Translations under genes and position numbers: made by a program
Shown: piece by piece, positions 1 to 52,569 of the stretch
How positions within the stretch are numbered: position 1 is the stretch's first letter
Layout: the number at the start of each line of letters is the position of its first letter
The notes under the pieces: generated by a model
Told to the model about the DNA's origin: nothing
What the model saw: only the letters and a program-made list of their open reading frames with translations
The model's database searches: none
Assembly (NCBI GenBank): GCA_019118885.1
Contig: DWYB01000055.1
Coordinates: 1 to 52,569, forward strand
Reading direction: 5' to 3'
DNA: 52,569 bases
DNA from: Candidatus Mediterraneibacter surreyensis
GTDB taxonomy: Bacteria; Bacillota; Clostridia; Lachnospirales; Lachnospiraceae

Positions 1-22
1 TAGCCAACTGAGCTATTCCGCC
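1..22 (-). tRNA. tRNA gene, 5' part only (cut by the window edge)
   Basis: The reverse complement reads GGCGGAA-TA-GCTC, followed by a D-loop with TTGGCTA. This is the acceptor 5' strand, linker and D-arm of a tRNA. It lies 15 nt downstream of tRNA-Val on the same strand and is probably co-transcribed with it. The anticodon is outside the window, so the identity cannot be read. Confidence 0.8.
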
Positions 23-37
23 ATATTAGGTTTTATA

Positions 38-110
38 TGGGGCCTATAGGGCTCGAACCTATGACCCTCTGCTTGTAAGGCAGATGCTCTCCCAGCTGAG
101 CTAAGACCCC
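38..110 (-). tRNA. tRNA-Val (anticodon TAC)
   Basis: A complete cloverleaf is visible on the minus strand. The acceptor arms GGGGTCT and AGGCCCC pair (one G-T), with discriminator A. The D-stem is GCTC/GAGC. The anticodon stem TCTGC/GCAGA encloses CTTACAA, giving anticodon TAC. The T-arm is ATAGG-TTCGAGC-CCTAT. The 3' CCA is not encoded next to the discriminator. Confidence 0.97.
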
Positions 111-155
111 ATATTTCTGCGGGTTTCGGAGCTCTCTTCCGCAACCCGCTTTGCT

Positions 156-185
156 ATTATACTATTATCATCCAACAAATGTCAA
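156..185 (-). promoter_or_regulatory. Sigma-A promoter of the tRNA operon
   Basis: On the minus strand TTGACA (180-185) and TATAAT (156-161) are both perfect consensus hexamers, separated by 18 nt. Transcription should start near 149. That is almost exactly the 5' base of a hairpin (GCGGGTT/AACCCGC arms at 119-125 and 143-149) lying between the promoter and tRNA-Val. Confidence 0.88.
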
Positions 186-256
186 CACTTTTTTTCATTT
201 ATTTTGAAGATTTTTTACCCTCCTCGCAGACACGCTGAAAATCAGCATACATGCTC

Positions 257-3200
257 CTATTTAAAGTATTTAACACCGGACTCAAATATCTTCAAATCCT
301 GCTCTCCATAGATATTGATTGCAACCGAAGTATCGCGTCGTTCAGAATGTGCCATCTTTCCGAGAATACGTCCGTCAGGACTGGTGATTCCCTCGATCGC
401 ACAGTATGAACCATTGACATTCCACTCTTCATTCATGCTGATATTTCCTTCAGGATCGCAATACTGTGTCGCCACCTGCCCATTTTCAAACAGTCTGTTT
501 ATCCACTCCTCGCTGGCAACGAAGCGTCCTTCTCCATGTGATGCCGGATTTGTATAAACTCCGCCAAGTTCCGCTCCTGCAAGCCATGGAGACTTATTGG
601 TCACAACTTTCGTATATACCATCTTGGAAATATGGCGTCCGATCGTATTGTATGTCAGTGTCGGAGAATCATCCGTCTGTCCAACAATCCTTCCGTACGG
701 AACCAGGCCAAGCTTGATAAGAGCCTGGAAACCATTACAGATACCAAGCGCCAGGCCGTCGCGCTCATTTAAAAGCCTCTCTACTGCTTCTTTGATCTTC
801 GCATTCTGGAAAGCGGTCGCAAAGAATTTGGCAGAGCCATCCGGCTCATCTCCTGCACTGAATCCGCCCGGGAACATGATCATCTGAGCCTGTCCGATTG
901 CTTTTTCAAACTCAGCCACAGATGACCGGATATCCTCTGCGTCCAGATTACGGAATACTTTGGTCACAACTTTTGCGCCTGCCCGCTCAAAAGCGCGAGT
1001 ACTGTCATACTCACAGTTCGTACCCGGAAATACCGGTATGAAAACAGTGGGCTGACCAATCTTATGACTGCAGATATGGATATCGGAAGTATTGTACAGT
1101 TTTTCTTCTACTGGCCTGTCCGAACTTTCCTCAGATTTTGTGGCGAATACTTTCTCAAGAGTACCTGTCCATGCGTCTAATGCCTCATCGATACTAATCT
1201 GAGCATTTCCATACTCAAAGCAATTCTTATCTGTTACCTCTCCGATTACAGTGTATGTGATCTGGAGATTACCGACCTGTCCATCCTTCACCTCAGCAAT
1301 AAAATCGCCAAATGCAGGAGCAAACATATCCCGCGGATCCATATTATGTTCGATCTTGACGCCCATATGGTTACCGAATGCCATTTTGCTGACTGCAGCA
1401 ATCACTCCATGACGGTCAAGTGCATAGGCAGACACAATCTTTCCAGACCTGATATCCTCCTGCAGTTTTCCGTACTGTTCCATAACCTTGTCGTAAATAG
1501 GAAGATCATACTCATCTTTCTCAATTCTAAGCCATACAAGTTTATTTCCGGCTTTCTTAAGTTCCGGTGTGATGATATCTTTATCAAGCGCCATATCAAC
1601 AGCAAAAGATACAAGAGTAGGCGGCACATCAATATCCTGGAACGTTCCGGACATACTGTCCTTTCCTCCGATCGAAGGAAGACCGAAGCCAATCTGAGCC
1701 GCATAAGCTCCTAGCAATGCTGCAAAAGGCTGACTCCACCGTTTCGGATCCTCGGACATACGGCGGAAGTACTCCTGGAATGTGAATCGTATCTTCCTGT
1801 AATCTCCGCCTGCAGCCACAATCTTCGCTATCGATTCCGTCACAGCATAGACTGCTCCATGATACGGGCTCCAGCTGGAAAGATACGGATCAAATCCATA
1901 ACTCATCATAGAAACACTGTCCGTCTTTCCTGTCTGAACCGGAACTTTAGCTACCATCGCCTGAGTCTCGGTAAGCTGATATTTTCCTCCATGCGGCATG
2001 AACACTGAACCTGCACCGATAGATCCATCGAACATTTCAACGAGACCTTTCTGCGAGCATACATTGAGATCTCCCAGCGTATTCAGCCATGCTTCTCTCA
2101 CATCACTGATGTCATTTCTTCTAAAGAGACTTCCTTCCTGCTCCGGCATCTCAACTTCTACATTTGTTTCCTGATGCGCTCCATTTGTGTCCAGAAAAGC
2201 ACGGGAAAGATTTACGATCTCTTTGCCTCTCCAGATAAGGACAAGCCTCGGTTCTTCAGTTACAACCGCGACTTTTGTCGCTTCCAGGTTCTCCTCTTTC
2301 GCATAAGACATAAATTCATCTACATCTTTCGGATCTACCACTACGGCCATACGCTCCTGCGACTCGGAGATTGCGATTTCCGTTCCATCCAGACCTGCGT
2401 ATTTCTTCGGAACTTTGTCCAATTCTACTCTAAGCCCGTCTGCAAGCTCTCCAATAGCTACAGAAACTCCGCCCGCGCCGAAATCATTGCATTTCTTGAT
2501 CAGGCGGCTGACTTCCTCCCGGCGGAACAGCCTCTGGATCTTACGCTCTGTAGGCGGATTTCCTTTCTGGACTTCCGCCCCGCAGGTCTCTATAGATTCT
2601 TCTGTATGAACTTTAGAAGACCCTGTGGCTCCGCCACATCCGTCACGTCCCGTGCGGCCGCCGAGCAGAATGATAATATCTCCCGGATCCGAATTTTCAC
2701 GGATAACAGCACGTCTGGGAGCCGCGCCGAGTACAGCTCCGATCTCCATACGTTTTGCCACATAATCCGGATGATAGATCTCTTTTACAAGTCCGGTTGC
2801 CAGACCGATCTGGTTTCCATAAGAACTGTAGCCGTGAGCCGCCTCGCGCACCAGCTTCTTCTGCGGAAGCTTTCCTTTCAATGTATCTTTCACAGATACG
2901 GTAGGATCGGCTGCGCCGGTTACGCGCATTGCCTGATATACATAGGTTCTCCCTGAAAGGGGATCACGGATTGCACCGCCCAGACATGTCGCGGCTCCAC
3001 CAAAAGGTTCGATTTCCGTCGGATGGTTGTGCGTCTCATTCTTGAAGTTAATGAGCCACTCTTCTTCCACCCCGTCTACCTTGATCGGCACTACAATGCT
3101 GCATGCATTTATCTCATCCGACTCTTCCTGATCCGCAAGCTTTCCTTCTCGTTTCAGTCTTCTCATAGCCATAAGCGCAAGATCCATCAGGCAGACGAAC

Positions 3201-4012
3201 TTGTCTTCTCTGCCGGCAAAAATCTCACTGTGATCTTTCAGGTATTCTCTATACGTATCCTCGATTGGTTTTCTGTAATATCCGTCGTCAAACTGTACGT
3301 CCTTTAACTCGGTGGAGAAAGTTGTATGGCGGCAGTGATCCGACCAGTACGTATCCAGAACACGGATTTCTGTCATAGTAGGATCCCTGTGTTCCTCACC
3401 TTTATAATAATTCTGTATATGAAGAAAATCCTTAAATGTCATAGCAAGGCCAAGAGAGTCATACAGTCTCTTCAGTTCATCCTCCGGCATATCTTTAAAC
3501 CCGTCAAAAACAAGGATATCTGCCGGCTCATCATATGATGTGACAAGCGTCTCCGGCTTCTCCTCTGAAGCCTCCCTGGAATCTACCGGATTGATGCAGT
3601 GATTGCGGATCGCCTCGAATTCCTCGTCTGAGACAGCACCTTCAATCACATAGGTAGTGGCCGTACGGATTACCGGATTTTCATCCTCTTTGATAAAACG
3701 TATGCACTGCTCTGCCGAATCCGCTCTCTGGTCAAACTGCCCCGGAAGAAATTCAACGGAAAAGCTGCGTTCTCCCTCTGATATCGGGTATTTCTCTCTG
3801 TAAAGGATGTCCACCGGAGGCTCCGCAAATACTCCGCTGCAAGCCTTCTCAAATGTATCTTCAGATATATTCTCTACATCATACCGAATCAGTACGCGTA
3901 CTCCCGTCACATCCATGATTCCCAGATAACGCCTGATCTCATGACGCAGCTCTTTTGCCGCAACGGCATAATCTGATTTCTTTTCTACAAACACACGTCT
4001 TACACTGCCCAT
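257..4012 (-). CDS. purL: Phosphoribosylformylglycinamidine synthase, single-chain (PurL with fused glutaminase)
   Basis: Fourth step of de novo purine synthesis: ATP-dependent conversion of FGAR to FGAM using glutamine nitrogen. At about 1251 residues it is the large single-chain form, with the synthetase and the class I glutamine amidotransferase on one polypeptide rather than the PurL/PurQ/PurS complex. Visible motifs are DTYWSDHCRHTTF, the ETHNHPTEIEPFGG ATP-binding segment, and GGKDSMSGTF. The C-terminal amidotransferase has FPGGFSAGDE, the nucleophile cysteine in ALGICNGFQ, and the distal PASHGEGRF histidine/glutamate. The start at 4012 is chosen because AAAGGAG lies 6 nt upstream; the longer frame opens with GTG at 4051 and no ribosome binding site. 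No purine riboswitch or other pur gene is seen beside it, so it appears to stand alone. Confidence 0.97.
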   Translation of the reverse strand: MGSVRRVFVEKKSDYAVAAKELRHEIRRYLGIMDVTGVRVLIRYDVENISEDTFEKACSGVFAEPPVDILYREKYPISEGERSFSVEFLPGQFDQRADSAEQCIRFIKEDENPVIRTATTYVIEGAVSDEEFEAIRNHCINPVDSREASEEKPETLVTSYDEPADILVFDGFKDMPEDELKRLYDSLGLAMTFKDFLHIQNYYKGEEHRDPTMTEIRVLDTYWSDHCRHTTFSTELKDVQFDDGYYRKPIEDTYREYLKDHSEIFAGREDKFVCLMDLALMAMRRLKREGKLADQEESDEINACSIVVPIKVDGVEEEWLINFKNETHNHPTEIEPFGGAATCLGGAIRDPLSGRTYVYQAMRVTGAADPTVSVKDTLKGKLPQKKLVREAAHGYSSYGNQIGLATGLVKEIYHPDYVAKRMEIGAVLGAAPRRAVIRENSDPGDIIILLGGRTGRDGCGGATGSSKVHTEESIETCGAEVQKGNPPTERKIQRLFRREEVSRLIKKCNDFGAGGVSVAIGELADGLRVELDKVPKKYAGLDGTEIAISESQERMAVVVDPKDVDEFMSYAKEENLEATKVAVVTEEPRLVLIWRGKEIVNLSRAFLDTNGAHQETNVEVEMPEQEGSLFRRNDISDVREAWLNTLGDLNVCSQKGLVEMFDGSIGAGSVFMPHGGKYQLTETQAMVAKVPVQTGKTDSVSMMSYGFDPYLSSWSPYHGAVYAVTESIAKIVAAGGDYRKIRFTFQEYFRRMSEDPKRWSQPFAALLGAYAAQIGFGLPSIGGKDSMSGTFQDIDVPPTLVSFAVDMALDKDIITPELKKAGNKLVWLRIEKDEYDLPIYDKVMEQYGKLQEDIRSGKIVSAYALDRHGVIAAVSKMAFGNHMGVKIEHNMDPRDMFAPAFGDFIAEVKDGQVGNLQITYTVIGEVTDKNCFEYGNAQISIDEALDAWTGTLEKVFATKSEESSDRPVEEKLYNTSDIHICSHKIGQPTVFIPVFPGTNCEYDSTRAFERAGAKVVTKVFRNLDAEDIRSSVAEFEKAIGQAQMIMFPGGFSAGDEPDGSAKFFATAFQNAKIKEAVERLLNERDGLALGICNGFQALIKLGLVPYGRIVGQTDDSPTLTYNTIGRHISKMVYTKVVTNKSPWLAGAELGGVYTNPASHGEGRFVASEEWINRLFENGQVATQYCDPEGNISMNEEWNVNGSYCAIEGITSPDGRILGKMAHSERRDTSVAINIYGEQDLKIFESGVKYFK

Positions 4013-4127
4013 ATAAAATCTCCTTTGCATGATTATTCGTGCCTCGCGCACCCATAATAATATCTCTTAGTATCGTACCACACTTCGCTTCATTAGTATA
4101 ATTAATATAATTAAAATTAGTTATAAG

Positions 4128-4823
4128 TCATGCTAATTTCTTTTTCTTTCCCAGCATTTTCGGTATAAAACTCAGCACAAGCAAAACCACAAGTCCGAAC
4201 ACAAATATAGCGCCAATCCGCATTACCATATCGTAAAACAACCCTTCCGGAAGCATACGGATCATATAATCTTCAGCCGGATCAAAGATCCACAGGTCGT
4301 TATCGAAAAATATATGATGAAACTGCACGAATACAGCATTAAAATTAATCACTGCGGCGCCCCCGATCAGAAGAACGATTGCCCCGGTCGCTCCCAGTGT
4401 AATCCAGTATGATCGGGGTATGATCTTTTTAACATCTGCATGGGTGATAATCAGGAACAGAAGACACAGAACAGCCGTAACGCATGCTCCGATCCTGATA
4501 TTTAGTCCGCCGATAAACAGATCCCGCACTTCACTCATATGGAACCTATCCTGTTCATTAAAGAAGTCCTGTTCCTTGCCCTCCACTGTTGTCACCACAG
4601 AAAGAGTATCCCCCTCTCCTCGCAGATAATCCATCATTTCATGAGTTACATACATTACGTCATCCATCGTCATGTCTAGATCAGAAAGAACGTGATATTT
4701 TTCATATTCCTGCCGGTATACGTCAAAATCCGAATACATAGCTATCTCAAAACTTGTGATCAACAGCGCAGCTATAATCGAAAACCCCAGGATTATTCCC
4801 GCACACCAATGTAATTTTTTCAT
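4128..4823 (-). CDS. TIGR01906 / DUF1461 family integral membrane protein
   Basis: A 231-residue polytopic membrane protein of unknown function. There is an N-terminal hydrophobic segment at about residues 8-28, a roughly 65-residue outside loop, then three membrane segments at about 105-125, 138-162 and 203-224, and a lysine-rich C-terminus. The loop has the family's spaced acidic and histidine positions (SDFDVYRQEYEKYHV and EQDRFHMSEVRDLF), which is why I assign TIGR01906/DUF1461. AAGGA precedes the ATG by about 10 nt. It is divergent from the LysR regulator with an 84-nt shared intergenic region, so that regulator may control it; this is inference from position only. No catalytic motif is recognisable. 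Confidence 0.75.
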   Translation of the reverse strand: MKKLHWCAGIILGFSIIAALLITSFEIAMYSDFDVYRQEYEKYHVLSDLDMTMDDVMYVTHEMMDYLRGEGDTLSVVTTVEGKEQDFFNEQDRFHMSEVRDLFIGGLNIRIGACVTAVLCLLFLIITHADVKKIIPRSYWITLGATGAIVLLIGGAAVINFNAVFVQFHHIFFDNDLWIFDPAEDYMIRMLPEGLFYDMVMRIGAIFVFGLVVLLVLSFIPKMLGKKKKLA

Positions 4824-4849
4824 CTTGTCTCAATCCTTTCAGTGTATTA

Positions 4850-4878
4850 TTGTAATTCTCTTTTTTATAGCTTATAAT
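4850..4878 (+). promoter_or_regulatory. Promoter of the LysR-family gene
   Basis: TTGTAA (4850-4855) and TATAAT (4873-4878) are spaced by 17 nt, 29 nt before the ATG. AGGAGG follows upstream of the start codon. A weaker minus-strand pair (TTATAA, 17 nt, TACAAT) for the divergent membrane protein overlaps it, as expected for a LysR-type divergent regulatory region. Confidence 0.65.
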
Positions 4879-4907
4879 AAAATCATCATTTATTAGGAGG
4901 TCTTATA

Positions 4908-5798
4908 ATGATCGATATTAATTATGAACTATATAAAGTATTCTATCATGTGGCGTCAACTCTGAATTTTTCCGAGGCCTCCAAGCAGCTGTTCATCTCC
5001 CAGTCTGCTGTAAGCCAGTCCATCAAAACACTGGAACGCAAGCTGGATCAGACACTTTTCATACGAAGCACTAAAAAAGTGCAGCTCACACCGGAAGGTG
5101 AAATTCTCATGCGGCATATTGAGCCTGCCATGAATCTGATCCAGAAGGGGGAAGCCCAACTCATTGATGCCGCGTCTACGGGCGGTCAGATCCGTATAGG
5201 TGCCAGCGATACAATCTGCCGTTACTTTCTGATTCCTTACCTTGAGCGTTTTCACAAGGCATTTCCCGGGGCACATATCAAAGTAGTCAATCAGACATCT
5301 ATGAAATGCGCAGAACTGCTGAGAAACGGACAGGTAGATCTGATTGTGGTGAACTACCCTAACGCCCATCTTGGCTCTGCTGCTTCTGTCCTCAGAATCA
5401 AACAGTTTCATGACGTATTTATTGCAGGAAGTCCGTTTCAGGAATTAAAAAACCGGACTGTTACTTTCTCGGAGCTTCTGCATTACCCTATTCTCATGCT
5501 GGATAAAAACAGTACGACCAATGAATTCCTCCATCAGGTATTCCAGCAGCATCAGCTGGATCTCGTTCCGGAAATCGAACTCACAAGCAACGATCTGCTG
5601 ATAGACCTGGCACGCATCGGTCTTGGTATCGCCTTTGTTCCGGACTACTGCGTCAAAGAACAATCAGACGATCTGTTTCTTCTGAAGACAAAAGAAGAGC
5701 TTCCGTTCCGCGAACTGGCCGTCGCATACAATGACCAGATCCCGTTATCGAGGGCCTCACTGGAGTTTCTGAGCTATTTCCAGAATGACGTCAAATAA
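4908..5798 (+). CDS. LysR-family transcriptional regulator
   Basis: A 296-residue LysR-type regulator, the usual family length. The N-terminal winged helix-turn-helix covers about residues 1-60, with the family signature NFSEASKQLFISQSAVSQS and a following ERKLDQTLFIRS. The C-terminal periplasmic-binding-like effector domain starts at about 90 (QIRIGASDTICRYFLIPYL). AGGAGG lies 6 nt before the ATG. The gene is divergent from the TIGR01906 membrane protein, and its 3' end overlaps the convergent helicase gene by 25 bp. The effector is unknown. By the usual LysR logic it probably regulates the divergent gene and itself. Confidence 0.92.
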   Translation: MIDINYELYKVFYHVASTLNFSEASKQLFISQSAVSQSIKTLERKLDQTLFIRSTKKVQLTPEGEILMRHIEPAMNLIQKGEAQLIDAASTGGQIRIGASDTICRYFLIPYLERFHKAFPGAHIKVVNQTSMKCAELLRNGQVDLIVVNYPNAHLGSAASVLRIKQFHDVFIAGSPFQELKNRTVTFSELLHYPILMLDKNSTTNEFLHQVFQQHQLDLVPEIELTSNDLLIDLARIGLGIAFVPDYCVKEQSDDLFLLKTKEELPFRELAVAYNDQIPLSRASLEFLSYFQNDVK

Positions 5799-8140
5799 TC
5801 TTCCATCGTAGTTGCAGTACAGATCCGGCAATTTTCCCACTCTCTCGGGAAACTGTCTCTGTACTGTCTTTGGGAAAAACGTTCATCCAACAGAAATATA
5901 ATTCCCCTGTCTGTTTCCGTACGGATCACACGCCCGGCGGACTGGAGCACCTTATTGATTCCCGGATAAAGATAGGCGTAATCAAAACCTCTCATTCCCC
6001 GCGCGTCAAAATACCCTTTGAGTATCTCCCGTTCATTGCACACTTGAGGAAGACCCGTTCCCACAATGATTGCGCCGATCAGCCGGTCAGCCGTCAGATC
6101 AATCCCCTCTGAAAATACTCCTCCCATGACACAAAAACCGACAAGACTGTTTTCCCTTTCATGTTCAAATTCTTCAAGGAACTGTTCTCTTTCATGTTCC
6201 CCCATATTCTGGGACTGCAAAATCACATCGACGCCTTCCATTTTTTCGATAAACTGATCATAAACTTCTGCCATAAATCGGTACGATGGAAAAAAAGCCA
6301 TGTAATTCCCCTTTTTATATTTTGCGATTTTCTCGATATAAGCCGCATACTTTCCATACATATCCCGGCCTCTCATCGTATAACGGGTACTCACATCCCT
6401 TGCCTGTAAAAGCAGCATATTCTCTTTTGGAAAAGGAGACTGGGCATAAATCGCATAATCATCTTTCTCCACGGAAAGCAGTCTCTTATAGTAATGGATA
6501 GGGAGAAGAGTTGCAGAAAAAAATATAGTGCCGCTCCCGTAGTCCAGGTAATTTTGAAGATTTTCCGCCGGGTTTACACAAAACAGTTTTATTTTAAACC
6601 TGCCATCCTCCTCGAGTTCACTGTATATCACATAATTCTCATCAAGTATATCGTGAATACTTATAAATGATCTCACATGGAAATATAGTCCAAGCACACT
6701 TTCTCTTATCTCTTCATCCGAAAGATCCTCCAGGAAACGTTCCATTTCCGTCAGAAGATTCATCAGTTTCAGCGCGATATGAGAAACACTGTTCAGGATC
6801 TGGTAACTCTCGCACTCCCGCTTTAATTCCAGAAACAGTTTATTTGCCTCGCCCAGACGGCGAGCCAGTTTTCCGTCCAGATGCTTCACTTGCTTTCTCA
6901 AATCCAGGAACTCTTCTTTGTACAGTGATGCGCTGTACATCTCTCTCCCCCGCTCTACCAGATTATGCGCCTCGTCGATCAGGAAAATGTAGTTTCCACT
7001 GATTCCCTCCGAAAAAAAACGTTTCAGATGTGCATTCGGATCAAACACGTAATTATAATCGCAGATCACAGCATCAACCCATGTAGAAATATCAAGCGAA
7101 AGCTCAAATGGACAGACTTTAAACTTCTCTGCCTGTTTCTCGATCGCTGATCGGTCTATATCATTACCGCTCATTAATATATCGTAAACCGCATCATTCA
7201 CACGATCGAAATGGCCCTTTGCATAAGGGCAGACTTCCGGATTGCAGACCGTCTCCTCGCAGAAACAGATCTTTTCCTTTGCAGTGAGCGTGATCACTTT
7301 CATGCGCAGTCCTTGGTCTTTCATCGTACGAAACGCCTGTTCTGCAACCGTTCTCGTAATTGTTTTTGCCGTCAGGTAAAAAATCTTATCTCCCAGTCCC
7401 TCTCCCATTGCTTTTACCGCCGGAAATACTGTGGAGATTGTCTTTCCTACACCGGTAGGTGCCTGGATAAACAGTTTTTTCCCTCGCAGTATAGTGCGGT
7501 AGACCGCCGCTGCCACATCCCGCTGTCCCGGTCTGTACGCAAATGGGAATTCTGTCGTCTTTATCGACTCATTTCTTGTTCTTTCCCATTCGATCTGGAA
7601 TCTTGCCCACTTATCATACTGATGAATAAGATCAGCAAACCATTGCTTCAGCTCCTCCTCTGTGTATTCCAGATAAAACCTTTTTATCTCCTCCGTATCA
7701 AGATGACAATAGGTCATCTGAATTCCGATATGCTCCAGGCCACTTTGCGCTGCATAGATATATGCATAGCATTTTGCCTGAGCCAGATGCACTTTCACCG
7801 GCTCCGTGACATGTTCCAAATCGCGGAGCACACCCTTGATTTCATCAATGACCGCTTCACTTTTGCCATCTTCTTCATGTATGATAACTCCATCAGCCCG
7901 TCCTTCTACCTGCAATCTGAATCCGTCGCACAAAACTACAGTTTTCAGGGCAACTTCCGCATGGTAGTCTGAGCCCATACTCCTCTGAATTTTTCGATGA
8001 AGGCGGCCGCCCATCAACATTGCTTCCTTATCCATACCACCCGAAGTTCTGTTATCTATATCCCCGCCTCTCATAATGAATTCCACAAGATTTCTTACCG
8101 AGACACGTATGATCTTTTCTTCTTCTGTTTCCACTTCCAC
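5774..8140 (-). CDS. XPD/DinG-like iron-sulfur DNA helicase with N-terminal PD-(D/E)XK nuclease-like domain
   Basis: A superfamily 2 helicase of about 788 residues. Numbered from this start, the N-terminal region holds a Cas4/RecB-type nuclease signature: GRADG (D83), DEIKG (E100, K102) and QAKCYAY (Q121). The helicase core follows with Walker A PTGVGKT near 230-234, a cysteine cluster (C292, C294, C299, C304, C343) placed as the 4Fe-4S pin of XPD/DinG proteins, DEAH near 389-392, GTIFFSATLLP, and a C-terminal QSAGRVIRTETDRG. The GTG start at 8140 is chosen because AGAGG lies 7 nt upstream; an ATG at 8164 has no ribosome binding site. It presumably unwinds and possibly cleaves damaged or forked DNA, but the substrate is unknown. 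It sits downstream of the TIGR03915/03916 repair pair with its own promoter. Confidence 0.9.
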   Translation of the reverse strand: MEVETEEEKIIRVSVRNLVEFIMRGGDIDNRTSGGMDKEAMLMGGRLHRKIQRSMGSDYHAEVALKTVVLCDGFRLQVEGRADGVIIHEEDGKSEAVIDEIKGVLRDLEHVTEPVKVHLAQAKCYAYIYAAQSGLEHIGIQMTYCHLDTEEIKRFYLEYTEEELKQWFADLIHQYDKWARFQIEWERTRNESIKTTEFPFAYRPGQRDVAAAVYRTILRGKKLFIQAPTGVGKTISTVFPAVKAMGEGLGDKIFYLTAKTITRTVAEQAFRTMKDQGLRMKVITLTAKEKICFCEETVCNPEVCPYAKGHFDRVNDAVYDILMSGNDIDRSAIEKQAEKFKVCPFELSLDISTWVDAVICDYNYVFDPNAHLKRFFSEGISGNYIFLIDEAHNLVERGREMYSASLYKEEFLDLRKQVKHLDGKLARRLGEANKLFLELKRECESYQILNSVSHIALKLMNLLTEMERFLEDLSDEEIRESVLGLYFHVRSFISIHDILDENYVIYSELEEDGRFKIKLFCVNPAENLQNYLDYGSGTIFFSATLLPIHYYKRLLSVEKDDYAIYAQSPFPKENMLLLQARDVSTRYTMRGRDMYGKYAAYIEKIAKYKKGNYMAFFPSYRFMAEVYDQFIEKMEGVDVILQSQNMGEHEREQFLEEFEHERENSLVGFCVMGGVFSEGIDLTADRLIGAIIVGTGLPQVCNEREILKGYFDARGMRGFDYAYLYPGINKVLQSAGRVIRTETDRGIIFLLDERFSQRQYRDSFPREWENCRICTATTMEDYLTSFWK

Positions 8141-8198
8141 ACTGTCGCCTCTTTCATGGCACATATTTCATCCAGCATACAGGTGCGATGATGTATCT

Positions 8199-8227
8199 AT
8201 CATAATCTTATTTTCAGATTAATACAA
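8199..8227 (-). promoter_or_regulatory. Promoter of the helicase gene
   Basis: On the minus strand TTGTAT (8222-8227) and TATGAT (8199-8204) are separated by exactly 17 nt, about 60 nt upstream of the chosen GTG start. No LexA-type box is seen here, unlike the promoter of the neighbouring radical SAM operon. Confidence 0.6.
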
Positions 8228-8270
8228 CATTTTTCACGTCAGTTCTGCCATTAGAAATGAGCGGGGCGAT

Positions 8271-9053
8271 TTATGCCGGATAAGTATCGTCACTCGTGAA
8301 CTCTGTCATGTCACCCCGGAAACGAAGCGGCAGATGATTTTGCTGGCACTTCGGATTCTCACGCTCTTTGATCGACACCGCCTCAAAAAATTCTTTCCAA
8401 AGACATACGTAATCCTTTTCATCTTCCGATACATCCGCCGCGACATTCGAGTCGAGCGTTTCTCCCCAGACAAGTTTCCATTTTTCCTGTTTCTTATGGA
8501 CAAGAAAAACTTCGTGCGTCTTATCATATATCACCCAATTTTCAAGAGGGAATCTGTCTGCGAAATGATCTCCGATGCAGGTGAGCACCTGGGATTTCGG
8601 AGTGATCTCCGAAAACATCAGTCCATTTTTCAGTTCCCGAAAACGGATAAATTCTTCGTACATATGAGCTTCATTGGACACACTCCGACTCATGGCAAAT
8701 ACTCTCGCCACATCCGGATTTCCGAGATGATCCATGATTTTTCTGCTATCCGGAATATTTCTTGCTTCCTGCATTACCCTGAACACCTCTGTGCCTTTTT
8801 CCAGATCATCCGACAAAAGTGCATTATAGATATCCCAGTAGGCGTTGTACCCAAGATATCGCTTTACCATGCGCTGTAAACGTCGGACTTTCATTTCCGT
8901 TTCAATCACAGTTTTATACTGACAGAACAGTTCTTGCTGTATCTTTCCACGCAGCCCGATCCCTGCATCCCCGTTCCGGTTCTCAAGCCATGCATCATGC
9001 AGCGCAGAACAGAGACCGGTAATCGTATCTGTACATATGTAGATTTCTCTCAT
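8271..9053 (-). CDS. TIGR03915-family DNA metabolism protein (DUF4130-like)
   Basis: A 260-residue protein that I recognise as the partner of the radical SAM protein encoded just upstream. The family, TIGR03915, is known to co-occur with TIGR03916 and in other bacteria is found fused to a uracil-DNA-glycosylase-like domain. Visible family features are an N-terminal DTITGLCSALHDAWLENR segment, the central RMVKRYLGYNAYWDIYNAL and HMYEEFIRFRELKNG, and a late DHFADRFPLENWVIYD. Its ATG overlaps the upstream stop by 4 bp (ATGA, 9050-9053), which indicates translational coupling and a joint function. The biochemical role is unknown; a nucleic-acid repair role is inferred from the partnership. Confidence 0.88.
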   Translation of the reverse strand: MREIYICTDTITGLCSALHDAWLENRNGDAGIGLRGKIQQELFCQYKTVIETEMKVRRLQRMVKRYLGYNAYWDIYNALLSDDLEKGTEVFRVMQEARNIPDSRKIMDHLGNPDVARVFAMSRSVSNEAHMYEEFIRFRELKNGLMFSEITPKSQVLTCIGDHFADRFPLENWVIYDKTHEVFLVHKKQEKWKLVWGETLDSNVAADVSEDEKDYVCLWKEFFEAVSIKERENPKCQQNHLPLRFRGDMTEFTSDDTYPA

Positions 9054-10369
9054 AGTCCGTTCCTCCCGCTAAAGTTTACATCATCAAACAGAGACAACTG
9101 GCGGTATGTCATTCCATCGACTCCTTCCGGAAGTCTTTCCTTTGTTCTCAACAGATTACGAGTAATATAATCCTCTTCGATCCGGGTCGGATACATCATT
9201 TTTCCGGAACAGGTGATAAAATACAGCGCACGTTTAAGCACTACTCCCATTTTCTTAAGATCTTCAAAGTGAAGATTTCCCAATCTTCTCGCCTTGACGA
9301 TCCTTCCTGCAGATTTATAACCGATTCCCGGCACACGAAGCAGAACTCTGTAATCAGCCCGATTTACTTCTACCGGGAAAATATCCAGATGTTTCAAAGC
9401 CCAACAGCATTTCGGATCCAACAGAACATTAAAATTAGGATTTTCTTCATCCAGGAGTTCATGCGCTTCAAAATGATAGTAGCGAAGCAGCCAATCAGCC
9501 TGATACAGACGATGTTCCCGTAAAAGCGGCGGTTTGTTGTCGATCAGAGACGGCAGGACCTGATCCTTATTGACAGGAACAAAGGCTGAATAAAAGACCC
9601 GTTTTAGATCAAATTTCTTATATAAAGCCTCAGCCACATTCAGGATCTGATAATCACTCTCAGGCGTAGCTCCGATGATCATCTGGGTACTCTGTCCGGC
9701 AGGAACGAATCTGGGTGCATTTCGGTATACTGCGATCTCCTGTTTATTTTCCGTCATCTTATTCTGCACAAGACGCATGGGAGTCAGTATATTCTTTCTT
9801 GATTTATGCGGTGCAAGGAGTCTCAGGCTCTCAGCTGTAGGGAGTTCTACGTTTACACTCATCCTGTCTGCAAGGTAACCGGTCATACGGATAAGCGCAG
9901 GATCTGCACCGGGAATTGCTTTTACATGGATATATCCCTGAAAATTGCAGACATGCCTCAGCCGGTACAGAGCCGCATAGATCAGTTCCATTGTATAATT
10001 GGGACTCTTTAAAATGCCGGAACTCAGAAACAATCCTTCGATATAATTTCTCCTGTAAAACTCCATGGTGAGAGTACATATTTCATCCGGTGTAAAAGAA
10101 GCCCTCCTGACATCGTTTGAAGAACGATTGACGCAATACTTGCAGTCATAGATGCATTCATTTGTAAACAGAATCTTCAACAGAGATATGCACCGGCCGT
10201 CTGCAGAAAAGCTGTGACATATCCCCGCCTTGCTGCAGTTTCCCATACCTCTGCCGTCGCCTCTCCTCTCAACGCCGCTGGAACTGCAGGAAACATCATA
10301 TTTTGCCGCATCAGACAGAATATTAAGTTTTTCATTTAGTGGCATTTCCTCCTGAATCTTGTCCAACAT
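9050..10369 (-). CDS. TIGR03916-family radical SAM protein, putative DNA modification/repair
   Basis: A 439-residue radical SAM protein. The 4Fe-4S-binding CIYDCKYC motif is at residues 72-79, and further cysteines precede it (C45, C51, C60). A helix-hairpin-helix DNA-binding motif (RVPGIGYKSAGRIVKARRLG) lies at about 345-364. The C-terminus carries QLSLF (424-428, DNA 9086-9100), a match to the sliding-clamp-binding consensus. The ATG at 10369 has GGAGG 5 nt upstream; the open frame runs 48 codons further with no supporting signal. The promoter holds two LexA-like boxes. The family is predicted to act in DNA modification or repair, and the helix-hairpin-helix, clamp motif and SOS-type operator seen here all agree. 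The substrate is unknown. Confidence 0.92.
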   Translation of the reverse strand: MLDKIQEEMPLNEKLNILSDAAKYDVSCSSSGVERRGDGRGMGNCSKAGICHSFSADGRCISLLKILFTNECIYDCKYCVNRSSNDVRRASFTPDEICTLTMEFYRRNYIEGLFLSSGILKSPNYTMELIYAALYRLRHVCNFQGYIHVKAIPGADPALIRMTGYLADRMSVNVELPTAESLRLLAPHKSRKNILTPMRLVQNKMTENKQEIAVYRNAPRFVPAGQSTQMIIGATPESDYQILNVAEALYKKFDLKRVFYSAFVPVNKDQVLPSLIDNKPPLLREHRLYQADWLLRYYHFEAHELLDEENPNFNVLLDPKCCWALKHLDIFPVEVNRADYRVLLRVPGIGYKSAGRIVKARRLGNLHFEDLKKMGVVLKRALYFITCSGKMMYPTRIEEDYITRNLLRTKERLPEGVDGMTYRQLSLFDDVNFSGRNGL

Positions 10370-10384
10370 CTCCGCCTCCAATAT

Positions 10385-10398
10385 CGAACACTTGTTCT
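10385..10398. promoter_or_regulatory. LexA-type SOS box 1
   Basis: CGAACACTTGTTCT on the plus strand, or AGAACAAGTGTTCG on the minus strand. It matches the Gram-positive LexA (DinR) consensus CGAAC-N4-GTTYG at all but one outer position. It lies between the -10 element and the ribosome binding site of the radical SAM gene, where a bound repressor would block transcription. Confidence 0.72.
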
Positions 10399-10404
10399 TT
10401 TTGT

Positions 10405-10433
10405 ATAATAGCACATATGTTCGGATATTGCAA
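10405..10433 (-). promoter_or_regulatory. Promoter of the TIGR03916/TIGR03915 operon
   Basis: On the minus strand TTGCAA (10428-10433) and TATTAT (10405-10410) are spaced by 17 nt. The spacer holds LexA-like box 2, and box 1 lies just downstream near the expected start of transcription, so the promoter is bracketed by operators. Confidence 0.75.
10410..10423. promoter_or_regulatory. LexA-type SOS box 2 (weaker)
   Basis: On the minus strand CGAACATATGTGCT. The left half and the ATAT centre fit CGAAC-RNRY-GTTYG exactly, and the right half has two mismatches. It occupies the -35/-10 spacer of the radical SAM operon promoter, 25 bp centre to centre from box 1. Confidence 0.55.
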
Positions 10434-10462
10434 GCATCAGTACTTCTATGTCTATAACGACA

Positions 10463-10500
10463 AATGTTCCGGGAAACCTTTTCAGATTTCCCGGAACATT
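10463..10500 (-). terminator. Perfect 14-bp hairpin downstream of ptsI
   Basis: Arms AATGTTCCGGGAAA (10463-10476) and TTTCCCGGAACATT (10487-10500) pair without mismatch around a 10-nt loop, about 60 nt after the ptsI stop. The U-run after the stem on the minus strand is weak (ATTTGTCGTT), so it may be a weak terminator or a 3'-end stabiliser of the ptsHI mRNA. Confidence 0.6.
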
Positions 10501-10558
10501 CTGATATTATCAATAATATATGTGATCTGTAGAAATTTCAGATATACTCTGACGGATC

Positions 10559-12181
10559 CTACTCACACTCTCTGATCCGTTTTCTCAATGGCAGCACCAT
10601 GGCTGGGGATACAGAGAGTTCATCAAGTCCCATCTTAAGGAACTCTTCCGTAAGTTCAAGATCAGCTCCCAGTTCACCGCAGATGCCGATCCATGCCCCC
10701 TCTGCGTGAGCGCTTTCGGCAGCCATCTTTATCATGGCGAGGACCGCCGGATGGTGAGGATCATAGAACTTATCCAATTTGGAATTCTGACGATCTATCG
10801 CCAGAGTGTACTGCGTCAGGTCATTCGTTCCTACGCTGAAGAAATCCACTTCTTTTGCAAGGTCACGGCTGATCATTACAGACGCAGGAGTCTCGATCAT
10901 GATACCAAGCTCCACGTCCTCTTTATAGGGAATTCCCTCACTCTTGAGCTCTTCTTTCACCTCTGCAATGATCTCCTTGATCCTGCGGACTTCGCTCACA
11001 GAGATAATCATAGGGAACATGATGGAAATATTTCCAAACATAGCCGCACGGTAAAGCGCCCGCAGCTGCGTCTTGAAAATTTCCGGTCTTGTCAGACAGA
11101 TTCGGATCGCACGATATCCGAGTGCCGGATTGTCTTCCTTATCCAGTCCGAAATAATCCACTTGCTTGTCAGCGCCAATATCGAGCGTACGGATAATAAC
11201 TTTCTTTCCCGCCATGCTCTCCGCAACCTGCTTGTACACTGCAAACTGCTGCTCTTCTGTCGGGAAATCCTTGTTCTCCAGGTAGAGAAATTCGCTTCTG
11301 AACAGACCAATTCCGCCCGCATCATTCTTAAGAACGGCGCCAAGATCAGATACATTTCCTATATTTGCATACACATTGATCTTCTGTCCGCTCTTTGTAA
11401 CGTTCTCTTTTCCTTTCAGCTGTTCAAGAAGAGCCTTCTGTTCAAGATCTTTCTCGCGTTTCTCCTTCATTTTTTGGAGTGTTTCCTCATCAGGATCGAT
11501 ATAGAGCGTTCCTGTAAATCCGTCAATGATCGCATCCCTGCCGCTGTATTCCTTGAGAAGGTCTTCTCCCAGTCCGATCACAGCAGGAATATTCATGGTA
11601 CGTGCAAGGATCGCAGTATGGGAATTGGAAGATCCGTACTGAGTAGCAAATCCGAGCACTTTACTCTTATCCAGCTGTACTGTCTCGCTGGGCACAAGAT
11701 CATCCGCCGCGATAATACAGGGCTCCGTCATTTCCTTAAGTCCCGTATCCACACCGCTGAGGATATCAAGCACGCGTTCGGAAACATCCTTTACATCGGC
11801 TGCACGCCCCTGCATGTAAGCATCGTCCATAGACGCAAACATCTTTGCGAAATTATCTGCAGTAGTAGCGACTGCATATTCAGCATTCACTTCCTGTGTG
11901 CGGATGATATTCTCAATTGACTCAAGATAATCCAGATCTTCAAGCATCATCTGATGGATCTCGAAAATCATGGCATTGGCTTCTCCTACATCCTCAAGCG
12001 CCTTGTCGTACAGCTTCTTCAGTTGGTCAACGGCAGTATCTTTTGCTTCCTGGAATCTTTTCCACTCTGCGTCAACATCATCGACGTGTATTCTCTTGAT
12101 CACTTTATCCGTTCTCTGATAAAATAAGAGCTTTCCGATTGCTACGCCGCCAAACACACTTTTACCGCTAATCGTAATCAT
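10559..12181 (-). CDS. ptsI: Phosphoenolpyruvate-protein phosphotransferase (PTS enzyme I)
   Basis: The cytoplasmic general PTS enzyme that takes phosphate from PEP and passes it to HPr. The 540 residues fit the family (about 570). The phospho-accepting histidine is H188 in GSSNSHTAILARTM. The PEP-binding barrel shows GGIGLFRSEFLY, the MFPMIISV strand, FFSVGTNDLTQY and the late GICGELGAD. It follows ptsH by 25 nt with GGAG before its ATG, so the two form the usual ptsHI operon. A strong hairpin follows the stop codon. Confidence 0.98.
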   Translation of the reverse strand: MITISGKSVFGGVAIGKLLFYQRTDKVIKRIHVDDVDAEWKRFQEAKDTAVDQLKKLYDKALEDVGEANAMIFEIHQMMLEDLDYLESIENIIRTQEVNAEYAVATTADNFAKMFASMDDAYMQGRAADVKDVSERVLDILSGVDTGLKEMTEPCIIAADDLVPSETVQLDKSKVLGFATQYGSSNSHTAILARTMNIPAVIGLGEDLLKEYSGRDAIIDGFTGTLYIDPDEETLQKMKEKREKDLEQKALLEQLKGKENVTKSGQKINVYANIGNVSDLGAVLKNDAGGIGLFRSEFLYLENKDFPTEEQQFAVYKQVAESMAGKKVIIRTLDIGADKQVDYFGLDKEDNPALGYRAIRICLTRPEIFKTQLRALYRAAMFGNISIMFPMIISVSEVRRIKEIIAEVKEELKSEGIPYKEDVELGIMIETPASVMISRDLAKEVDFFSVGTNDLTQYTLAIDRQNSKLDKFYDPHHPAVLAMIKMAAESAHAEGAWIGICGELGADLELTEEFLKMGLDELSVSPAMVLPLRKRIRECE

Positions 12182-12206
12182 AATTTATAAATTCTCCTTA
12201 CCCGGT

Positions 12207-12464
12207 TTATAAATTCTCCTTGAAGAACGTCTCCAGTTCTGCCGCTGCCGTATCCTCGTCAGCGCCCTCAACAGTAATTGTAACTTCCTCGCCTGTCTTT
12301 ACGCCAAGACCCATAACTCCGAAGATTCTCTTCGCATCCGCGCTCTTCTCGCCCTTTGCGATTTTAACAGTAGACTGGTAGCCTGCAGCCTGTTTTACAA
12401 GGATTCCAGCCGGCCTTGCATGGATTCCTTCAGGATCTGTGATCACATATTTAAATTCTTTCAT
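12207..12464 (-). CDS. ptsH: Phosphocarrier protein HPr, with Arg at position 46
   Basis: An 85-residue HPr. The catalytic histidine is H15 in GIHARPAG, phosphorylated by enzyme I and used by the sugar EIIA domains. The second regulatory site, Ser46 in typical Firmicutes HPr (KSIMGVMSLG), is Arg here: the segment reads AKRIFGVMGLG with R46 encoded AGA. HPr kinase could not phosphorylate this position, so classical P-Ser-HPr/CcpA catabolite control through this copy should be absent or altered. AGGAGG lies upstream of the ATG and a good promoter lies before it. Alternatives are a second HPr elsewhere in the genome or a lineage that lacks Ser46 control. Confidence 0.97.
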   Translation of the reverse strand: MKEFKYVITDPEGIHARPAGILVKQAAGYQSTVKIAKGEKSADAKRIFGVMGLGVKTGEEVTITVEGADEDTAAAELETFFKENL

Positions 12465-12502
12465 TTTTAGTATATCCTCCTTTGATTTTTAATCCTTGTA
12501 TT

Positions 12503-12531
12503 AGTATATAACAGATTATCTGAATTTTCAA
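12503..12531 (-). promoter_or_regulatory. Promoter of ptsHI
   Basis: Minus-strand TTGAAA (12526-12531) and TATACT (12503-12508) with a 17-nt spacer, about 40 nt before the ptsH start. No cre-like operator was recognised around it. Confidence 0.75.
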
Positions 12532-12585
12532 TTCCTGATTACTCCTCTGCTTGTGTTTGTGCGCAAAAATACAAAGGCCGCTATA

Positions 12586-13512
12586 TTATTCAAATAAAGG
12601 CGTAGAGAGATATCGTTCTCCCGTATCCGGAAGCAGCGCGACAATTACTTTTCCTTCATTCGTTTCCTTTCGAGCCTCCTGCAGCGCAGTATGGAGAGCG
12701 GCGCCCGATGTAATCCCCACAAGAATGCCTTCTTTGGCTGCCAAAAGTCTTGCGGCGGCATAGGCCTCTTCTTCTTTCACCTGATTTACCTTATTATATA
12801 TTCCCGTATCAAGGATTTCAGGAATGAATCCTGCCCCAATTCCCTGAAGGCCGTGAGGCCCCGGCTTTCCTCCGGAAAGCACCGGAGATCCGGAGGGTTC
12901 CACCGCGATCACCTCGATTCCGACATTCTTTTCTTTTAAATAACGTCCGACGCCTGTAACAGTACCGCCTGTTCCTGCTCCCGCTATAAAGATATCAACT
13001 TTTCCATCTGTGTCATTCCATATTTCAGGACCTGTCGTCCTGTAGTGAGCTTCCGGATTTGCCTCATTCACAAACTGCCCGAGGACAATCGCATTCTCTG
13101 TTTCTCTTTCGAGTTCTGCCGCTTTTTCTATGGCACCGGACATGCCCTTACTTCCTTCTGTCAGCACGATCTGCGCCCCATATCCCAATAAAAGTTTCCG
13201 CCGTTCAATGCTCATTGTCTCAGGCATAACGAAGATAGCTTTATATCCTCTTGCCGCAGCGACTGCAGCCAGTCCGATCCCGGTATTTCCACTGGTGGGT
13301 TCTATAATCGTAGCTCCCGGCCTGATACGCCCTTTCTTTTCCGCGTCCTCTATCATGCTCAGCGCCACGCGGTCTTTAACGCTCCCGGCCGGATTAAAAT
13401 ACTCAAGCTTTACCAGTACCTTTGCTTTTAACTTTTCTTCCTTTTCCAGATTCTTTATCTCTAGCAGTGGTGTAGAGCCGATCAATTCCGTTACGCTTTC
13501 ATATATTTTCAT
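12586..13512 (-). CDS. cysK: Cysteine synthase A (O-acetylserine sulfhydrylase)
   Basis: A PLP enzyme that makes cysteine from O-acetylserine and sulfide. The 308 residues match the family. The PLP lysine is K46 in PAGSVKDRVA, the substrate-binding loop PTSGNTG is at 72-78, the phosphate-binding GTGGT lies near 175-180, and the C-terminal PLLPDTGERYLS-type ending (LLPDTGERYL) is present. AAAGGAG lies 9 nt before the ATG. No serine acetyltransferase gene lies beside it, so O-acetylserine must come from a gene elsewhere. It has its own promoter and is divergent from the cold-shock gene. Confidence 0.97.
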   Translation of the reverse strand: MKIYESVTELIGSTPLLEIKNLEKEEKLKAKVLVKLEYFNPAGSVKDRVALSMIEDAEKKGRIRPGATIIEPTSGNTGIGLAAVAAARGYKAIFVMPETMSIERRKLLLGYGAQIVLTEGSKGMSGAIEKAAELERETENAIVLGQFVNEANPEAHYRTTGPEIWNDTDGKVDIFIAGAGTGGTVTGVGRYLKEKNVGIEVIAVEPSGSPVLSGGKPGPHGLQGIGAGFIPEILDTGIYNKVNQVKEEEAYAAARLLAAKEGILVGITSGAALHTALQEARKETNEGKVIVALLPDTGERYLSTPLFE

Positions 13513-13551
13513 TATCCGAGTCTCCTTTCTGAAATCATCTCTTCTCTTATT

Positions 13552-13580
13552 ATTCTAATCAAGGATCGTATTAATTACAA
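13552..13580 (-). promoter_or_regulatory. Promoter of cysK
   Basis: Minus-strand TTGTAA (13575-13580), a 17-nt spacer and TAGAAT (13552-13557), about 40 nt before the ATG. No T-box or S-box leader fits in this short 5' region. Confidence 0.6.
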
Positions 13581-13627
13581 CACCTCAGCATCTTTTGTGT
13601 ATTTTTACGAAACAATTCAGATACTCG

Positions 13628-13656
13628 TTGACTTTTATTGTTAAACATGCTACACT
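13628..13656 (+). promoter_or_regulatory. Promoter of the cold-shock gene
   Basis: TTGACT (13628-13633) and TACACT (13651-13656) with a 17-nt spacer and an extended -10 TGC just upstream. The predicted leader is about 63 nt, typical for mRNAs of small cold-shock proteins. Confidence 0.78.
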
Positions 13657-13725
13657 GAGGCGGTATCGGTTCAGTAGACGAACGGATATGGAAACTTATT
13701 TATTTTTCTTATGGAGGGTAACACA

Positions 13726-13923
13726 ATGACAGGTACAGTGAAATGGTTTAACAACCAGAAGGGTTACGGATTCATTTCTGACTCTGAGGGCAACGATATC
13801 TTCGTTCACTACTCAGGGCTTGTTATGGACGGATTCAAAACCCTGGAAGAGGGCCAGGCTGTCGAATTTGATGTGACAGAGGGCGCTAAGGGACCACAGG
13901 CAACTAATGTAGTAAAACTTTAA
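13726..13923 (+). CDS. Cold-shock protein, CspA family
   Basis: A 65-residue single cold-shock domain that binds single-stranded RNA/DNA. Both nucleic-acid-binding motifs are intact: RNP1-like KGYGFISD and RNP2-like DIFVHYS. The ATG at 13726 is chosen because GGAGGGT lies before it and MTGTVKWFN is the canonical family start; an in-frame ATG five codons earlier lies within the ribosome binding site. It is monocistronic, with a strong promoter and a downstream terminator. Confidence 0.96.
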
Positions 13924-14005
13924 TCAGATTTTTTAATGTACCTTTTAATATATAAACCGACTAGATTTATATAAAAAAGCATTACAGAGAAATGAGATTA
14001 AAAAG

Positions 14006-14045
14006 GAACCGTCCGGCGGAATTTCTGCCGGACGGTTTTCTTTCA
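14006..14045. terminator. Bidirectional rho-independent terminator
   Basis: The stem CCGTCCGGC/GCCGGACGG (14009-14017 and 14027-14035) is followed on the plus strand by TTTTCTTT. On the minus strand it is followed by TTCCTTTTTAA. It sits between the convergent cold-shock gene and the last ACT gene of the aryl-pyruvate operon and can end both transcripts. Confidence 0.92.
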
Positions 14046-14050
14046 CTGTT

Positions 14051-14494
14051 TTACAGTTTTGTATTTGACACATAAGCCTCAGGAGCTTCCCATACGTCAA
14101 ACCCGCTTCCTCTCAATATATCAACTACTCTGGCAGGATCATCACATTTGAGCACTGCCGAGGCATCCGCTCCGTTTGCGAACGCATACATATACTCGAT
14201 ATTTACATCTCCCTCAACAATCTGGTGCATGGCACGGCTTAAAGAGCCTGTCTCATGGGGCACTCTCAGTGCAACAACATCTGTCAGCATAGCTGTGATG
14301 CCATTGTCTCTGAGTACTGCTTTTCCCTTATTCGGATCAGAGACGATCATACGAAGCATGCCGTACTCCGTCGTATCAGCAAGACTCAGCGCCACAATAT
14401 TGACATCATTTCCCGCCAGAACAGAAAGCACCTCGTCGAGTCGTCCTTCACGGTTCTCAAGAAATACGGATAACTGTTGAATCGTAATTCCCAT
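14051..14494 (-). CDS. Tandem ACT-domain protein (operon-distal copy)
   Basis: A 147-residue protein made of two ACT modules, about residues 3-70 and 72-140, each starting with a strand and turn of the type LSVFLENREGRLDEVLSVL. ACT domains bind amino acids or related effectors. No catalytic or DNA-binding part is attached. GGGAGG precedes the ATG. It is the last gene of the operon and directly follows a PaaK-like ligase. It is related in layout to the second ACT protein at 15869-16288. A role in sensing aromatic amino acids or allosterically controlling the adjacent enzymes is an inference from position. Confidence 0.9.
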   Translation of the reverse strand: MGITIQQLSVFLENREGRLDEVLSVLAGNDVNIVALSLADTTEYGMLRMIVSDPNKGKAVLRDNGITAMLTDVVALRVPHETGSLSRAMHQIVEGDVNIEYMYAFANGADASAVLKCDDPARVVDILRGSGFDVWEAPEAYVSNTKL

Positions 14495-14510
14495 AACTAT
14501 TACCTCCCTT

Positions 14511-15842
14511 TTACAGCTTTCTGTTGTCGATCACGCGGACAGCTTTTCCTTCGCTTCTCTGGATAGACTTCGGCTCAACCAGCTTCACGCGTACTGAAAT
14601 ACCCAGCGCCTGTTTGAGAACAGCGGCGATCTTGTTGCGCAGCGCATCCAGTTTTCTGATTTCATCAGAGAACACACTCTCGTCAACCTCCACCATAACG
14701 GTAAGCACGTCCATATTGTCTTCTCTGTCTACGATCATCATATAATGCGGTGCAATAACTCCGCCCATAGAAAGAAGCGCTGTCTCTACCTGTGTCGGGA
14801 ATACATTTACGCCGCGGATAACTTTCATATCATCCGTTCTGCCTGTGAACTTGGAAATTCTCGGCAGCGTTCTTCCGCATTCGCATTTGCCGTAGGTAAT
14901 GCTTGTCAGGTCTTTTGTACGATAACGGATCAGCGGCATCGCCTCTTTCGCAAGTGTCGTAAATACAAGTTCTCCTGTCTCGCCCTCCGCGCATTTTTCA
15001 TGTGTCGCAGGATTTAATACTTCCGGATAGAAATAATCTGCATGTACATGGAGGCCTGCCTTATGGATGCAGTCCTGGGCCACGCCCGGACCTGTAACCT
15101 CGCACAAGCCGTAAATGTCAAAGCAGTTAATATGAAGGATACTCTCGATCTTCTTGCGCATCTCCTCAGTCCACGGCTCCGCACCGTGGATTCCCGCTTT
15201 CAGTTTCATATGATCGACAAGTCCTGCTTCCTGGATAGATTCCGCCAGATACAATGCATAAGACGGTGTACAGGCAAACGCCGTCGCGCCTAGATCTTCC
15301 ATAACCATCATCTGTCGTTTTGTATTTCCGGCTGACATGGGGATCGCCGTCGCGCCAAGAGCCTTCGCTCCGAAATCCAGGCCCATACCTCCTGTGAAGA
15401 GTCCATAGCCATAGCATACATGGATAATATCTTCGTTCGTAAGCCCCGCCATTGTAAGCCCGCGCGCGACACATTCTCCCCACACGTCCACATCTTTCTG
15501 GGAATACGGTGCGATCGTGAGTTTTCCTGTCGTTCCGGAAGTTCCCTGAACACGCACAACATCTTTCATCGGGATTGCAAGAAGCCCGAACGGATAGTTA
15601 TTCTTCAGGTCTTCTTTCGTCGTGAACGGAAGTTTCTCGATATCTTCAATAGATTTGATATCCCCCGGTTCCACACCTCTCTGCTGCATTTTCTTCCGGT
15701 AGAATTCCACATTGTCATAAACTCTTTTGACAACATCTACCAGACGTTTACTCTGCAGGTCCGCCATCTCATCCCTGCTCATACACTCGATCTTCGGATC
15801 ACGGATGCGTTCCACCCAGTTTTCCAGTGCTACACCTGCCAT
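14511..15842 (-). CDS. Phenylacetate-CoA ligase family protein (copy 1)
   Basis: An AMP-forming adenylate enzyme of the PaaK type (443 residues, normal length), linking arylacetates and CoA. The phosphate-binding loop is QGTSGTTGKLTIAPYSQ at about 98-114. Later motifs include FDIYGLCEVTGPG, the adenylate-binding RYRTKDL and the C-terminal GRTDDMKVIRGVNVFPTQ. With IorA/IorB in the same operon the likely substrates are phenylacetate, 4-hydroxyphenylacetate or indoleacetate. Whether it runs toward acyl-CoA, or in reverse to free acids with energy capture, cannot be told from sequence. It differs clearly from copy 2 at 18659-19969, so the two may have different substrate ranges. Confidence 0.93.
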   Translation of the reverse strand: MAGVALENWVERIRDPKIECMSRDEMADLQSKRLVDVVKRVYDNVEFYRKKMQQRGVEPGDIKSIEDIEKLPFTTKEDLKNNYPFGLLAIPMKDVVRVQGTSGTTGKLTIAPYSQKDVDVWGECVARGLTMAGLTNEDIIHVCYGYGLFTGGMGLDFGAKALGATAIPMSAGNTKRQMMVMEDLGATAFACTPSYALYLAESIQEAGLVDHMKLKAGIHGAEPWTEEMRKKIESILHINCFDIYGLCEVTGPGVAQDCIHKAGLHVHADYFYPEVLNPATHEKCAEGETGELVFTTLAKEAMPLIRYRTKDLTSITYGKCECGRTLPRISKFTGRTDDMKVIRGVNVFPTQVETALLSMGGVIAPHYMMIVDREDNMDVLTVMVEVDESVFSDEIRKLDALRNKIAAVLKQALGISVRVKLVEPKSIQRSEGKAVRVIDNRKL

Positions 15843-15868
15843 TTTCTTTTCTCCTTTAATTACATTTA

Positions 15869-16288
15869 TTATAGTTCTTCTTCCTCCATGATTTTCACGC
15901 CGGCATCCTCAAGAACTTTTTCAGCCCGCTGGAAATCATCCGTGTGAAATACCATGACCGGGGCTTTTCCTTCACGTATTACAAAAGAATAAATATAATC
16001 TATGTTAATCTTTCCGTCTGCAAGTATCTTCAACATCTGATTGAGATTGCCCTGTTCGTCTTTTAACTCCACGCCGATCACGTCGCTCACTCTTGTGACA
16101 AATCCCTTTTCTGTAAGACTGCTCTTTGCACGGACCGGATCATCCACGACAAGACGCATGATTCCGAACTCCGGGGTATCGAAAGTAGAGATCGCACGGA
16201 TGTTCACTCCCGCCTCTGTCAATACCGACGTTACATTCATCATACTGCCCGGCTGATTTTCCACAAATACCGATATCTGCCTGATCAT
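15869..16288 (-). CDS. Tandem ACT-domain protein (mid-operon copy)
   Basis: A 139-residue double ACT protein: module one at about 2-65 (IRQISVFVENQPGSMMNVTS), module two at about 70-135. The ATG at 16288 is chosen because AGGCGG lies 8 nt upstream; the longer frame begins with a GTG that overlaps this signal. It is placed between iorB and the downstream PaaK-like ligase in a tightly packed operon. Stand-alone ACT proteins next to PaaK genes are a known arrangement in anaerobes and are thought to be regulatory; the ligand here is unknown. Confidence 0.9.
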   Translation of the reverse strand: MIRQISVFVENQPGSMMNVTSVLTEAGVNIRAISTFDTPEFGIMRLVVDDPVRAKSSLTEKGFVTRVSDVIGVELKDEQGNLNQMLKILADGKINIDYIYSFVIREGKAPVMVFHTDDFQRAEKVLEDAGVKIMEEEEL

Positions 16289-16335
16289 TGCTGTCACCGC
16301 CTTTCACTGAAATTTTGAATTTTAATGGAACTGAT

Positions 16336-16908
16336 TTATTTCAGTCCATATCCCACATCGAACGCTTTCTTGTTGATCTCGATCGTCTTGGGCGGAACGG
16401 TCTTCTCAATCACGTCGTACCACTGCTCTTTTGTGAAATCCATATGCTGTGCCGCAACACCGAGCACGATCAGGTTAAATACTTTCGGATTACCCAGTTT
16501 TCTTGATTCTTCCGTTGCATCTACCTTGTATACCTTATATTCCTTTCCAAGATCCTCCAGTATGTTCTCCGGATATTCTGCATTTCCGATCACGACCGGC
16601 ATCGGATCGATCCGCCAGTCATTGACTATCAGAGCGCCGTCTTTTTTCAGGAAGTGTGCATATCTGAGTGCCTCGAGGCGCTCAAAGGCAATGATCACAT
16701 CCGCCTGTCCTTCTTCTACGATCGGCTCAGCCACTTTATCTCCATAACGTACAAACGTTACAACACTTCCGCCTCTCTGCGCCATCCCGTGGACTTCGGA
16801 AAGTTTCACATCATATCCGCCGGCAATCGCAAGTCCGCCTAAAATACGGCTGGTAAGCAGGGTGCCCTGTCCGCCGACTCCGACGATCATAATATTCTTT
16901 ACTGCCAT
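16336..16908 (-). CDS. iorB: Indolepyruvate:ferredoxin oxidoreductase, beta subunit
   Basis: The gamma-domain subunit of the 2-oxoacid:ferredoxin oxidoreductase that acts on aryl pyruvates. At 190 residues it has the family start IMIVGVGGQGTLLTSRILGG and the EVHGMAQRGGSVVTFVRYG signature. Only 3 nt separate it from the iorA stop, and GGGAGG lies at the end of iorA. With IorA it oxidatively decarboxylates indolepyruvate, phenylpyruvate or hydroxyphenylpyruvate to the arylacetyl-CoA, reducing ferredoxin. Confidence 0.96.
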   Translation of the reverse strand: MAVKNIMIVGVGGQGTLLTSRILGGLAIAGGYDVKLSEVHGMAQRGGSVVTFVRYGDKVAEPIVEEGQADVIIAFERLEALRYAHFLKKDGALIVNDWRIDPMPVVIGNAEYPENILEDLGKEYKVYKVDATEESRKLGNPKVFNLIVLGVAAQHMDFTKEQWYDVIEKTVPPKTIEINKKAFDVGYGLK

Positions 16909-16911
16909 GGT

Positions 16912-18657
16912 CTACTCACCCTCCCTTACAAGTTCTATCGCGTCAAATTTGCACAGATCTTTACACAGTCCGCAGCCGGTGCACATGGTGTCATCGATAT
17001 GGATCGTTCCGTCTGCGTTCTTTGTCATGGCCGGACATCCCGGTTTCATGCACATGCCGCATTTCTTACATTTATCCTCATGTGCGACATAAAGCGGCTT
17101 TTTCCTCTTGTCGAGAAGCACGCACGGCGTCTTGGTAATAATGACAGAAATCTCGTCCTTTGCCACCTCTTCTTTGATCGTCTTCTCGAGCAGTGGAAGG
17201 TCAAATGCGTTGATCTCATAAACATTCTTTATGCCCATCGCTTTGCAGATCCCCGGTATGCTGATCGCATAAGTCGGATCTCCCTGCAGAGTCTTTCCGG
17301 TCGCTGCGTGATCCTGATGCCCCGTCATACCTGTTGTAGAATTATCAAGGATGATCACTGTACCTGTAGCTTTGTTGTATACCATATTCATCAGAGAGTT
17401 CACACCTGTATGCATAAATGTAGAGTCTCCGATCACTGCCACCCAGTTCTTTATGTAATCTTTGCCCTTTGCCTTCTCCATGCCGTGAAGCGTTGAGATG
17501 CTGGAGCCCATGCACATTGTCGTGTCGATCACGCTCAGGGGGGCTACCGCGCCAAGTGTGTAGCATCCGATATCTCCCGCTGCATGCATTTTTAACTTAT
17601 TGAGTGTATAGAATACACTTCTGTGAGGACATCCCGGACAAAGGATCGGCGGTCTCCCCGGCGCCGCTGCCGGTTCTTTGATATCAAGCTCCTGTTTCAG
17701 GATAGCTTTTCTGAGCATATTTGCACTGTATTCGCCCTGAACAGTGAGGATTTCTTTGCCGATGGCATTGATTCCCCAGGATTTCACCTGTTCCTCGATC
17801 ACCGGATCAAGTTCTTCAACTATATATAATGTATCTACTTTAGACGCAAAATCTTCGATCAGTTTTCTGGGAAGCGGATTGACCATGCCCAGCTTCAGCA
17901 CAGATGCTTCCGGCATTGCCTCTTTCACATACTGATACGGGATACCACTTGTGATCACACCAATCTTCGTATCGTTCATCTCCACACGGTTAATTGGAAG
18001 TGTGTTTGCCGCTTCTGCAAGCTCCAGATTACGTTTCTCGATCTCAATGTGGCGTATCTTGGCATTGCCCGGCATCATGACATTTTTCTGGATATTTTTC
18101 TCATATACCTTGTCCTCAGGAACGACACGGTCCTGAAGCTCCACCAGTCCCTGGGAATGTGCCAGTCTCGTCGTCGTCCGGAAAATAAACGGACGGTCGA
18201 ACTTTTCACTCAGTTCAAATGCAATCTTAAAGTAATCTTTTGCCTCCGCACTGTCCGACGGTTCGATCACCGGGATCTGCGCCGCTCTTGCGACCATCCT
18301 TGTATCCTGCTCGTTCTGGGAACTGTAAAGTCCCGGGTCGTCAGCCACAACAATAACAAGACCGCCGTTTACTCCCATATAAGAGACAGAATACAGCGGA
18401 TCTGCGGCCACGTTCAGCCCTACATGCTTCATACATGCCATGGACCGTACTCCTGCCAGGCTGGCTCCCACTGCTACTTCTGTCGCCACTTTCTCGTTTG
18501 GCGCCCATTCTTCATACACATCATCTCTGTACTGGACAAGATATTCGCTGATCTCCGTACTCGGAGTTCCCGGATAAGCAGATGAGACTTTCACTCCTGC
18601 CTCATAAGCTCCGCGGGCAATTGCTTCATTGCCCAGCATGATCACTTTTTCTCCCAT
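16912..18657 (-). CDS. iorA: Indolepyruvate:ferredoxin oxidoreductase, alpha subunit
   Basis: The catalytic, thiamine-diphosphate-containing subunit (581 residues from the chosen start). The N-terminal pyrimidine-type domain shows SAYPGTPSTEISEYL, the middle has CPGCPHRSVF, and the diphosphate/Mg site reads GDSTFMHTG with the later NSTTGMTGHQ. The C-terminus is a two-cluster ferredoxin domain: CKKCGMCMKPGC and CTGCGLCKDLC. The ATG at 18657 is one nucleotide after the upstream ligase stop and has AAAGGA 11 nt upstream; an alternative ATG lies 12 nt earlier, with the signal too close. The enzyme is oxygen-sensitive, which fits a strict anaerobe fermenting aromatic amino acids. Confidence 0.97.
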   Translation of the reverse strand: MGEKVIMLGNEAIARGAYEAGVKVSSAYPGTPSTEISEYLVQYRDDVYEEWAPNEKVATEVAVGASLAGVRSMACMKHVGLNVAADPLYSVSYMGVNGGLVIVVADDPGLYSSQNEQDTRMVARAAQIPVIEPSDSAEAKDYFKIAFELSEKFDRPFIFRTTTRLAHSQGLVELQDRVVPEDKVYEKNIQKNVMMPGNAKIRHIEIEKRNLELAEAANTLPINRVEMNDTKIGVITSGIPYQYVKEAMPEASVLKLGMVNPLPRKLIEDFASKVDTLYIVEELDPVIEEQVKSWGINAIGKEILTVQGEYSANMLRKAILKQELDIKEPAAAPGRPPILCPGCPHRSVFYTLNKLKMHAAGDIGCYTLGAVAPLSVIDTTMCMGSSISTLHGMEKAKGKDYIKNWVAVIGDSTFMHTGVNSLMNMVYNKATGTVIILDNSTTGMTGHQDHAATGKTLQGDPTYAISIPGICKAMGIKNVYEINAFDLPLLEKTIKEEVAKDEISVIITKTPCVLLDKRKKPLYVAHEDKCKKCGMCMKPGCPAMTKNADGTIHIDDTMCTGCGLCKDLCKFDAIELVREGE

Positions 18658-18658
18658 A

Positions 18659-19969
18659 TCATAAACCATCCTTTCGTAAATCTGTCACTCTCTTTGCCTT
18701 GCCCTCGAACCTCTGGAGAGAATTCGGAGCCACAAGCCTGATCTGCGTAGCAAGGCCGAGCTGTGCCTTCAGCGCTTTCTTGATCCTGCTCTCAAGTTCA
18801 CTGAGTTTTGCATAACTGTCGAGCAGCCTGTCATCGATCAGCTCCACTGTGATCGTCATGACATCCAGCCTGTTCCTTCGCTCTACAAGGATCTCGTAAT
18901 GAGGTCCGATCTCATCAATCTTAAGGAGCACTTCCTCTATCTGTGTCGGGAATACATTTACTCCGCGGATGACAAGCATATCGTCCGCACGTCCGGAGAT
19001 ATTTTCTATCCTGCATGTCGTACGCCCGCACTTGCACGGCTCATACATCAGTCTTGTAAGGTCGCCTGTACGATACCTCACAAGCGGCAGCGCCTCTTTG
19101 CCGAGACAAGTCACCACAAGCTCCCCCAGTTCTCCCGGCGGAAGCACTTCCTCTGTCTCCGGATCGATGATCTCAGGAATAAACCAGTCTTCATTGACAT
19201 GCATACCGCAAAGCTCTGTACATTCACCTGCGACTCCCGGGCCACAGAGTTCGCTCATACCATAATTCTGTGTACAGACGAACTGGTCTCCCCAGACTTT
19301 ATGCATCTCATCCCGCATCGGCTCTGTCATTCCCTCTCCCCCGAAAAGCCCAATGTGCAGTTTCAGGTCTTTTTCCGGGTCGATACCGCGGTTTCTTATC
19401 TCTTCTCCCAGGTGCAGCGCATAGGACGGCGTTGCAACAAGAAGGGTTACTCCCATATCCTGAAGGAACATGATCTGCTTATTCGTATTTCCTGAAGACA
19501 TAGGAATAACAGATGCACCAATTTTCTCAAGTCCCCCATGAAGGCCGAGTGCTCCTGTAAACGTACCGTAGCCAAACGAAATCTGTGCTACATCATCAGC
19601 TGTGGCGCCTCCCATGCAGGCAAGTCTCGCTACGTTATTAAGCCACATGTCCAGATCATTTCTCGTATATCCTACCACCGTCGGCTTTCCGGTCGTCCCG
19701 GAACTTGCATGATAACGCACAATGTCTTTCTTATCCACTGCAAAAAGCCCGTCAGGATAGTTGTCTCTGAAATCTGCTTTATATGTAAACGGCAGACGCT
19801 TCAGGTCCTCCAGTGTCTGCACATCGTCCGGCTTAATGCCCGCTGCATCCATCTTGTCACGGTACGGTTTCACCCGGTCGTAGATATAGCGGACCGTATC
19901 CTTCAATTTGGCAAGCTGGATCGCTTCGATCTCTTCTCTGGGGAGAGTCTCCTCCTTATCCCATATCAT
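18659..19969 (-). CDS. Phenylacetate-CoA ligase family protein (copy 2, operon leader)
   Basis: The first gene of the aryl-pyruvate operon, 436 residues, PaaK-type AMP-forming CoA ligase. The phosphate loop is HASSGTTGKPTVVGYT. Later motifs are QNYGMSELCGPGVAGEC, LVRYRTGDLTRL and GRADDMLVIRGVNVFPTQ. The ATG at 19969 is chosen because GGAGG lies 9 nt upstream; the longer frame would start 17 codons earlier inside the promoter region. It differs from copy 1 enough to suggest separate substrates or directions. Its stop codon abuts the iorA start. Confidence 0.94.
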   Translation of the reverse strand: MIWDKEETLPREEIEAIQLAKLKDTVRYIYDRVKPYRDKMDAAGIKPDDVQTLEDLKRLPFTYKADFRDNYPDGLFAVDKKDIVRYHASSGTTGKPTVVGYTRNDLDMWLNNVARLACMGGATADDVAQISFGYGTFTGALGLHGGLEKIGASVIPMSSGNTNKQIMFLQDMGVTLLVATPSYALHLGEEIRNRGIDPEKDLKLHIGLFGGEGMTEPMRDEMHKVWGDQFVCTQNYGMSELCGPGVAGECTELCGMHVNEDWFIPEIIDPETEEVLPPGELGELVVTCLGKEALPLVRYRTGDLTRLMYEPCKCGRTTCRIENISGRADDMLVIRGVNVFPTQIEEVLLKIDEIGPHYEILVERRNRLDVMTITVELIDDRLLDSYAKLSELESRIKKALKAQLGLATQIRLVAPNSLQRFEGKAKRVTDLRKDGL

Positions 19970-20008
19970 TGTATGTGTCCTCCTTCGTTTAAACATTTGC
20001 CTTTGGAT

Positions 20009-20037
20009 AGTATAACACAATACTTTGACGAGTTAAA
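20009..20037 (-). promoter_or_regulatory. Probable promoter of the aryl-pyruvate operon
   Basis: Minus-strand TATACT (20009-20014) is a good -10 box, with a weak TTTAAC (20032-20037) 17 nt upstream, about 40 nt before the ligase ATG. The 306-nt gap up to the ABC transporter gene holds this promoter and the structured repeat at 20107-20260; nothing else coding was seen in it. Confidence 0.5.
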
Positions 20038-20106
20038 GTGGAAAATTCGTGTTTATTCCAGAGATTGTATGATGACTCAAGTACAAAATCAGATCGACAA
20101 GAAGAC

Positions 20107-20260
20107 GCAAATAAAGCAGCCGGGAGGTATGTATTGTGTACGCACCGTAAAGTAACGCCGGCACTTGGAGCGCGTCTTCCGCGCTCCTATGTACCGCTGC
20201 GTTACGCCCCGCGCTAAAGCGGGTGCTCTAACAATACATAGCTCCCGGCGGATTCTTTGC
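20107..20260. repeat. Structured palindromic repeat, copy A
   Basis: An element of about 155 nt with nested symmetry. The outer arms at 20119-20137 and 20231-20249 pair over 19 positions with one G-G mismatch, and flanks GCAAA/TTTGC extend it. Inside is a 54-nt hairpin (20152-20205): 7 bp, a CT bulge, 6 positions with a C-A mismatch, a TT/TAT internal loop, 7 bp and a 7-nt loop beginning GTC. A short stem CCCGC/GCGGG (20208-20212 and 20219-20223) follows. Copy B at 52406-52560 has the same layout with different paired bases. It lies downstream of the polysaccharide operon and upstream of the aryl-pyruvate promoter. No ORF is inside. It resembles bcr1-type intergenic repeats in size and symmetry, but its family is not known to me. 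Confidence 0.9.
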
Positions 20261-20275
20261 CGGAACAAACACGAA

Positions 20276-21037
20276 TCAATTTGCTTTATCCGCTGCATGT
20301 CTTCTGCGATAGCGGCGCATGAAACCTTCATAATCTTCGACTACCTGTTTTGCAGGTCCGTATTCTTTTACAAGTCCGTCATGTATCCAGATTACTTCAT
20401 CACACAGTTCCAGTATACTTGCATTACTGTGCGAAACAATCATCACAGTCTTGCTCTTATCCCGGATGATCTCTTTCATTTTCTCATAACTTTTCTCGCG
20501 AAAATTTATGTCTCCCACACTCAGGACCTCATCAATAAGAATGATCTCTGTGTCCAGAATGGCAGTAATCGAGAATGCAAGTTTAGAGTACATTCCGCTG
20601 GAATATGTCTGCACTGGTTTATAGATAAAGTCTCCAAGTTCAGAAAATTCAATGATATCGGGAAGTCGTTCCTTTATCTCTTTCTCTGTAAATCCCAGAA
20701 GCAGCCCTGAAAGATAAATATTTTCAAGACCGCTCAGATTTGCTTGAAAACCGATACCTATTGCCAGAAGCGAAAGGCGATTTCCAAATGTGTCAACCGA
20801 TCCTTCATCCGGAGAAAACACTCCTGCTATCGTTCGTAGTAAGGTTGATTTTCCGCTTCCATTCTTACCGATAATTCCTACAATCTTGCCTTTAGGCACT
20901 TGAAAACTGACTCCTCTGAGCGCTTCGTAATAATCTCTTCTGTGTCTGATCTTTCCAAAACTCTTTTTAATAGAGAACGATTTCATGCTCCTGTATGCAA
21001 CTTTCACATCTTTTACATCAATCGCTATTTCTGCCAT
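20276..21037 (-). CDS. Polysaccharide/teichoic-acid ABC exporter, ATP-binding subunit
   Basis: A 253-residue ATPase of the TagH/Wzt/KpsT type, which powers export of lipid-linked glycans. Walker A is GKNGSGKST (57-65), the signature is YSSGMYSKLAFS, Walker B is IILIDEVLSVGD, followed by the H-loop VSHS. The long insert before Walker A (residues 15-40, rich in Lys/Arg) is common in this subfamily. There is no C-terminal carbohydrate-binding domain of the Wzt(O9a) kind. It follows the permease gene by 7 nt and is the last gene of the operon. Confidence 0.95.
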   Translation of the reverse strand: MAEIAIDVKDVKVAYRSMKSFSIKKSFGKIRHRRDYYEALRGVSFQVPKGKIVGIIGKNGSGKSTLLRTIAGVFSPDEGSVDTFGNRLSLLAIGIGFQANLSGLENIYLSGLLLGFTEKEIKERLPDIIEFSELGDFIYKPVQTYSSGMYSKLAFSITAILDTEIILIDEVLSVGDINFREKSYEKMKEIIRDKSKTVMIVSHSNASILELCDEVIWIHDGLVKEYGPAKQVVEDYEGFMRRYRRRHAADKAN

Positions 21038-21044
21038 ACTTTCC

Positions 21045-21848
21045 TTAAACCACCTTTATATAAGAATTTTCGAAACGGTACATCAGTTTCAGTCCGATAC
21101 ACAGAAGCACCAGTGAAATGACCAGCCAGTAGATATACATCTCAAAACGGAGCGACTGTCCGTAAATAATGATTTTCCTCAATTCATCTATAACATATGC
21201 CACCGGATTCACTGTAATCATCAGTCTGCCTACATTTAGTCCGAAAAAAGTCGTCTGAGACAGTCTGTCTCCCACGTCATAAAAAACTCCTGACAGATAA
21301 AACATAAACCGCAGGATTACCTGGACCACATTGTAGAGGTCATTGATGTACACTCCGAAATGGGCGACGATCACTCCGCAGCCAAGAGTCAAGAGAAGGA
21401 TCAGCAGCACTACCGGAACACAGTATAACAGATGGGCTGTCGGTTTTATCCTGTATGCTGCTGCAAAGCCTGCCACTATTCCGAAAGAAATCAGCATCTT
21501 AAAAAAGTTCACATACAACTTCTCCAGTATGAGCATGTATTTCGGTATATATATTTTAGATACGATCCCTCGGAACGTATTTACGATCTTAACAGAAATC
21601 ATAACTGTTTTATTAAAAAAATTCCACACTGTTAATCCGATGATCACGACGACCGGAAGATATTCTCCCTGTGACCTGAACACTACGACCGTGATAAAAA
21701 CATAAACAAGCATAAAAAGAACCGGATCCAGTATCCACCACAGCCACGTAAGATATGAACTGCCCACTTCGCCTTTCAGCTCGGATTTTGCTGCATACAA
21801 CGAGTATGGATTATATCGCTTTATATGCAAAGCTAATTTTTTCAGCAT
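21045..21848 (-). CDS. Polysaccharide/teichoic-acid ABC exporter, permease subunit
   Basis: An ABC-2 type permease (267 residues, TagG/Wzm-like) with six predicted membrane segments, beginning near the WLWWILDPVLFMLVYVFI segment. The ATG at 21848 is favoured because GGAG lies 8 nt upstream; an ATG two codons earlier has it only 2 nt away. Paired with the downstream ATPase it would flip the undecaprenyl-linked polymer across the membrane. Confidence 0.94.
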   Translation of the reverse strand: MLKKLALHIKRYNPYSLYAAKSELKGEVGSSYLTWLWWILDPVLFMLVYVFITVVVFRSQGEYLPVVVIIGLTVWNFFNKTVMISVKIVNTFRGIVSKIYIPKYMLILEKLYVNFFKMLISFGIVAGFAAAYRIKPTAHLLYCVPVVLLILLLTLGCGVIVAHFGVYINDLYNVVQVILRFMFYLSGVFYDVGDRLSQTTFFGLNVGRLMITVNPVAYVIDELRKIIIYGQSLRFEMYIYWLVISLVLLCIGLKLMYRFENSYIKVV

Positions 21849-21859
21849 TCCCATCTCTC

Positions 21860-22237
21860 CTATAACAAATCTATTATATCTGACGCCGGCTGATGCCAGT
21901 CTGTCAAAATCATATTCCGTACTGTCAGTTTCTTCTGATATCGCCGATAATAGTCCGTTGAAAGAAAAATAACACCCGGATACATTCTGATAAGGTTGTG
22001 TAATTTTAGTTCGTTTCCGCTGACAAGTACTACGATTTTTGTATTTTCACGGCGAAGATCATTATAGTGAGCAATGATATTTTTCATTTCATCTGGGTCG
22101 TCCAGACGATATACGATACTGTAATCATTGTTTCTGTATATTGTCGGTTTTGCGGGCTGAAAAGTCCGGTAAACTTTTTTCGCCCCTCTATACAGAATCG
22201 GATTATTCTTGACAAATCTGATCACAAAATTCTTCAT
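21860..22237 (-). CDS. Small protein of unknown function in the polysaccharide operon
   Basis: A 125-residue basic protein with no membrane segment and no family I recognise. It starts inside the 3' end of the tandem glycosyltransferase gene (35-bp overlap) with AGGAGG just before its ATG, so it is translated by design rather than by chance. The middle (KIVVLVSGNELKLHNLIRMY) could be one Rossmann-like strand-helix, and the protein may be the N-terminal half of a GT-B fold or a remnant of one. Its conserved position between the glycosyltransferase and exporter suggests a role in polymer synthesis or chain handover, as inference only. Confidence 0.8.
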   Translation of the reverse strand: MKNFVIRFVKNNPILYRGAKKVYRTFQPAKPTIYRNNDYSIVYRLDDPDEMKNIIAHYNDLRRENTKIVVLVSGNELKLHNLIRMYPGVIFLSTDYYRRYQKKLTVRNMILTDWHQPASDIIDLL

Positions 22238-24353
22238 AATCTCCTCCTGTTTCCAGCAGCTGTTTTATCTGTTCCCATATCAGATGAATATCAAAATTCT
22301 CACGCACATACTGCTGTCCTTTTTCCGCACATTTCCTGTATATATCCCTGTTTACAGTCCTGTCATCGATATATTCCGCGATCTCTCCGATCGAATTGCA
22401 GATCACATCTTCAGGATAGAGATATTCTATTCCTTCCCATCGAAGCGCGGCGACCACGCACCCGGCGGCCATTCCCTCAAATGGAGTCACATGAAAGCTT
22501 TCCGGAAACTGTGAATCACTAAGTGATAATACGTACCCGATTTTTTTCAGGAACTGAGGCACATCCACCCAGCCGTCAAAAAACACCGAATCTTCCAGGT
22601 GCTCTTCCCTGATTTTTCTGTATACATTCTCGTAATATGCTCTCTCTTCAGGCACATTCCATGTATTAGGAAATTCCTCCGGTCTTTTTCCCGGTACGTG
22701 AAGGCAGTATCTGTCATCTTTTTCTTTAAGAATCTTCAACAGATCTACCGCGCGCTCCAGTCCTTTCCGTTTTGGCAGAGCCCCGATCAGCGCGAGATGG
22801 AATCTGCTGTCATCTTCTTTTTCCGAAGAATATCTGTCTGTATCAATAAAATTATTAATCACAGTACATTTTTCCATCGGAATGCGAAAACGTCTCATAA
22901 ATTCTTCAAACCAGTAATAGGATACCGTAATAACTTTGCTTATCCTGTTCATATCCAGATTACTGCCATATCTTCTCATAACTTCAAAACGATGTGCACG
23001 AATAAAAAGGCTCTGATGCGGATATAAATGCTGAGAATACCACTGTGCTGACGTGAGCAGCCATTCACACCATACGATATCAGCCTCTTTCAGACAGGTT
23101 TCAGCCTCTTTCGATCGAAACTCCATATACTCTTCGAGTTCCTGTACTTTCAGGATATATTCCGATTCAAAGTATGGAAAGAGCGGTCTCAGAAATTTCA
23201 GGTCATGCCCGCTTACCAGCAGTCTCTCCTTTTTCTCAGGATAAAGTTCCAGCGCTTCTAAAACGTTCCCGTAGATTCTGTCCGTACTGAACATTTCGGC
23301 CGCGCCTGCAAGACATCTCTTTGCATTCTCCCAGACAACGGGATCATGAAAAGCCCGCAGTATTTTTTCAAAACATTCCTCTTCTGTCTCGACAAAAAGA
23401 GGGTAATCTTTCCCCAGTATTGTTTCGTGCATCCTCGTTCTGCGCAGCACAACAGGCACCCCGCTGTGGCAGTATTCGAGAAGCTTCACGGATACTTCCA
23501 GGGAATGGTCATTATCAACCTCTCTGCTGCGGAAAGAATAACCCAGGCAGCAGCTCTTCACGATACGGTCCGTTTCGCTGTGCGGTCTGGAACCGTAGAA
23601 TACAATATTTCCCATAGTCTTCAGACTGTGAAAAACCTCCTGTTTGTATTCCGCCATATCCCGGTTCACTTTATCGCCGACAAAATGCAGTGTAATCTGA
23701 GGATCTTCTTTCCTCAGCTTTTCCATGATACGGATCAATTCGAGGATATTCCAGTTTTTTGCAATCTTTCCAGCATAAACTATAGTTCTTTCTTTCTTTT
23801 TCTGTGCTTTCTGTGGAAACACTACCGGGTAAAGCACATGGAACTTAGTTCCGTCAACGTTCAGGACGTCCTTTAAGTATTCTTTCATCGCCTTCGTCTG
23901 AACAAAATATGCCTGTACCTTTCGGTACAGGTCTCCGAGAAATTTTTTCTGTTCGGCGGGCATCTGCTCTTTATCATGGCAGAAATCCGTTAAATATGGA
24001 ATCACTTTATTTACCAGACTGCTTTTCGCGATCCGCTCCATTACCTGAGTTCCTCTGACGATCATACAGGAATAATCCCTCAGTCCGTCTATCTCTTCCA
24101 GCACTTTCACAATATTATCCGAATCAACTTCTGTTATATGATCAATATAATCTTTCACATACAAAAGCCTGATTCGATAGCGTTTTTCAATTTCTCCTGT
24201 CAGTATATGATTTCTTATCCTCTTCTTCAACAGAATATCTACATGATTTTTTCTGTCTTTCATTAGAAGTTTCGCCAGATTTACCAGCCAGATGCTTGAT
24301 CCGTCTATAATATTCAGATCAAGATCCCCATATATAAGTATCTTTCTTATCAT
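22203..24353 (-). CDS. Tandem two-domain GT-B glycosyltransferase
   Basis: A 716-residue protein with two complete GT4-like glycosyltransferase halves. The first (about 1-370) has an N-terminal IIDGSSIWLVNLAKLL nucleotide-site loop, TIVYAGKIAKNWNILELI and the acidic LEVSVKLLEYCHSGVPVV segment. The second (about 375-716) has LALIGALPKRKGLERAVDLL and ESFHVTPFEGMAAGCVVA. The ATG at 24353 forms an ATGA overlap with the wecC stop and has AGAGG 9 nt upstream. Two catalytic units in one chain suggest it adds two different residues in turn and thus builds a disaccharide repeat, probably including ManNAcA from the upstream enzymes. That polymerase role is inference. Confidence 0.88.
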   Translation of the reverse strand: MIRKILIYGDLDLNIIDGSSIWLVNLAKLLMKDRKNHVDILLKKRIRNHILTGEIEKRYRIRLLYVKDYIDHITEVDSDNIVKVLEEIDGLRDYSCMIVRGTQVMERIAKSSLVNKVIPYLTDFCHDKEQMPAEQKKFLGDLYRKVQAYFVQTKAMKEYLKDVLNVDGTKFHVLYPVVFPQKAQKKKERTIVYAGKIAKNWNILELIRIMEKLRKEDPQITLHFVGDKVNRDMAEYKQEVFHSLKTMGNIVFYGSRPHSETDRIVKSCCLGYSFRSREVDNDHSLEVSVKLLEYCHSGVPVVLRRTRMHETILGKDYPLFVETEEECFEKILRAFHDPVVWENAKRCLAGAAEMFSTDRIYGNVLEALELYPEKKERLLVSGHDLKFLRPLFPYFESEYILKVQELEEYMEFRSKEAETCLKEADIVWCEWLLTSAQWYSQHLYPHQSLFIRAHRFEVMRRYGSNLDMNRISKVITVSYYWFEEFMRRFRIPMEKCTVINNFIDTDRYSSEKEDDSRFHLALIGALPKRKGLERAVDLLKILKEKDDRYCLHVPGKRPEEFPNTWNVPEERAYYENVYRKIREEHLEDSVFFDGWVDVPQFLKKIGYVLSLSDSQFPESFHVTPFEGMAAGCVVAALRWEGIEYLYPEDVICNSIGEIAEYIDDRTVNRDIYRKCAEKGQQYVRENFDIHLIWEQIKQLLETGGDYEEFCDQICQE

Positions 24354-25579
24354 TCTGTCTGACCTCTCAAAAATCCAATACAATCATAATGCGGTTTGGC
24401 ATTTATGCGGGCTTTTATATTATCGTCTTTAAATTCATTATGTGCAAGTGCCAATATAAGATAATCGCAGGACTCTATCATTTCGTCCAGCTGTAGAAGT
24501 TCTATTCCGCTTATCGTGTCTCCGTGACTGTTCGGTTCGCAGCCATACACATTATATCCGTCGTTCTTCAATGCCGTAGCAAGGACAAGCGACGGACTCT
24601 CTCTCATATCATCAATGTTCGGTTTGTAAGCCATCCCAAGTATGCCGATCTTTTTCTCCTTATCATACCCTATATCATTCAGCACCTGCTCTTTTACCCA
24701 GAGAGGTTTTTTCTCATTGATCTCTCTTGCAGTCCGGATCAGGGAAGCATTCTCCCCGTATTTTTCCACGATAAACCACGGATCCACCGCCAGACAGTGT
24801 CCTCCGACTCCAAGTCCGGGAGTAAGTATGGACACCCTCGGATGCTTATTTGCAAGTTCAATCAGACGGAACACATCAATTCCCGCTTCCCTGCAGAGCA
24901 TGGAAAGCTGATTTGCATATGCTATATTGATATCGCGAAATGTATTTTCCGCAAGTTTGCATAATTCTGCTGTCACATCGTCACAGACATAGCAATGCCC
25001 GCCTGACACAAATGTTTCATAGAGTGATTTTGTCATTTCAGCCGCTTCAGGATCAGCCGATCCGATAATCCGGTCGTTGTGCTTTAACTCATACAAGATT
25101 TTCCCCGGGAGTACACGTTCCGGACAATGTGCCGTATAAAAGTCATTTTTCGGCAGGCCGCTCTCTTTTGTCAGAATATCCGTCATCATAGCTGTTGTAT
25201 GAGGCGGAACCGTAGATTCCAGGATGACCAGATCACCTTTTTTCAAGACCTTTGCCACTTCTGCCGCTGCTGATTCAACATAAGCGAGATCAGCCACCTT
25301 TCCATCGCTTTCCTCGGAAAATGGCGTGGGTACACAAATAACATATATATCAGAGACTGAAATCTCCTCCGTTACCGTGAAACATCCGTTTTTTCTCACC
25401 TCATCAAAAGCATCCTGAAGATGATCTTCAACAATGTGGATCTTTCCGTTTTTCAGACTGTCACGGACTCTCGGACTCACGTCAAACCCTTTCACATGGT
25501 GTCCAGCCCCTGCCATTACCACAGCCGTCGGAAGTCCTATATATCCAAGACCCACTACTGTAATTTCTTTGCTTTCCAT
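24350..25579 (-). CDS. wecC: UDP-N-acetyl-D-mannosamine dehydrogenase (nucleotide-sugar dehydrogenase)
   Basis: An NAD-dependent dehydrogenase of 409 residues, oxidising the C6 of a UDP-sugar to the uronic acid. The N-terminal Rossmann loop is VVGLGYIGLPTAVVMAGAG, the central helix has the catalytic lysine region CKLAENTFRDINIAYANQ, and the active-site cysteine is in GVGGHCLAVDPWF, the form seen in ManNAc rather than glucose dehydrogenases. With WecB beside it the substrate is most likely UDP-ManNAc, giving UDP-ManNAcA. GGAGG lies 6 nt before the ATG, which overlaps the tagA-like gene end by 25 bp. Confidence 0.9.
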   Translation of the reverse strand: MESKEITVVGLGYIGLPTAVVMAGAGHHVKGFDVSPRVRDSLKNGKIHIVEDHLQDAFDEVRKNGCFTVTEEISVSDIYVICVPTPFSEESDGKVADLAYVESAAAEVAKVLKKGDLVILESTVPPHTTAMMTDILTKESGLPKNDFYTAHCPERVLPGKILYELKHNDRIIGSADPEAAEMTKSLYETFVSGGHCYVCDDVTAELCKLAENTFRDINIAYANQLSMLCREAGIDVFRLIELANKHPRVSILTPGLGVGGHCLAVDPWFIVEKYGENASLIRTAREINEKKPLWVKEQVLNDIGYDKEKKIGILGMAYKPNIDDMRESPSLVLATALKNDGYNVYGCEPNSHGDTISGIELLQLDEMIESCDYLILALAHNEFKDDNIKARINAKPHYDCIGFLRGQTE

Positions 25580-26310
25580 ACTCTGCCTCCATCTATTTTT
25601 CGAAAATTCTGCTTTTTTTCCGCATTCACAAGCCTCCTGAACTCTATCAGTTCAGGAATCTGTGCGAAACGCTTAGGCTCGCTCAGCATGCGATACAGCC
25701 ACTCCAGTCCTGCTCTCTGGACCAGATCAGGCGCTCTTCTGACAGATCCGCTACAAACGTCGAGAGCTCCGCCAATACCCATCAGTATATTGACTCCGGT
25801 CAGTATGCCGTACTCCATGATCCATCTTTCCTGCAGCGGAGTTCCCTTTGCCACAAAAAGTACATTTGCCCCGGATTTTCTGATCTTCTCCAGCACATCT
25901 TCATCATCATATCCATTACAATATCCTGCTATCTGGATATCCGGATACTTTTCACGCAAATGTTTTTGTGCAGCACAGTTATTTTCTTCCGATGCCCCGT
26001 AGAAAAAAATCCTGGCGCCAAGCCTTGCCGAATTTCTGCATATATCCTCCATCAGATCGATCCCTGTGATCCTCTCTACTGAAGCGCCGGCAGCTTTTAC
26101 TACTGAAGCGCCGTCTGCAAGAAATACATCAAATCCCATAATCAGCTTTTTCATTTCAGGCTCATGAACCGTTCTTACGATTTTCCTTGCGTTGACCGCA
26201 ACAAGTGAAATCTGACGTCTGCATCTAATCGTCTCCCCGATCAGATCCAGAAGATCTTTTTTCTTTATAACAGAAAGCGGTACACCTAAAACAGTTGTAT
26301 ATCTCATCAT
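25555..26310 (-). CDS. WecG/TagA/CpsF-family glycosyltransferase
   Basis: A GT26-family enzyme of 251 residues that adds ManNAc or ManNAcA to a lipid-diphospho-GlcNAc acceptor at the inner face of the membrane. Family marks are NARKIVRTVHEPEM, FDVFLADGASVV, the GARIFFYGASEE strand-turn and FVAKGTPLQERWI, ending in LEWLYRMLSEPKRF. AGGAG lies 6 nt before the start. It is flanked by wecB and wecC, so both the donor sugar and its transfer are encoded together. No TagO/WecA initiating enzyme is in the window. Confidence 0.93.
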   Translation of the reverse strand: MMRYTTVLGVPLSVIKKKDLLDLIGETIRCRRQISLVAVNARKIVRTVHEPEMKKLIMGFDVFLADGASVVKAAGASVERITGIDLMEDICRNSARLGARIFFYGASEENNCAAQKHLREKYPDIQIAGYCNGYDDEDVLEKIRKSGANVLFVAKGTPLQERWIMEYGILTGVNILMGIGGALDVCSGSVRRAPDLVQRAGLEWLYRMLSEPKRFAQIPELIEFRRLVNAEKKQNFRKIDGGRVWKAKKLQ

Positions 26311-26322
26311 TCTCAGCTCCTT

Positions 26323-27456
26323 TTATGCCGGGATATCTATGCCTATCTCCCTGTTCTGAAAATATCTCAGGATCGCATTTATGATCCTTTTGCTGGCATT
26401 GCCATCCCCATACGGGTTTTCAGCCGTGCTCATACGTTCATATTCCTCTTTATCATCCAGAAGACGGCTTACTTCTTTTACGATCCGTTCTGTGGAAGTG
26501 CCGACAAGTTTCAATGTGCCCGCCTCAACTCCTTCTGGGCGTTCCGTCGTCTCCCTCACTACGAGGACCGGTTTTCCCAGACTCGGGCCTTCTTCCTGAA
26601 TTCCTCCACTGTCTGTCAATACAAGATAGGATTTCTTAATAAGATTATGGAAATCTGTCACTTCCAGAGGTTCTATGAGACGCACTTTCCCATTCCCATC
26701 AAATATTTCATGAGCCATTCCTCGAACTGCCGGATTCATATGACAGGGATAGATTACTCTTACATCCGGATACTTTTCCGTTATTTTATTAACTGCCGTA
26801 AATATCCTTCTCAGAGGTTCTCCCTGATTTTCTCTTCTGTGTGCAGTAAGAAGCATGATCCTGCTGTCTCCCGCCCATTGAAGTACCGGACTGTCATATT
26901 CTTCTTTCACAGTTGTTTTTAAAGCATCGATCGCCGTATTTCCTGTGACAAATATTTTTTCAGGATCTTTATTTTCCTGCAGGAGATTCTTCAGGCTAGA
27001 CATAGTAGGTGTAAAATGCAACTCCGCTATATTACTGACCATCTGTCTGTTCGCTTCTTCAGGGTACGGCGAATAAAGATTGTGCGTTCTCAATCCTGCT
27101 TCCACATGTCCGATTGGTATTTTATGATAAAACGCTGCCAGCGCTGATGCGAAAGTCGTTGTCGTATCACCATGAACAAGTATCATATCCGGGTTTTCTT
27201 TATTTAAGACCGGATCAAGCCCCTGCAATATTGTTCCGGTTATCGAATTCAATGTCTGACCTTTTTTCATGATATTCAAATCATAATCAGGACGGATATG
27301 AAACGTATCGAGAACTGAATCAAGCATTTCTCTATGCTGTGCAGTGACGCATATAATACTCTCGATCTCATTTTTATAGTGTTCCATTTCTTTTATTATT
27401 GGAGCCATTTTTATAGCTTCCGGGCGAGTGCCGAAAATGCTCATAATTTTTATCAT
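26323..27456 (-). CDS. wecB: UDP-N-acetylglucosamine 2-epimerase (non-hydrolysing)
   Basis: Interconverts UDP-GlcNAc and UDP-ManNAc in the cytoplasm. The 377 residues match the family. Motifs are SIFGTRPEAIKMAPIIKE at the start, VHGDTTTTFASALAAFY, GHVEAGLRT, LLTAHRRENQG and LTDSGGIQEEGPSLGKP. It is the first gene of the seven-gene polysaccharide operon, preceded by AGGAAGG. The nearest -10-like box is TATAAT on the minus strand (27493-27498) with no clear -35. The usual chain is epimerase, dehydrogenase, then transferase, all present here. Confidence 0.97.
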   Translation of the reverse strand: MIKIMSIFGTRPEAIKMAPIIKEMEHYKNEIESIICVTAQHREMLDSVLDTFHIRPDYDLNIMKKGQTLNSITGTILQGLDPVLNKENPDMILVHGDTTTTFASALAAFYHKIPIGHVEAGLRTHNLYSPYPEEANRQMVSNIAELHFTPTMSSLKNLLQENKDPEKIFVTGNTAIDALKTTVKEEYDSPVLQWAGDSRIMLLTAHRRENQGEPLRRIFTAVNKITEKYPDVRVIYPCHMNPAVRGMAHEIFDGNGKVRLIEPLEVTDFHNLIKKSYLVLTDSGGIQEEGPSLGKPVLVVRETTERPEGVEAGTLKLVGTSTERIVKEVSRLLDDKEEYERMSTAENPYGDGNASKRIINAILRYFQNREIGIDIPA

Positions 27457-27560
27457 GCCTTCACCTTCCTGCTTCTATCATTTCCACATACAATTATAGA
27501 TATACAGGAAAAATTGCATCGAATTCAGTTTAGGCTTGTGTTAAATAAATGTAAATGTAC

Positions 27561-27603
27561 AAAAAAAATACAGAAAAGCATTTTATGCCTTTCTGCATTT
27601 TTT
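27561..27603. terminator. Terminator of glyA, probably bidirectional
   Basis: Fourteen paired positions (27568-27581 with 27585-27598, two G-T) close a 3-nt loop. On the minus strand the stem is followed by a run of eight T, directly downstream of the glyA stop. The plus side also ends in T residues. It separates glyA from the polysaccharide operon. Confidence 0.93.
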
Positions 27604-27619
27604 AAATCTTTTGATATTT

Positions 27620-28855
27620 CTAACAAAGCGGATATTTCTCGGTCAGTTCTGCCGCCATTTTTCTTCCGGCTTCTACATTGTCTTCGCTCTCAATAACCAT
27701 AGCGATGATCTCAGCGATCTTGTCCATATCCTCTTCTTTCATGCCGCGGGTCGTCACCGCAGGAGTACCAAGCCTCACGCCGCTTGTGACAAACGGAGAA
27801 CGAGGATCATTAGGGATCGTGTTCTTATTGCAGGTGATGTGAGCGTCGTCCAGGCGCTTCTCCAGTTCTTTTCCGCTTACATTCTTCTCTGTCAGATCGA
27901 CCAGCATCAGGTGATTGTCCGTATCTCCGGATACGATCTTCACACCGCGCTTTTTAAGTCCTTCACAGAGCGCCTTTGCATTCTTTAATATCTGCTGTTG
28001 ATACTCCTTGAACTCCGGCTGAAGTGCTTCTTTGAAGCACACTGCCTTAGCAGCGATCACATGCATGAGCGGACCTCCCTGGATTCCCGGAAATACTGCT
28101 TTATTGAAGTTGAACTTCTCGTTCATCTCATTGCTGGAGAGAATCATACCGCCACGGGGGCCTCTCAGCGTTTTGTGTGTCGTAGTAGTCGTTACATGTG
28201 CGTACGGAATCGGGCTCGGATGAAGTCCTGCTGCTACGAGACCTGCAATATGAGCCATATCCACCATCAGATATGCTCCAACTTCGTCCGCGATTTCCCG
28301 AAATCTTTTGAAATCTATTGTACGTGCATAAGCACTGGCGCCGGCAACGATCATTTTAGGTTTGCACTCTTTTGCAATCTCCAGCACTTTATCATAATCA
28401 ATCACGCCTTCGTCATTGACGCCATAAGGTACGACGTTGAAATATTTTCCTGACATATTAACCGGTGAGCCGTGAGTCAGATGCCCGCCGTGGTCCAGAT
28501 TCATGCCCATGTAAGTATCTCCGGGTTGAAGAATTGCAAAAAATACCGCCATATTTGCCTGCGCCCCGGAATGAGGCTGCACATTGGCATACTCACATCC
28601 AAAAAGCTCTTTTGCGCGTTCTCTTGCCAGTTCTTCGACCACATCAACACACTGGCATCCACCATAATATCTCTTCCCCGGATATCCTTCTGCGTATTTA
28701 TTGGTCAGAGGGCTCCCCATCGCCGCCATCACGGCCTTGCTCACCCAGTTTTCCGATGCGATCAGCTCAATGTGAGAATTCTGTCTCTCCATCTCCGCCT
28801 TAATCGCATCCCCAATTTCCGGATCCGTTGTCATGATCTCATCAAAGTCGTACAT
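27620..28855 (-). CDS. glyA: Serine hydroxymethyltransferase
   Basis: PLP enzyme converting serine and tetrahydrofolate to glycine and methylene-THF, the main source of one-carbon units, feeding for example the purine pathway of purL. The 411 residues match the family. Seen are the N-terminal [41 protein letters not shown], and the PLP lysine in [19 protein letters not shown] lies 8 nt before the ATG. It is a single-gene unit with its own promoter and terminator. Confidence 0.98.
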
Positions 28856-28907
28856 TTACATATCCTCCATTAATCTTTTTGCGTTGTTACATTAACACAT
28901 TAAAGTC

Positions 28908-28936
28908 ATTATAGCACAGCGGACGCTTTGCGTCCA
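28908..28936 (-). promoter_or_regulatory. Promoter of glyA with overlapping inverted repeat
   Basis: Minus-strand TATAAT (28908-28913), a 17-nt spacer and TGGACG (28931-28936). The palindrome GGACGC-TTT-GCGTCC (28921-28935) covers the -35 and half the spacer, so it could be an operator. It could instead be the 3' hairpin of polC, although no U-run follows it. Confidence 0.6.
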
Positions 28937-28980
28937 TCTAATAATTATGAGGAAAACCGGCTGGCGCATCGTTGTTTCCA

Positions 28981-31900
28981 CTATGCAAAGTCAAACAGCG
29001 ACAGCTGATTGCTCTCAGGCAGATCTCCGAACAAACCAAGCTCATGCATCAGATCGATAACAGTCTTGCTCACTTTCGTCCTCTGGCGGAAATCATCCAG
29101 CGACAAATAAGGGCCGTCTTTGCCAGCCTCTTCCACTGCTTCAGCCGCCTTGTCACCCATACCCTCGATGCTGGCAAAGGACGGCATAAGTTTACCGTCA
29201 ACAATCTGGAACATCTTTGCCTTTGCTTTATAAAGATCAATAGGAACGAACTCGAAACCGCGGGCATACATCTCCTGCACGATCTTCATATCTTTCATAA
29301 CATCCTGCTCTTTCTTGCTGAGTGTATCACTCCGCTTTTTGTAGTCCTGCATATAATAATTCAGCTTGTCTTTCCCCTGACACATAATCTCATACGAAAA
29401 TGCGTCTGCACGGATACTGAAATATGCTGCATAATACGCCAGCGGATAGTTGATCTTACAGTAAGCGATACGATATGCCATCATAACGTATGCCGCTGCA
29501 TGGGCTTTCGGGAACATATAACTGATCTTCTTACACGACCAGATATACCAGTCCGGCACGCCCTGGGCTGTCATGGCCTCTTCCCACTCCGGTTTCAGGC
29601 CTTTTCCTTTACGCACACTCTCCATGATCGTAAATGCCAGAGCACTCTCTACCCCTTTATTGATCAGATAGATCATGATATCGTCTCGGGTACATATCGC
29701 TGTCGAAATCGTAGCTTTTCCGGACTTTACCAGTTCCTGAGCATTTCCCAGCCACACATTGGTTCCGTGAGACAGACCGGAGATACGTATCAGATCAGAG
29801 AGCGTCTGGGGTTTTGTATCTTCTACCATCTGTATAACAAAATCCGTTCCGAACTCAGGGATCCCCAGACAGCCGAGCTTGCATCCGTCAATATCCTCCG
29901 GCTTAATTCCCAGTACGTCAGTTCCATGAAACAACTCGATCACTTCCTTGTCGTCCAGCGGAATATCTGTTGCGACAAAAGGATGTTCCTCATTATATTC
30001 ATTGTCCATAGCATCAGAAGTAATGTAATCCTCAAGCGTACGAATCATAGTCGGATCATCATGTCCGAGGATATCGAGTTTCAGCAGGTTATGATCAATG
30101 GAATGGTAATCAAAATGTGTAGTGATAATACCGCACTCCATATCATTCGCCGGATGCTGTACCGGGGTAAACTCATTGATATCATGTCCGTGCGGAAGAA
30201 CAACAATACCTCCCGGATGCTGTCCTGTACTTCGCCGTATCCCGGTACATCCTACCGTGATCCGTTCAATCTCGCACCGGCGCTTTCTCTGCTCCCGCTC
30301 TTCATAATAATTTTTTACAAAACCGTAGGCTGTCTTATCCGCAAGCGTTCCAATCGTTCCGGCTTTAAAAGTATGTCCTTCGCCAAAGAGAACTTCTGTA
30401 TACTTATGAGCTTTTGCCTGATAGTCACCGGAGAAGTTCAGGTCGATATCCGGCTCCTTGTCTCCCTTAAAACCGAGGAATGTTTCAAAAGGAATGTCAA
30501 ATCCCGCTTTTACAAGAGGCTCACCGCACACCGGACAGTTTTTATCCGGCATGTCGAATCCGCATCCTCCTGCAAATGCTCTGACTTCCTCTGATTCAAA
30601 ATCACTGTAATGGCACTTTTTACAATAATAGTGCGGGCTGAGAGGATTAACCTCTGTTATTCCGGACATGGTTGCTACGAAAGAGGATCCGACGGAACCA
30701 CGGGATCCTACCAGATATCCGTCCGCATTTGATTTCCAAACCAGTTTCTGGGCAATGATATACATAACGGCATATCCGTTGGATATGATAGAATTCAGCT
30801 CTTTTTCCAGACGTTCGGACACCTGAATTGGGAGTTTCTCTCCGTACATCTCATGGGCTTTTCTATAGCATATATCTCTCAGTTCCTGATCAGAGTTTTC
30901 TATTACCGGCGGACATTTATTAGGATTTACCGGGGAAATCTTTTCAATCATACCGGCGATCTTCACCGGATTCTCCACAACGATTTCCCGGGCCTTGGTA
31001 GCGCCCAGATACTCAAACTCCTCCAGCATCTCTTCCGTGGTCCGCAGATACAGCGGAGCCTGATCATCCGCGTCGTCAAACCCTTTTCCCGCCATAATGA
31101 TCCTGCGGTAGACTTCATCATCCGGATCTAGGAAATGTACGTCGCAGGTAGCGACGACAGGCTTACCGAATTTTTCGCCAAGCTGAACGATCTCCCTGTT
31201 GATATTTTTCAGATCTTCATCTGAATTCACATCCGGCGTACGGTCGCTTGCGATCATAAACCGGTTATTGCCAAGAGGCTGTATCTCATAATAGTCATAA
31301 AAGTCCGCCAGCTTTGCGATCTGCTGAGCGGAACGTTTCTCCAGGACCGCCTGATACAACTCGCCCGCCTCGCAGGCGCTTCCAATCAGCAGGCCCTCCC
31401 TGTACTCATTGAGCAGACTCTTCGGTATCCTTGGGCGTCTCGCATAATAGGTAAGATGGGAAGCCGTGATCAGCTGGTATAAATTGTATCTGCCTATATC
31501 GTTCTTTGCCAGTATGATAATATGATGCGTCGGCATCTTACGGATTGCATTGACATTGCGGTCTCCGTAATGATTGACTTCTTTTAACGTGGAAATATTG
31601 TCTTTCTTGAGCATCTCAACAAACTTTACGAAAATCTCAGCAGTCGCACCCGCATCGTCCACAGCACGGTGATGATTTTCAAGTGAAATATTCAATGCTT
31701 TAGCCACCACATTCAGCTTATATTTTGACAGGGTGGGCAGAAGCACACGGGCCAAAGCCACCGTATCCAGATAGACAAAATGGTCGTTCAGTCCCAGATT
31801 TCTGCAGTTTTGCTCAATAAATCCAACGTCAAATCCGGCATTGTGCGCCACAAGAACGCCGTCGCCAACGAATTCCAGAAACTGTGGAAGGATTACGTCA

Positions 31901-33540
31901 ATAGCCGGAGATTCCATAACCATCTCATCGGTAATGCTTGTCAGATTCGTGATCTCAAACGGAATCGGCCTCTTCGGATTTACAAATGTGCTGAAACGAT
32001 CCACGATTTTGCCGTTCACAACTTTTACCGCACCGATCTCTATGATCCGGTCACGGATCGAACTAAATCCGGTAGTCTCTATATCGAATACGATATATGT
32101 ATCATCCAGCGTCTGGTCTCCCGCATTCACTGCAATATCCGTCAGATCGTCCACCACATATCCTTCCACACCATAGATCACTTTAAAAGGATCATCCTTG
32201 TCCAGAGTCTCGATATAATGGTTTGCATCAGGGAATGCCTGCGCTACTCCATGATCCGTAATGGCGATCGCGGGATGCCCCCAGTCATGGGCGCGCTTTA
32301 CGATATCCTTCACCTCCGACACGCCGTCCATATCGCTCATCTTTGTATGGCAATGGAGTTCCACACGCTTGATCGGACTCAAGTCCTCTCTTGAAACTGT
32401 AAAGTCCCCGATCTTCTTTATCCCGGTAACCGAACCGATAGTCAGTTCCCCGTCAAATTTGTCAATAGTGGTAACTCCCTTTATCTTTACAAAAGCGCCT
32501 TTCTTTAATTCTCCCAGCAGCTCCGGAAGCTGATCATTGCGGGTAAACATCTTTATGGTAATCGTATCGGTAAAATCCGTCACTGCAAACATAATGATCG
32601 TTTTCTCATTTCTGATCTCCCGCGTATCAAAATTGATGATCTTGCCGTGAATCGTAATCTCGCCCATCTCCGTCACTACCTGATCCAAAGTGATAGGTTC
32701 ATCATCAAAGTTTCTTCCATAGATCAGATTAGGATCATCTCCCTGCTTGACAGGGCGGTAGAAATCTTTCTTTTTGAATTCGCCTTTTCTTCCTGATCTT
32801 CTGCCGAATGTAACTCCGGAAGATGATTTTCCCGACGTCTTCTTTTCCGCTGCCTCTCTGCCGGAAGACTTATCTTTTCCTTTTTCATCATGCCCTGAGG
32901 TATCCGCTTCACTGTTTCCTACAGTTGCAGGTTCTCCTTTTTGTCTGGCGCGGCGTTCAAAGATAGCATTGATCTCCTGCTGTACCCTCTGCTCGTCATA
33001 TTCTCTGGTTCCGGATCCGTCCGGTTCCCTATATGTCACGCGTATGTCTGCCTGTATATGAAAACGGTGGTCAAACAATTGTTTCAAATGCGTCAGGATC
33101 TCCTCTTTTCGCCCCTCGGATACGATCGTATCCAGAAGTTCCAGACATACGACATTTCCTTCATCGTAATGGATCTGTGCCTGCGCAAACATATTGGCTG
33201 CAAGTATACTGCTTTCTTTTAGTTCCAGGATAATACTTTCCCGGTACTCGTTTATAAGTGTTTCCGGAGTATATTGTCCGGAAAGAGCATACTCTTCTTC
33301 AATGCGGACATCCACCGCTACCTTTCCGAACAACTGGTCTTTGATCCTCCGCTCCATCTGATAGATCTGCTTTTTTTGAATCAGATGCCGGCTGTAAATA
33401 TGTACATGAAGAAAATCACGCCGTGAATTCGTCGTGATCTTCTTAACTTCCACATCTGCAAAAAGAATCTGAATGTCATCCTCTACTTTCAACGTAGGGA
33501 ATACATAAAAAAATGTTTTTTCATTTCTGACCTGTTCCAA
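28981..33540 (-). CDS. polC: DNA polymerase III alpha subunit, PolC type
   Basis: The replicative polymerase of low-GC Gram-positives, about 1519 residues, somewhat longer than Bacillus PolC (about 1437). Domains in order: N-terminal domain, a hydrophilic Lys/Ser/Gly-rich linker at about 200-262 that explains the extra length, an OB fold, the PHP domain (VELHCHTKMSDMDGVSE) split by the proofreading exonuclease (VFDIETTGFSS, AHNAGFDVGF, HHRAVDDAGAT), a zinc finger (CKKC...CPVC), and the polymerase core with PDIDLNFSGDYQ. The C-terminus is QLSLFDFA, the sliding-clamp-binding tail. AGGAG overlaps the GTG at 33549, so the TTG at 33540, 8 nt from the signal, is the better start; this choice is moderately sure. 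Confidence 0.97.
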   Translation of the reverse strand: MEQVRNEKTFFYVFPTLKVEDDIQILFADVEVKKITTNSRRDFLHVHIYSRHLIQKKQIYQMERRIKDQLFGKVAVDVRIEEEYALSGQYTPETLINEYRESIILELKESSILAANMFAQAQIHYDEGNVVCLELLDTIVSEGRKEEILTHLKQLFDHRFHIQADIRVTYREPDGSGTREYDEQRVQQEINAIFERRARQKGEPATVGNSEADTSGHDEKGKDKSSGREAAEKKTSGKSSSGVTFGRRSGRKGEFKKKDFYRPVKQGDDPNLIYGRNFDDEPITLDQVVTEMGEITIHGKIINFDTREIRNEKTIIMFAVTDFTDTITIKMFTRNDQLPELLGELKKGAFVKIKGVTTIDKFDGELTIGSVTGIKKIGDFTVSREDLSPIKRVELHCHTKMSDMDGVSEVKDIVKRAHDWGHPAIAITDHGVAQAFPDANHYIETLDKDDPFKVIYGVEGYVVDDLTDIAVNAGDQTLDDTYIVFDIETTGFSSIRDRIIEIGAVKVVNGKIVDRFSTFVNPKRPIPFEITNLTSITDEMVMESPAIDVILPQFLEFVGDGVLVAHNAGFDVGFIEQNCRNLGLNDHFVYLDTVALARVLLPTLSKYKLNVVAKALNISLENHHRAVDDAGATAEIFVKFVEMLKKDNISTLKEVNHYGDRNVNAIRKMPTHHIIILAKNDIGRYNLYQLITASHLTYYARRPRIPKSLLNEYREGLLIGSACEAGELYQAVLEKRSAQQIAKLADFYDYYEIQPLGNNRFMIASDRTPDVNSDEDLKNINREIVQLGEKFGKPVVATCDVHFLDPDDEVYRRIIMAGKGFDDADDQAPLYLRTTEEMLEEFEYLGATKAREIVVENPVKIAGMIEKISPVNPNKCPPVIENSDQELRDICYRKAHEMYGEKLPIQVSERLEKELNSIISNGYAVMYIIAQKLVWKSNADGYLVGSRGSVGSSFVATMSGITEVNPLSPHYYCKKCHYSDFESEEVRAFAGGCGFDMPDKNCPVCGEPLVKAGFDIPFETFLGFKGDKEPDIDLNFSGDYQAKAHKYTEVLFGEGHTFKAGTIGTLADKTAYGFVKNYYEEREQRKRRCEIERITVGCTGIRRSTGQHPGGIVVLPHGHDINEFTPVQHPANDMECGIITTHFDYHSIDHNLLKLDILGHDDPTMIRTLEDYITSDAMDNEYNEEHPFVATDIPLDDKEVIELFHGTDVLGIKPEDIDGCKLGCLGIPEFGTDFVIQMVEDTKPQTLSDLIRISGLSHGTNVWLGNAQELVKSGKATISTAICTRDDIMIYLINKGVESALAFTIMESVRKGKGLKPEWEEAMTAQGVPDWYIWSCKKISYMFPKAHAAAYVMMAYRIAYCKINYPLAYYAAYFSIRADAFSYEIMCQGKDKLNYYMQDYKKRSDTLSKKEQDVMKDMKIVQEMYARGFEFVPIDLYKAKAKMFQIVDGKLMPSFASIEGMGDKAAEAVEEAGKDGPYLSLDDFRQRTKVSKTVIDLMHELGLFGDLPESNQLSLFDFA

Positions 33541-33600
33541 TTTCAACACTCCTGTATTTGTCCCAACAGGCTCCCGCCCGAATAATGTACAATTTTAAGA

Positions 33601-34656
33601 TCATGCGTTCCAGTTCAGAAGTTCCTGACGAAGAGTGTCCAGAAGGTCCTCTTCTTTTACCTTTTTAATGATCTCACCTTTTTTAATCAGGAGGCCTTCG
33701 CCGATACCGCCGGCGATGCCGATGTCTGCCTCTTTCGCCTCCCCCGGACCGTTTACTACGCACCCCATAACGGCCACCTTAATATCCAGAGGAATATCTG
33801 CTACCATTTTTTCTACCTGGTTGGCAAGTCCGATCAGATCGATCTTCGTCCTGCCGCATGTCGGACAGGATACAACTTCAATGCCGCCCTTTCTCAGTCC
33901 AAGTGTTTTCAGGATAAGCTTTGCCGTACGTATTTCCTCTGACGGGTCTCCGGTCAGCGAAACACGGATCGTATTTCCTATTCCTTCATAAAGAATAATT
34001 CCAAGTCCCACAGACGATTTCACGTTGCCTGAGTATACCGTTCCCGACTCTGTTATTCCGACGTGAAGAGGATAAGGACATTCTTTCGCGATCAGCTCGT
34101 GGGCTTTCACACACATAAGCACATCAGAAGACTTAATACTTACGACAAGATTATCATATCCCATATTCTCTATCATATGAACTTTGTCCAGAGCGCTCTC
34201 AACTATTCCTTCAGCGGTAACCCCGCCATACTTTTCGAGCAGATGTTTCTCTAAAGATCCGCTGTTTACACCCACGCGGATTGGTATATCATACTCCTTC
34301 GCCTTATCAACAACCGCTTTTACCCTGTCTTCTGAACCGATATTTCCGGGATTAATACGAATCTTGTCGGCTCCATTTTCTATAGCTGCTATTGCAAGGC
34401 GGTAATCAAAATGGATATCCGCCACAAGCGGAATATGAATCTGCTTTTTAATCTCTTTCAGGGCTTCCGCCGCTTCCATCGTAGGTACGGCACAACGGAT
34501 GATTTCACATCCCGCCGCTTCCAGTTTGAGGATCTGTGCGACTGTGGCGTTCACATCCTCCGTCTTTGTATTCGTCATAGACTGTATTGCAACCGGATTA
34601 CTCCCGCCGATCTTAACACCGCCGATATTGATCTCTTTTGTCTGCTCCCGTAACAT
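33601..34656 (-). CDS. ispG: 4-hydroxy-3-methylbut-2-enyl-diphosphate synthase
   Basis: 4Fe-4S enzyme of the MEP isoprenoid pathway, making HMBPP from ME-cPP; its product line also yields the undecaprenyl carrier needed by the polysaccharide operon. At 351 residues it shows the bacterial start VKIGGSNPVAIQSMTNTKT, GCEIIRCAVPT, ADIHFDYRLA and the cluster cysteines in VVSCPTCGRTKIDL and GCVVNGPGEAKEADIG. GGGAG lies 6 nt before the ATG. It precedes polC by 60 nt, a common Firmicutes gene order. Confidence 0.98.
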   Translation of the reverse strand: MLREQTKEINIGGVKIGGSNPVAIQSMTNTKTEDVNATVAQILKLEAAGCEIIRCAVPTMEAAEALKEIKKQIHIPLVADIHFDYRLAIAAIENGADKIRINPGNIGSEDRVKAVVDKAKEYDIPIRVGVNSGSLEKHLLEKYGGVTAEGIVESALDKVHMIENMGYDNLVVSIKSSDVLMCVKAHELIAKECPYPLHVGITESGTVYSGNVKSSVGLGIILYEGIGNTIRVSLTGDPSEEIRTAKLILKTLGLRKGGIEVVSCPTCGRTKIDLIGLANQVEKMVADIPLDIKVAVMGCVVNGPGEAKEADIGIAGGIGEGLLIKKGEIIKKVKEEDLLDTLRQELLNWNA

Positions 34657-34698
34657 AATCTTCTCCCTAATTCTGTTGATTTTTTCTTATAAGATTTA

Positions 34699-34734
34699 CA
34701 ACAGGAGAGTTCCAAAGACGGAACTCTCCTGTTG
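34699..34734. other. Perfect 15-bp hairpin between a small membrane-protein gene and ispG
   Basis: The arms at 34699-34713 and 34720-34734 pair at all 15 positions around a 6-nt loop (AAAGAC). The stem begins 4 nt after the upstream gene's stop and ends about 43 nt before the ispG start. No U-run follows on the minus strand, so it is not a canonical terminator and may be an RNase site, mRNA stabiliser or attenuating element. Confidence 0.75.
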
Positions 34735-34738
34735 AATA

Positions 34739-35140
34739 TCACTTACGAACAAAGACAAGCTGATCACCGTATTCACGTTCAGTCAGTGTCAGTGTATCCT
34801 GTTCTATATTATAGCTGTATGTTCCTGACAGCGTATCTTCTGCATACACATCGTTTTCCATCCGTACAGTGAGGACTTTTGTTTTAGTATCCACATCATA
34901 TTCCGCCGTAAATGTCTCATCTGTGTCATCTGATTCTGACAATGTCAGTGAAAGCTCTCCATTATCACGGATAACAAGGACATTCCCGGAATCTTCATCC
35001 ACCCATGTTCCTTCCAGAGGATTCCCTGTGAACAGTTTCACAATAAAAAACACGAGTATAATTATAATAAGAACAGAGGACACAGTCAGGATCGTGCGCC
35101 AGATCGTACTTCTCTTTTCTTCATTATTTTCATAAATCAT
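34739..35140 (-). CDS. Small membrane-anchored protein, DUF5640-like
   Basis: 133 residues with a short basic N-terminus, one membrane helix at about 19-38 (TVSSVLIIIILVFFIVKL), and an outside domain of about 95 residues that starts NPLEGTWVDEDSGNVL. The GTW plus repeated beta-strand pattern is typical of small lipocalin-like DUF5640 domains of unknown function. The ATG at 35140 has AAAGGGG 7 nt upstream; 14 further in-frame codons lie upstream, partly inside the promoter. It has a perfect consensus promoter, so it is probably well expressed. It heads the ispG-polC run. Confidence 0.8.
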   Translation of the reverse strand: MIYENNEEKRSTIWRTILTVSSVLIIIILVFFIVKLFTGNPLEGTWVDEDSGNVLVIRDNGELSLTLSESDDTDETFTAEYDVDTKTKVLTVRMENDVYAEDTLSGTYSYNIEQDTLTLTEREYGDQLVFVRK

Positions 35141-35167
35141 AAATTCACCCCTTTTAGTTCTGTTTTC

Positions 35168-35196
35168 ATTATAAAGAATCAAACCGGGGCTGTCAA
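35168..35196 (-). promoter_or_regulatory. Perfect-consensus sigma-A promoter
   Basis: Minus-strand TTGACA (35191-35196), exactly 17 nt, then TATAAT (35168-35173). The predicted leader is about 20 nt. It drives the DUF5640-like gene and, by read-through of the 15-bp hairpin, possibly ispG and polC. Confidence 0.9.
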
Positions 35197-35251
35197 CGTC
35201 GGGACACTCAGCGATAAAATGTTTACTCTCCTCTTTTAAATTTCTTTAATA

Positions 35252-36343
35252 TTATTCTGATACTCCTGATTTTTTATTCGTCTTTCCAGTCTTTTTACGC
35301 AGGAATGAAAACAGAGTATTCATCTCCTCCTCTGTGCCCACAGTAATTCTGAGATACTGACCAATCCTCTCATCATTCCAGTGACGGACATAGATATGTT
35401 CTGCTTTGAGCTCTTCAAACAACTTTTCCGCATCATATTCTGGATGTCTGGCGAAAATAAAGTTTGCTTTTGAATCTGTCAGGATAAACCCGAGAGATTT
35501 CAGTTCCTCCTTTGCCCATTCTCTTGTCTTTACTATCTTACGGACGTTTTCTTCGAAATATGCTCTGTCCTTTACCGCAGCTGCGCCGCAGACCAGCGCC
35601 GCCCTGCTCATTGTGTAAGAGTTAAAAGAATACTTCACATCATTGAGGCAGCGGATCAGTTCCGGATTCGCGATCGCATACCCGATTCTCATGCCGGCCA
35701 TGCTGCGCGCCTTTGAAAATGTCTGAGTGACGATCAGATTGTCATACCGTCCGATCAGTTCGATTGCCGAACGTCCGGCAAAATCCACATAAGCCTCATC
35801 CACGATCACAATAGAATTCCTGTTGTGCTCCAGAATATCCTCAATAAAATCAAGTTCCTCATAGATTGCCGTCGGAGCATTCGGATTCGGAAAAATGACG
35901 CCGCCGTTCTCCCGGTAATAATCCTCTTTCACAATACGGAATTCCTCGTCTAACTTCGGACACTCATAGGGAATCCGGTAGAGCTGTGCCCACACCTTAT
36001 AAAAAGAATATGTAATATCAGGAAACAAAACCGGCTTATCCGAATTAAAAAATGTCAGAAAGCACAGAGAAAGCACGTCATCGGACCCAACTCCCACAAA
36101 CACCTGGTCTTCACCGACATGATACTGCTCTGCGAGAGCTTTTACAAGCACGCTGGACGCCGGATCCGGGTACAGGCGAAATGCATCTGTATCCAGTGAA
36201 GACAATGCCTTTTTCACTTCCGGTGAAGGTGGATAAGGATTCTCATTGGTATTTAGCTTGACAACTTGTTCCTGCGGCTGTTCTCCCGGAACATAAGGTT
36301 CTACCTGTCGTATATTTCTAAGAAGTTCGTCTCTGATTTTCAT
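35252..36343 (-). CDS. hisC: Histidinol-phosphate aminotransferase
   Basis: PLP aminotransferase of class I/II, 363 residues, normal length. It shows the HisC-type start KLNTNENPYPPSPEV, GVGSDDVLSLCF, FPNPNAPTA, IVDEAYVDF, and the PLP lysine in TQTFSKARSMAGMRIGYA. The ATG at 36343 has GGAG 6 nt upstream; an in-frame GTG five codons earlier sits on that signal. It is the last gene of the rpmE-to-hisC run and follows another aminotransferase by 15 nt. No other his gene is near, so it may also serve tyrosine/phenylalanine transamination, which would feed the aryl-pyruvate operon; that link is inference. Confidence 0.93.
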   Translation of the reverse strand: MKIRDELLRNIRQVEPYVPGEQPQEQVVKLNTNENPYPPSPEVKKALSSLDTDAFRLYPDPASSVLVKALAEQYHVGEDQVFVGVGSDDVLSLCFLTFFNSDKPVLFPDITYSFYKVWAQLYRIPYECPKLDEEFRIVKEDYYRENGGVIFPNPNAPTAIYEELDFIEDILEHNRNSIVIVDEAYVDFAGRSAIELIGRYDNLIVTQTFSKARSMAGMRIGYAIANPELIRCLNDVKYSFNSYTMSRAALVCGAAAVKDRAYFEENVRKIVKTREWAKEELKSLGFILTDSKANFIFARHPEYDAEKLFEELKAEHIYVRHWNDERIGQYLRITVGTEEEMNTLFSFLRKKTGKTNKKSGVSE

Positions 36344-36358
36344 GGTATTCTCCTGCAC

Positions 36359-37546
36359 TTATTTATATTCTTTTGCCAGCTCTGCGAATTTGGGCAGGGA
36401 GTTGACGATTGTCTCGTAAGCTACACAGTATGCAATTCTTACATATCCCGGACACGCAAAAGAACTTCCCGGAACGACGAGGATATTATATTTTTTTGCT
36501 GCTGCACAGAATTCTTTCTCATCAGCGACCGGTGATTTTACAAACAGATAGAATGCCCCTTCCGGTTTGATACACTCAAATCCCAGCTCCTTCAGTCCGT
36601 TGTAAAGGGTCTCTCTGTTCCTGTCATAGAAAGAAATATCTGTTTTCTCATTCAGGCAGGCCTTTACCACTTTCTGCTGGAGTGTCGGCGCGTTGACAAA
36701 TCCGAGGATACGGGTTGCCACATTTGCCGCTGCGATCAGATTTTCACTGTCTGCAGCCTCGTCCGGGATCACAAGATATCCGATACGCTCGCCCGGCAGA
36801 GAAAGTGATTTGCTGTAAGAATAACCTACAACTGTATTTGCATAGTATTTCGTAAGATACGGGACTTCGACTCCGTCATAAGCCAGCTCTCTGTATGGCT
36901 CATCGGAAATCAGATAAATATCTGTTCCGTACTCTTTCTGTTTTTTCTCCATGATCGACGCCATCTTTTTGATCGTATCCTCAGAATAAACGACACCAGT
37001 CGGATTATTCGGTGTATTTACGATCACGGCGCGGGTTTTCGGAGTGATCTTCTCCTCGAACTCATCCAGTTTCGGCTGGAAATCCGCCGTGTTCGGCGAA
37101 ACCTCTACGATGACGCCGTCATAGTTGTCTACATAGCTTCTGTATTCACCAAAATACGGAGCAAAGACAACAACTTCATCCCCCGGATTCAGGAGTGCCT
37201 TCAGGATTACATTAAGTCCGCCTGCAGCACCAACTGTCATTGTGATATTCTTAGCGGAAAATGCCGTGCCGAAACGTTTATTCAGTGACTCCGCTACTGC
37301 CTGACGCACATCTTCATATCCTGCATTGCTGTTCGTATAGCCGTGCAGTACAACCGGATCTTCTTCATCCAGAAGCTCTATGATCGCTTTTTTCACTGCT
37401 TCAGGCGCCGGTACGTTCGGGTTGCCGAGGCTGAAATCAAATACATTCTCAGCCCCGTAGATTTTTGCCAGTCTGTTTCCTTCCTCGAACATTGCGCGGA
37501 TCGCAGAACTGTTTGCCACCATGTTTTCCATTTTCTTAGATATCAT
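36359..37546 (-). CDS. Class I aminotransferase (aspartate aminotransferase-like)
   Basis: A PLP-dependent fold-type I aminotransferase of 395 residues. Motifs are DFSLGNPNVPAPEAV, MTVGAAGGLNVILKALL, IVNTPNNPTGVVYSEDTI, ISDEPYRELAYDG, and the PLP lysine in VVGYSYSKSLSLPGERIGY. The ATG at 37546 has GGAG 8 nt upstream and lies 5 nt after the preceding gene's stop. The amino donor cannot be fixed from sequence; aspartate or aromatic amino acids are possible. Confidence 0.93.
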   Translation of the reverse strand: MISKKMENMVANSSAIRAMFEEGNRLAKIYGAENVFDFSLGNPNVPAPEAVKKAIIELLDEEDPVVLHGYTNSNAGYEDVRQAVAESLNKRFGTAFSAKNITMTVGAAGGLNVILKALLNPGDEVVVFAPYFGEYRSYVDNYDGVIVEVSPNTADFQPKLDEFEEKITPKTRAVIVNTPNNPTGVVYSEDTIKKMASIMEKKQKEYGTDIYLISDEPYRELAYDGVEVPYLTKYYANTVVGYSYSKSLSLPGERIGYLVIPDEAADSENLIAAANVATRILGFVNAPTLQQKVVKACLNEKTDISFYDRNRETLYNGLKELGFECIKPEGAFYLFVKSPVADEKEFCAAAKKYNILVVPGSSFACPGYVRIAYCVAYETIVNSLPKFAELAKEYK

Positions 37547-37551
37547 TGATC

Positions 37552-38460
37552 TCACTCCGTTTCTTTTACTATTCCTTTTTCTTCAAGAAATGCCGGTTTG
37601 TAGGATAATTTTGCTTTTCTAAGCCCTTCCGCGCCGGTATCTTCTTCCCGGTTTACGTATTTATATTCCATGCACTCATGCTGTACGAACTGCTGGTTGA
37701 TCATGGGATAGGCTCCCTCGACATCAGCAAAAGCTTTCTCGATGTGGACAACAAACGTATCGTCGCACAGAGGCTCTCCTATCGTAAATGCCACGATCTT
37801 TCCGCCTGCTTTCAGGACGCCGCCCGTCAGTTCCAGTTCCTTATATAAACGCAGGGAATTCAGTGTGACGCACATCTCCGAATTCTTCTCCGGATCATCT
37901 TCACATCCGTTCTGGTTTCTCCACTTCAGAGCCATCTGGAAGCATTCTTCTACATTGTCGTCCGAAAGTGTCTCATAAGTCCAGTCCGGATACAGGTTTT
38001 TGAATTTGTTAATATGGTTGCGTTTGCCATGCAGCTTCTTGCCCGCCAATGTTGCAAGCTTTTCCGTCTCGTAGACATAGTCTGCGATGTCACGATCATA
38101 CTCTACTGTAAATCTGCCCGGATACCATGTCTCAAGCTGTGCGAACATTTCCGGAGTCACATTGTAGAAAACAAGCGGACACTCTTTCTCTTTGCAGTAT
38201 TCTGTCAGATAATCAACCGCCTTCTTGATATTCTCCGGATCGCCCGCCGGATAAGAAAATGATAATCCATTGTCGTCGCTGCGGAATACAAGGGCGTCTT
38301 CGATCACTGCATATTTCACTTTATAGTGCCGGGACCAGAGGTACACATTCACAAAAGTACGTTCGCAGCTCCTGCTGGGGGATTTGTGAAAGTATGATGT
38401 GATAATCTCTTTATCCTCAAGTTCCGGGCGTTTAAATTCGGGTTCTGTCATAAATTCCAT
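37552..38460 (-). CDS. DUF2156 (GNAT-fold) domain protein
   Basis: A 302-residue soluble protein of the DUF2156 family, related to the lysyl-transferase domain of MprF and to FemX-like GNAT acyltransferases. Family-like segments are SCERTFVNVYLWSRHYKV near 30-47, KKLHGKRNHINKFKNLYPDW near 141-160, and YPMINQQFVQHE near 250. There is no membrane part, unlike MprF, so membrane-lipid lysylation is unlikely to be done by it alone. It sits between prfA and an aminotransferase with short gaps. The acceptor is unknown. Confidence 0.85.
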   Translation of the reverse strand: MEFMTEPEFKRPELEDKEIITSYFHKSPSRSCERTFVNVYLWSRHYKVKYAVIEDALVFRSDDNGLSFSYPAGDPENIKKAVDYLTEYCKEKECPLVFYNVTPEMFAQLETWYPGRFTVEYDRDIADYVYETEKLATLAGKKLHGKRNHINKFKNLYPDWTYETLSDDNVEECFQMALKWRNQNGCEDDPEKNSEMCVTLNSLRLYKELELTGGVLKAGGKIVAFTIGEPLCDDTFVVHIEKAFADVEGAYPMINQQFVQHECMEYKYVNREEDTGAEGLRKAKLSYKPAFLEEKGIVKETE

Positions 38461-38486
38461 CGCCTTTCTTTTGTCCCTTTTCCGGA

Positions 38487-39557
38487 TTAATCTTCCATCT
38501 TCGCCAGTTTCGCCGTCTGGTCTGCTGCGATCAGACTGTCGATAATCTCGTCCAGATCGCCGTTCAAGATAGAATCCAGTTTGTGCAGTGTGAGTTTGAT
38601 CCTGTGGTCTGTCACACGGCCCTGCGGGAAGTTATAAGTACGGATCTTTTCTGATCTGTCTCCTGTACCGATCTGGCTTCTTCTGGCCTCGGCTTCCGAA
38701 GCCTGCTGCTTCTCCAGTTCCAGGTCATACAATTTGGAACGAAGCAGGCGGAACGCCTTTTCTTTGTTCTGAAGCTGGGACTTCTCTGTCTGGCTGTAGA
38801 TCACGATCCCGGTCGGGAAGTGAGTCAGGCGGACGGCCGAGTCTGTCGTGTTGACGCACTGGCCGCCGTTTCCGGATGCACGCATAACATCAATACGGAT
38901 ATCCTTCTCGTCAATCACAACGTCTACTTCTTCTGCCTCCGGCATAATGGCAACTGTTACAGTAGATGTATGGATTCTTCCGCCGCTCTCCGTCTCCGGC
39001 ACTCTCTGTACACGGTGTACACCGCTCTCATACTTCAGCCTGGAGTAAGCGCCCTGACCGGTGATCATAAACACACATTCCTTAAAGCCGCCGATGCCGT
39101 TCTCGTTTAACGAGATCATCTCCGTCCGCCAGCCGCGGCTGTCGGCATAATGTACATACATACGATAAATCTCGGCAGCGAAAAGTGCAGCCTCATCTCC
39201 GCCTGCGCCGGCACGGATCTCAACAATAACATTCTTATCATCATTCGGGTCTTTCGGGAGAAGAAGGATTTTCAGTTCCTGCTCCAGCTCCTCGATCCGT
39301 TTTTTCGACTCGTTCATCTCTTCCTTCGCCAGCTCGCGCATCTCCTCGTCAGACTCCTCCTCGAGCATGGCAAGGCTGTCGTCAACATTCTGTTTACAAT
39401 TTTTATATTCCTGATACGCCTCTACGATAGGAGCCAGTTCACTCTGCTCTTTCATAAGCTTCCGGAAACGCTCCTGATCGTCCGCTACGCCCGGTTCCTG
39501 GAGCTCTCCCATCACTTCCTCATATCGGATCAGCAAATCGTCTAATCTGTCAAACAT
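38487..39557 (-). CDS. prfA: Peptide chain release factor 1
   Basis: Terminates translation at UAA and UAG. The 356 residues match RF1. The GGQ peptidyl-tRNA hydrolysis motif is in [16 protein letters not shown], preceded by [20 protein letters not shown] and the tripeptide anticodon region ([13 protein letters not shown]). The neighbouring prmC product methylates this GGQ glutamine. AGGA precedes the ATG by about 10 nt; prmC lies 30 nt upstream in the same transcript. Confidence 0.98.
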
Positions 39558-39587
39558 TTCTCATACGTCCTTTTCTAATAAACTTCA

Positions 39588-40472
39588 TTATCTAATATAT
39601 CTTCCATACACAACGCGGTCAAGTCCTGCCAGGTCCTTTTTCACCTTAACCTCTTCAAACCCATGGGAGCGCATCATCTCTGTCACATCCTTGGCCTGAT
39701 CACATCCGATCTCAAAAACCAGATATCCTTCATTCTTCAGAAAAGACGGACTCTCCTCAATAATTCTCTGATAGAAATACAGTCCGTCCTCCCGTCCGTC
39801 CAGCGCTTCTATGGGATCATAAATTCTGACTTCCTCCTGAAGCCTGGGAATCTCGGAGGTTCTGATATAAGGAGGATTAGACAGAATCATCGAAAATCTG
39901 CCGGAAATATTCTCAAACAGATCGCTTTCAATAAAATCCGCCTGAATTTCCAATCTCTTTGCATTCTCCCTGGCGACTGCAAGCGCCCGTACTGAAAGAT
40001 CACTTCCAACGCCTTCCGCCCTGCATTTCATATAATGGAGGACACTTAGAAGAATACAGCCGGATCCGGTGCACAAATCGAGAATACGGATACGCCCTGC
40101 CCCGTCATGGAACAATTTTTCCTGCCGGTTCAAAATATCCAACGCCGTCTCCACCAGAATCTCCGTATCCTGTCTGGGAATAAGAACGTCTCCGTTTACG
40201 AGAAATGACAGCCCCATAAACTCCTGTTCCCCTGTAATATGCTGCAGCGGAACACGTCTGCTTCGGATCTCTATACATCTCTCATATTCTTTCCGCTGTT
40301 CTTCGGACATTATCTGATCCGGATCCGCATAATACGCCGCTCGTCCGATGCCGGTCACATACTCCAGCAGATACCATGCGTCAAGCTGAGCCTCCGGCAC
40401 TTCTGCGGCCTTAAGTTTCTCCATTCCCTGGCTGTACGCATATGCCAGACTGCATCTGCCCCCGGAATTCAT
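39588..40472 (-). CDS. prmC: Release factor glutamine methyltransferase
   Basis: SAM-dependent methyltransferase acting on the GGQ glutamine of RF1/RF2. The active-site NPPY is present in MILSNPPYIRTSEIP, with the SAM loop ILDLCTGSGCILLSVL and the N-terminal recruiting domain. The ATG at 40472 overlaps the upstream stop as ATGA and has GGAG 5 nt upstream; this gives 294 residues, a normal length. It is directly upstream of prfA, its substrate's gene. Confidence 0.97.
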   Translation of the reverse strand: MNSGGRCSLAYAYSQGMEKLKAAEVPEAQLDAWYLLEYVTGIGRAAYYADPDQIMSEEQRKEYERCIEIRSRRVPLQHITGEQEFMGLSFLVNGDVLIPRQDTEILVETALDILNRQEKLFHDGAGRIRILDLCTGSGCILLSVLHYMKCRAEGVGSDLSVRALAVARENAKRLEIQADFIESDLFENISGRFSMILSNPPYIRTSEIPRLQEEVRIYDPIEALDGREDGLYFYQRIIEESPSFLKNEGYLVFEIGCDQAKDVTEMMRSHGFEEVKVKKDLAGLDRVVYGRYIR

Positions 40473-41383
40473 AGATTCTCCTTCTGCCATGTACGCCAGT
40501 CAAAGACTTCCTCAACCGCGCGGATCCCCACCTCGATCATGCTGTCATCCGGTTCTTTTGTAGTCATATTCTGGACCCACATCCCCGGACGGCTCAACAG
40601 ATTGATAAACACATTGTCGCTATTTCCCGCGAGCCTGATAATCTCATAAGATACACCCGCAATAAACGGGAACAGGGCAATTCGGATCAGTACTCTTGCC
40701 ACCTGGGATTCAGCCGTAATAAAAAAACAGAAAATGATGCTCACGATCATGACAAAAAAGAGGAAACTGGTTCCGCATCTCTTATGCTGTTTGGAACTTT
40801 TCCGTACATTCTCCACATTAAGTTCCAGACCATGTTCGATACAGTTAATGCACTTATGTTCCGCTCCGTGATACATAAAAGTTCTTTTAATATCTTTTGT
40901 CCTGGAAATGAGCAGGATATAGATCAGAAAGATCACAACCCGGATCACACCCTCGAATATAGTCATCGCCATTCTTGAAGTAGTATATTTTTCCACGAAA
41001 GTGCTTAGAAAATACGGAAGGACCATAAAAAGCGCTACAGCGATCACGACGGCAATCGCAACTGTCACATTCATGAATATCTTATCCTGTCTTTCCTGTT
41101 TTGCCGCTTCTTCCTCCGTCAGAACTTCTTCCTCTTCTTCCTCAAAAAAGCTCGCCGAATACATCAGCGTCTTCATCCCTAACACAAGGGAATCAATGAA
41201 ACTGAAGATACCGCGGATAAACGGAATCTTCAGCGGAGCTTTCCACGGAATCACGCTGTGATAATCCTGTACGTCCACCGCGATCTCTCCGTTCGTTTTG
41301 CGGACCGCAACAGAATATTTGCCTCCGTTGCGCATCATGATGCCTTCCAAAACAGCCTGTCCGCCTATGTTTGATGATTTCAT
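40469..41383 (-). CDS. DUF1385 family membrane protein (YqhQ-like)
   Basis: A 304-residue protein starting with the family signature NIGGQAVLEGIMMR and KYSVAVRKTNGEI, then about four membrane segments (near 85-120, 130-155, 200-225) and the conserved MYHGAEHKCINCIEHG histidine/cysteine segment. Function is unknown. Its position between rpmE and prmC is a widely conserved neighbourhood in Clostridia. The ATG at 41383 has AGGAGG upstream. Confidence 0.92.
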   Translation of the reverse strand: MKSSNIGGQAVLEGIMMRNGGKYSVAVRKTNGEIAVDVQDYHSVIPWKAPLKIPFIRGIFSFIDSLVLGMKTLMYSASFFEEEEEEVLTEEEAAKQERQDKIFMNVTVAIAVVIAVALFMVLPYFLSTFVEKYTTSRMAMTIFEGVIRVVIFLIYILLISRTKDIKRTFMYHGAEHKCINCIEHGLELNVENVRKSSKQHKRCGTSFLFFVMIVSIIFCFFITAESQVARVLIRIALFPFIAGVSYEIIRLAGNSDNVFINLLSRPGMWVQNMTTKEPDDSMIEVGIRAVEEVFDWRTWQKENL

Positions 41384-41411
41384 TTTTCCTCCTGTAAAAG
41401 ACTCCACATAT

Positions 41412-41446
41412 ATAAAGAGGCTGAGATGCTTCCACCTCAGCCTGCT
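41412..41446 (-). terminator. Hairpin after rpmE, likely partial terminator
   Basis: The 8-bp stem AGGCTGAG/CTCAGCCT (41418-41425 and 41436-41443) is followed on the minus strand by CTTTATAT. The poor U-run suggests partial termination, letting L31 exceed the downstream genes in expression. Confidence 0.55.
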
Positions 41447-41457
41447 GTGTCTGTTTC

Positions 41458-41658
41458 CTATTTAATACCGTATTTCTTGTTGAACTTGTCAACACGGCCG
41501 CGTGCCTGTGCTGCTTTCTGCTGTCCTGTATAGAACGGATGGCACTTGGAGCAGATCTCAACGTGGATATTCTCCTTTGTGGATCCAGTTACAAATGTGT
41601 TTCCACAGTTGCAGGTCACTGTAGCCTGATAGTATTCCGGATGGATTCCTTCGCGCAT
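41458..41658 (-). CDS. rpmE: Ribosomal protein bL31
   Basis: 66 residues from the ATG at 41658, which has AGAGG 8 nt upstream (a GTG three codons earlier is rejected). It is the zinc-binding type, with cysteines in the CNCG and CSKC pairs, and the PFYTGQQ signature. It follows rho by 90 nt, the standard Firmicutes order, with its own promoter. Confidence 0.98.
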
Positions 41659-41712
41659 GATTTTCACCTCTCTATTTCAAAATACTTATTATAATCTCTA
41701 AACAGCTTTTAA

Positions 41713-41741
41713 ATTGTATCATAAGATAAATTCATTTGCAA
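41713..41741 (-). promoter_or_regulatory. Promoter of rpmE
   Basis: Minus-strand TTGCAA (41736-41741), 17 nt, TACAAT (41713-41718), about 55 nt before the start codon. No rho terminator was seen, so some rpmE message may also come from rho read-through. Confidence 0.72.
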
Positions 41742-41748
41742 CTGTTTT

Positions 41749-43098
41749 TTAGATAAACTTCTGACGAATCACCTGATGAACCAGTTCGCTGTTTGTTTTT
41801 GTACGTGAGAACATATTCAAAAGGTTGTCCGCAGCCTCTTCCGCTTTCATACCGTTCAGGCCTCTGCGCATGATATAGACTGCTTCCTGTTCCTCCTTGG
41901 TGAGAAGAAGATCTTCACGTCTTGTTCCTGATTTTGCAATATCAATGGCGGGAAATACTCTTCTCTCCTGCAGTTTGCGGTCAAGTATGAGTTCCATGTT
42001 TCCGGTTCCTTTAAACTCCTCATACACCACATCATCCATCTTGCTTCCTGTATCTACAAGGGCAGTCGCAAGGATTGTGAGACTGCCTCCTTCTCTCATA
42101 TTTCTTGCAGCGCCAAAGAAACGTTTCGGGCTGTACAGCGCCGCCGGGTCAAGGCCACCGGAAAGAGTTCTTCCCGACGGCGGAACGATCAGATTATATG
42201 CGCGGGAAAGCCTTGTAATGCTGTCAAGGAGAATCATGACGTCCTTGCCGTGTTCTACAAGGCGTTTTGCCCTGGAGATCACCATCTCCGACACCCTTTT
42301 GTGATGCTCAGGCAGTTCGTCGAATGTAGAGTGGATCACCTCCACATTCGGTCCGGATATCGCTTCCTTAATATCCGTCACTTCTTCCGGTCTCTCATCG
42401 ATCAAAAGAATCAGAAGATGCATATGAGGTTCGGATTTCTGTACGGAAAGCGCCACCTCTTTTAGCAGAGTTGTCTTACCGGCTTTCGGGGGCGATACGA
42501 TCATACCTCTCTGTCCCTTACCGATCGGAGACATCAGATCCATGATACGCATGGCTGTGCTGCTTCCCGGCTGTTCCAGCCGAATTCTCTTATTCGGAAA
42601 TACAGGCGTAAGATCCTCGAAATTCTTCCGCTTCATCGCCTCCGCCGGACGCAGACCGTTGATCGTAGACACATAGAGAAGCGCGCTGAACTTTTCCCCC
42701 TGTGTCTTGATTCTTGTATTTCCCGTCAGAATATCTCCTGTCTTGAGACCGAATCTCCTGATCTGAGCTGGGGACACGTACACATCATTCTCTCCCGGCA
42801 GATAATTATCGCTCCGGATAAAGCCAAATCCATCCTGCATAACTTCCAGAATACCGTTGGCCGTATATCCGCTGTCCAACTGTTCGATATCCGTCTCCGC
42901 CTTCTTCTCCTTCAGCTCTTCCCTGACTTCTTCCTTTGCCTCGGTCGCAGCCTCCTGCTGCTCTTCCTTTTCATCCAGCGCCAGCATGGCGTCAATAAGA
43001 TCGCTCTTCTTGAGAGCAGAAACACCTTTCATCTTTCTCGCTTTTGCCAGTTCCTTTAAAGTTGCAAGAGGTAATGATTCATACTTTTCCCTGGTCAT
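41749..43098 (-). CDS. rho: Transcription termination factor Rho
   Basis: Hexameric RNA-dependent ATPase that ends untranslated transcripts. 449 residues: an N-terminal SAP-like segment (LATLKELAKARKMKGVS), an acidic Glu/Lys-rich linker at about 45-75, the RNA-binding cold-shock-like fold with DGFGFIRSDNYLPG, Walker A SPPKAGKTTLLKEVA, Walker B LLILLIDERPEEVTD and the Q/R-loop PPSGRTLSGGLDPAAL. The ATG at 43098 has AAAGGA upstream; two earlier ATGs lack a signal. A perfect consensus promoter lies about 108 nt upstream. Confidence 0.98.
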   Translation of the reverse strand: MTREKYESLPLATLKELAKARKMKGVSALKKSDLIDAMLALDEKEEQQEAATEAKEEVREELKEKKAETDIEQLDSGYTANGILEVMQDGFGFIRSDNYLPGENDVYVSPAQIRRFGLKTGDILTGNTRIKTQGEKFSALLYVSTINGLRPAEAMKRKNFEDLTPVFPNKRIRLEQPGSSTAMRIMDLMSPIGKGQRGMIVSPPKAGKTTLLKEVALSVQKSEPHMHLLILLIDERPEEVTDIKEAISGPNVEVIHSTFDELPEHHKRVSEMVISRAKRLVEHGKDVMILLDSITRLSRAYNLIVPPSGRTLSGGLDPAALYSPKRFFGAARNMREGGSLTILATALVDTGSKMDDVVYEEFKGTGNMELILDRKLQERRVFPAIDIAKSGTRREDLLLTKEEQEAVYIMRRGLNGMKAEEAADNLLNMFSRTKTNSELVHQVIRQKFI

Positions 43099-43205
43099 AA
43101 TACCTTCCTTTCCGTTCTCTGTGTTATTTTTCATCATTTAAAAATGCTTCGGGAATTTTCGTCTGAATTGACATAAAATCGATAAGCCGTATTAAATCTT
43201 AATTC

Positions 43206-43234
43206 ATTATACATTTGACGCTCACCCTTGTCAA
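43206..43234 (-). promoter_or_regulatory. Perfect-consensus promoter of rho
   Basis: Minus-strand TTGACA (43229-43234), 17 nt, TATAAT (43206-43211). The predicted leader is about 100 nt, long enough for the autogenous Rho-dependent attenuation known for rho genes. Confidence 0.9.
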
Positions 43235-43340
43235 GCCGAAGCCAAAGTGCTATGATTATGGCTGAACTGCGGCTTCATAAATTGTACGGAATATACTGTA
43301 TGTCCGCAGCTCCGTCTGTATTTTTAAAGAGGTAACGCAA

Positions 43341-44267
43341 TTGGATAGACACAGAAAAGAGAGATATTTCTCACTTGACACCTTTCTCCGAAGCAGATTC
43401 GGTGAAAAGGTCTATAAGATTACATTAAACGGCGGCATGACCTGCCCGAACAGAGACGGGCATATCGGAACCGGCGGATGCATCTTCTGCAGCGCCAAAG
43501 GCTCCGGAGACTTTGCGGGGAACGCATCCTTTTCCATCAGCAGACAGCTGGAAGAAGGAAAGCAGGAACTTCTCAGCAAAAGGCCTGTCCGTTCTTATAT
43601 TGCTTATTTCCAGGCTTTCACAAACACTTATGCCCCTGTGGAATACCTGGAACAAATATTCACAGAAGCCATCCGCGATCCCGATGTGAAAGTGCTCTCC
43701 ATTGCCACCAGACCTGACTGTCTGGGGGAAGATGTGATTCGACTTCTGGCCCGTCTTAGAGAGATAAAGCCGGTCTGGGTGGAACTGGGACTTCAGACGA
43801 TTCACCCCGGCACTGCACGCATGATACGGCGTGGATATGATATGGACGTATTTGACAAGGCTGTGGAAAATCTCCGCGCCATAGGGGTTGAGGTTGTTGT
43901 CCATGTCATCCTGTATCTTCCCGGAGAAACAGAGAAAATGATGCTGGAGACTATCTCTTACCTGAACCATCATGATATCCAGGGAATCAAACTCCAGCTT
44001 CTGCATGTCCTGGAAGGCACTGATCTTGCCGATATCTACCGCAGAGAGCCTTTCTATGTGCCTGACATGGAAACATACATCCATACACTGGGGAAATGCA
44101 TCTCACGCCTCCGTCCGGATATCGTGATCCACCGCCTCACGGGAGACGGCCCAAAAGATCTTCTAATCGCGCCTCTGTGGACCGGCGCCAAACGTACTGT
44201 ATTAAATCGACTGCATCAATATCTGAAAGAAGAAGATATATGGCAGGGAAAGGAGTATCATGGCTGA
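43341..44267 (+). CDS. TIGR01212-family radical SAM protein (YhcC-like)
   Basis: A 308-residue radical SAM protein of unknown reaction. The cluster cysteines lie in MTCPNRDG and GGCIFCSAKG. Further family segments are YFQAFTNTYAP, SIATRPDCLGED and VELGLQTIHPGTARMI. Translation starts at TTG, supported by AGAGG 8 nt upstream; no nearby ATG fits. It overlaps the DUF4364 gene by 8 bp, so the two are translationally coupled. Confidence 0.93.
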   Translation: MDRHRKERYFSLDTFLRSRFGEKVYKITLNGGMTCPNRDGHIGTGGCIFCSAKGSGDFAGNASFSISRQLEEGKQELLSKRPVRSYIAYFQAFTNTYAPVEYLEQIFTEAIRDPDVKVLSIATRPDCLGEDVIRLLARLREIKPVWVELGLQTIHPGTARMIRRGYDMDVFDKAVENLRAIGVEVVVHVILYLPGETEKMMLETISYLNHHDIQGIKLQLLHVLEGTDLADIYRREPFYVPDMETYIHTLGKCISRLRPDIVIHRLTGDGPKDLLIAPLWTGAKRTVLNRLHQYLKEEDIWQGKEYHG

Positions 44268-44772
44268 AACTTTTACACTTTATAAACTGATCATACTATA
44301 CATGCTGGATAAAGTAGATTTTCCGCTTACAACCTCCCAGATATCAGAATTCGTTCTGGACAAGGGATACACCACTTACTTCAAACTGCAGGAAGCGCTC
44401 TCGGATCTGGCAGAATCCGGTCTGATCCGCACCGAAACGACTCACAATAGAACATTATATCACCTTACAGAAAACGGAGCTGAAACAATCCTTTACTTCA
44501 GCAATAAGATTTCCAGCGCCATACGGAAAGATATTGACGAATTTCTGAAAGAAAAGCAATACGATCTGAAAGAGGAGGCTGCCGTAAAATCAGATTATTA
44601 TCTGAATACAAACAGGGAATATGAAGTGCGCTGCCAGATTGTAGAAAGCGGCTCCAGCCTGATCGATCTGAAACTAACGGTTCCCACCGAAAAAGAAGCT
44701 GAAGCCATCGCCAATCACTGGAATGCAAAGAGTCAGGAAATCTACACGCTACTCCTGTCGAATCTTCTTTAA
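44260..44772 (+). CDS. DUF4364 family protein, winged-helix-like
   Basis: 170 residues. The first about 75 look like a winged helix-turn-helix (LTTSQISEFVLDKGYTTYF, then a wing with TTHNRTLYHLTENG). The rest is a mixed alpha/beta domain. AAAGGAG lies 4 nt before the ATG. It is coupled to the radical SAM gene and ends inside the convergent rarA gene (24-bp overlap). Function is unknown; a regulatory role is inferred from the fold only. Confidence 0.85.
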   Translation: MAETFTLYKLIILYMLDKVDFPLTTSQISEFVLDKGYTTYFKLQEALSDLAESGLIRTETTHNRTLYHLTENGAETILYFSNKISSAIRKDIDEFLKEKQYDLKEEAAVKSDYYLNTNREYEVRCQIVESGSSLIDLKLTVPTEKEAEAIANHWNAKSQEIYTLLLSNLL

Positions 44773-46065
44773 ATATTCTTTCATCTGTTTCTCATAGCCA
44801 AGCTCGCCGGGTTCATAGAACCTGGCGTCTTTTATTTCGTCCGGAAGATACTGCTGCTTTACATAATGATTCGGATAGTCATGGGCATACTTATACCCTA
44901 TTCCATGTCCTAGTTTCGCAGCGCCCTTATAGTGGGAGTCCTGCAGATGCACCGGCACGGTCGTCCTGTATTTCCGTACTGCTTCATTTGCCGCAAATAT
45001 GGCGTTGCACGCCGAATTGCTTTTCGGTGCGCAGGCCACATAAGTTACCGCCTGTGAGAGAATGATCTGAGATTCCGGCATCCCGATCCTCTCTGCCGCC
45101 TGGGCTGCCGAAACCGCCACTGTCAGCGCCATCGGATCCGCGTTTCCTACATCCTCCGCCGCACAGATCATGATCCTGCGGGCAATGAACTTAACATCCT
45201 CCCCTGCATAGAGCATCTTGGCCAGATAATAGACGGCTGCGTCGGGATCCGAACCTCTCATGCTCTTAATAAACGCCGAGATGATATCGTAATGGTTATC
45301 GCCGCGCTTGTCATAATTTACTACGCGTTTCTGGATACATTCGGAAGCGACTTCCACCGTAATGTGGATGATACCGTCCTCACTCCTGTCTGTGGTCAGG
45401 ATCCCAAGCTCTATGGCATTGAGCGCATTTCTAGCATCTCCGCCCGCCATATCCGCCAGAAATTCCAGGGCGTCCTCATCAACCTGTGCATGGAAGCTGC
45501 CCATGCCTTTCTGCATGTCTTCCACCGCCCTTTTCAGAAGGACCTTTATATCTTCCTTTTCCAGCGGTTTCAGCTCAAAGATGCTGGATCTGGAGATCAG
45601 AGCGCTGTTTACTTCAAAATACGGATTCTCTGTAGTGGCGCCGATCAGGATCACGGTGCCATCCTCTACAAATGGAAGCAGATAATCCTGCTGGCCTTTG
45701 TTAAACCTGTGGATCTCGTCGATAAAGAGGATCGTCTTTCTTCCGTACATCCCCTGCAGGTCTTTCGCCTCTTTTACAACATCCTCCATATCCTTTTTCC
45801 CCGCTACCGTGGCATTGATCTGCTTGAACTCCGCGCTGGTCGTGTTGGCGATCACCCTTGCCAGTGTGGTCTTCCCAGTGCCCGGAGGTCCATAAAAGAT
45901 GACGGAGCTTAACTTATCCGCCTTTATCGCCCGATAAAGCAGCTTATCTTTTCCTATGATATGCTGCTGCCCCACCACCTCGTCAAGAGTAGCAGGACGC
46001 ATTCTAGAAGCGAGAGGCGATTCCTTCTCTTTCGTTGTCTCTCTCATATAGTCAAATAGATCCAT
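44749..46065 (-). CDS. rarA: Replication-associated recombination protein RarA (MgsA)
   Basis: AAA+ ATPase related to clamp loaders, acting at stalled replication forks. 438 residues. Walker A is YGPPGTGKTTLAR (58-70), Walker B ILFIDEIHRFNKGQQD, sensor 1 LIGATTENPYFEVN and the GGDARNALNAIE sensor 2 arginine. The C-terminal tetramerisation part follows to YEKQMKEYLKKIRQ. AGGA precedes the ATG by 9 nt. It lies 39 nt after tcdA and may share its transcript. Confidence 0.96.
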   Translation of the reverse strand: MDLFDYMRETTKEKESPLASRMRPATLDEVVGQQHIIGKDKLLYRAIKADKLSSVIFYGPPGTGKTTLARVIANTTSAEFKQINATVAGKKDMEDVVKEAKDLQGMYGRKTILFIDEIHRFNKGQQDYLLPFVEDGTVILIGATTENPYFEVNSALISRSSIFELKPLEKEDIKVLLKRAVEDMQKGMGSFHAQVDEDALEFLADMAGGDARNALNAIELGILTTDRSEDGIIHITVEVASECIQKRVVNYDKRGDNHYDIISAFIKSMRGSDPDAAVYYLAKMLYAGEDVKFIARRIMICAAEDVGNADPMALTVAVSAAQAAERIGMPESQIILSQAVTYVACAPKSNSACNAIFAANEAVRKYRTTVPVHLQDSHYKGAAKLGHGIGYKYAHDYPNHYVKQQYLPDEIKDARFYEPGELGYEKQMKEYLKKIRQE

Positions 46066-46104
46066 CCTGTATTTTCCTTTCTGTATCGTATTTTACGTAT
46101 TGAT

Positions 46105-46851
46105 TCAGACTTTATCCAGTCCGGCAAGTTCACGGATCACCTCGCCGGCGATCAGAAGCCCTGCCACCGGCGGAACAAAAGAAATACTTCCGGGAACAGA
46201 GCGTCTTTTCCCTGTATCCTCCCCTGTCTCCCGGCCGCTTACATCTACAGGTTTTTCCCTGGAATACAATACTTTCAGATGAGTGATTCCTCTGTTTTTC
46301 AGCTCTCTTCGCATGACCCTGCACAGAGGACACACGCTTGTCTCAGAGAGATCAGCGATCTCGAACAGCTCCGGATGAAGTTTATTGCCTGTTCCCATAC
46401 TGCTGATCAGCCGTATTTTCCTTCTCTGCGCCTCTTCCGCAAGGGCAATCTTGGCGCTCACCGTGTCAATGGCGTCTATAATATAATCAATCTTTCCTTC
46501 CCCTGTCTTCTCCTCCTGATTCAGAAGGTAAGCCAGATTTTCAGGCAGCACGAATGTCTCGTATGTCTTTACAGTAATCGTAGGATCAATATCGCGGATC
46601 CTTTCGGCCATCACTTTTGTTTTCATCTGACCGACAGTACTGTGGTATGCAATGGACTGACGGTTTATATTAGTAAAGGATACTGTATCGTTGTCGATCA
46701 GGATCAGAGTACCGATACCGCTCCTTGCAAGCGCCTCGATGCAGTGGGAACCTACGCCTCCCACTCCGAAGACCATAACGGAAGCGCCTTTTAATCTCCC
46801 CATCGCCGCAGCGCCGATCAGCAGTTCTGTCCTGGAATATTCATTGATCAT
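46105..46851 (-). CDS. tcdA: tRNA threonylcarbamoyladenosine dehydratase
   Basis: ThiF/E1-like enzyme (248 residues) that cyclises t6A37 of ANN-decoding tRNAs using ATP. The nucleotide loop is VFGVGGVGSHCIEALARSG, followed by DNDTVSFTNINRQ and IDAIDTVSAK. A CPLC pair near 185-188 and the late SISFVPPVAGLLIAGEVI are family features. The ATG overlaps the AraC-gene stop (ATGA, 46848-46851), with GGAG inside that gene. Confidence 0.95.
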   Translation of the reverse strand: MINEYSRTELLIGAAAMGRLKGASVMVFGVGGVGSHCIEALARSGIGTLILIDNDTVSFTNINRQSIAYHSTVGQMKTKVMAERIRDIDPTITVKTYETFVLPENLAYLLNQEEKTGEGKIDYIIDAIDTVSAKIALAEEAQRRKIRLISSMGTGNKLHPELFEIADLSETSVCPLCRVMRRELKNRGITHLKVLYSREKPVDVSGRETGEDTGKRRSVPGSISFVPPVAGLLIAGEVIRELAGLDKV

Positions 46852-47696
46852 TTTCTGATTTCTCCTCTGTGTGTTTTTCGGTATTCGGAAGGGCTTACTC
46901 CTTTCTGCTTACGGAAAGCCTTGGAAAAGTACAGATTATTCTCAAAACCCACGGAATACGCGATAGCAGATACTGACAGTTCCGTCTCCCGGAGAAGATG
47001 GCACGCCTGCTTGATCCGGTATTCCGTCAGATACTCTTTCGGCGACTTCCTCATAGCGTGCTGGAATGACCGGAAAAGATGGCTCCTGCTGATCCCAACA
47101 TAATAAGCAATATCCTCCACTGTAACAGGATAAGAATAATTCGTTCCGATATATGTCAGAGCCTTCTCCACATACATCTCATGGGAGTCTTTCTCCGGCT
47201 CCGGCCGCTCCGCATAATGCATAAAGACAGCCAGAAGGCTGTATAACTTCCCAGTCATTGCAACCGAGGACTCATAGGTATTTCCTTTCACCTGATAAAT
47301 CTGATCCAGCCCCTCGCGAATCATTTTCTCCGGTATCTTTCCCTTCAGAATATATGGCGTCTCCCGGCTGAATCCGGTATTGCGTATGATGGATGCGGCG
47401 TCCGCCCCCATAAAGCCCGCCCAGCAGTACTCCCATGGCTCTTTACTGTCCGCCTGGTACTGCAGTTCTACCCCGGGAAACAAGATAAATGTATCCCCGG
47501 CGCCAAGATGCACCGATACTTTGCCTGTCGTATATACACCGCTCCCCGAGAGAATGTGATGGATACAGTAGTGATCCCGGATTCCGGGGCCCCACTGATA
47601 GTCCGGCTCGCATTTCTGGTAGCCTACGTTGTAGACGGAAAGAGAATTCAGGAGGTTTTCGTTGGTTTTGTATGAATGTTTGTATGAGTTTGTCAT
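46848..47696 (-). CDS. AraC-family transcriptional regulator
   Basis: 282 residues: an N-terminal cupin sensor (about 30-150, with HHILSGSGVYTTGKVSVHLG and DTFILFPGVE) and a C-terminal double helix-turn-helix (about 180-280, with VEDIAYYVGISRSHLFRSFQ and YSVGFENNLYFSKAFRK). The ATG at 47696 is chosen because AAAGG lies 8 nt upstream; 30 earlier in-frame codons have no signal. It is divergent from galK, so control of galactose use, with a galactoside as ligand, is the likely role. It is coupled to tcdA by a 4-bp overlap. Confidence 0.93.
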   Translation of the reverse strand: MTNSYKHSYKTNENLLNSLSVYNVGYQKCEPDYQWGPGIRDHYCIHHILSGSGVYTTGKVSVHLGAGDTFILFPGVELQYQADSKEPWEYCWAGFMGADAASIIRNTGFSRETPYILKGKIPEKMIREGLDQIYQVKGNTYESSVAMTGKLYSLLAVFMHYAERPEPEKDSHEMYVEKALTYIGTNYSYPVTVEDIAYYVGISRSHLFRSFQHAMRKSPKEYLTEYRIKQACHLLRETELSVSAIAYSVGFENNLYFSKAFRKQKGVSPSEYRKTHRGEIRK

Positions 47697-47736
47697 GCTG
47701 CGAACCTTTCTCTTAATATATAAGTCATGTAGTCCT

Positions 47737-47765
47737 ATTATAATATCATGATTTAATCTGCGCAA
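47737..47765 (-). promoter_or_regulatory. Promoter of the AraC-family gene
   Basis: Minus-strand TTGCGC (47760-47765), 17 nt, TATAAT (47737-47742), about 40 nt before the start codon. It lies back to back with the galK promoter. Confidence 0.68.
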
Positions 47766-47796
47766 CATTTTTACATATTTTTGCACGTAATTTTTA

Positions 47797-47830
47797 TAGA
47801 CGGATCCGCCTTATTTCAGTTATACTGAAA
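47797..47830 (+). promoter_or_regulatory. galK promoter with palindromic operator candidate
   Basis: TATACT (47821-47826) has TAGACG (47797-47802) 18 nt upstream. A perfect inverted repeat TTTCAGT-TAT-ACTGAAA (47814-47830) covers the -10 box. Such placement would suit a repressor site. AraC proteins usually bind direct repeats upstream, so another regulator may use it. Confidence 0.6.
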
Positions 47831-47884
47831 ACAGAATACGAACCGTGATTCATATTTCATTTTTAAACTGAGGAGGATCATCAA

Positions 47885-49054
47885 ATGAAACAGAAATTAT
47901 TTGACAAGTTTGCAGAGCTTTTCGGGAATGCTGACGGGGCACATTTCTATTTTTCCCCGGGCCGTGTCAACCTGATCGGTGAGCACACAGATTACAACGG
48001 AGGCCACGTTTTCCCCTGCGCTCTTACTATGGGTACATATGGAGCTGCCAGAAAGCGCGACGACCGCAAGGTGCACTTCTATTCCATGAACCTGGATAAA
48101 TTCGGAGTCGTTGAGGCTTCACTGGACGACCTGACAAACAAAAAGGAATATAACTGGGCAAACTACCCGCTTGGGGTCGTATGGGCCTTTGCCGAGAAAG
48201 GCTATCTTCTGGACATCGGCTTTGATATGGTCATCTGGGGAAATATCCCCAACGGATCCGGACTTTCCTCTTCCGCATCCCTGGAAGTTCTCACAGGCGT
48301 TATCCTGACTGACCTTTTCGGCATCACAGATTTAAGCATGACTGACCTGGCGCTGATCGGACAGTATTCTGAAAATAATTTCAACGGCTGCAACTGCGGC
48401 ATCATGGATCAGTTTGCAGTCGCTATGGGCAAAAAGGACAATGCTATCTTTCTTGACACAAACACAATGAAGTACGAATATGCTCCGATTCAGCTGGAAG
48501 ACGCAAAGATCGTGATCACCAACAGTAAGGTAAAACACAGCCTTGTAGATTCCGCATACAACGACAGACGTCAGGAGTGTACGGACGCCCTCGCTGCTCT
48601 TAAGACAAAGCTGGACATCAATGCTCTTGGCGATCTGACTCCTGAAGAGTTTGAAGCAAACAAAGAACTTATCACGGATCCCGTTCAGCTGAAACGTGCA
48701 AAACATGCCGTCTATGAAAATCAGCGCACGATCGACGCTGTAGCAGCGTTAAAGGACGGTGACTTAACAAAGTTCGGTCAGCTCATGAACCAGTCTCACA
48801 TCTCTCTGCGTGATGACTATGAGGTTTCCTGCGAAGAGATCGACATCCTTGTAGACCTTGCATGGCAGATCCCGGGCGTGATCGGTTCCCGTATCACAGG
48901 CGGCGGATTTGGCGGCTGTACGGTCAGCATCGTAAAAAATGAGTCTGTAGATACATTTATCGAGAGCATTGGTAAAACTTACAAAGAGAAAGTCGGTCAC
49001 GAGGCTGAATTCTACACAGTAGATATCGGAGACGGAGCTTCCAGACTGGACTGA
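47885..49054 (+). CDS. galK: Galactokinase
   Basis: First enzyme of the Leloir pathway, phosphorylating galactose at C1. 389 residues. GHMP-kinase motifs: the galactokinase signature GRVNLIGEHTDYNGG near 22-36, the ATP loop GSGLSSSASLEV near 121-132, and the third motif ITGGGFGGCTVS near the C-terminus. GGAGG lies 9 nt before the ATG. It is followed after 80 nt by galT on the same transcript; no galE or galactose transporter is in the window. Confidence 0.98.
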   Translation: MKQKLFDKFAELFGNADGAHFYFSPGRVNLIGEHTDYNGGHVFPCALTMGTYGAARKRDDRKVHFYSMNLDKFGVVEASLDDLTNKKEYNWANYPLGVVWAFAEKGYLLDIGFDMVIWGNIPNGSGLSSSASLEVLTGVILTDLFGITDLSMTDLALIGQYSENNFNGCNCGIMDQFAVAMGKKDNAIFLDTNTMKYEYAPIQLEDAKIVITNSKVKHSLVDSAYNDRRQECTDALAALKTKLDINALGDLTPEEFEANKELITDPVQLKRAKHAVYENQRTIDAVAALKDGDLTKFGQLMNQSHISLRDDYEVSCEEIDILVDLAWQIPGVIGSRITGGGFGGCTVSIVKNESVDTFIESIGKTYKEKVGHEAEFYTVDIGDGASRLD

Positions 49055-49083
49055 TCCTCCGTCATAACTCTATAACACATGAT

Positions 49084-49120
49084 GCCGGTGCCGGTATTGC
49101 GCACCGGCAATACTTTGCCG
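49084..49120 (+). promoter_or_regulatory. Mutually exclusive hairpins between galK and galT
   Basis: Stem 1 pairs GCCGGTGC (49084-49091) with GCACCGGC (49101-49108). Stem 2 pairs CGGCAA (49105-49110) with TTGCCG (49115-49120) and shares bases with stem 1. Stem 2 ends right at the AAAGGAG ribosome binding site of galT, so the choice of fold could affect galT translation or mRNA decay. Confidence 0.5.
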
Positions 49121-49134
49121 AAAGGAGATTTATC

Positions 49135-50625
49135 ATGATATATGAATCAATCAAAAAACTGGTACAGTATGGGATCAGCACAGGGCTTACCCCCGAGTCC
49201 GAAAGAATCTATACAACAAATCTGCTGCTTGATCTCATGAAAGAAGACGATTATGAAGATGTGGTCTGTGACATGGATGACATTGTTCTGGAGGACGTCT
49301 TAAAAGATCTGCTCGATGAGGCTGTAAAGCGCGGCATTATCGAAGACAGCATTACATACCGGGATCTGTTTGACACGAAACTGATGAACTGTCTCGTTCC
49401 GCGTCCGGTTCAGGTTCAGGAGAAATTCTGGAAAGAATACGAAAAGTCTCCGCAAGATGCCACCGCTTATTATTACAAGCTCAGCCAGGATACTAACTAT
49501 ATCCGCCGTGACCGCATCAAACGCGACCGTAAATGGACGGTAGATACGCAGTACGGCACTCTGGATATTACGATTAACCTTTCCAAACCGGAGAAAGATC
49601 CGAAAGCTATCGCTGCCGCAGGAGCTGCGAAATCATCCTCATATCCGAAATGTCAGCTCTGCATGGAAAATGAAGGATATGCCGGACGTGTAAATCACCC
49701 TGCCCGTGAGAATCACCGTATCATCCCGATCACGATTCAGGGGAAAAAATGGGGATTCCAGTACTCGCCTTATGTATATTACAACGAGCACTGCATCGTA
49801 TTTAACGGGGAGCACATCCCGATGAAAATTGACCGCAATGCATTTGCGAAGCTGTTCGATTTCATCAAACTCTTTCCTCACTACTTCCTCGGCTCTAACG
49901 CGGATCTTCCGATCGTGGGCGGTTCCATCTTAAGTCATGATCACTTCCAGGGCGGACATTATACATTCGCAATGGCCAAGGCTCCGATCATTGAACACTT
50001 TACAGTGGCAGGCTACGAGGATGTAGAAGCCGGCATTGTAAAATGGCCGCTCTCAGTTATCCGCCTGCGCGGGAAGGATACAGAGCGCATCATCGACCTT
50101 GCTGATCACATCCTCGGCAAATGGCGCGCTTACACCGATGAGGACGCATTTATCTATGCTGAGACGGACGGAACGCCGCATAATACGATCACTCCGATCG
50201 CACGCATGAAAGACGGATTGTACGAGCTGGATCTGACTCTCAGAAACAACATCACAACTGAGGAGCATCCGCTGGGCGTTTACCATCCCCATGCAAAACT
50301 GCACCACATCAAGAAAGAAAACATCGGACTGATCGAGGTAATGGGACTTGCCGTTCTTCCGGCCCGTCTGAAAGGCGAGATGGAACTTCTGAAAGAATAT
50401 ATTCTGGAGGGAAAAGACATCCGCAGCAATGATCAGATAGCGAAACATGCGGACTGGGTTGAGGAATTCCTGCCGGCCTACGCAGATGTTAATGAGGATA
50501 ATATTATGCATATCCTCGAGCAGGAAGTCGGAAAAGTCTTCTGCCAGGTGCTGGAGGATGCAGGCGTATATAAATGTACGGATGAGGGATTGGAAGCATT
50601 CCGTAGATTTATCAGTATGCTGTAA
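49135..50625 (+). CDS. galT: UDP-glucose--hexose-1-phosphate uridylyltransferase, class II
   Basis: Second Leloir enzyme, exchanging UMP between UDP-glucose and galactose-1-phosphate. At 496 residues it is the long Firmicutes class II form rather than the roughly 350-residue class I form. It shows a long N-terminal helical part, CQLCMENEGYAGR near 179-191, and the nucleophile-region SHDHFQGGHYTF near 264. AAAGGAG lies before the ATG. It is co-transcribed with galK and closed by a terminator. Confidence 0.97.
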   Translation: MIYESIKKLVQYGISTGLTPESERIYTTNLLLDLMKEDDYEDVVCDMDDIVLEDVLKDLLDEAVKRGIIEDSITYRDLFDTKLMNCLVPRPVQVQEKFWKEYEKSPQDATAYYYKLSQDTNYIRRDRIKRDRKWTVDTQYGTLDITINLSKPEKDPKAIAAAGAAKSSSYPKCQLCMENEGYAGRVNHPARENHRIIPITIQGKKWGFQYSPYVYYNEHCIVFNGEHIPMKIDRNAFAKLFDFIKLFPHYFLGSNADLPIVGGSILSHDHFQGGHYTFAMAKAPIIEHFTVAGYEDVEAGIVKWPLSVIRLRGKDTERIIDLADHILGKWRAYTDEDAFIYAETDGTPHNTITPIARMKDGLYELDLTLRNNITTEEHPLGVYHPHAKLHHIKKENIGLIEVMGLAVLPARLKGEMELLKEYILEGKDIRSNDQIAKHADWVEEFLPAYADVNEDNIMHILEQEVGKVFCQVLEDAGVYKCTDEGLEAFRRFISML

Positions 50626-50665
50626 ATAATCTTAGGGATTTACTTGAATAAATCCTCTAAGGATT

Positions 50666-50717
50666 AAAAAAGCGACCCGGACGAAGTGTAATCCTTCAAA
50701 CCGGGTCGCTGTTTTCT
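50666..50717. terminator. Bidirectional terminator between galT and blaR1
   Basis: AGCGACCCGG (50671-50680) pairs with CCGGGTCGCT (50701-50710) around a 20-nt loop that itself contains GAAG/CTTC. The plus side continues GTTTTCTT, the minus side TTTTTTAAT, so it can stop both convergent transcripts. Confidence 0.93.
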
Positions 50718-50752
50718 TACTATTATTACGACTCTGCTATTTTATCTGATTA

Positions 50753-51856
50753 CTATTCGGCTTCCGATGCTTCTGAAGAGATCGATACAGTCACTTCACC
50801 GTTTCCTGTTTCTGCGGTTTCAATCTGATACTCATCTTTCATCTCATCCTGAACCGTTACTTCTACCTCCGTCAATCCGTCTTCTGACCGGAAATATCTG
50901 GTATCTGTGGAATCTCCCTGTTCTATTTCCACCATTCCGGCACCGGCTCCGGAGCTTTTTTCCGGTACGGCAGCGCTTCCGCTGGCAAATACAGTCATTG
51001 CCGTTCCTGTCATCAATACGGCGCACACAATACCTGCTATGCTTATCTTCTTAAAATTCATAATTGCCACTATCCTTTCCTGAATTGCACTCTTTCCGAA
51101 TCCATTCAGAAAGAGAGACCATTGATATTGGGTTTCTGCCAGATCAAGCAGAGTTTCTGCATACTTTTTCTTCTGCTTTTCTCCGTATATTTCGAGGACT
51201 CTTTCATCACATGAAAGTTCGATATCCCGGTCGAAGAACAAATACATCACCCATGCAAGGGGATTAAACCAGTGGATGCAGGCTGCCATGAGCATGATCA
51301 TCTTTAAAACATTATCAGCCCTCCTGATATGGACCATCTCATGGGCAAGAACATATTTTAAGTCTATGCGGTCTGCTCTGAGCTGCTTTGGAAGTATAAT
51401 CCGCGGTTGTACCATACCGACGGTCAGCGGTGTAGATGTTCTGTCAGAAACACATATCTTCACTCTCTCCGGGATCTTCACCAACATCCGTAAAATCTCA
51501 TCCGCATCTTTTGATACAGGCAGGGCGTTAGCCAGCCGCTGAGATTCTCTGTAATAACGTATCCCAAAGATAAACAGCAATATTGCGATCCCCAAGATCC
51601 ATAGCGCCATCCTCCAGTCAATATTTCCGGAAGCCGGTCTGCTCATATCTAACACTGCTCTTTCTGCCTTTTCAGTCACCGGAGAGGCTATTCCGTATTG
51701 AAAAGGAAGATCAAACGGAATCAGCAGCCGTAATGCGGCAATCTCCCATAAGAGTACAAATACTTTCTTCGGAAGGCGCTTTACTGCCAACATTCGCAAT
51801 GCCATGATCAGAATAATCAGAATTCCGCCGGAAATACTCATGTGCATCAACATCAT
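50753..51856 (-). CDS. blaR1: BlaR1/MecR1-type M56 membrane metallopeptidase
   Basis: Sensor protease partner of BlaI. 367 residues with two N-terminal membrane segments, a cytoplasmic zinc protease domain (HEMVH near 172-176, downstream DRDIELSCDE), a membrane segment near 272-295, and only about 70 residues outside. The tail is acidic and Ser/Gly-rich and has no penicillin-binding (STYK/KTG) domain, so beta-lactam sensing as in true BlaR1 is not supported. The ATG at 51856 is chosen because GAGG lies 5 nt upstream; the longer frame opens with a GTG inside that signal. It starts 7 nt after the blaI stop. Confidence 0.9.
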   Translation of the reverse strand: MMLMHMSISGGILIILIMALRMLAVKRLPKKVFVLLWEIAALRLLIPFDLPFQYGIASPVTEKAERAVLDMSRPASGNIDWRMALWILGIAILLFIFGIRYYRESQRLANALPVSKDADEILRMLVKIPERVKICVSDRTSTPLTVGMVQPRIILPKQLRADRIDLKYVLAHEMVHIRRADNVLKMIMLMAACIHWFNPLAWVMYLFFDRDIELSCDERVLEIYGEKQKKKYAETLLDLAETQYQWSLFLNGFGKSAIQERIVAIMNFKKISIAGIVCAVLMTGTAMTVFASGSAAVPEKSSGAGAGMVEIEQGDSTDTRYFRSEDGLTEVEVTVQDEMKDEYQIETAETGNGEVTVSISSEASEAE

Positions 51857-51863
51857 ATCCACC

Positions 51864-52226
51864 TCACTGCATCTGATCGATCAGATCTCTTAACTGCTTC
51901 AGTTCTTCCGCGTCTACCATTGTCTTATCCGACAACAGAGCGGCGAAAAACTGCTGCTTCGATCCGTCAAACATTCTCTCGATCAGTTCATGCGTCTCAT
52001 ACGCCTGAACTTCCTCCTTTGAGATGACAGCCCGGCAGATAAATTTGGGCTCGATCCGCTCGATCGCCCCTTTTTCAATACACTTTTTAATCACAGTATA
52101 TGTGGTATTTCTGTTCCACCCGATTTCCTGATTCAGTATCTTAGCAATCTGACCTGCAGTCAGATCACCTTCCTTCCACAATGTTTCCATAACCTTCAAC
52201 TCGGAATCAAATAACTTCACCTTCAT
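51864..52226 (-). CDS. blaI: BlaI/MecI/CopY-family repressor
   Basis: 120 residues. The winged helix at about 1-75 has the family pattern LFDSELKVMETLWKEGDLTA and GWNRNTTYTVIKKCIEKGAI. A C-terminal dimerisation helix region follows, with the usual MecR1 cleavage site region lying at the junction. GGAGG lies 7 nt before the ATG. Three near-identical ACTAT-type dyads cover its promoter, so it is autoregulated. No beta-lactamase or copper gene is in the window; its other targets are unknown. Confidence 0.95.
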   Translation of the reverse strand: MKVKLFDSELKVMETLWKEGDLTAGQIAKILNQEIGWNRNTTYTVIKKCIEKGAIERIEPKFICRAVISKEEVQAYETHELIERMFDGSKQQFFAALLSDKTMVDAEELKQLRDLIDQMQ

Positions 52227-52245
52227 ATCATATCCTCCAAAAATG

Positions 52246-52259
52246 ACTATTGCAATAGT
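52246..52259. promoter_or_regulatory. BlaI operator 1
   Basis: Perfect palindrome ACTATTGCAATAGT between the transcription start and the ribosome binding site of blaI. It is the best of three related dyads. Confidence 0.8.
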
Positions 52260-52271
52260 ATTTTCTCCATT

Positions 52272-52300
52272 ATACTATCACAATAGTCATACAACGTCAA
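52272..52300 (-). promoter_or_regulatory. Promoter of blaI-blaR1
   Basis: Minus-strand TTGACG (52295-52300), 17 nt, TAGTAT (52272-52277). A better-looking TATAAT lies 3 nt further on (52269-52274) but with a 20-nt spacer. Operator 2 overlaps both. Confidence 0.65.
52274..52287. promoter_or_regulatory. BlaI operator 2
   Basis: ACTATCACAATAGT, the same half-sites ACTAT/ATAGT as operator 1 with the same 4-nt centre, lying over the -10 box and spacer. Confidence 0.8.
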
Positions 52301-52308
52301 CACTTTTT

Positions 52309-52322
52309 ACTATTGGAGTAGT
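52309..52322. promoter_or_regulatory. BlaI operator 3
   Basis: ACTATTGGAGTAGT, a weaker dyad (one half-site GTAGT) upstream of the -35 box. Centres of the three dyads are 28 and 35 bp apart. Confidence 0.6.
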
Positions 52323-52405
52323 CATCTGCTGACATAAAACCTGACATACTATCGTACATGGCAAACAGATACAGGATCACTTAATACAACTACACTCCTG
52401 CCGGA

Positions 52406-52560
52406 GACAAAAAAACAGCCGGAACACAGGTATCGCTTAAGGGCCGTAGAGCAACATCAGCACTTAGGCTGCGTCCTTTGCAGCCTTATGTACTGCTATG
52501 TTGCGGCCCGAGCGAAAGCGCGCCCGCAAGCGATACCTGTATTCCGGCGGATTATTTTGC
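52406..52560. repeat. Structured palindromic repeat, copy B
   Basis: Second copy of the element at 20107-20260. The outer arms at 52418-52438 and 52528-52548 pair over 21 positions with one C-A mismatch. Inside is a 54-nt hairpin (52451-52504) with the same lengths of stems, CT bulge, C-A mismatch, TT/TAT internal loop and GTC-starting 7-nt loop as copy A. GGGC (52441-52444) can pair with GCCC (52522-52525). CCGTAGA and AAAGCG match unpaired or junction segments of copy A. The right flank (CCGGCGGATTATTTTGC) matches copy A closely. It lies upstream of blaI. On the minus strand the outer stem is followed by TGTTTTTTTG, so it could also terminate a transcript. Confidence 0.9.
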
Positions 52561-52569
52561 ATCTCCGTC

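Follow-up and report, generated by a model that had tools for sequence, protein, structure and literature searches.

Within the window, the whole analysed stretch of 52,569 nucleotides from Candidatus Mediterraneibacter surreyensis, a hairpin occurs twice with compensatory differences between its copies, which raises the question of whether the locus holds a structured RNA, a folded single-stranded DNA or a mobile repeat. The analysis described below points to an apparently unnamed family of MITE/REP-like mobile elements with a selected three-way-junction cargo, probably RNA.

Window copies and the common fold

The first-pass annotation compared two inner hairpins, at 20152-20205 and 52451-52504, and described stems of equal length sharing a 2-nt CT bulge, a C-A mismatch, a TT/TAT internal loop and a 7-nt loop starting with GTC; the two hairpins agree in all of these features. 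A recount again gave eight paired positions that differ on both sides (three basal, one middle and four apical) with zero broken pairs, and the unpaired letters are conserved as claimed. The element is larger than this inner hairpin, with a conserved core of ~107 nt and a stem, P1, extending further outward. The features of the two copies are as follows.

20119..20249, + strand: copy 1, conserved unit from P1 base to P1 base, pairing inward in the predicted fold (z -6.8)
20131-20237, + strand: copy 1, core matched by covariance model R1 (105.9 bits)
20152..20205, + strand: copy 1, inner hairpin P2 (P2a, CT bulge, P2b, internal loop, P2c and a GTCTTCC loop)
20213..20220, + strand: copy 1, mini-hairpin P3, GC-TAAA-GC, one of five exceptions to GNRA among 75 aligned loops
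20045..20059, + strand: copy 1, outer left arm, able to pair with 20262-20276 at 14 of 15 letters
20262..20276, + strand: copy 1, outer right arm, at whose edge the antiparallel ABC ATPase gene has its TGA stop (20276-20278)
20276..21037, - strand: ABC transporter ATPase gene (PF00005), neighbour of copy 1
52418..52548, + strand: copy 2, conserved unit in the predicted fold
52430-52536, + strand: copy 2, core matched by R1 (119.8 bits)
52402-52412 and 52555-52567: copy 2, outer arms, which also pair in the predicted fold
52451..52504, + strand: copy 2, inner hairpin P2, with eight compensatory differences from copy 1
52512..52519, + strand: copy 2, mini-hairpin P3, GC-GAAA-GC

Compared with dinucleotide shuffles, the copy 2 region folds with a z of -7.8 and the copy 1 region with the value given above. 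Outer arms comparable to those of copy 1 are present at other copies in the same genome. Genes for a BlaI/MecI-type repressor and a BlaR1-type M56 peptidase lie beside copy 2 (window 50753-52226, - strand).

The consensus is a three-way junction of P1, P2 and P3. P1 varies in both letters and length, P2 is the hairpin of the earlier description with a loop that is mostly GTNNTTT, and P3 is a two-pair hairpin with a GNRA cap in 70 of 75 copies. Alignment A2 (37 sequences), from which R1 was built, was collected with a fixed-letter pattern, so that the invariant columns of both are partly set by construction; 92.8% of its cells are paired against 72.4% after shuffling, with double changes at 25 of 32 pairs. 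Alignment A3 (76 sequences) adds genera that R1 found and the letter pattern missed, and was fitted to R1, as was A4. Its paired cells reach 95.2% (67.6% shuffled) and double changes occur at all 32 of 32 pairs, counts that are not independent because the copies are related and several rows come from the same site. The covariation score of A3, 0.762, exceeds that of shuffled (0.226) and slid (at most 0.158) controls, which leave the relatedness of the copies in. Covariation no higher than expected would have told against the first-pass annotation, and against these controls this was not the case. The fold is kept by compensatory change and is under selection.

Order of changes and the favoured strand

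Palindromes can also stay perfect through template switching, which copies one arm onto the other and would make the covariation neutral; related copies were therefore compared for the order of their changes among the 88 distinct rows of A4, the row pairs sharing sequences.

Divergence up to 2%: 12 single changes, 0 paired double changes, 0 double changes not keeping a pair
Divergence 2-5%: 104 single, 11 paired double, 1 not keeping a pair
Divergence 5-10%: 225 single, 228 paired double, 1 not keeping a pair
Divergence 10-20%: 868 single, 2480 paired double, 83 not keeping a pair
Divergence above 20%: 6603 single, 28591 paired double, 3119 not keeping a pair

Singles coming early and doubles late is what stepwise compensation predicts, and argues for selection. 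The dominance of doubles at large divergence would agree with template switching as well, as would the copy inherited in the ileS leader, where both partners changed in 21 of 22 variable pairs and a single pair is broken in one sequence; this set comprises four distinct sequences from seven rows, with the structure predicted from the same four. That one-sided intermediates are nearly missing at this locus is compatible with concerted change too. Template switching is nevertheless extremely improbable as the source of the covariation, given that singles precede doubles in the two lowest bins, that the bulge, the mismatch and the internal loop were left uncorrected and that the unpaired letters are conserved. 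At the ileS locus (L013), a divergent core pair, 1185-1292 (-) and 1507-1613 (+), lies between a T-box-like leader (L013:819-1118, +; 59.6 bits, below the Rfam cut-off of 93) and the ileS start codon, and the + core is the one kept across the four distinct sequences. The claim of a selected fold rather than a chance palindrome is thus supported by covariation, by the order of changes and by this one inherited locus upstream of ileS.

Regarding the strand, G-U pairs number 65 against 22 A-C on the + strand among 2400 cells, and of 109 dereplicated copies, 78 are more stable as RNA on the + strand. All 70 G-N-N-A loops have a purine at the third position, and a purine third letter is the RNA GNRA rule. 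Pair bias, loops and fold energies all lean towards RNA of the + strand, with DNA of that strand less probable. Once transcribed, the + strand would fold compactly as RNA, possibly with the P3 loop docked into the internal loop of P2, which may resemble a GNRA receptor. In an antiparallel mRNA, the complement would form a long 3'-UTR hairpin, as is thought for REP and bcr1.

A position behind stop codons would also suit intrinsic terminators or plain 3' hairpins. Runs of at least five T after the stem, in contrast, are found in 8 of 155 copies on the + strand and 6 of 155 on the - strand against 5 and 6 in the control, and terminator scans gave no terminator-like site at either window copy with a loop limit that would miss a hairpin this large. 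Terminators or plain hairpins are thus a most improbable account.

Distribution, placement and movement

Further copies exist, contrary to what would have spoken against the first-pass annotation. With copies 1 and 2 as blastn queries, 17 distinct copies, the window pair included, were found in the same genome. By blastn over 61 genomes (this one included), the element is carried by 24, all of them among the 37 that belong to the genus. When 84,980 species genomes were scanned with an exact pattern, 105 stretches were returned; among 80 titles listed from it, 47 are Mediterraneibacter, the others being Acetatifactor, Butyribacter, Eubacterium sp. MSJ-13, Ruminococcus, Lachnoclostridium and Lachnospiraceae. 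The proposed covariance-model search of relatives was carried out with R1, which matches in 148 of 397 Lachnospiraceae genomes and 131 of 334 genera of this family; across the class, 11 of 391 genomes are positive, all 11 of them Lachnospiraceae. As far as searched, the element is confined to one family. In the family search, strict filters were applied and nine candidates were scored per genome, so that copy numbers are minimum values and weak members could have escaped; many positive genomes carry at least nine copies. Phages and plasmids contain no blastn match to copy 1, and viral contigs no match to the letter pattern of the element. At one locus (L239; G170:C21:11700-13700), three cores stand in tandem with a 187-bp period.

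The placement of the copies is polar. In 100 of 161 copies, the 3' side of the element lies between -30 and +39 nt from a stop codon that ends an antiparallel open frame; in 35 of 161, a parallel frame stops near the 5' side. The count takes frames of at least 80 codons as predicted, estimates stem ends by folding and includes orthologous sites more than once, the outer repeats themselves containing stop codons. Among 96 classified copies, the downstream frame is on the opposite strand in 68 and on the same strand in 28, and 21 of 160 copies lie inside an open frame. No constant neighbour gene was found, and some sites recur behind the same gene (nrdG, leuA or DegV) at several loci. At one locus, a 2-isopropylmalate synthase frame with a C-terminal AraC-type regulator domain was observed by NCBIfam scan (L160:5502-7490, -).

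The search for empty sites that had been suggested was made for window copy 1. The ABC ATPase ortholog is accompanied by the element in genome G461, whereas none is present within the locus examined in four of the five other genomes (G012, G021, G026 and G035); two of the four element-free orthologs (L315 and L316) stop at the codon where the window gene stops. Gene order beyond the ortholog differs, so that these loci document absence rather than a precise empty site.

Evidence of movement comes from Butyribacter intestini and genome G117, in which the core is flanked by outer inverted repeats of the TAGGYGATTGCGAAAC type. A 13-letter pattern of this repeat has 23 and 12 matches in the two genomes, respectively, compared with one match of its reversal in each. 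In these genomes, 7 of 15 two-ended units lie between direct repeats of 9-12 bp, compared with 0.105 per shuffled run, suggesting that units with outer inverted repeats moved as DNA; the other 8 of 15 have no direct repeats, and one of the seven positives (L336) is off-centre. Two of the seven are core-less units of ~70 nt with a junction where the core would be, implying that the core may be a passenger; such units may represent the empty form or may have arisen by deletion between short repeats. In Butyribacter intestini, core-less palindromes of 55-75 nt with the same outer repeats occur at L335, L343, L357, L363 and L364, of which L343 and L357 are themselves bracketed by direct repeats of 9-12 bp. 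Across the whole set of 191 copies, direct repeats are modestly in excess, those of 10 bp numbering 10 where a shuffled run gives 3.4. Other high-copy genomes inspected have different ends and no clear duplication, and the outer repeats differ between lineages. The mobile-repeat candidate of the first-pass annotation thereby gains support from the multicopy spread and from the direct repeats at unit ends in two genomes. The element combines features of a MITE, namely terminal inverted repeats, target-site duplication (in two genomes) and no coding capacity.

The search for a partner transposase covered the DDE_Tnp_1 and Y1 families. No IS4-type partner was found at 11 DDE_Tnp_1 (PF01609) loci in four genomes, where no pair of outer repeats is present; a single fused palindromic outer-repeat copy with two mismatches occurs at L371. 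Mobilisation by RAYT/Y1 was rejected, Y1 being present in 18 of 40 genomes rich in the element and in 26 of 40 without it. The single-contig genome G450 carries at least nine copies and no Y1, and the only Y1 (RAYT-like) gene found in the own genome of the element (L016:1099-1908, -) is flanked by its own GGGGACGTAGTAAA-type hairpins, which are unrelated to the element. Among the 25 widest of the clusters formed from 930 neighbouring open frames, no transposase or reverse transcriptase was recognised by eye.

In the genome of the window, the ends are of the type GATTTTTCGGACTGA, with 32 matches against 3 in the control; at 30 loci examined for partner distances only, well-matched inverted partners belong to known composites. 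These composites of ~870 bp hold several nested palindromes and extend from about -700 to +172 relative to the core. The composite is whole in L007, L009 and L012; L008 and L010 lack an inner hairpin, whose loop has the inverse orientation in L011 and L012. Within the composite L009:813-1675, no ORF reaches 60 aa. Composite module A (L007, L009 and L012) has no credible Rfam match, the two miRNA matches in L007 being far below the cut-off, and has a predicted fold of -164.6 kcal/mol on the strand that diverges from the core, more stable than the -143.1 kcal/mol of the other strand.

Rival readings, known systems and companion RNAs

Taken together, a non-autonomous, MITE-like mobile DNA with structured-RNA cargo is the reading considered moderately probable, in which a transposase encoded elsewhere would act on the outer repeats as DNA. 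Alternatively, the element could be a single-stranded DNA substrate, attC-like or IS200/605-like, whose + DNA strand folds and is acted on by a structure-specific recombinase. The position just behind stops with the active strand antisense to the gene would suit such a substrate, and the G-T over A-C bias is equally expected in single-stranded + strand DNA. It appears improbable in view of the purine at the third position of every G-N-N-A loop, RNA energies that favour the + strand, the distribution of Y1 over element-rich and element-free genomes and the direct repeats at unit ends, since repeats of 9-12 bp are not expected from single-strand transposition. Structure kept over sequence and the position and orientation behind stops also recall integron attC sites; the element differs from these in its RNA-type loops and in that no cassette arrays were seen, the R boxes having been compared by eye with their consensus.

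A role for the host could also have come first, with the RNA selected at each place and mobility incidental. The ileS-leader copy, which keeps its fold through 21 double changes among four sequences, and the sites recurring behind nrdG, leuA and DegV speak for such a role, whereas the lack of a constant neighbour, the ABC ortholog without the element in four of five other genomes and the direct repeats at unit ends speak against it, and its probability is considered low. Membership in a REP/REPIN family moved by RAYT is largely refuted and very improbable. In its favour, one Y1 gene is present in the own genome, and 16 of 76 copies carry the letters GTAG in the interval from P1 to P2. Against it, these letters lack conservation, a single one of the 31 rows from beyond the mainly own-genus set having them; the absence of an association with Y1 and the genome with at least nine copies and no Y1 argue against such a partner, the hairpins around the own Y1 gene are different ones, and the core is several times the length of a REP. 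Of 80 right flanks, 29 contain CGTC, compared with 12 in far controls.

Among the closest known systems by description are bcr1 and other MITEs, which are likewise ~150-200 nt long without an ORF, foldable end to end and probably moved in trans. The duplication of bcr1 is a short TTTAT, in contrast to the 9-12-bp direct repeats of the element. Both bcr1 and other MITEs are named in the available portion of PMC3733652. According to the same portion, REP, BIME and REPIN sequences of the GTAG and CGTC families are dispersed palindromes present in many copies that sit mostly downstream of genes and form inverted dimers, with arms that vary yet stay complementary, all of which the element shares. 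REPs are described there as 20-40-nt hairpins, and the phyla given in that portion exclude Firmicutes, in contrast to the ~107-nt three-way-junction core with its GNRA hairpin, no conserved GTAG and no Y1 association.

The statement that no named family fits holds against Rfam 15. Within the window, only tRNA is matched, and the core has nothing at the cut-off (five core loci searched at E<=5 and two isolated cores at E<=10). No description or name was found in the literature searched, and the 3161 supplementary candidates of PMC8040213 may include the motif unnamed. A structured element in over a third of the sampled Lachnospiraceae genomes thus has no Rfam entry and no name that was found. 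It connects work on repeated mobile palindromes with work on selected structured RNAs, and its description would make many intergenic hairpins recognisable in annotation. Copies at known sites in common gut commensals offer a natural experiment.

Core pairs within 1.2 kb comprise 21 divergent and 0 convergent pairs and three tandem rows, several rows being the same site. A second RNA, TwoAYGGAY (RF01731), lies 135-237 nt from six distinct copies in two genera, always divergent. It is matched at 6 of 20 loci, and at 1 of 20 and 2 of 10 in further sets, these three being copies already counted.

L300:6631-6794, - strand: TwoAYGGAY beside the core
L298:6592-6757, - strand: TwoAYGGAY beside the core
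L221, L222, L225, L244, L247 and L248: TwoAYGGAY beside the core

TwoAYGGAY is found in the same composites as the core; the RF01731 model has no match on the core itself, its matches falling beside it, so TwoAYGGAY is a divergent neighbour. A model of it (R2), built from a poor alignment of two divergent groups, gave zero matches. TwoAYGGAY is a structured RNA of gut Clostridia to which the 2010 table in the available portion of PMC2864571 assigns no function. Lachnospiraceae might carry mobile cassettes with a divergent pair of structured RNAs as payload, either two cores or a core with TwoAYGGAY, the fold being recognised as RNA by a protein that helps to place or keep cassettes at the 3' ends of genes; this suggestion is tentative and rather unlikely. 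If true, it would give TwoAYGGAY a biological context, and the element provides a testable setting for this RNA.

Clostridiales-1 RNA (RF01699), a separate family, adjoins one core copy only, in a single-contig genome in which a match of 142 bits (L256:496-662, +) lies immediately 5' of the core.
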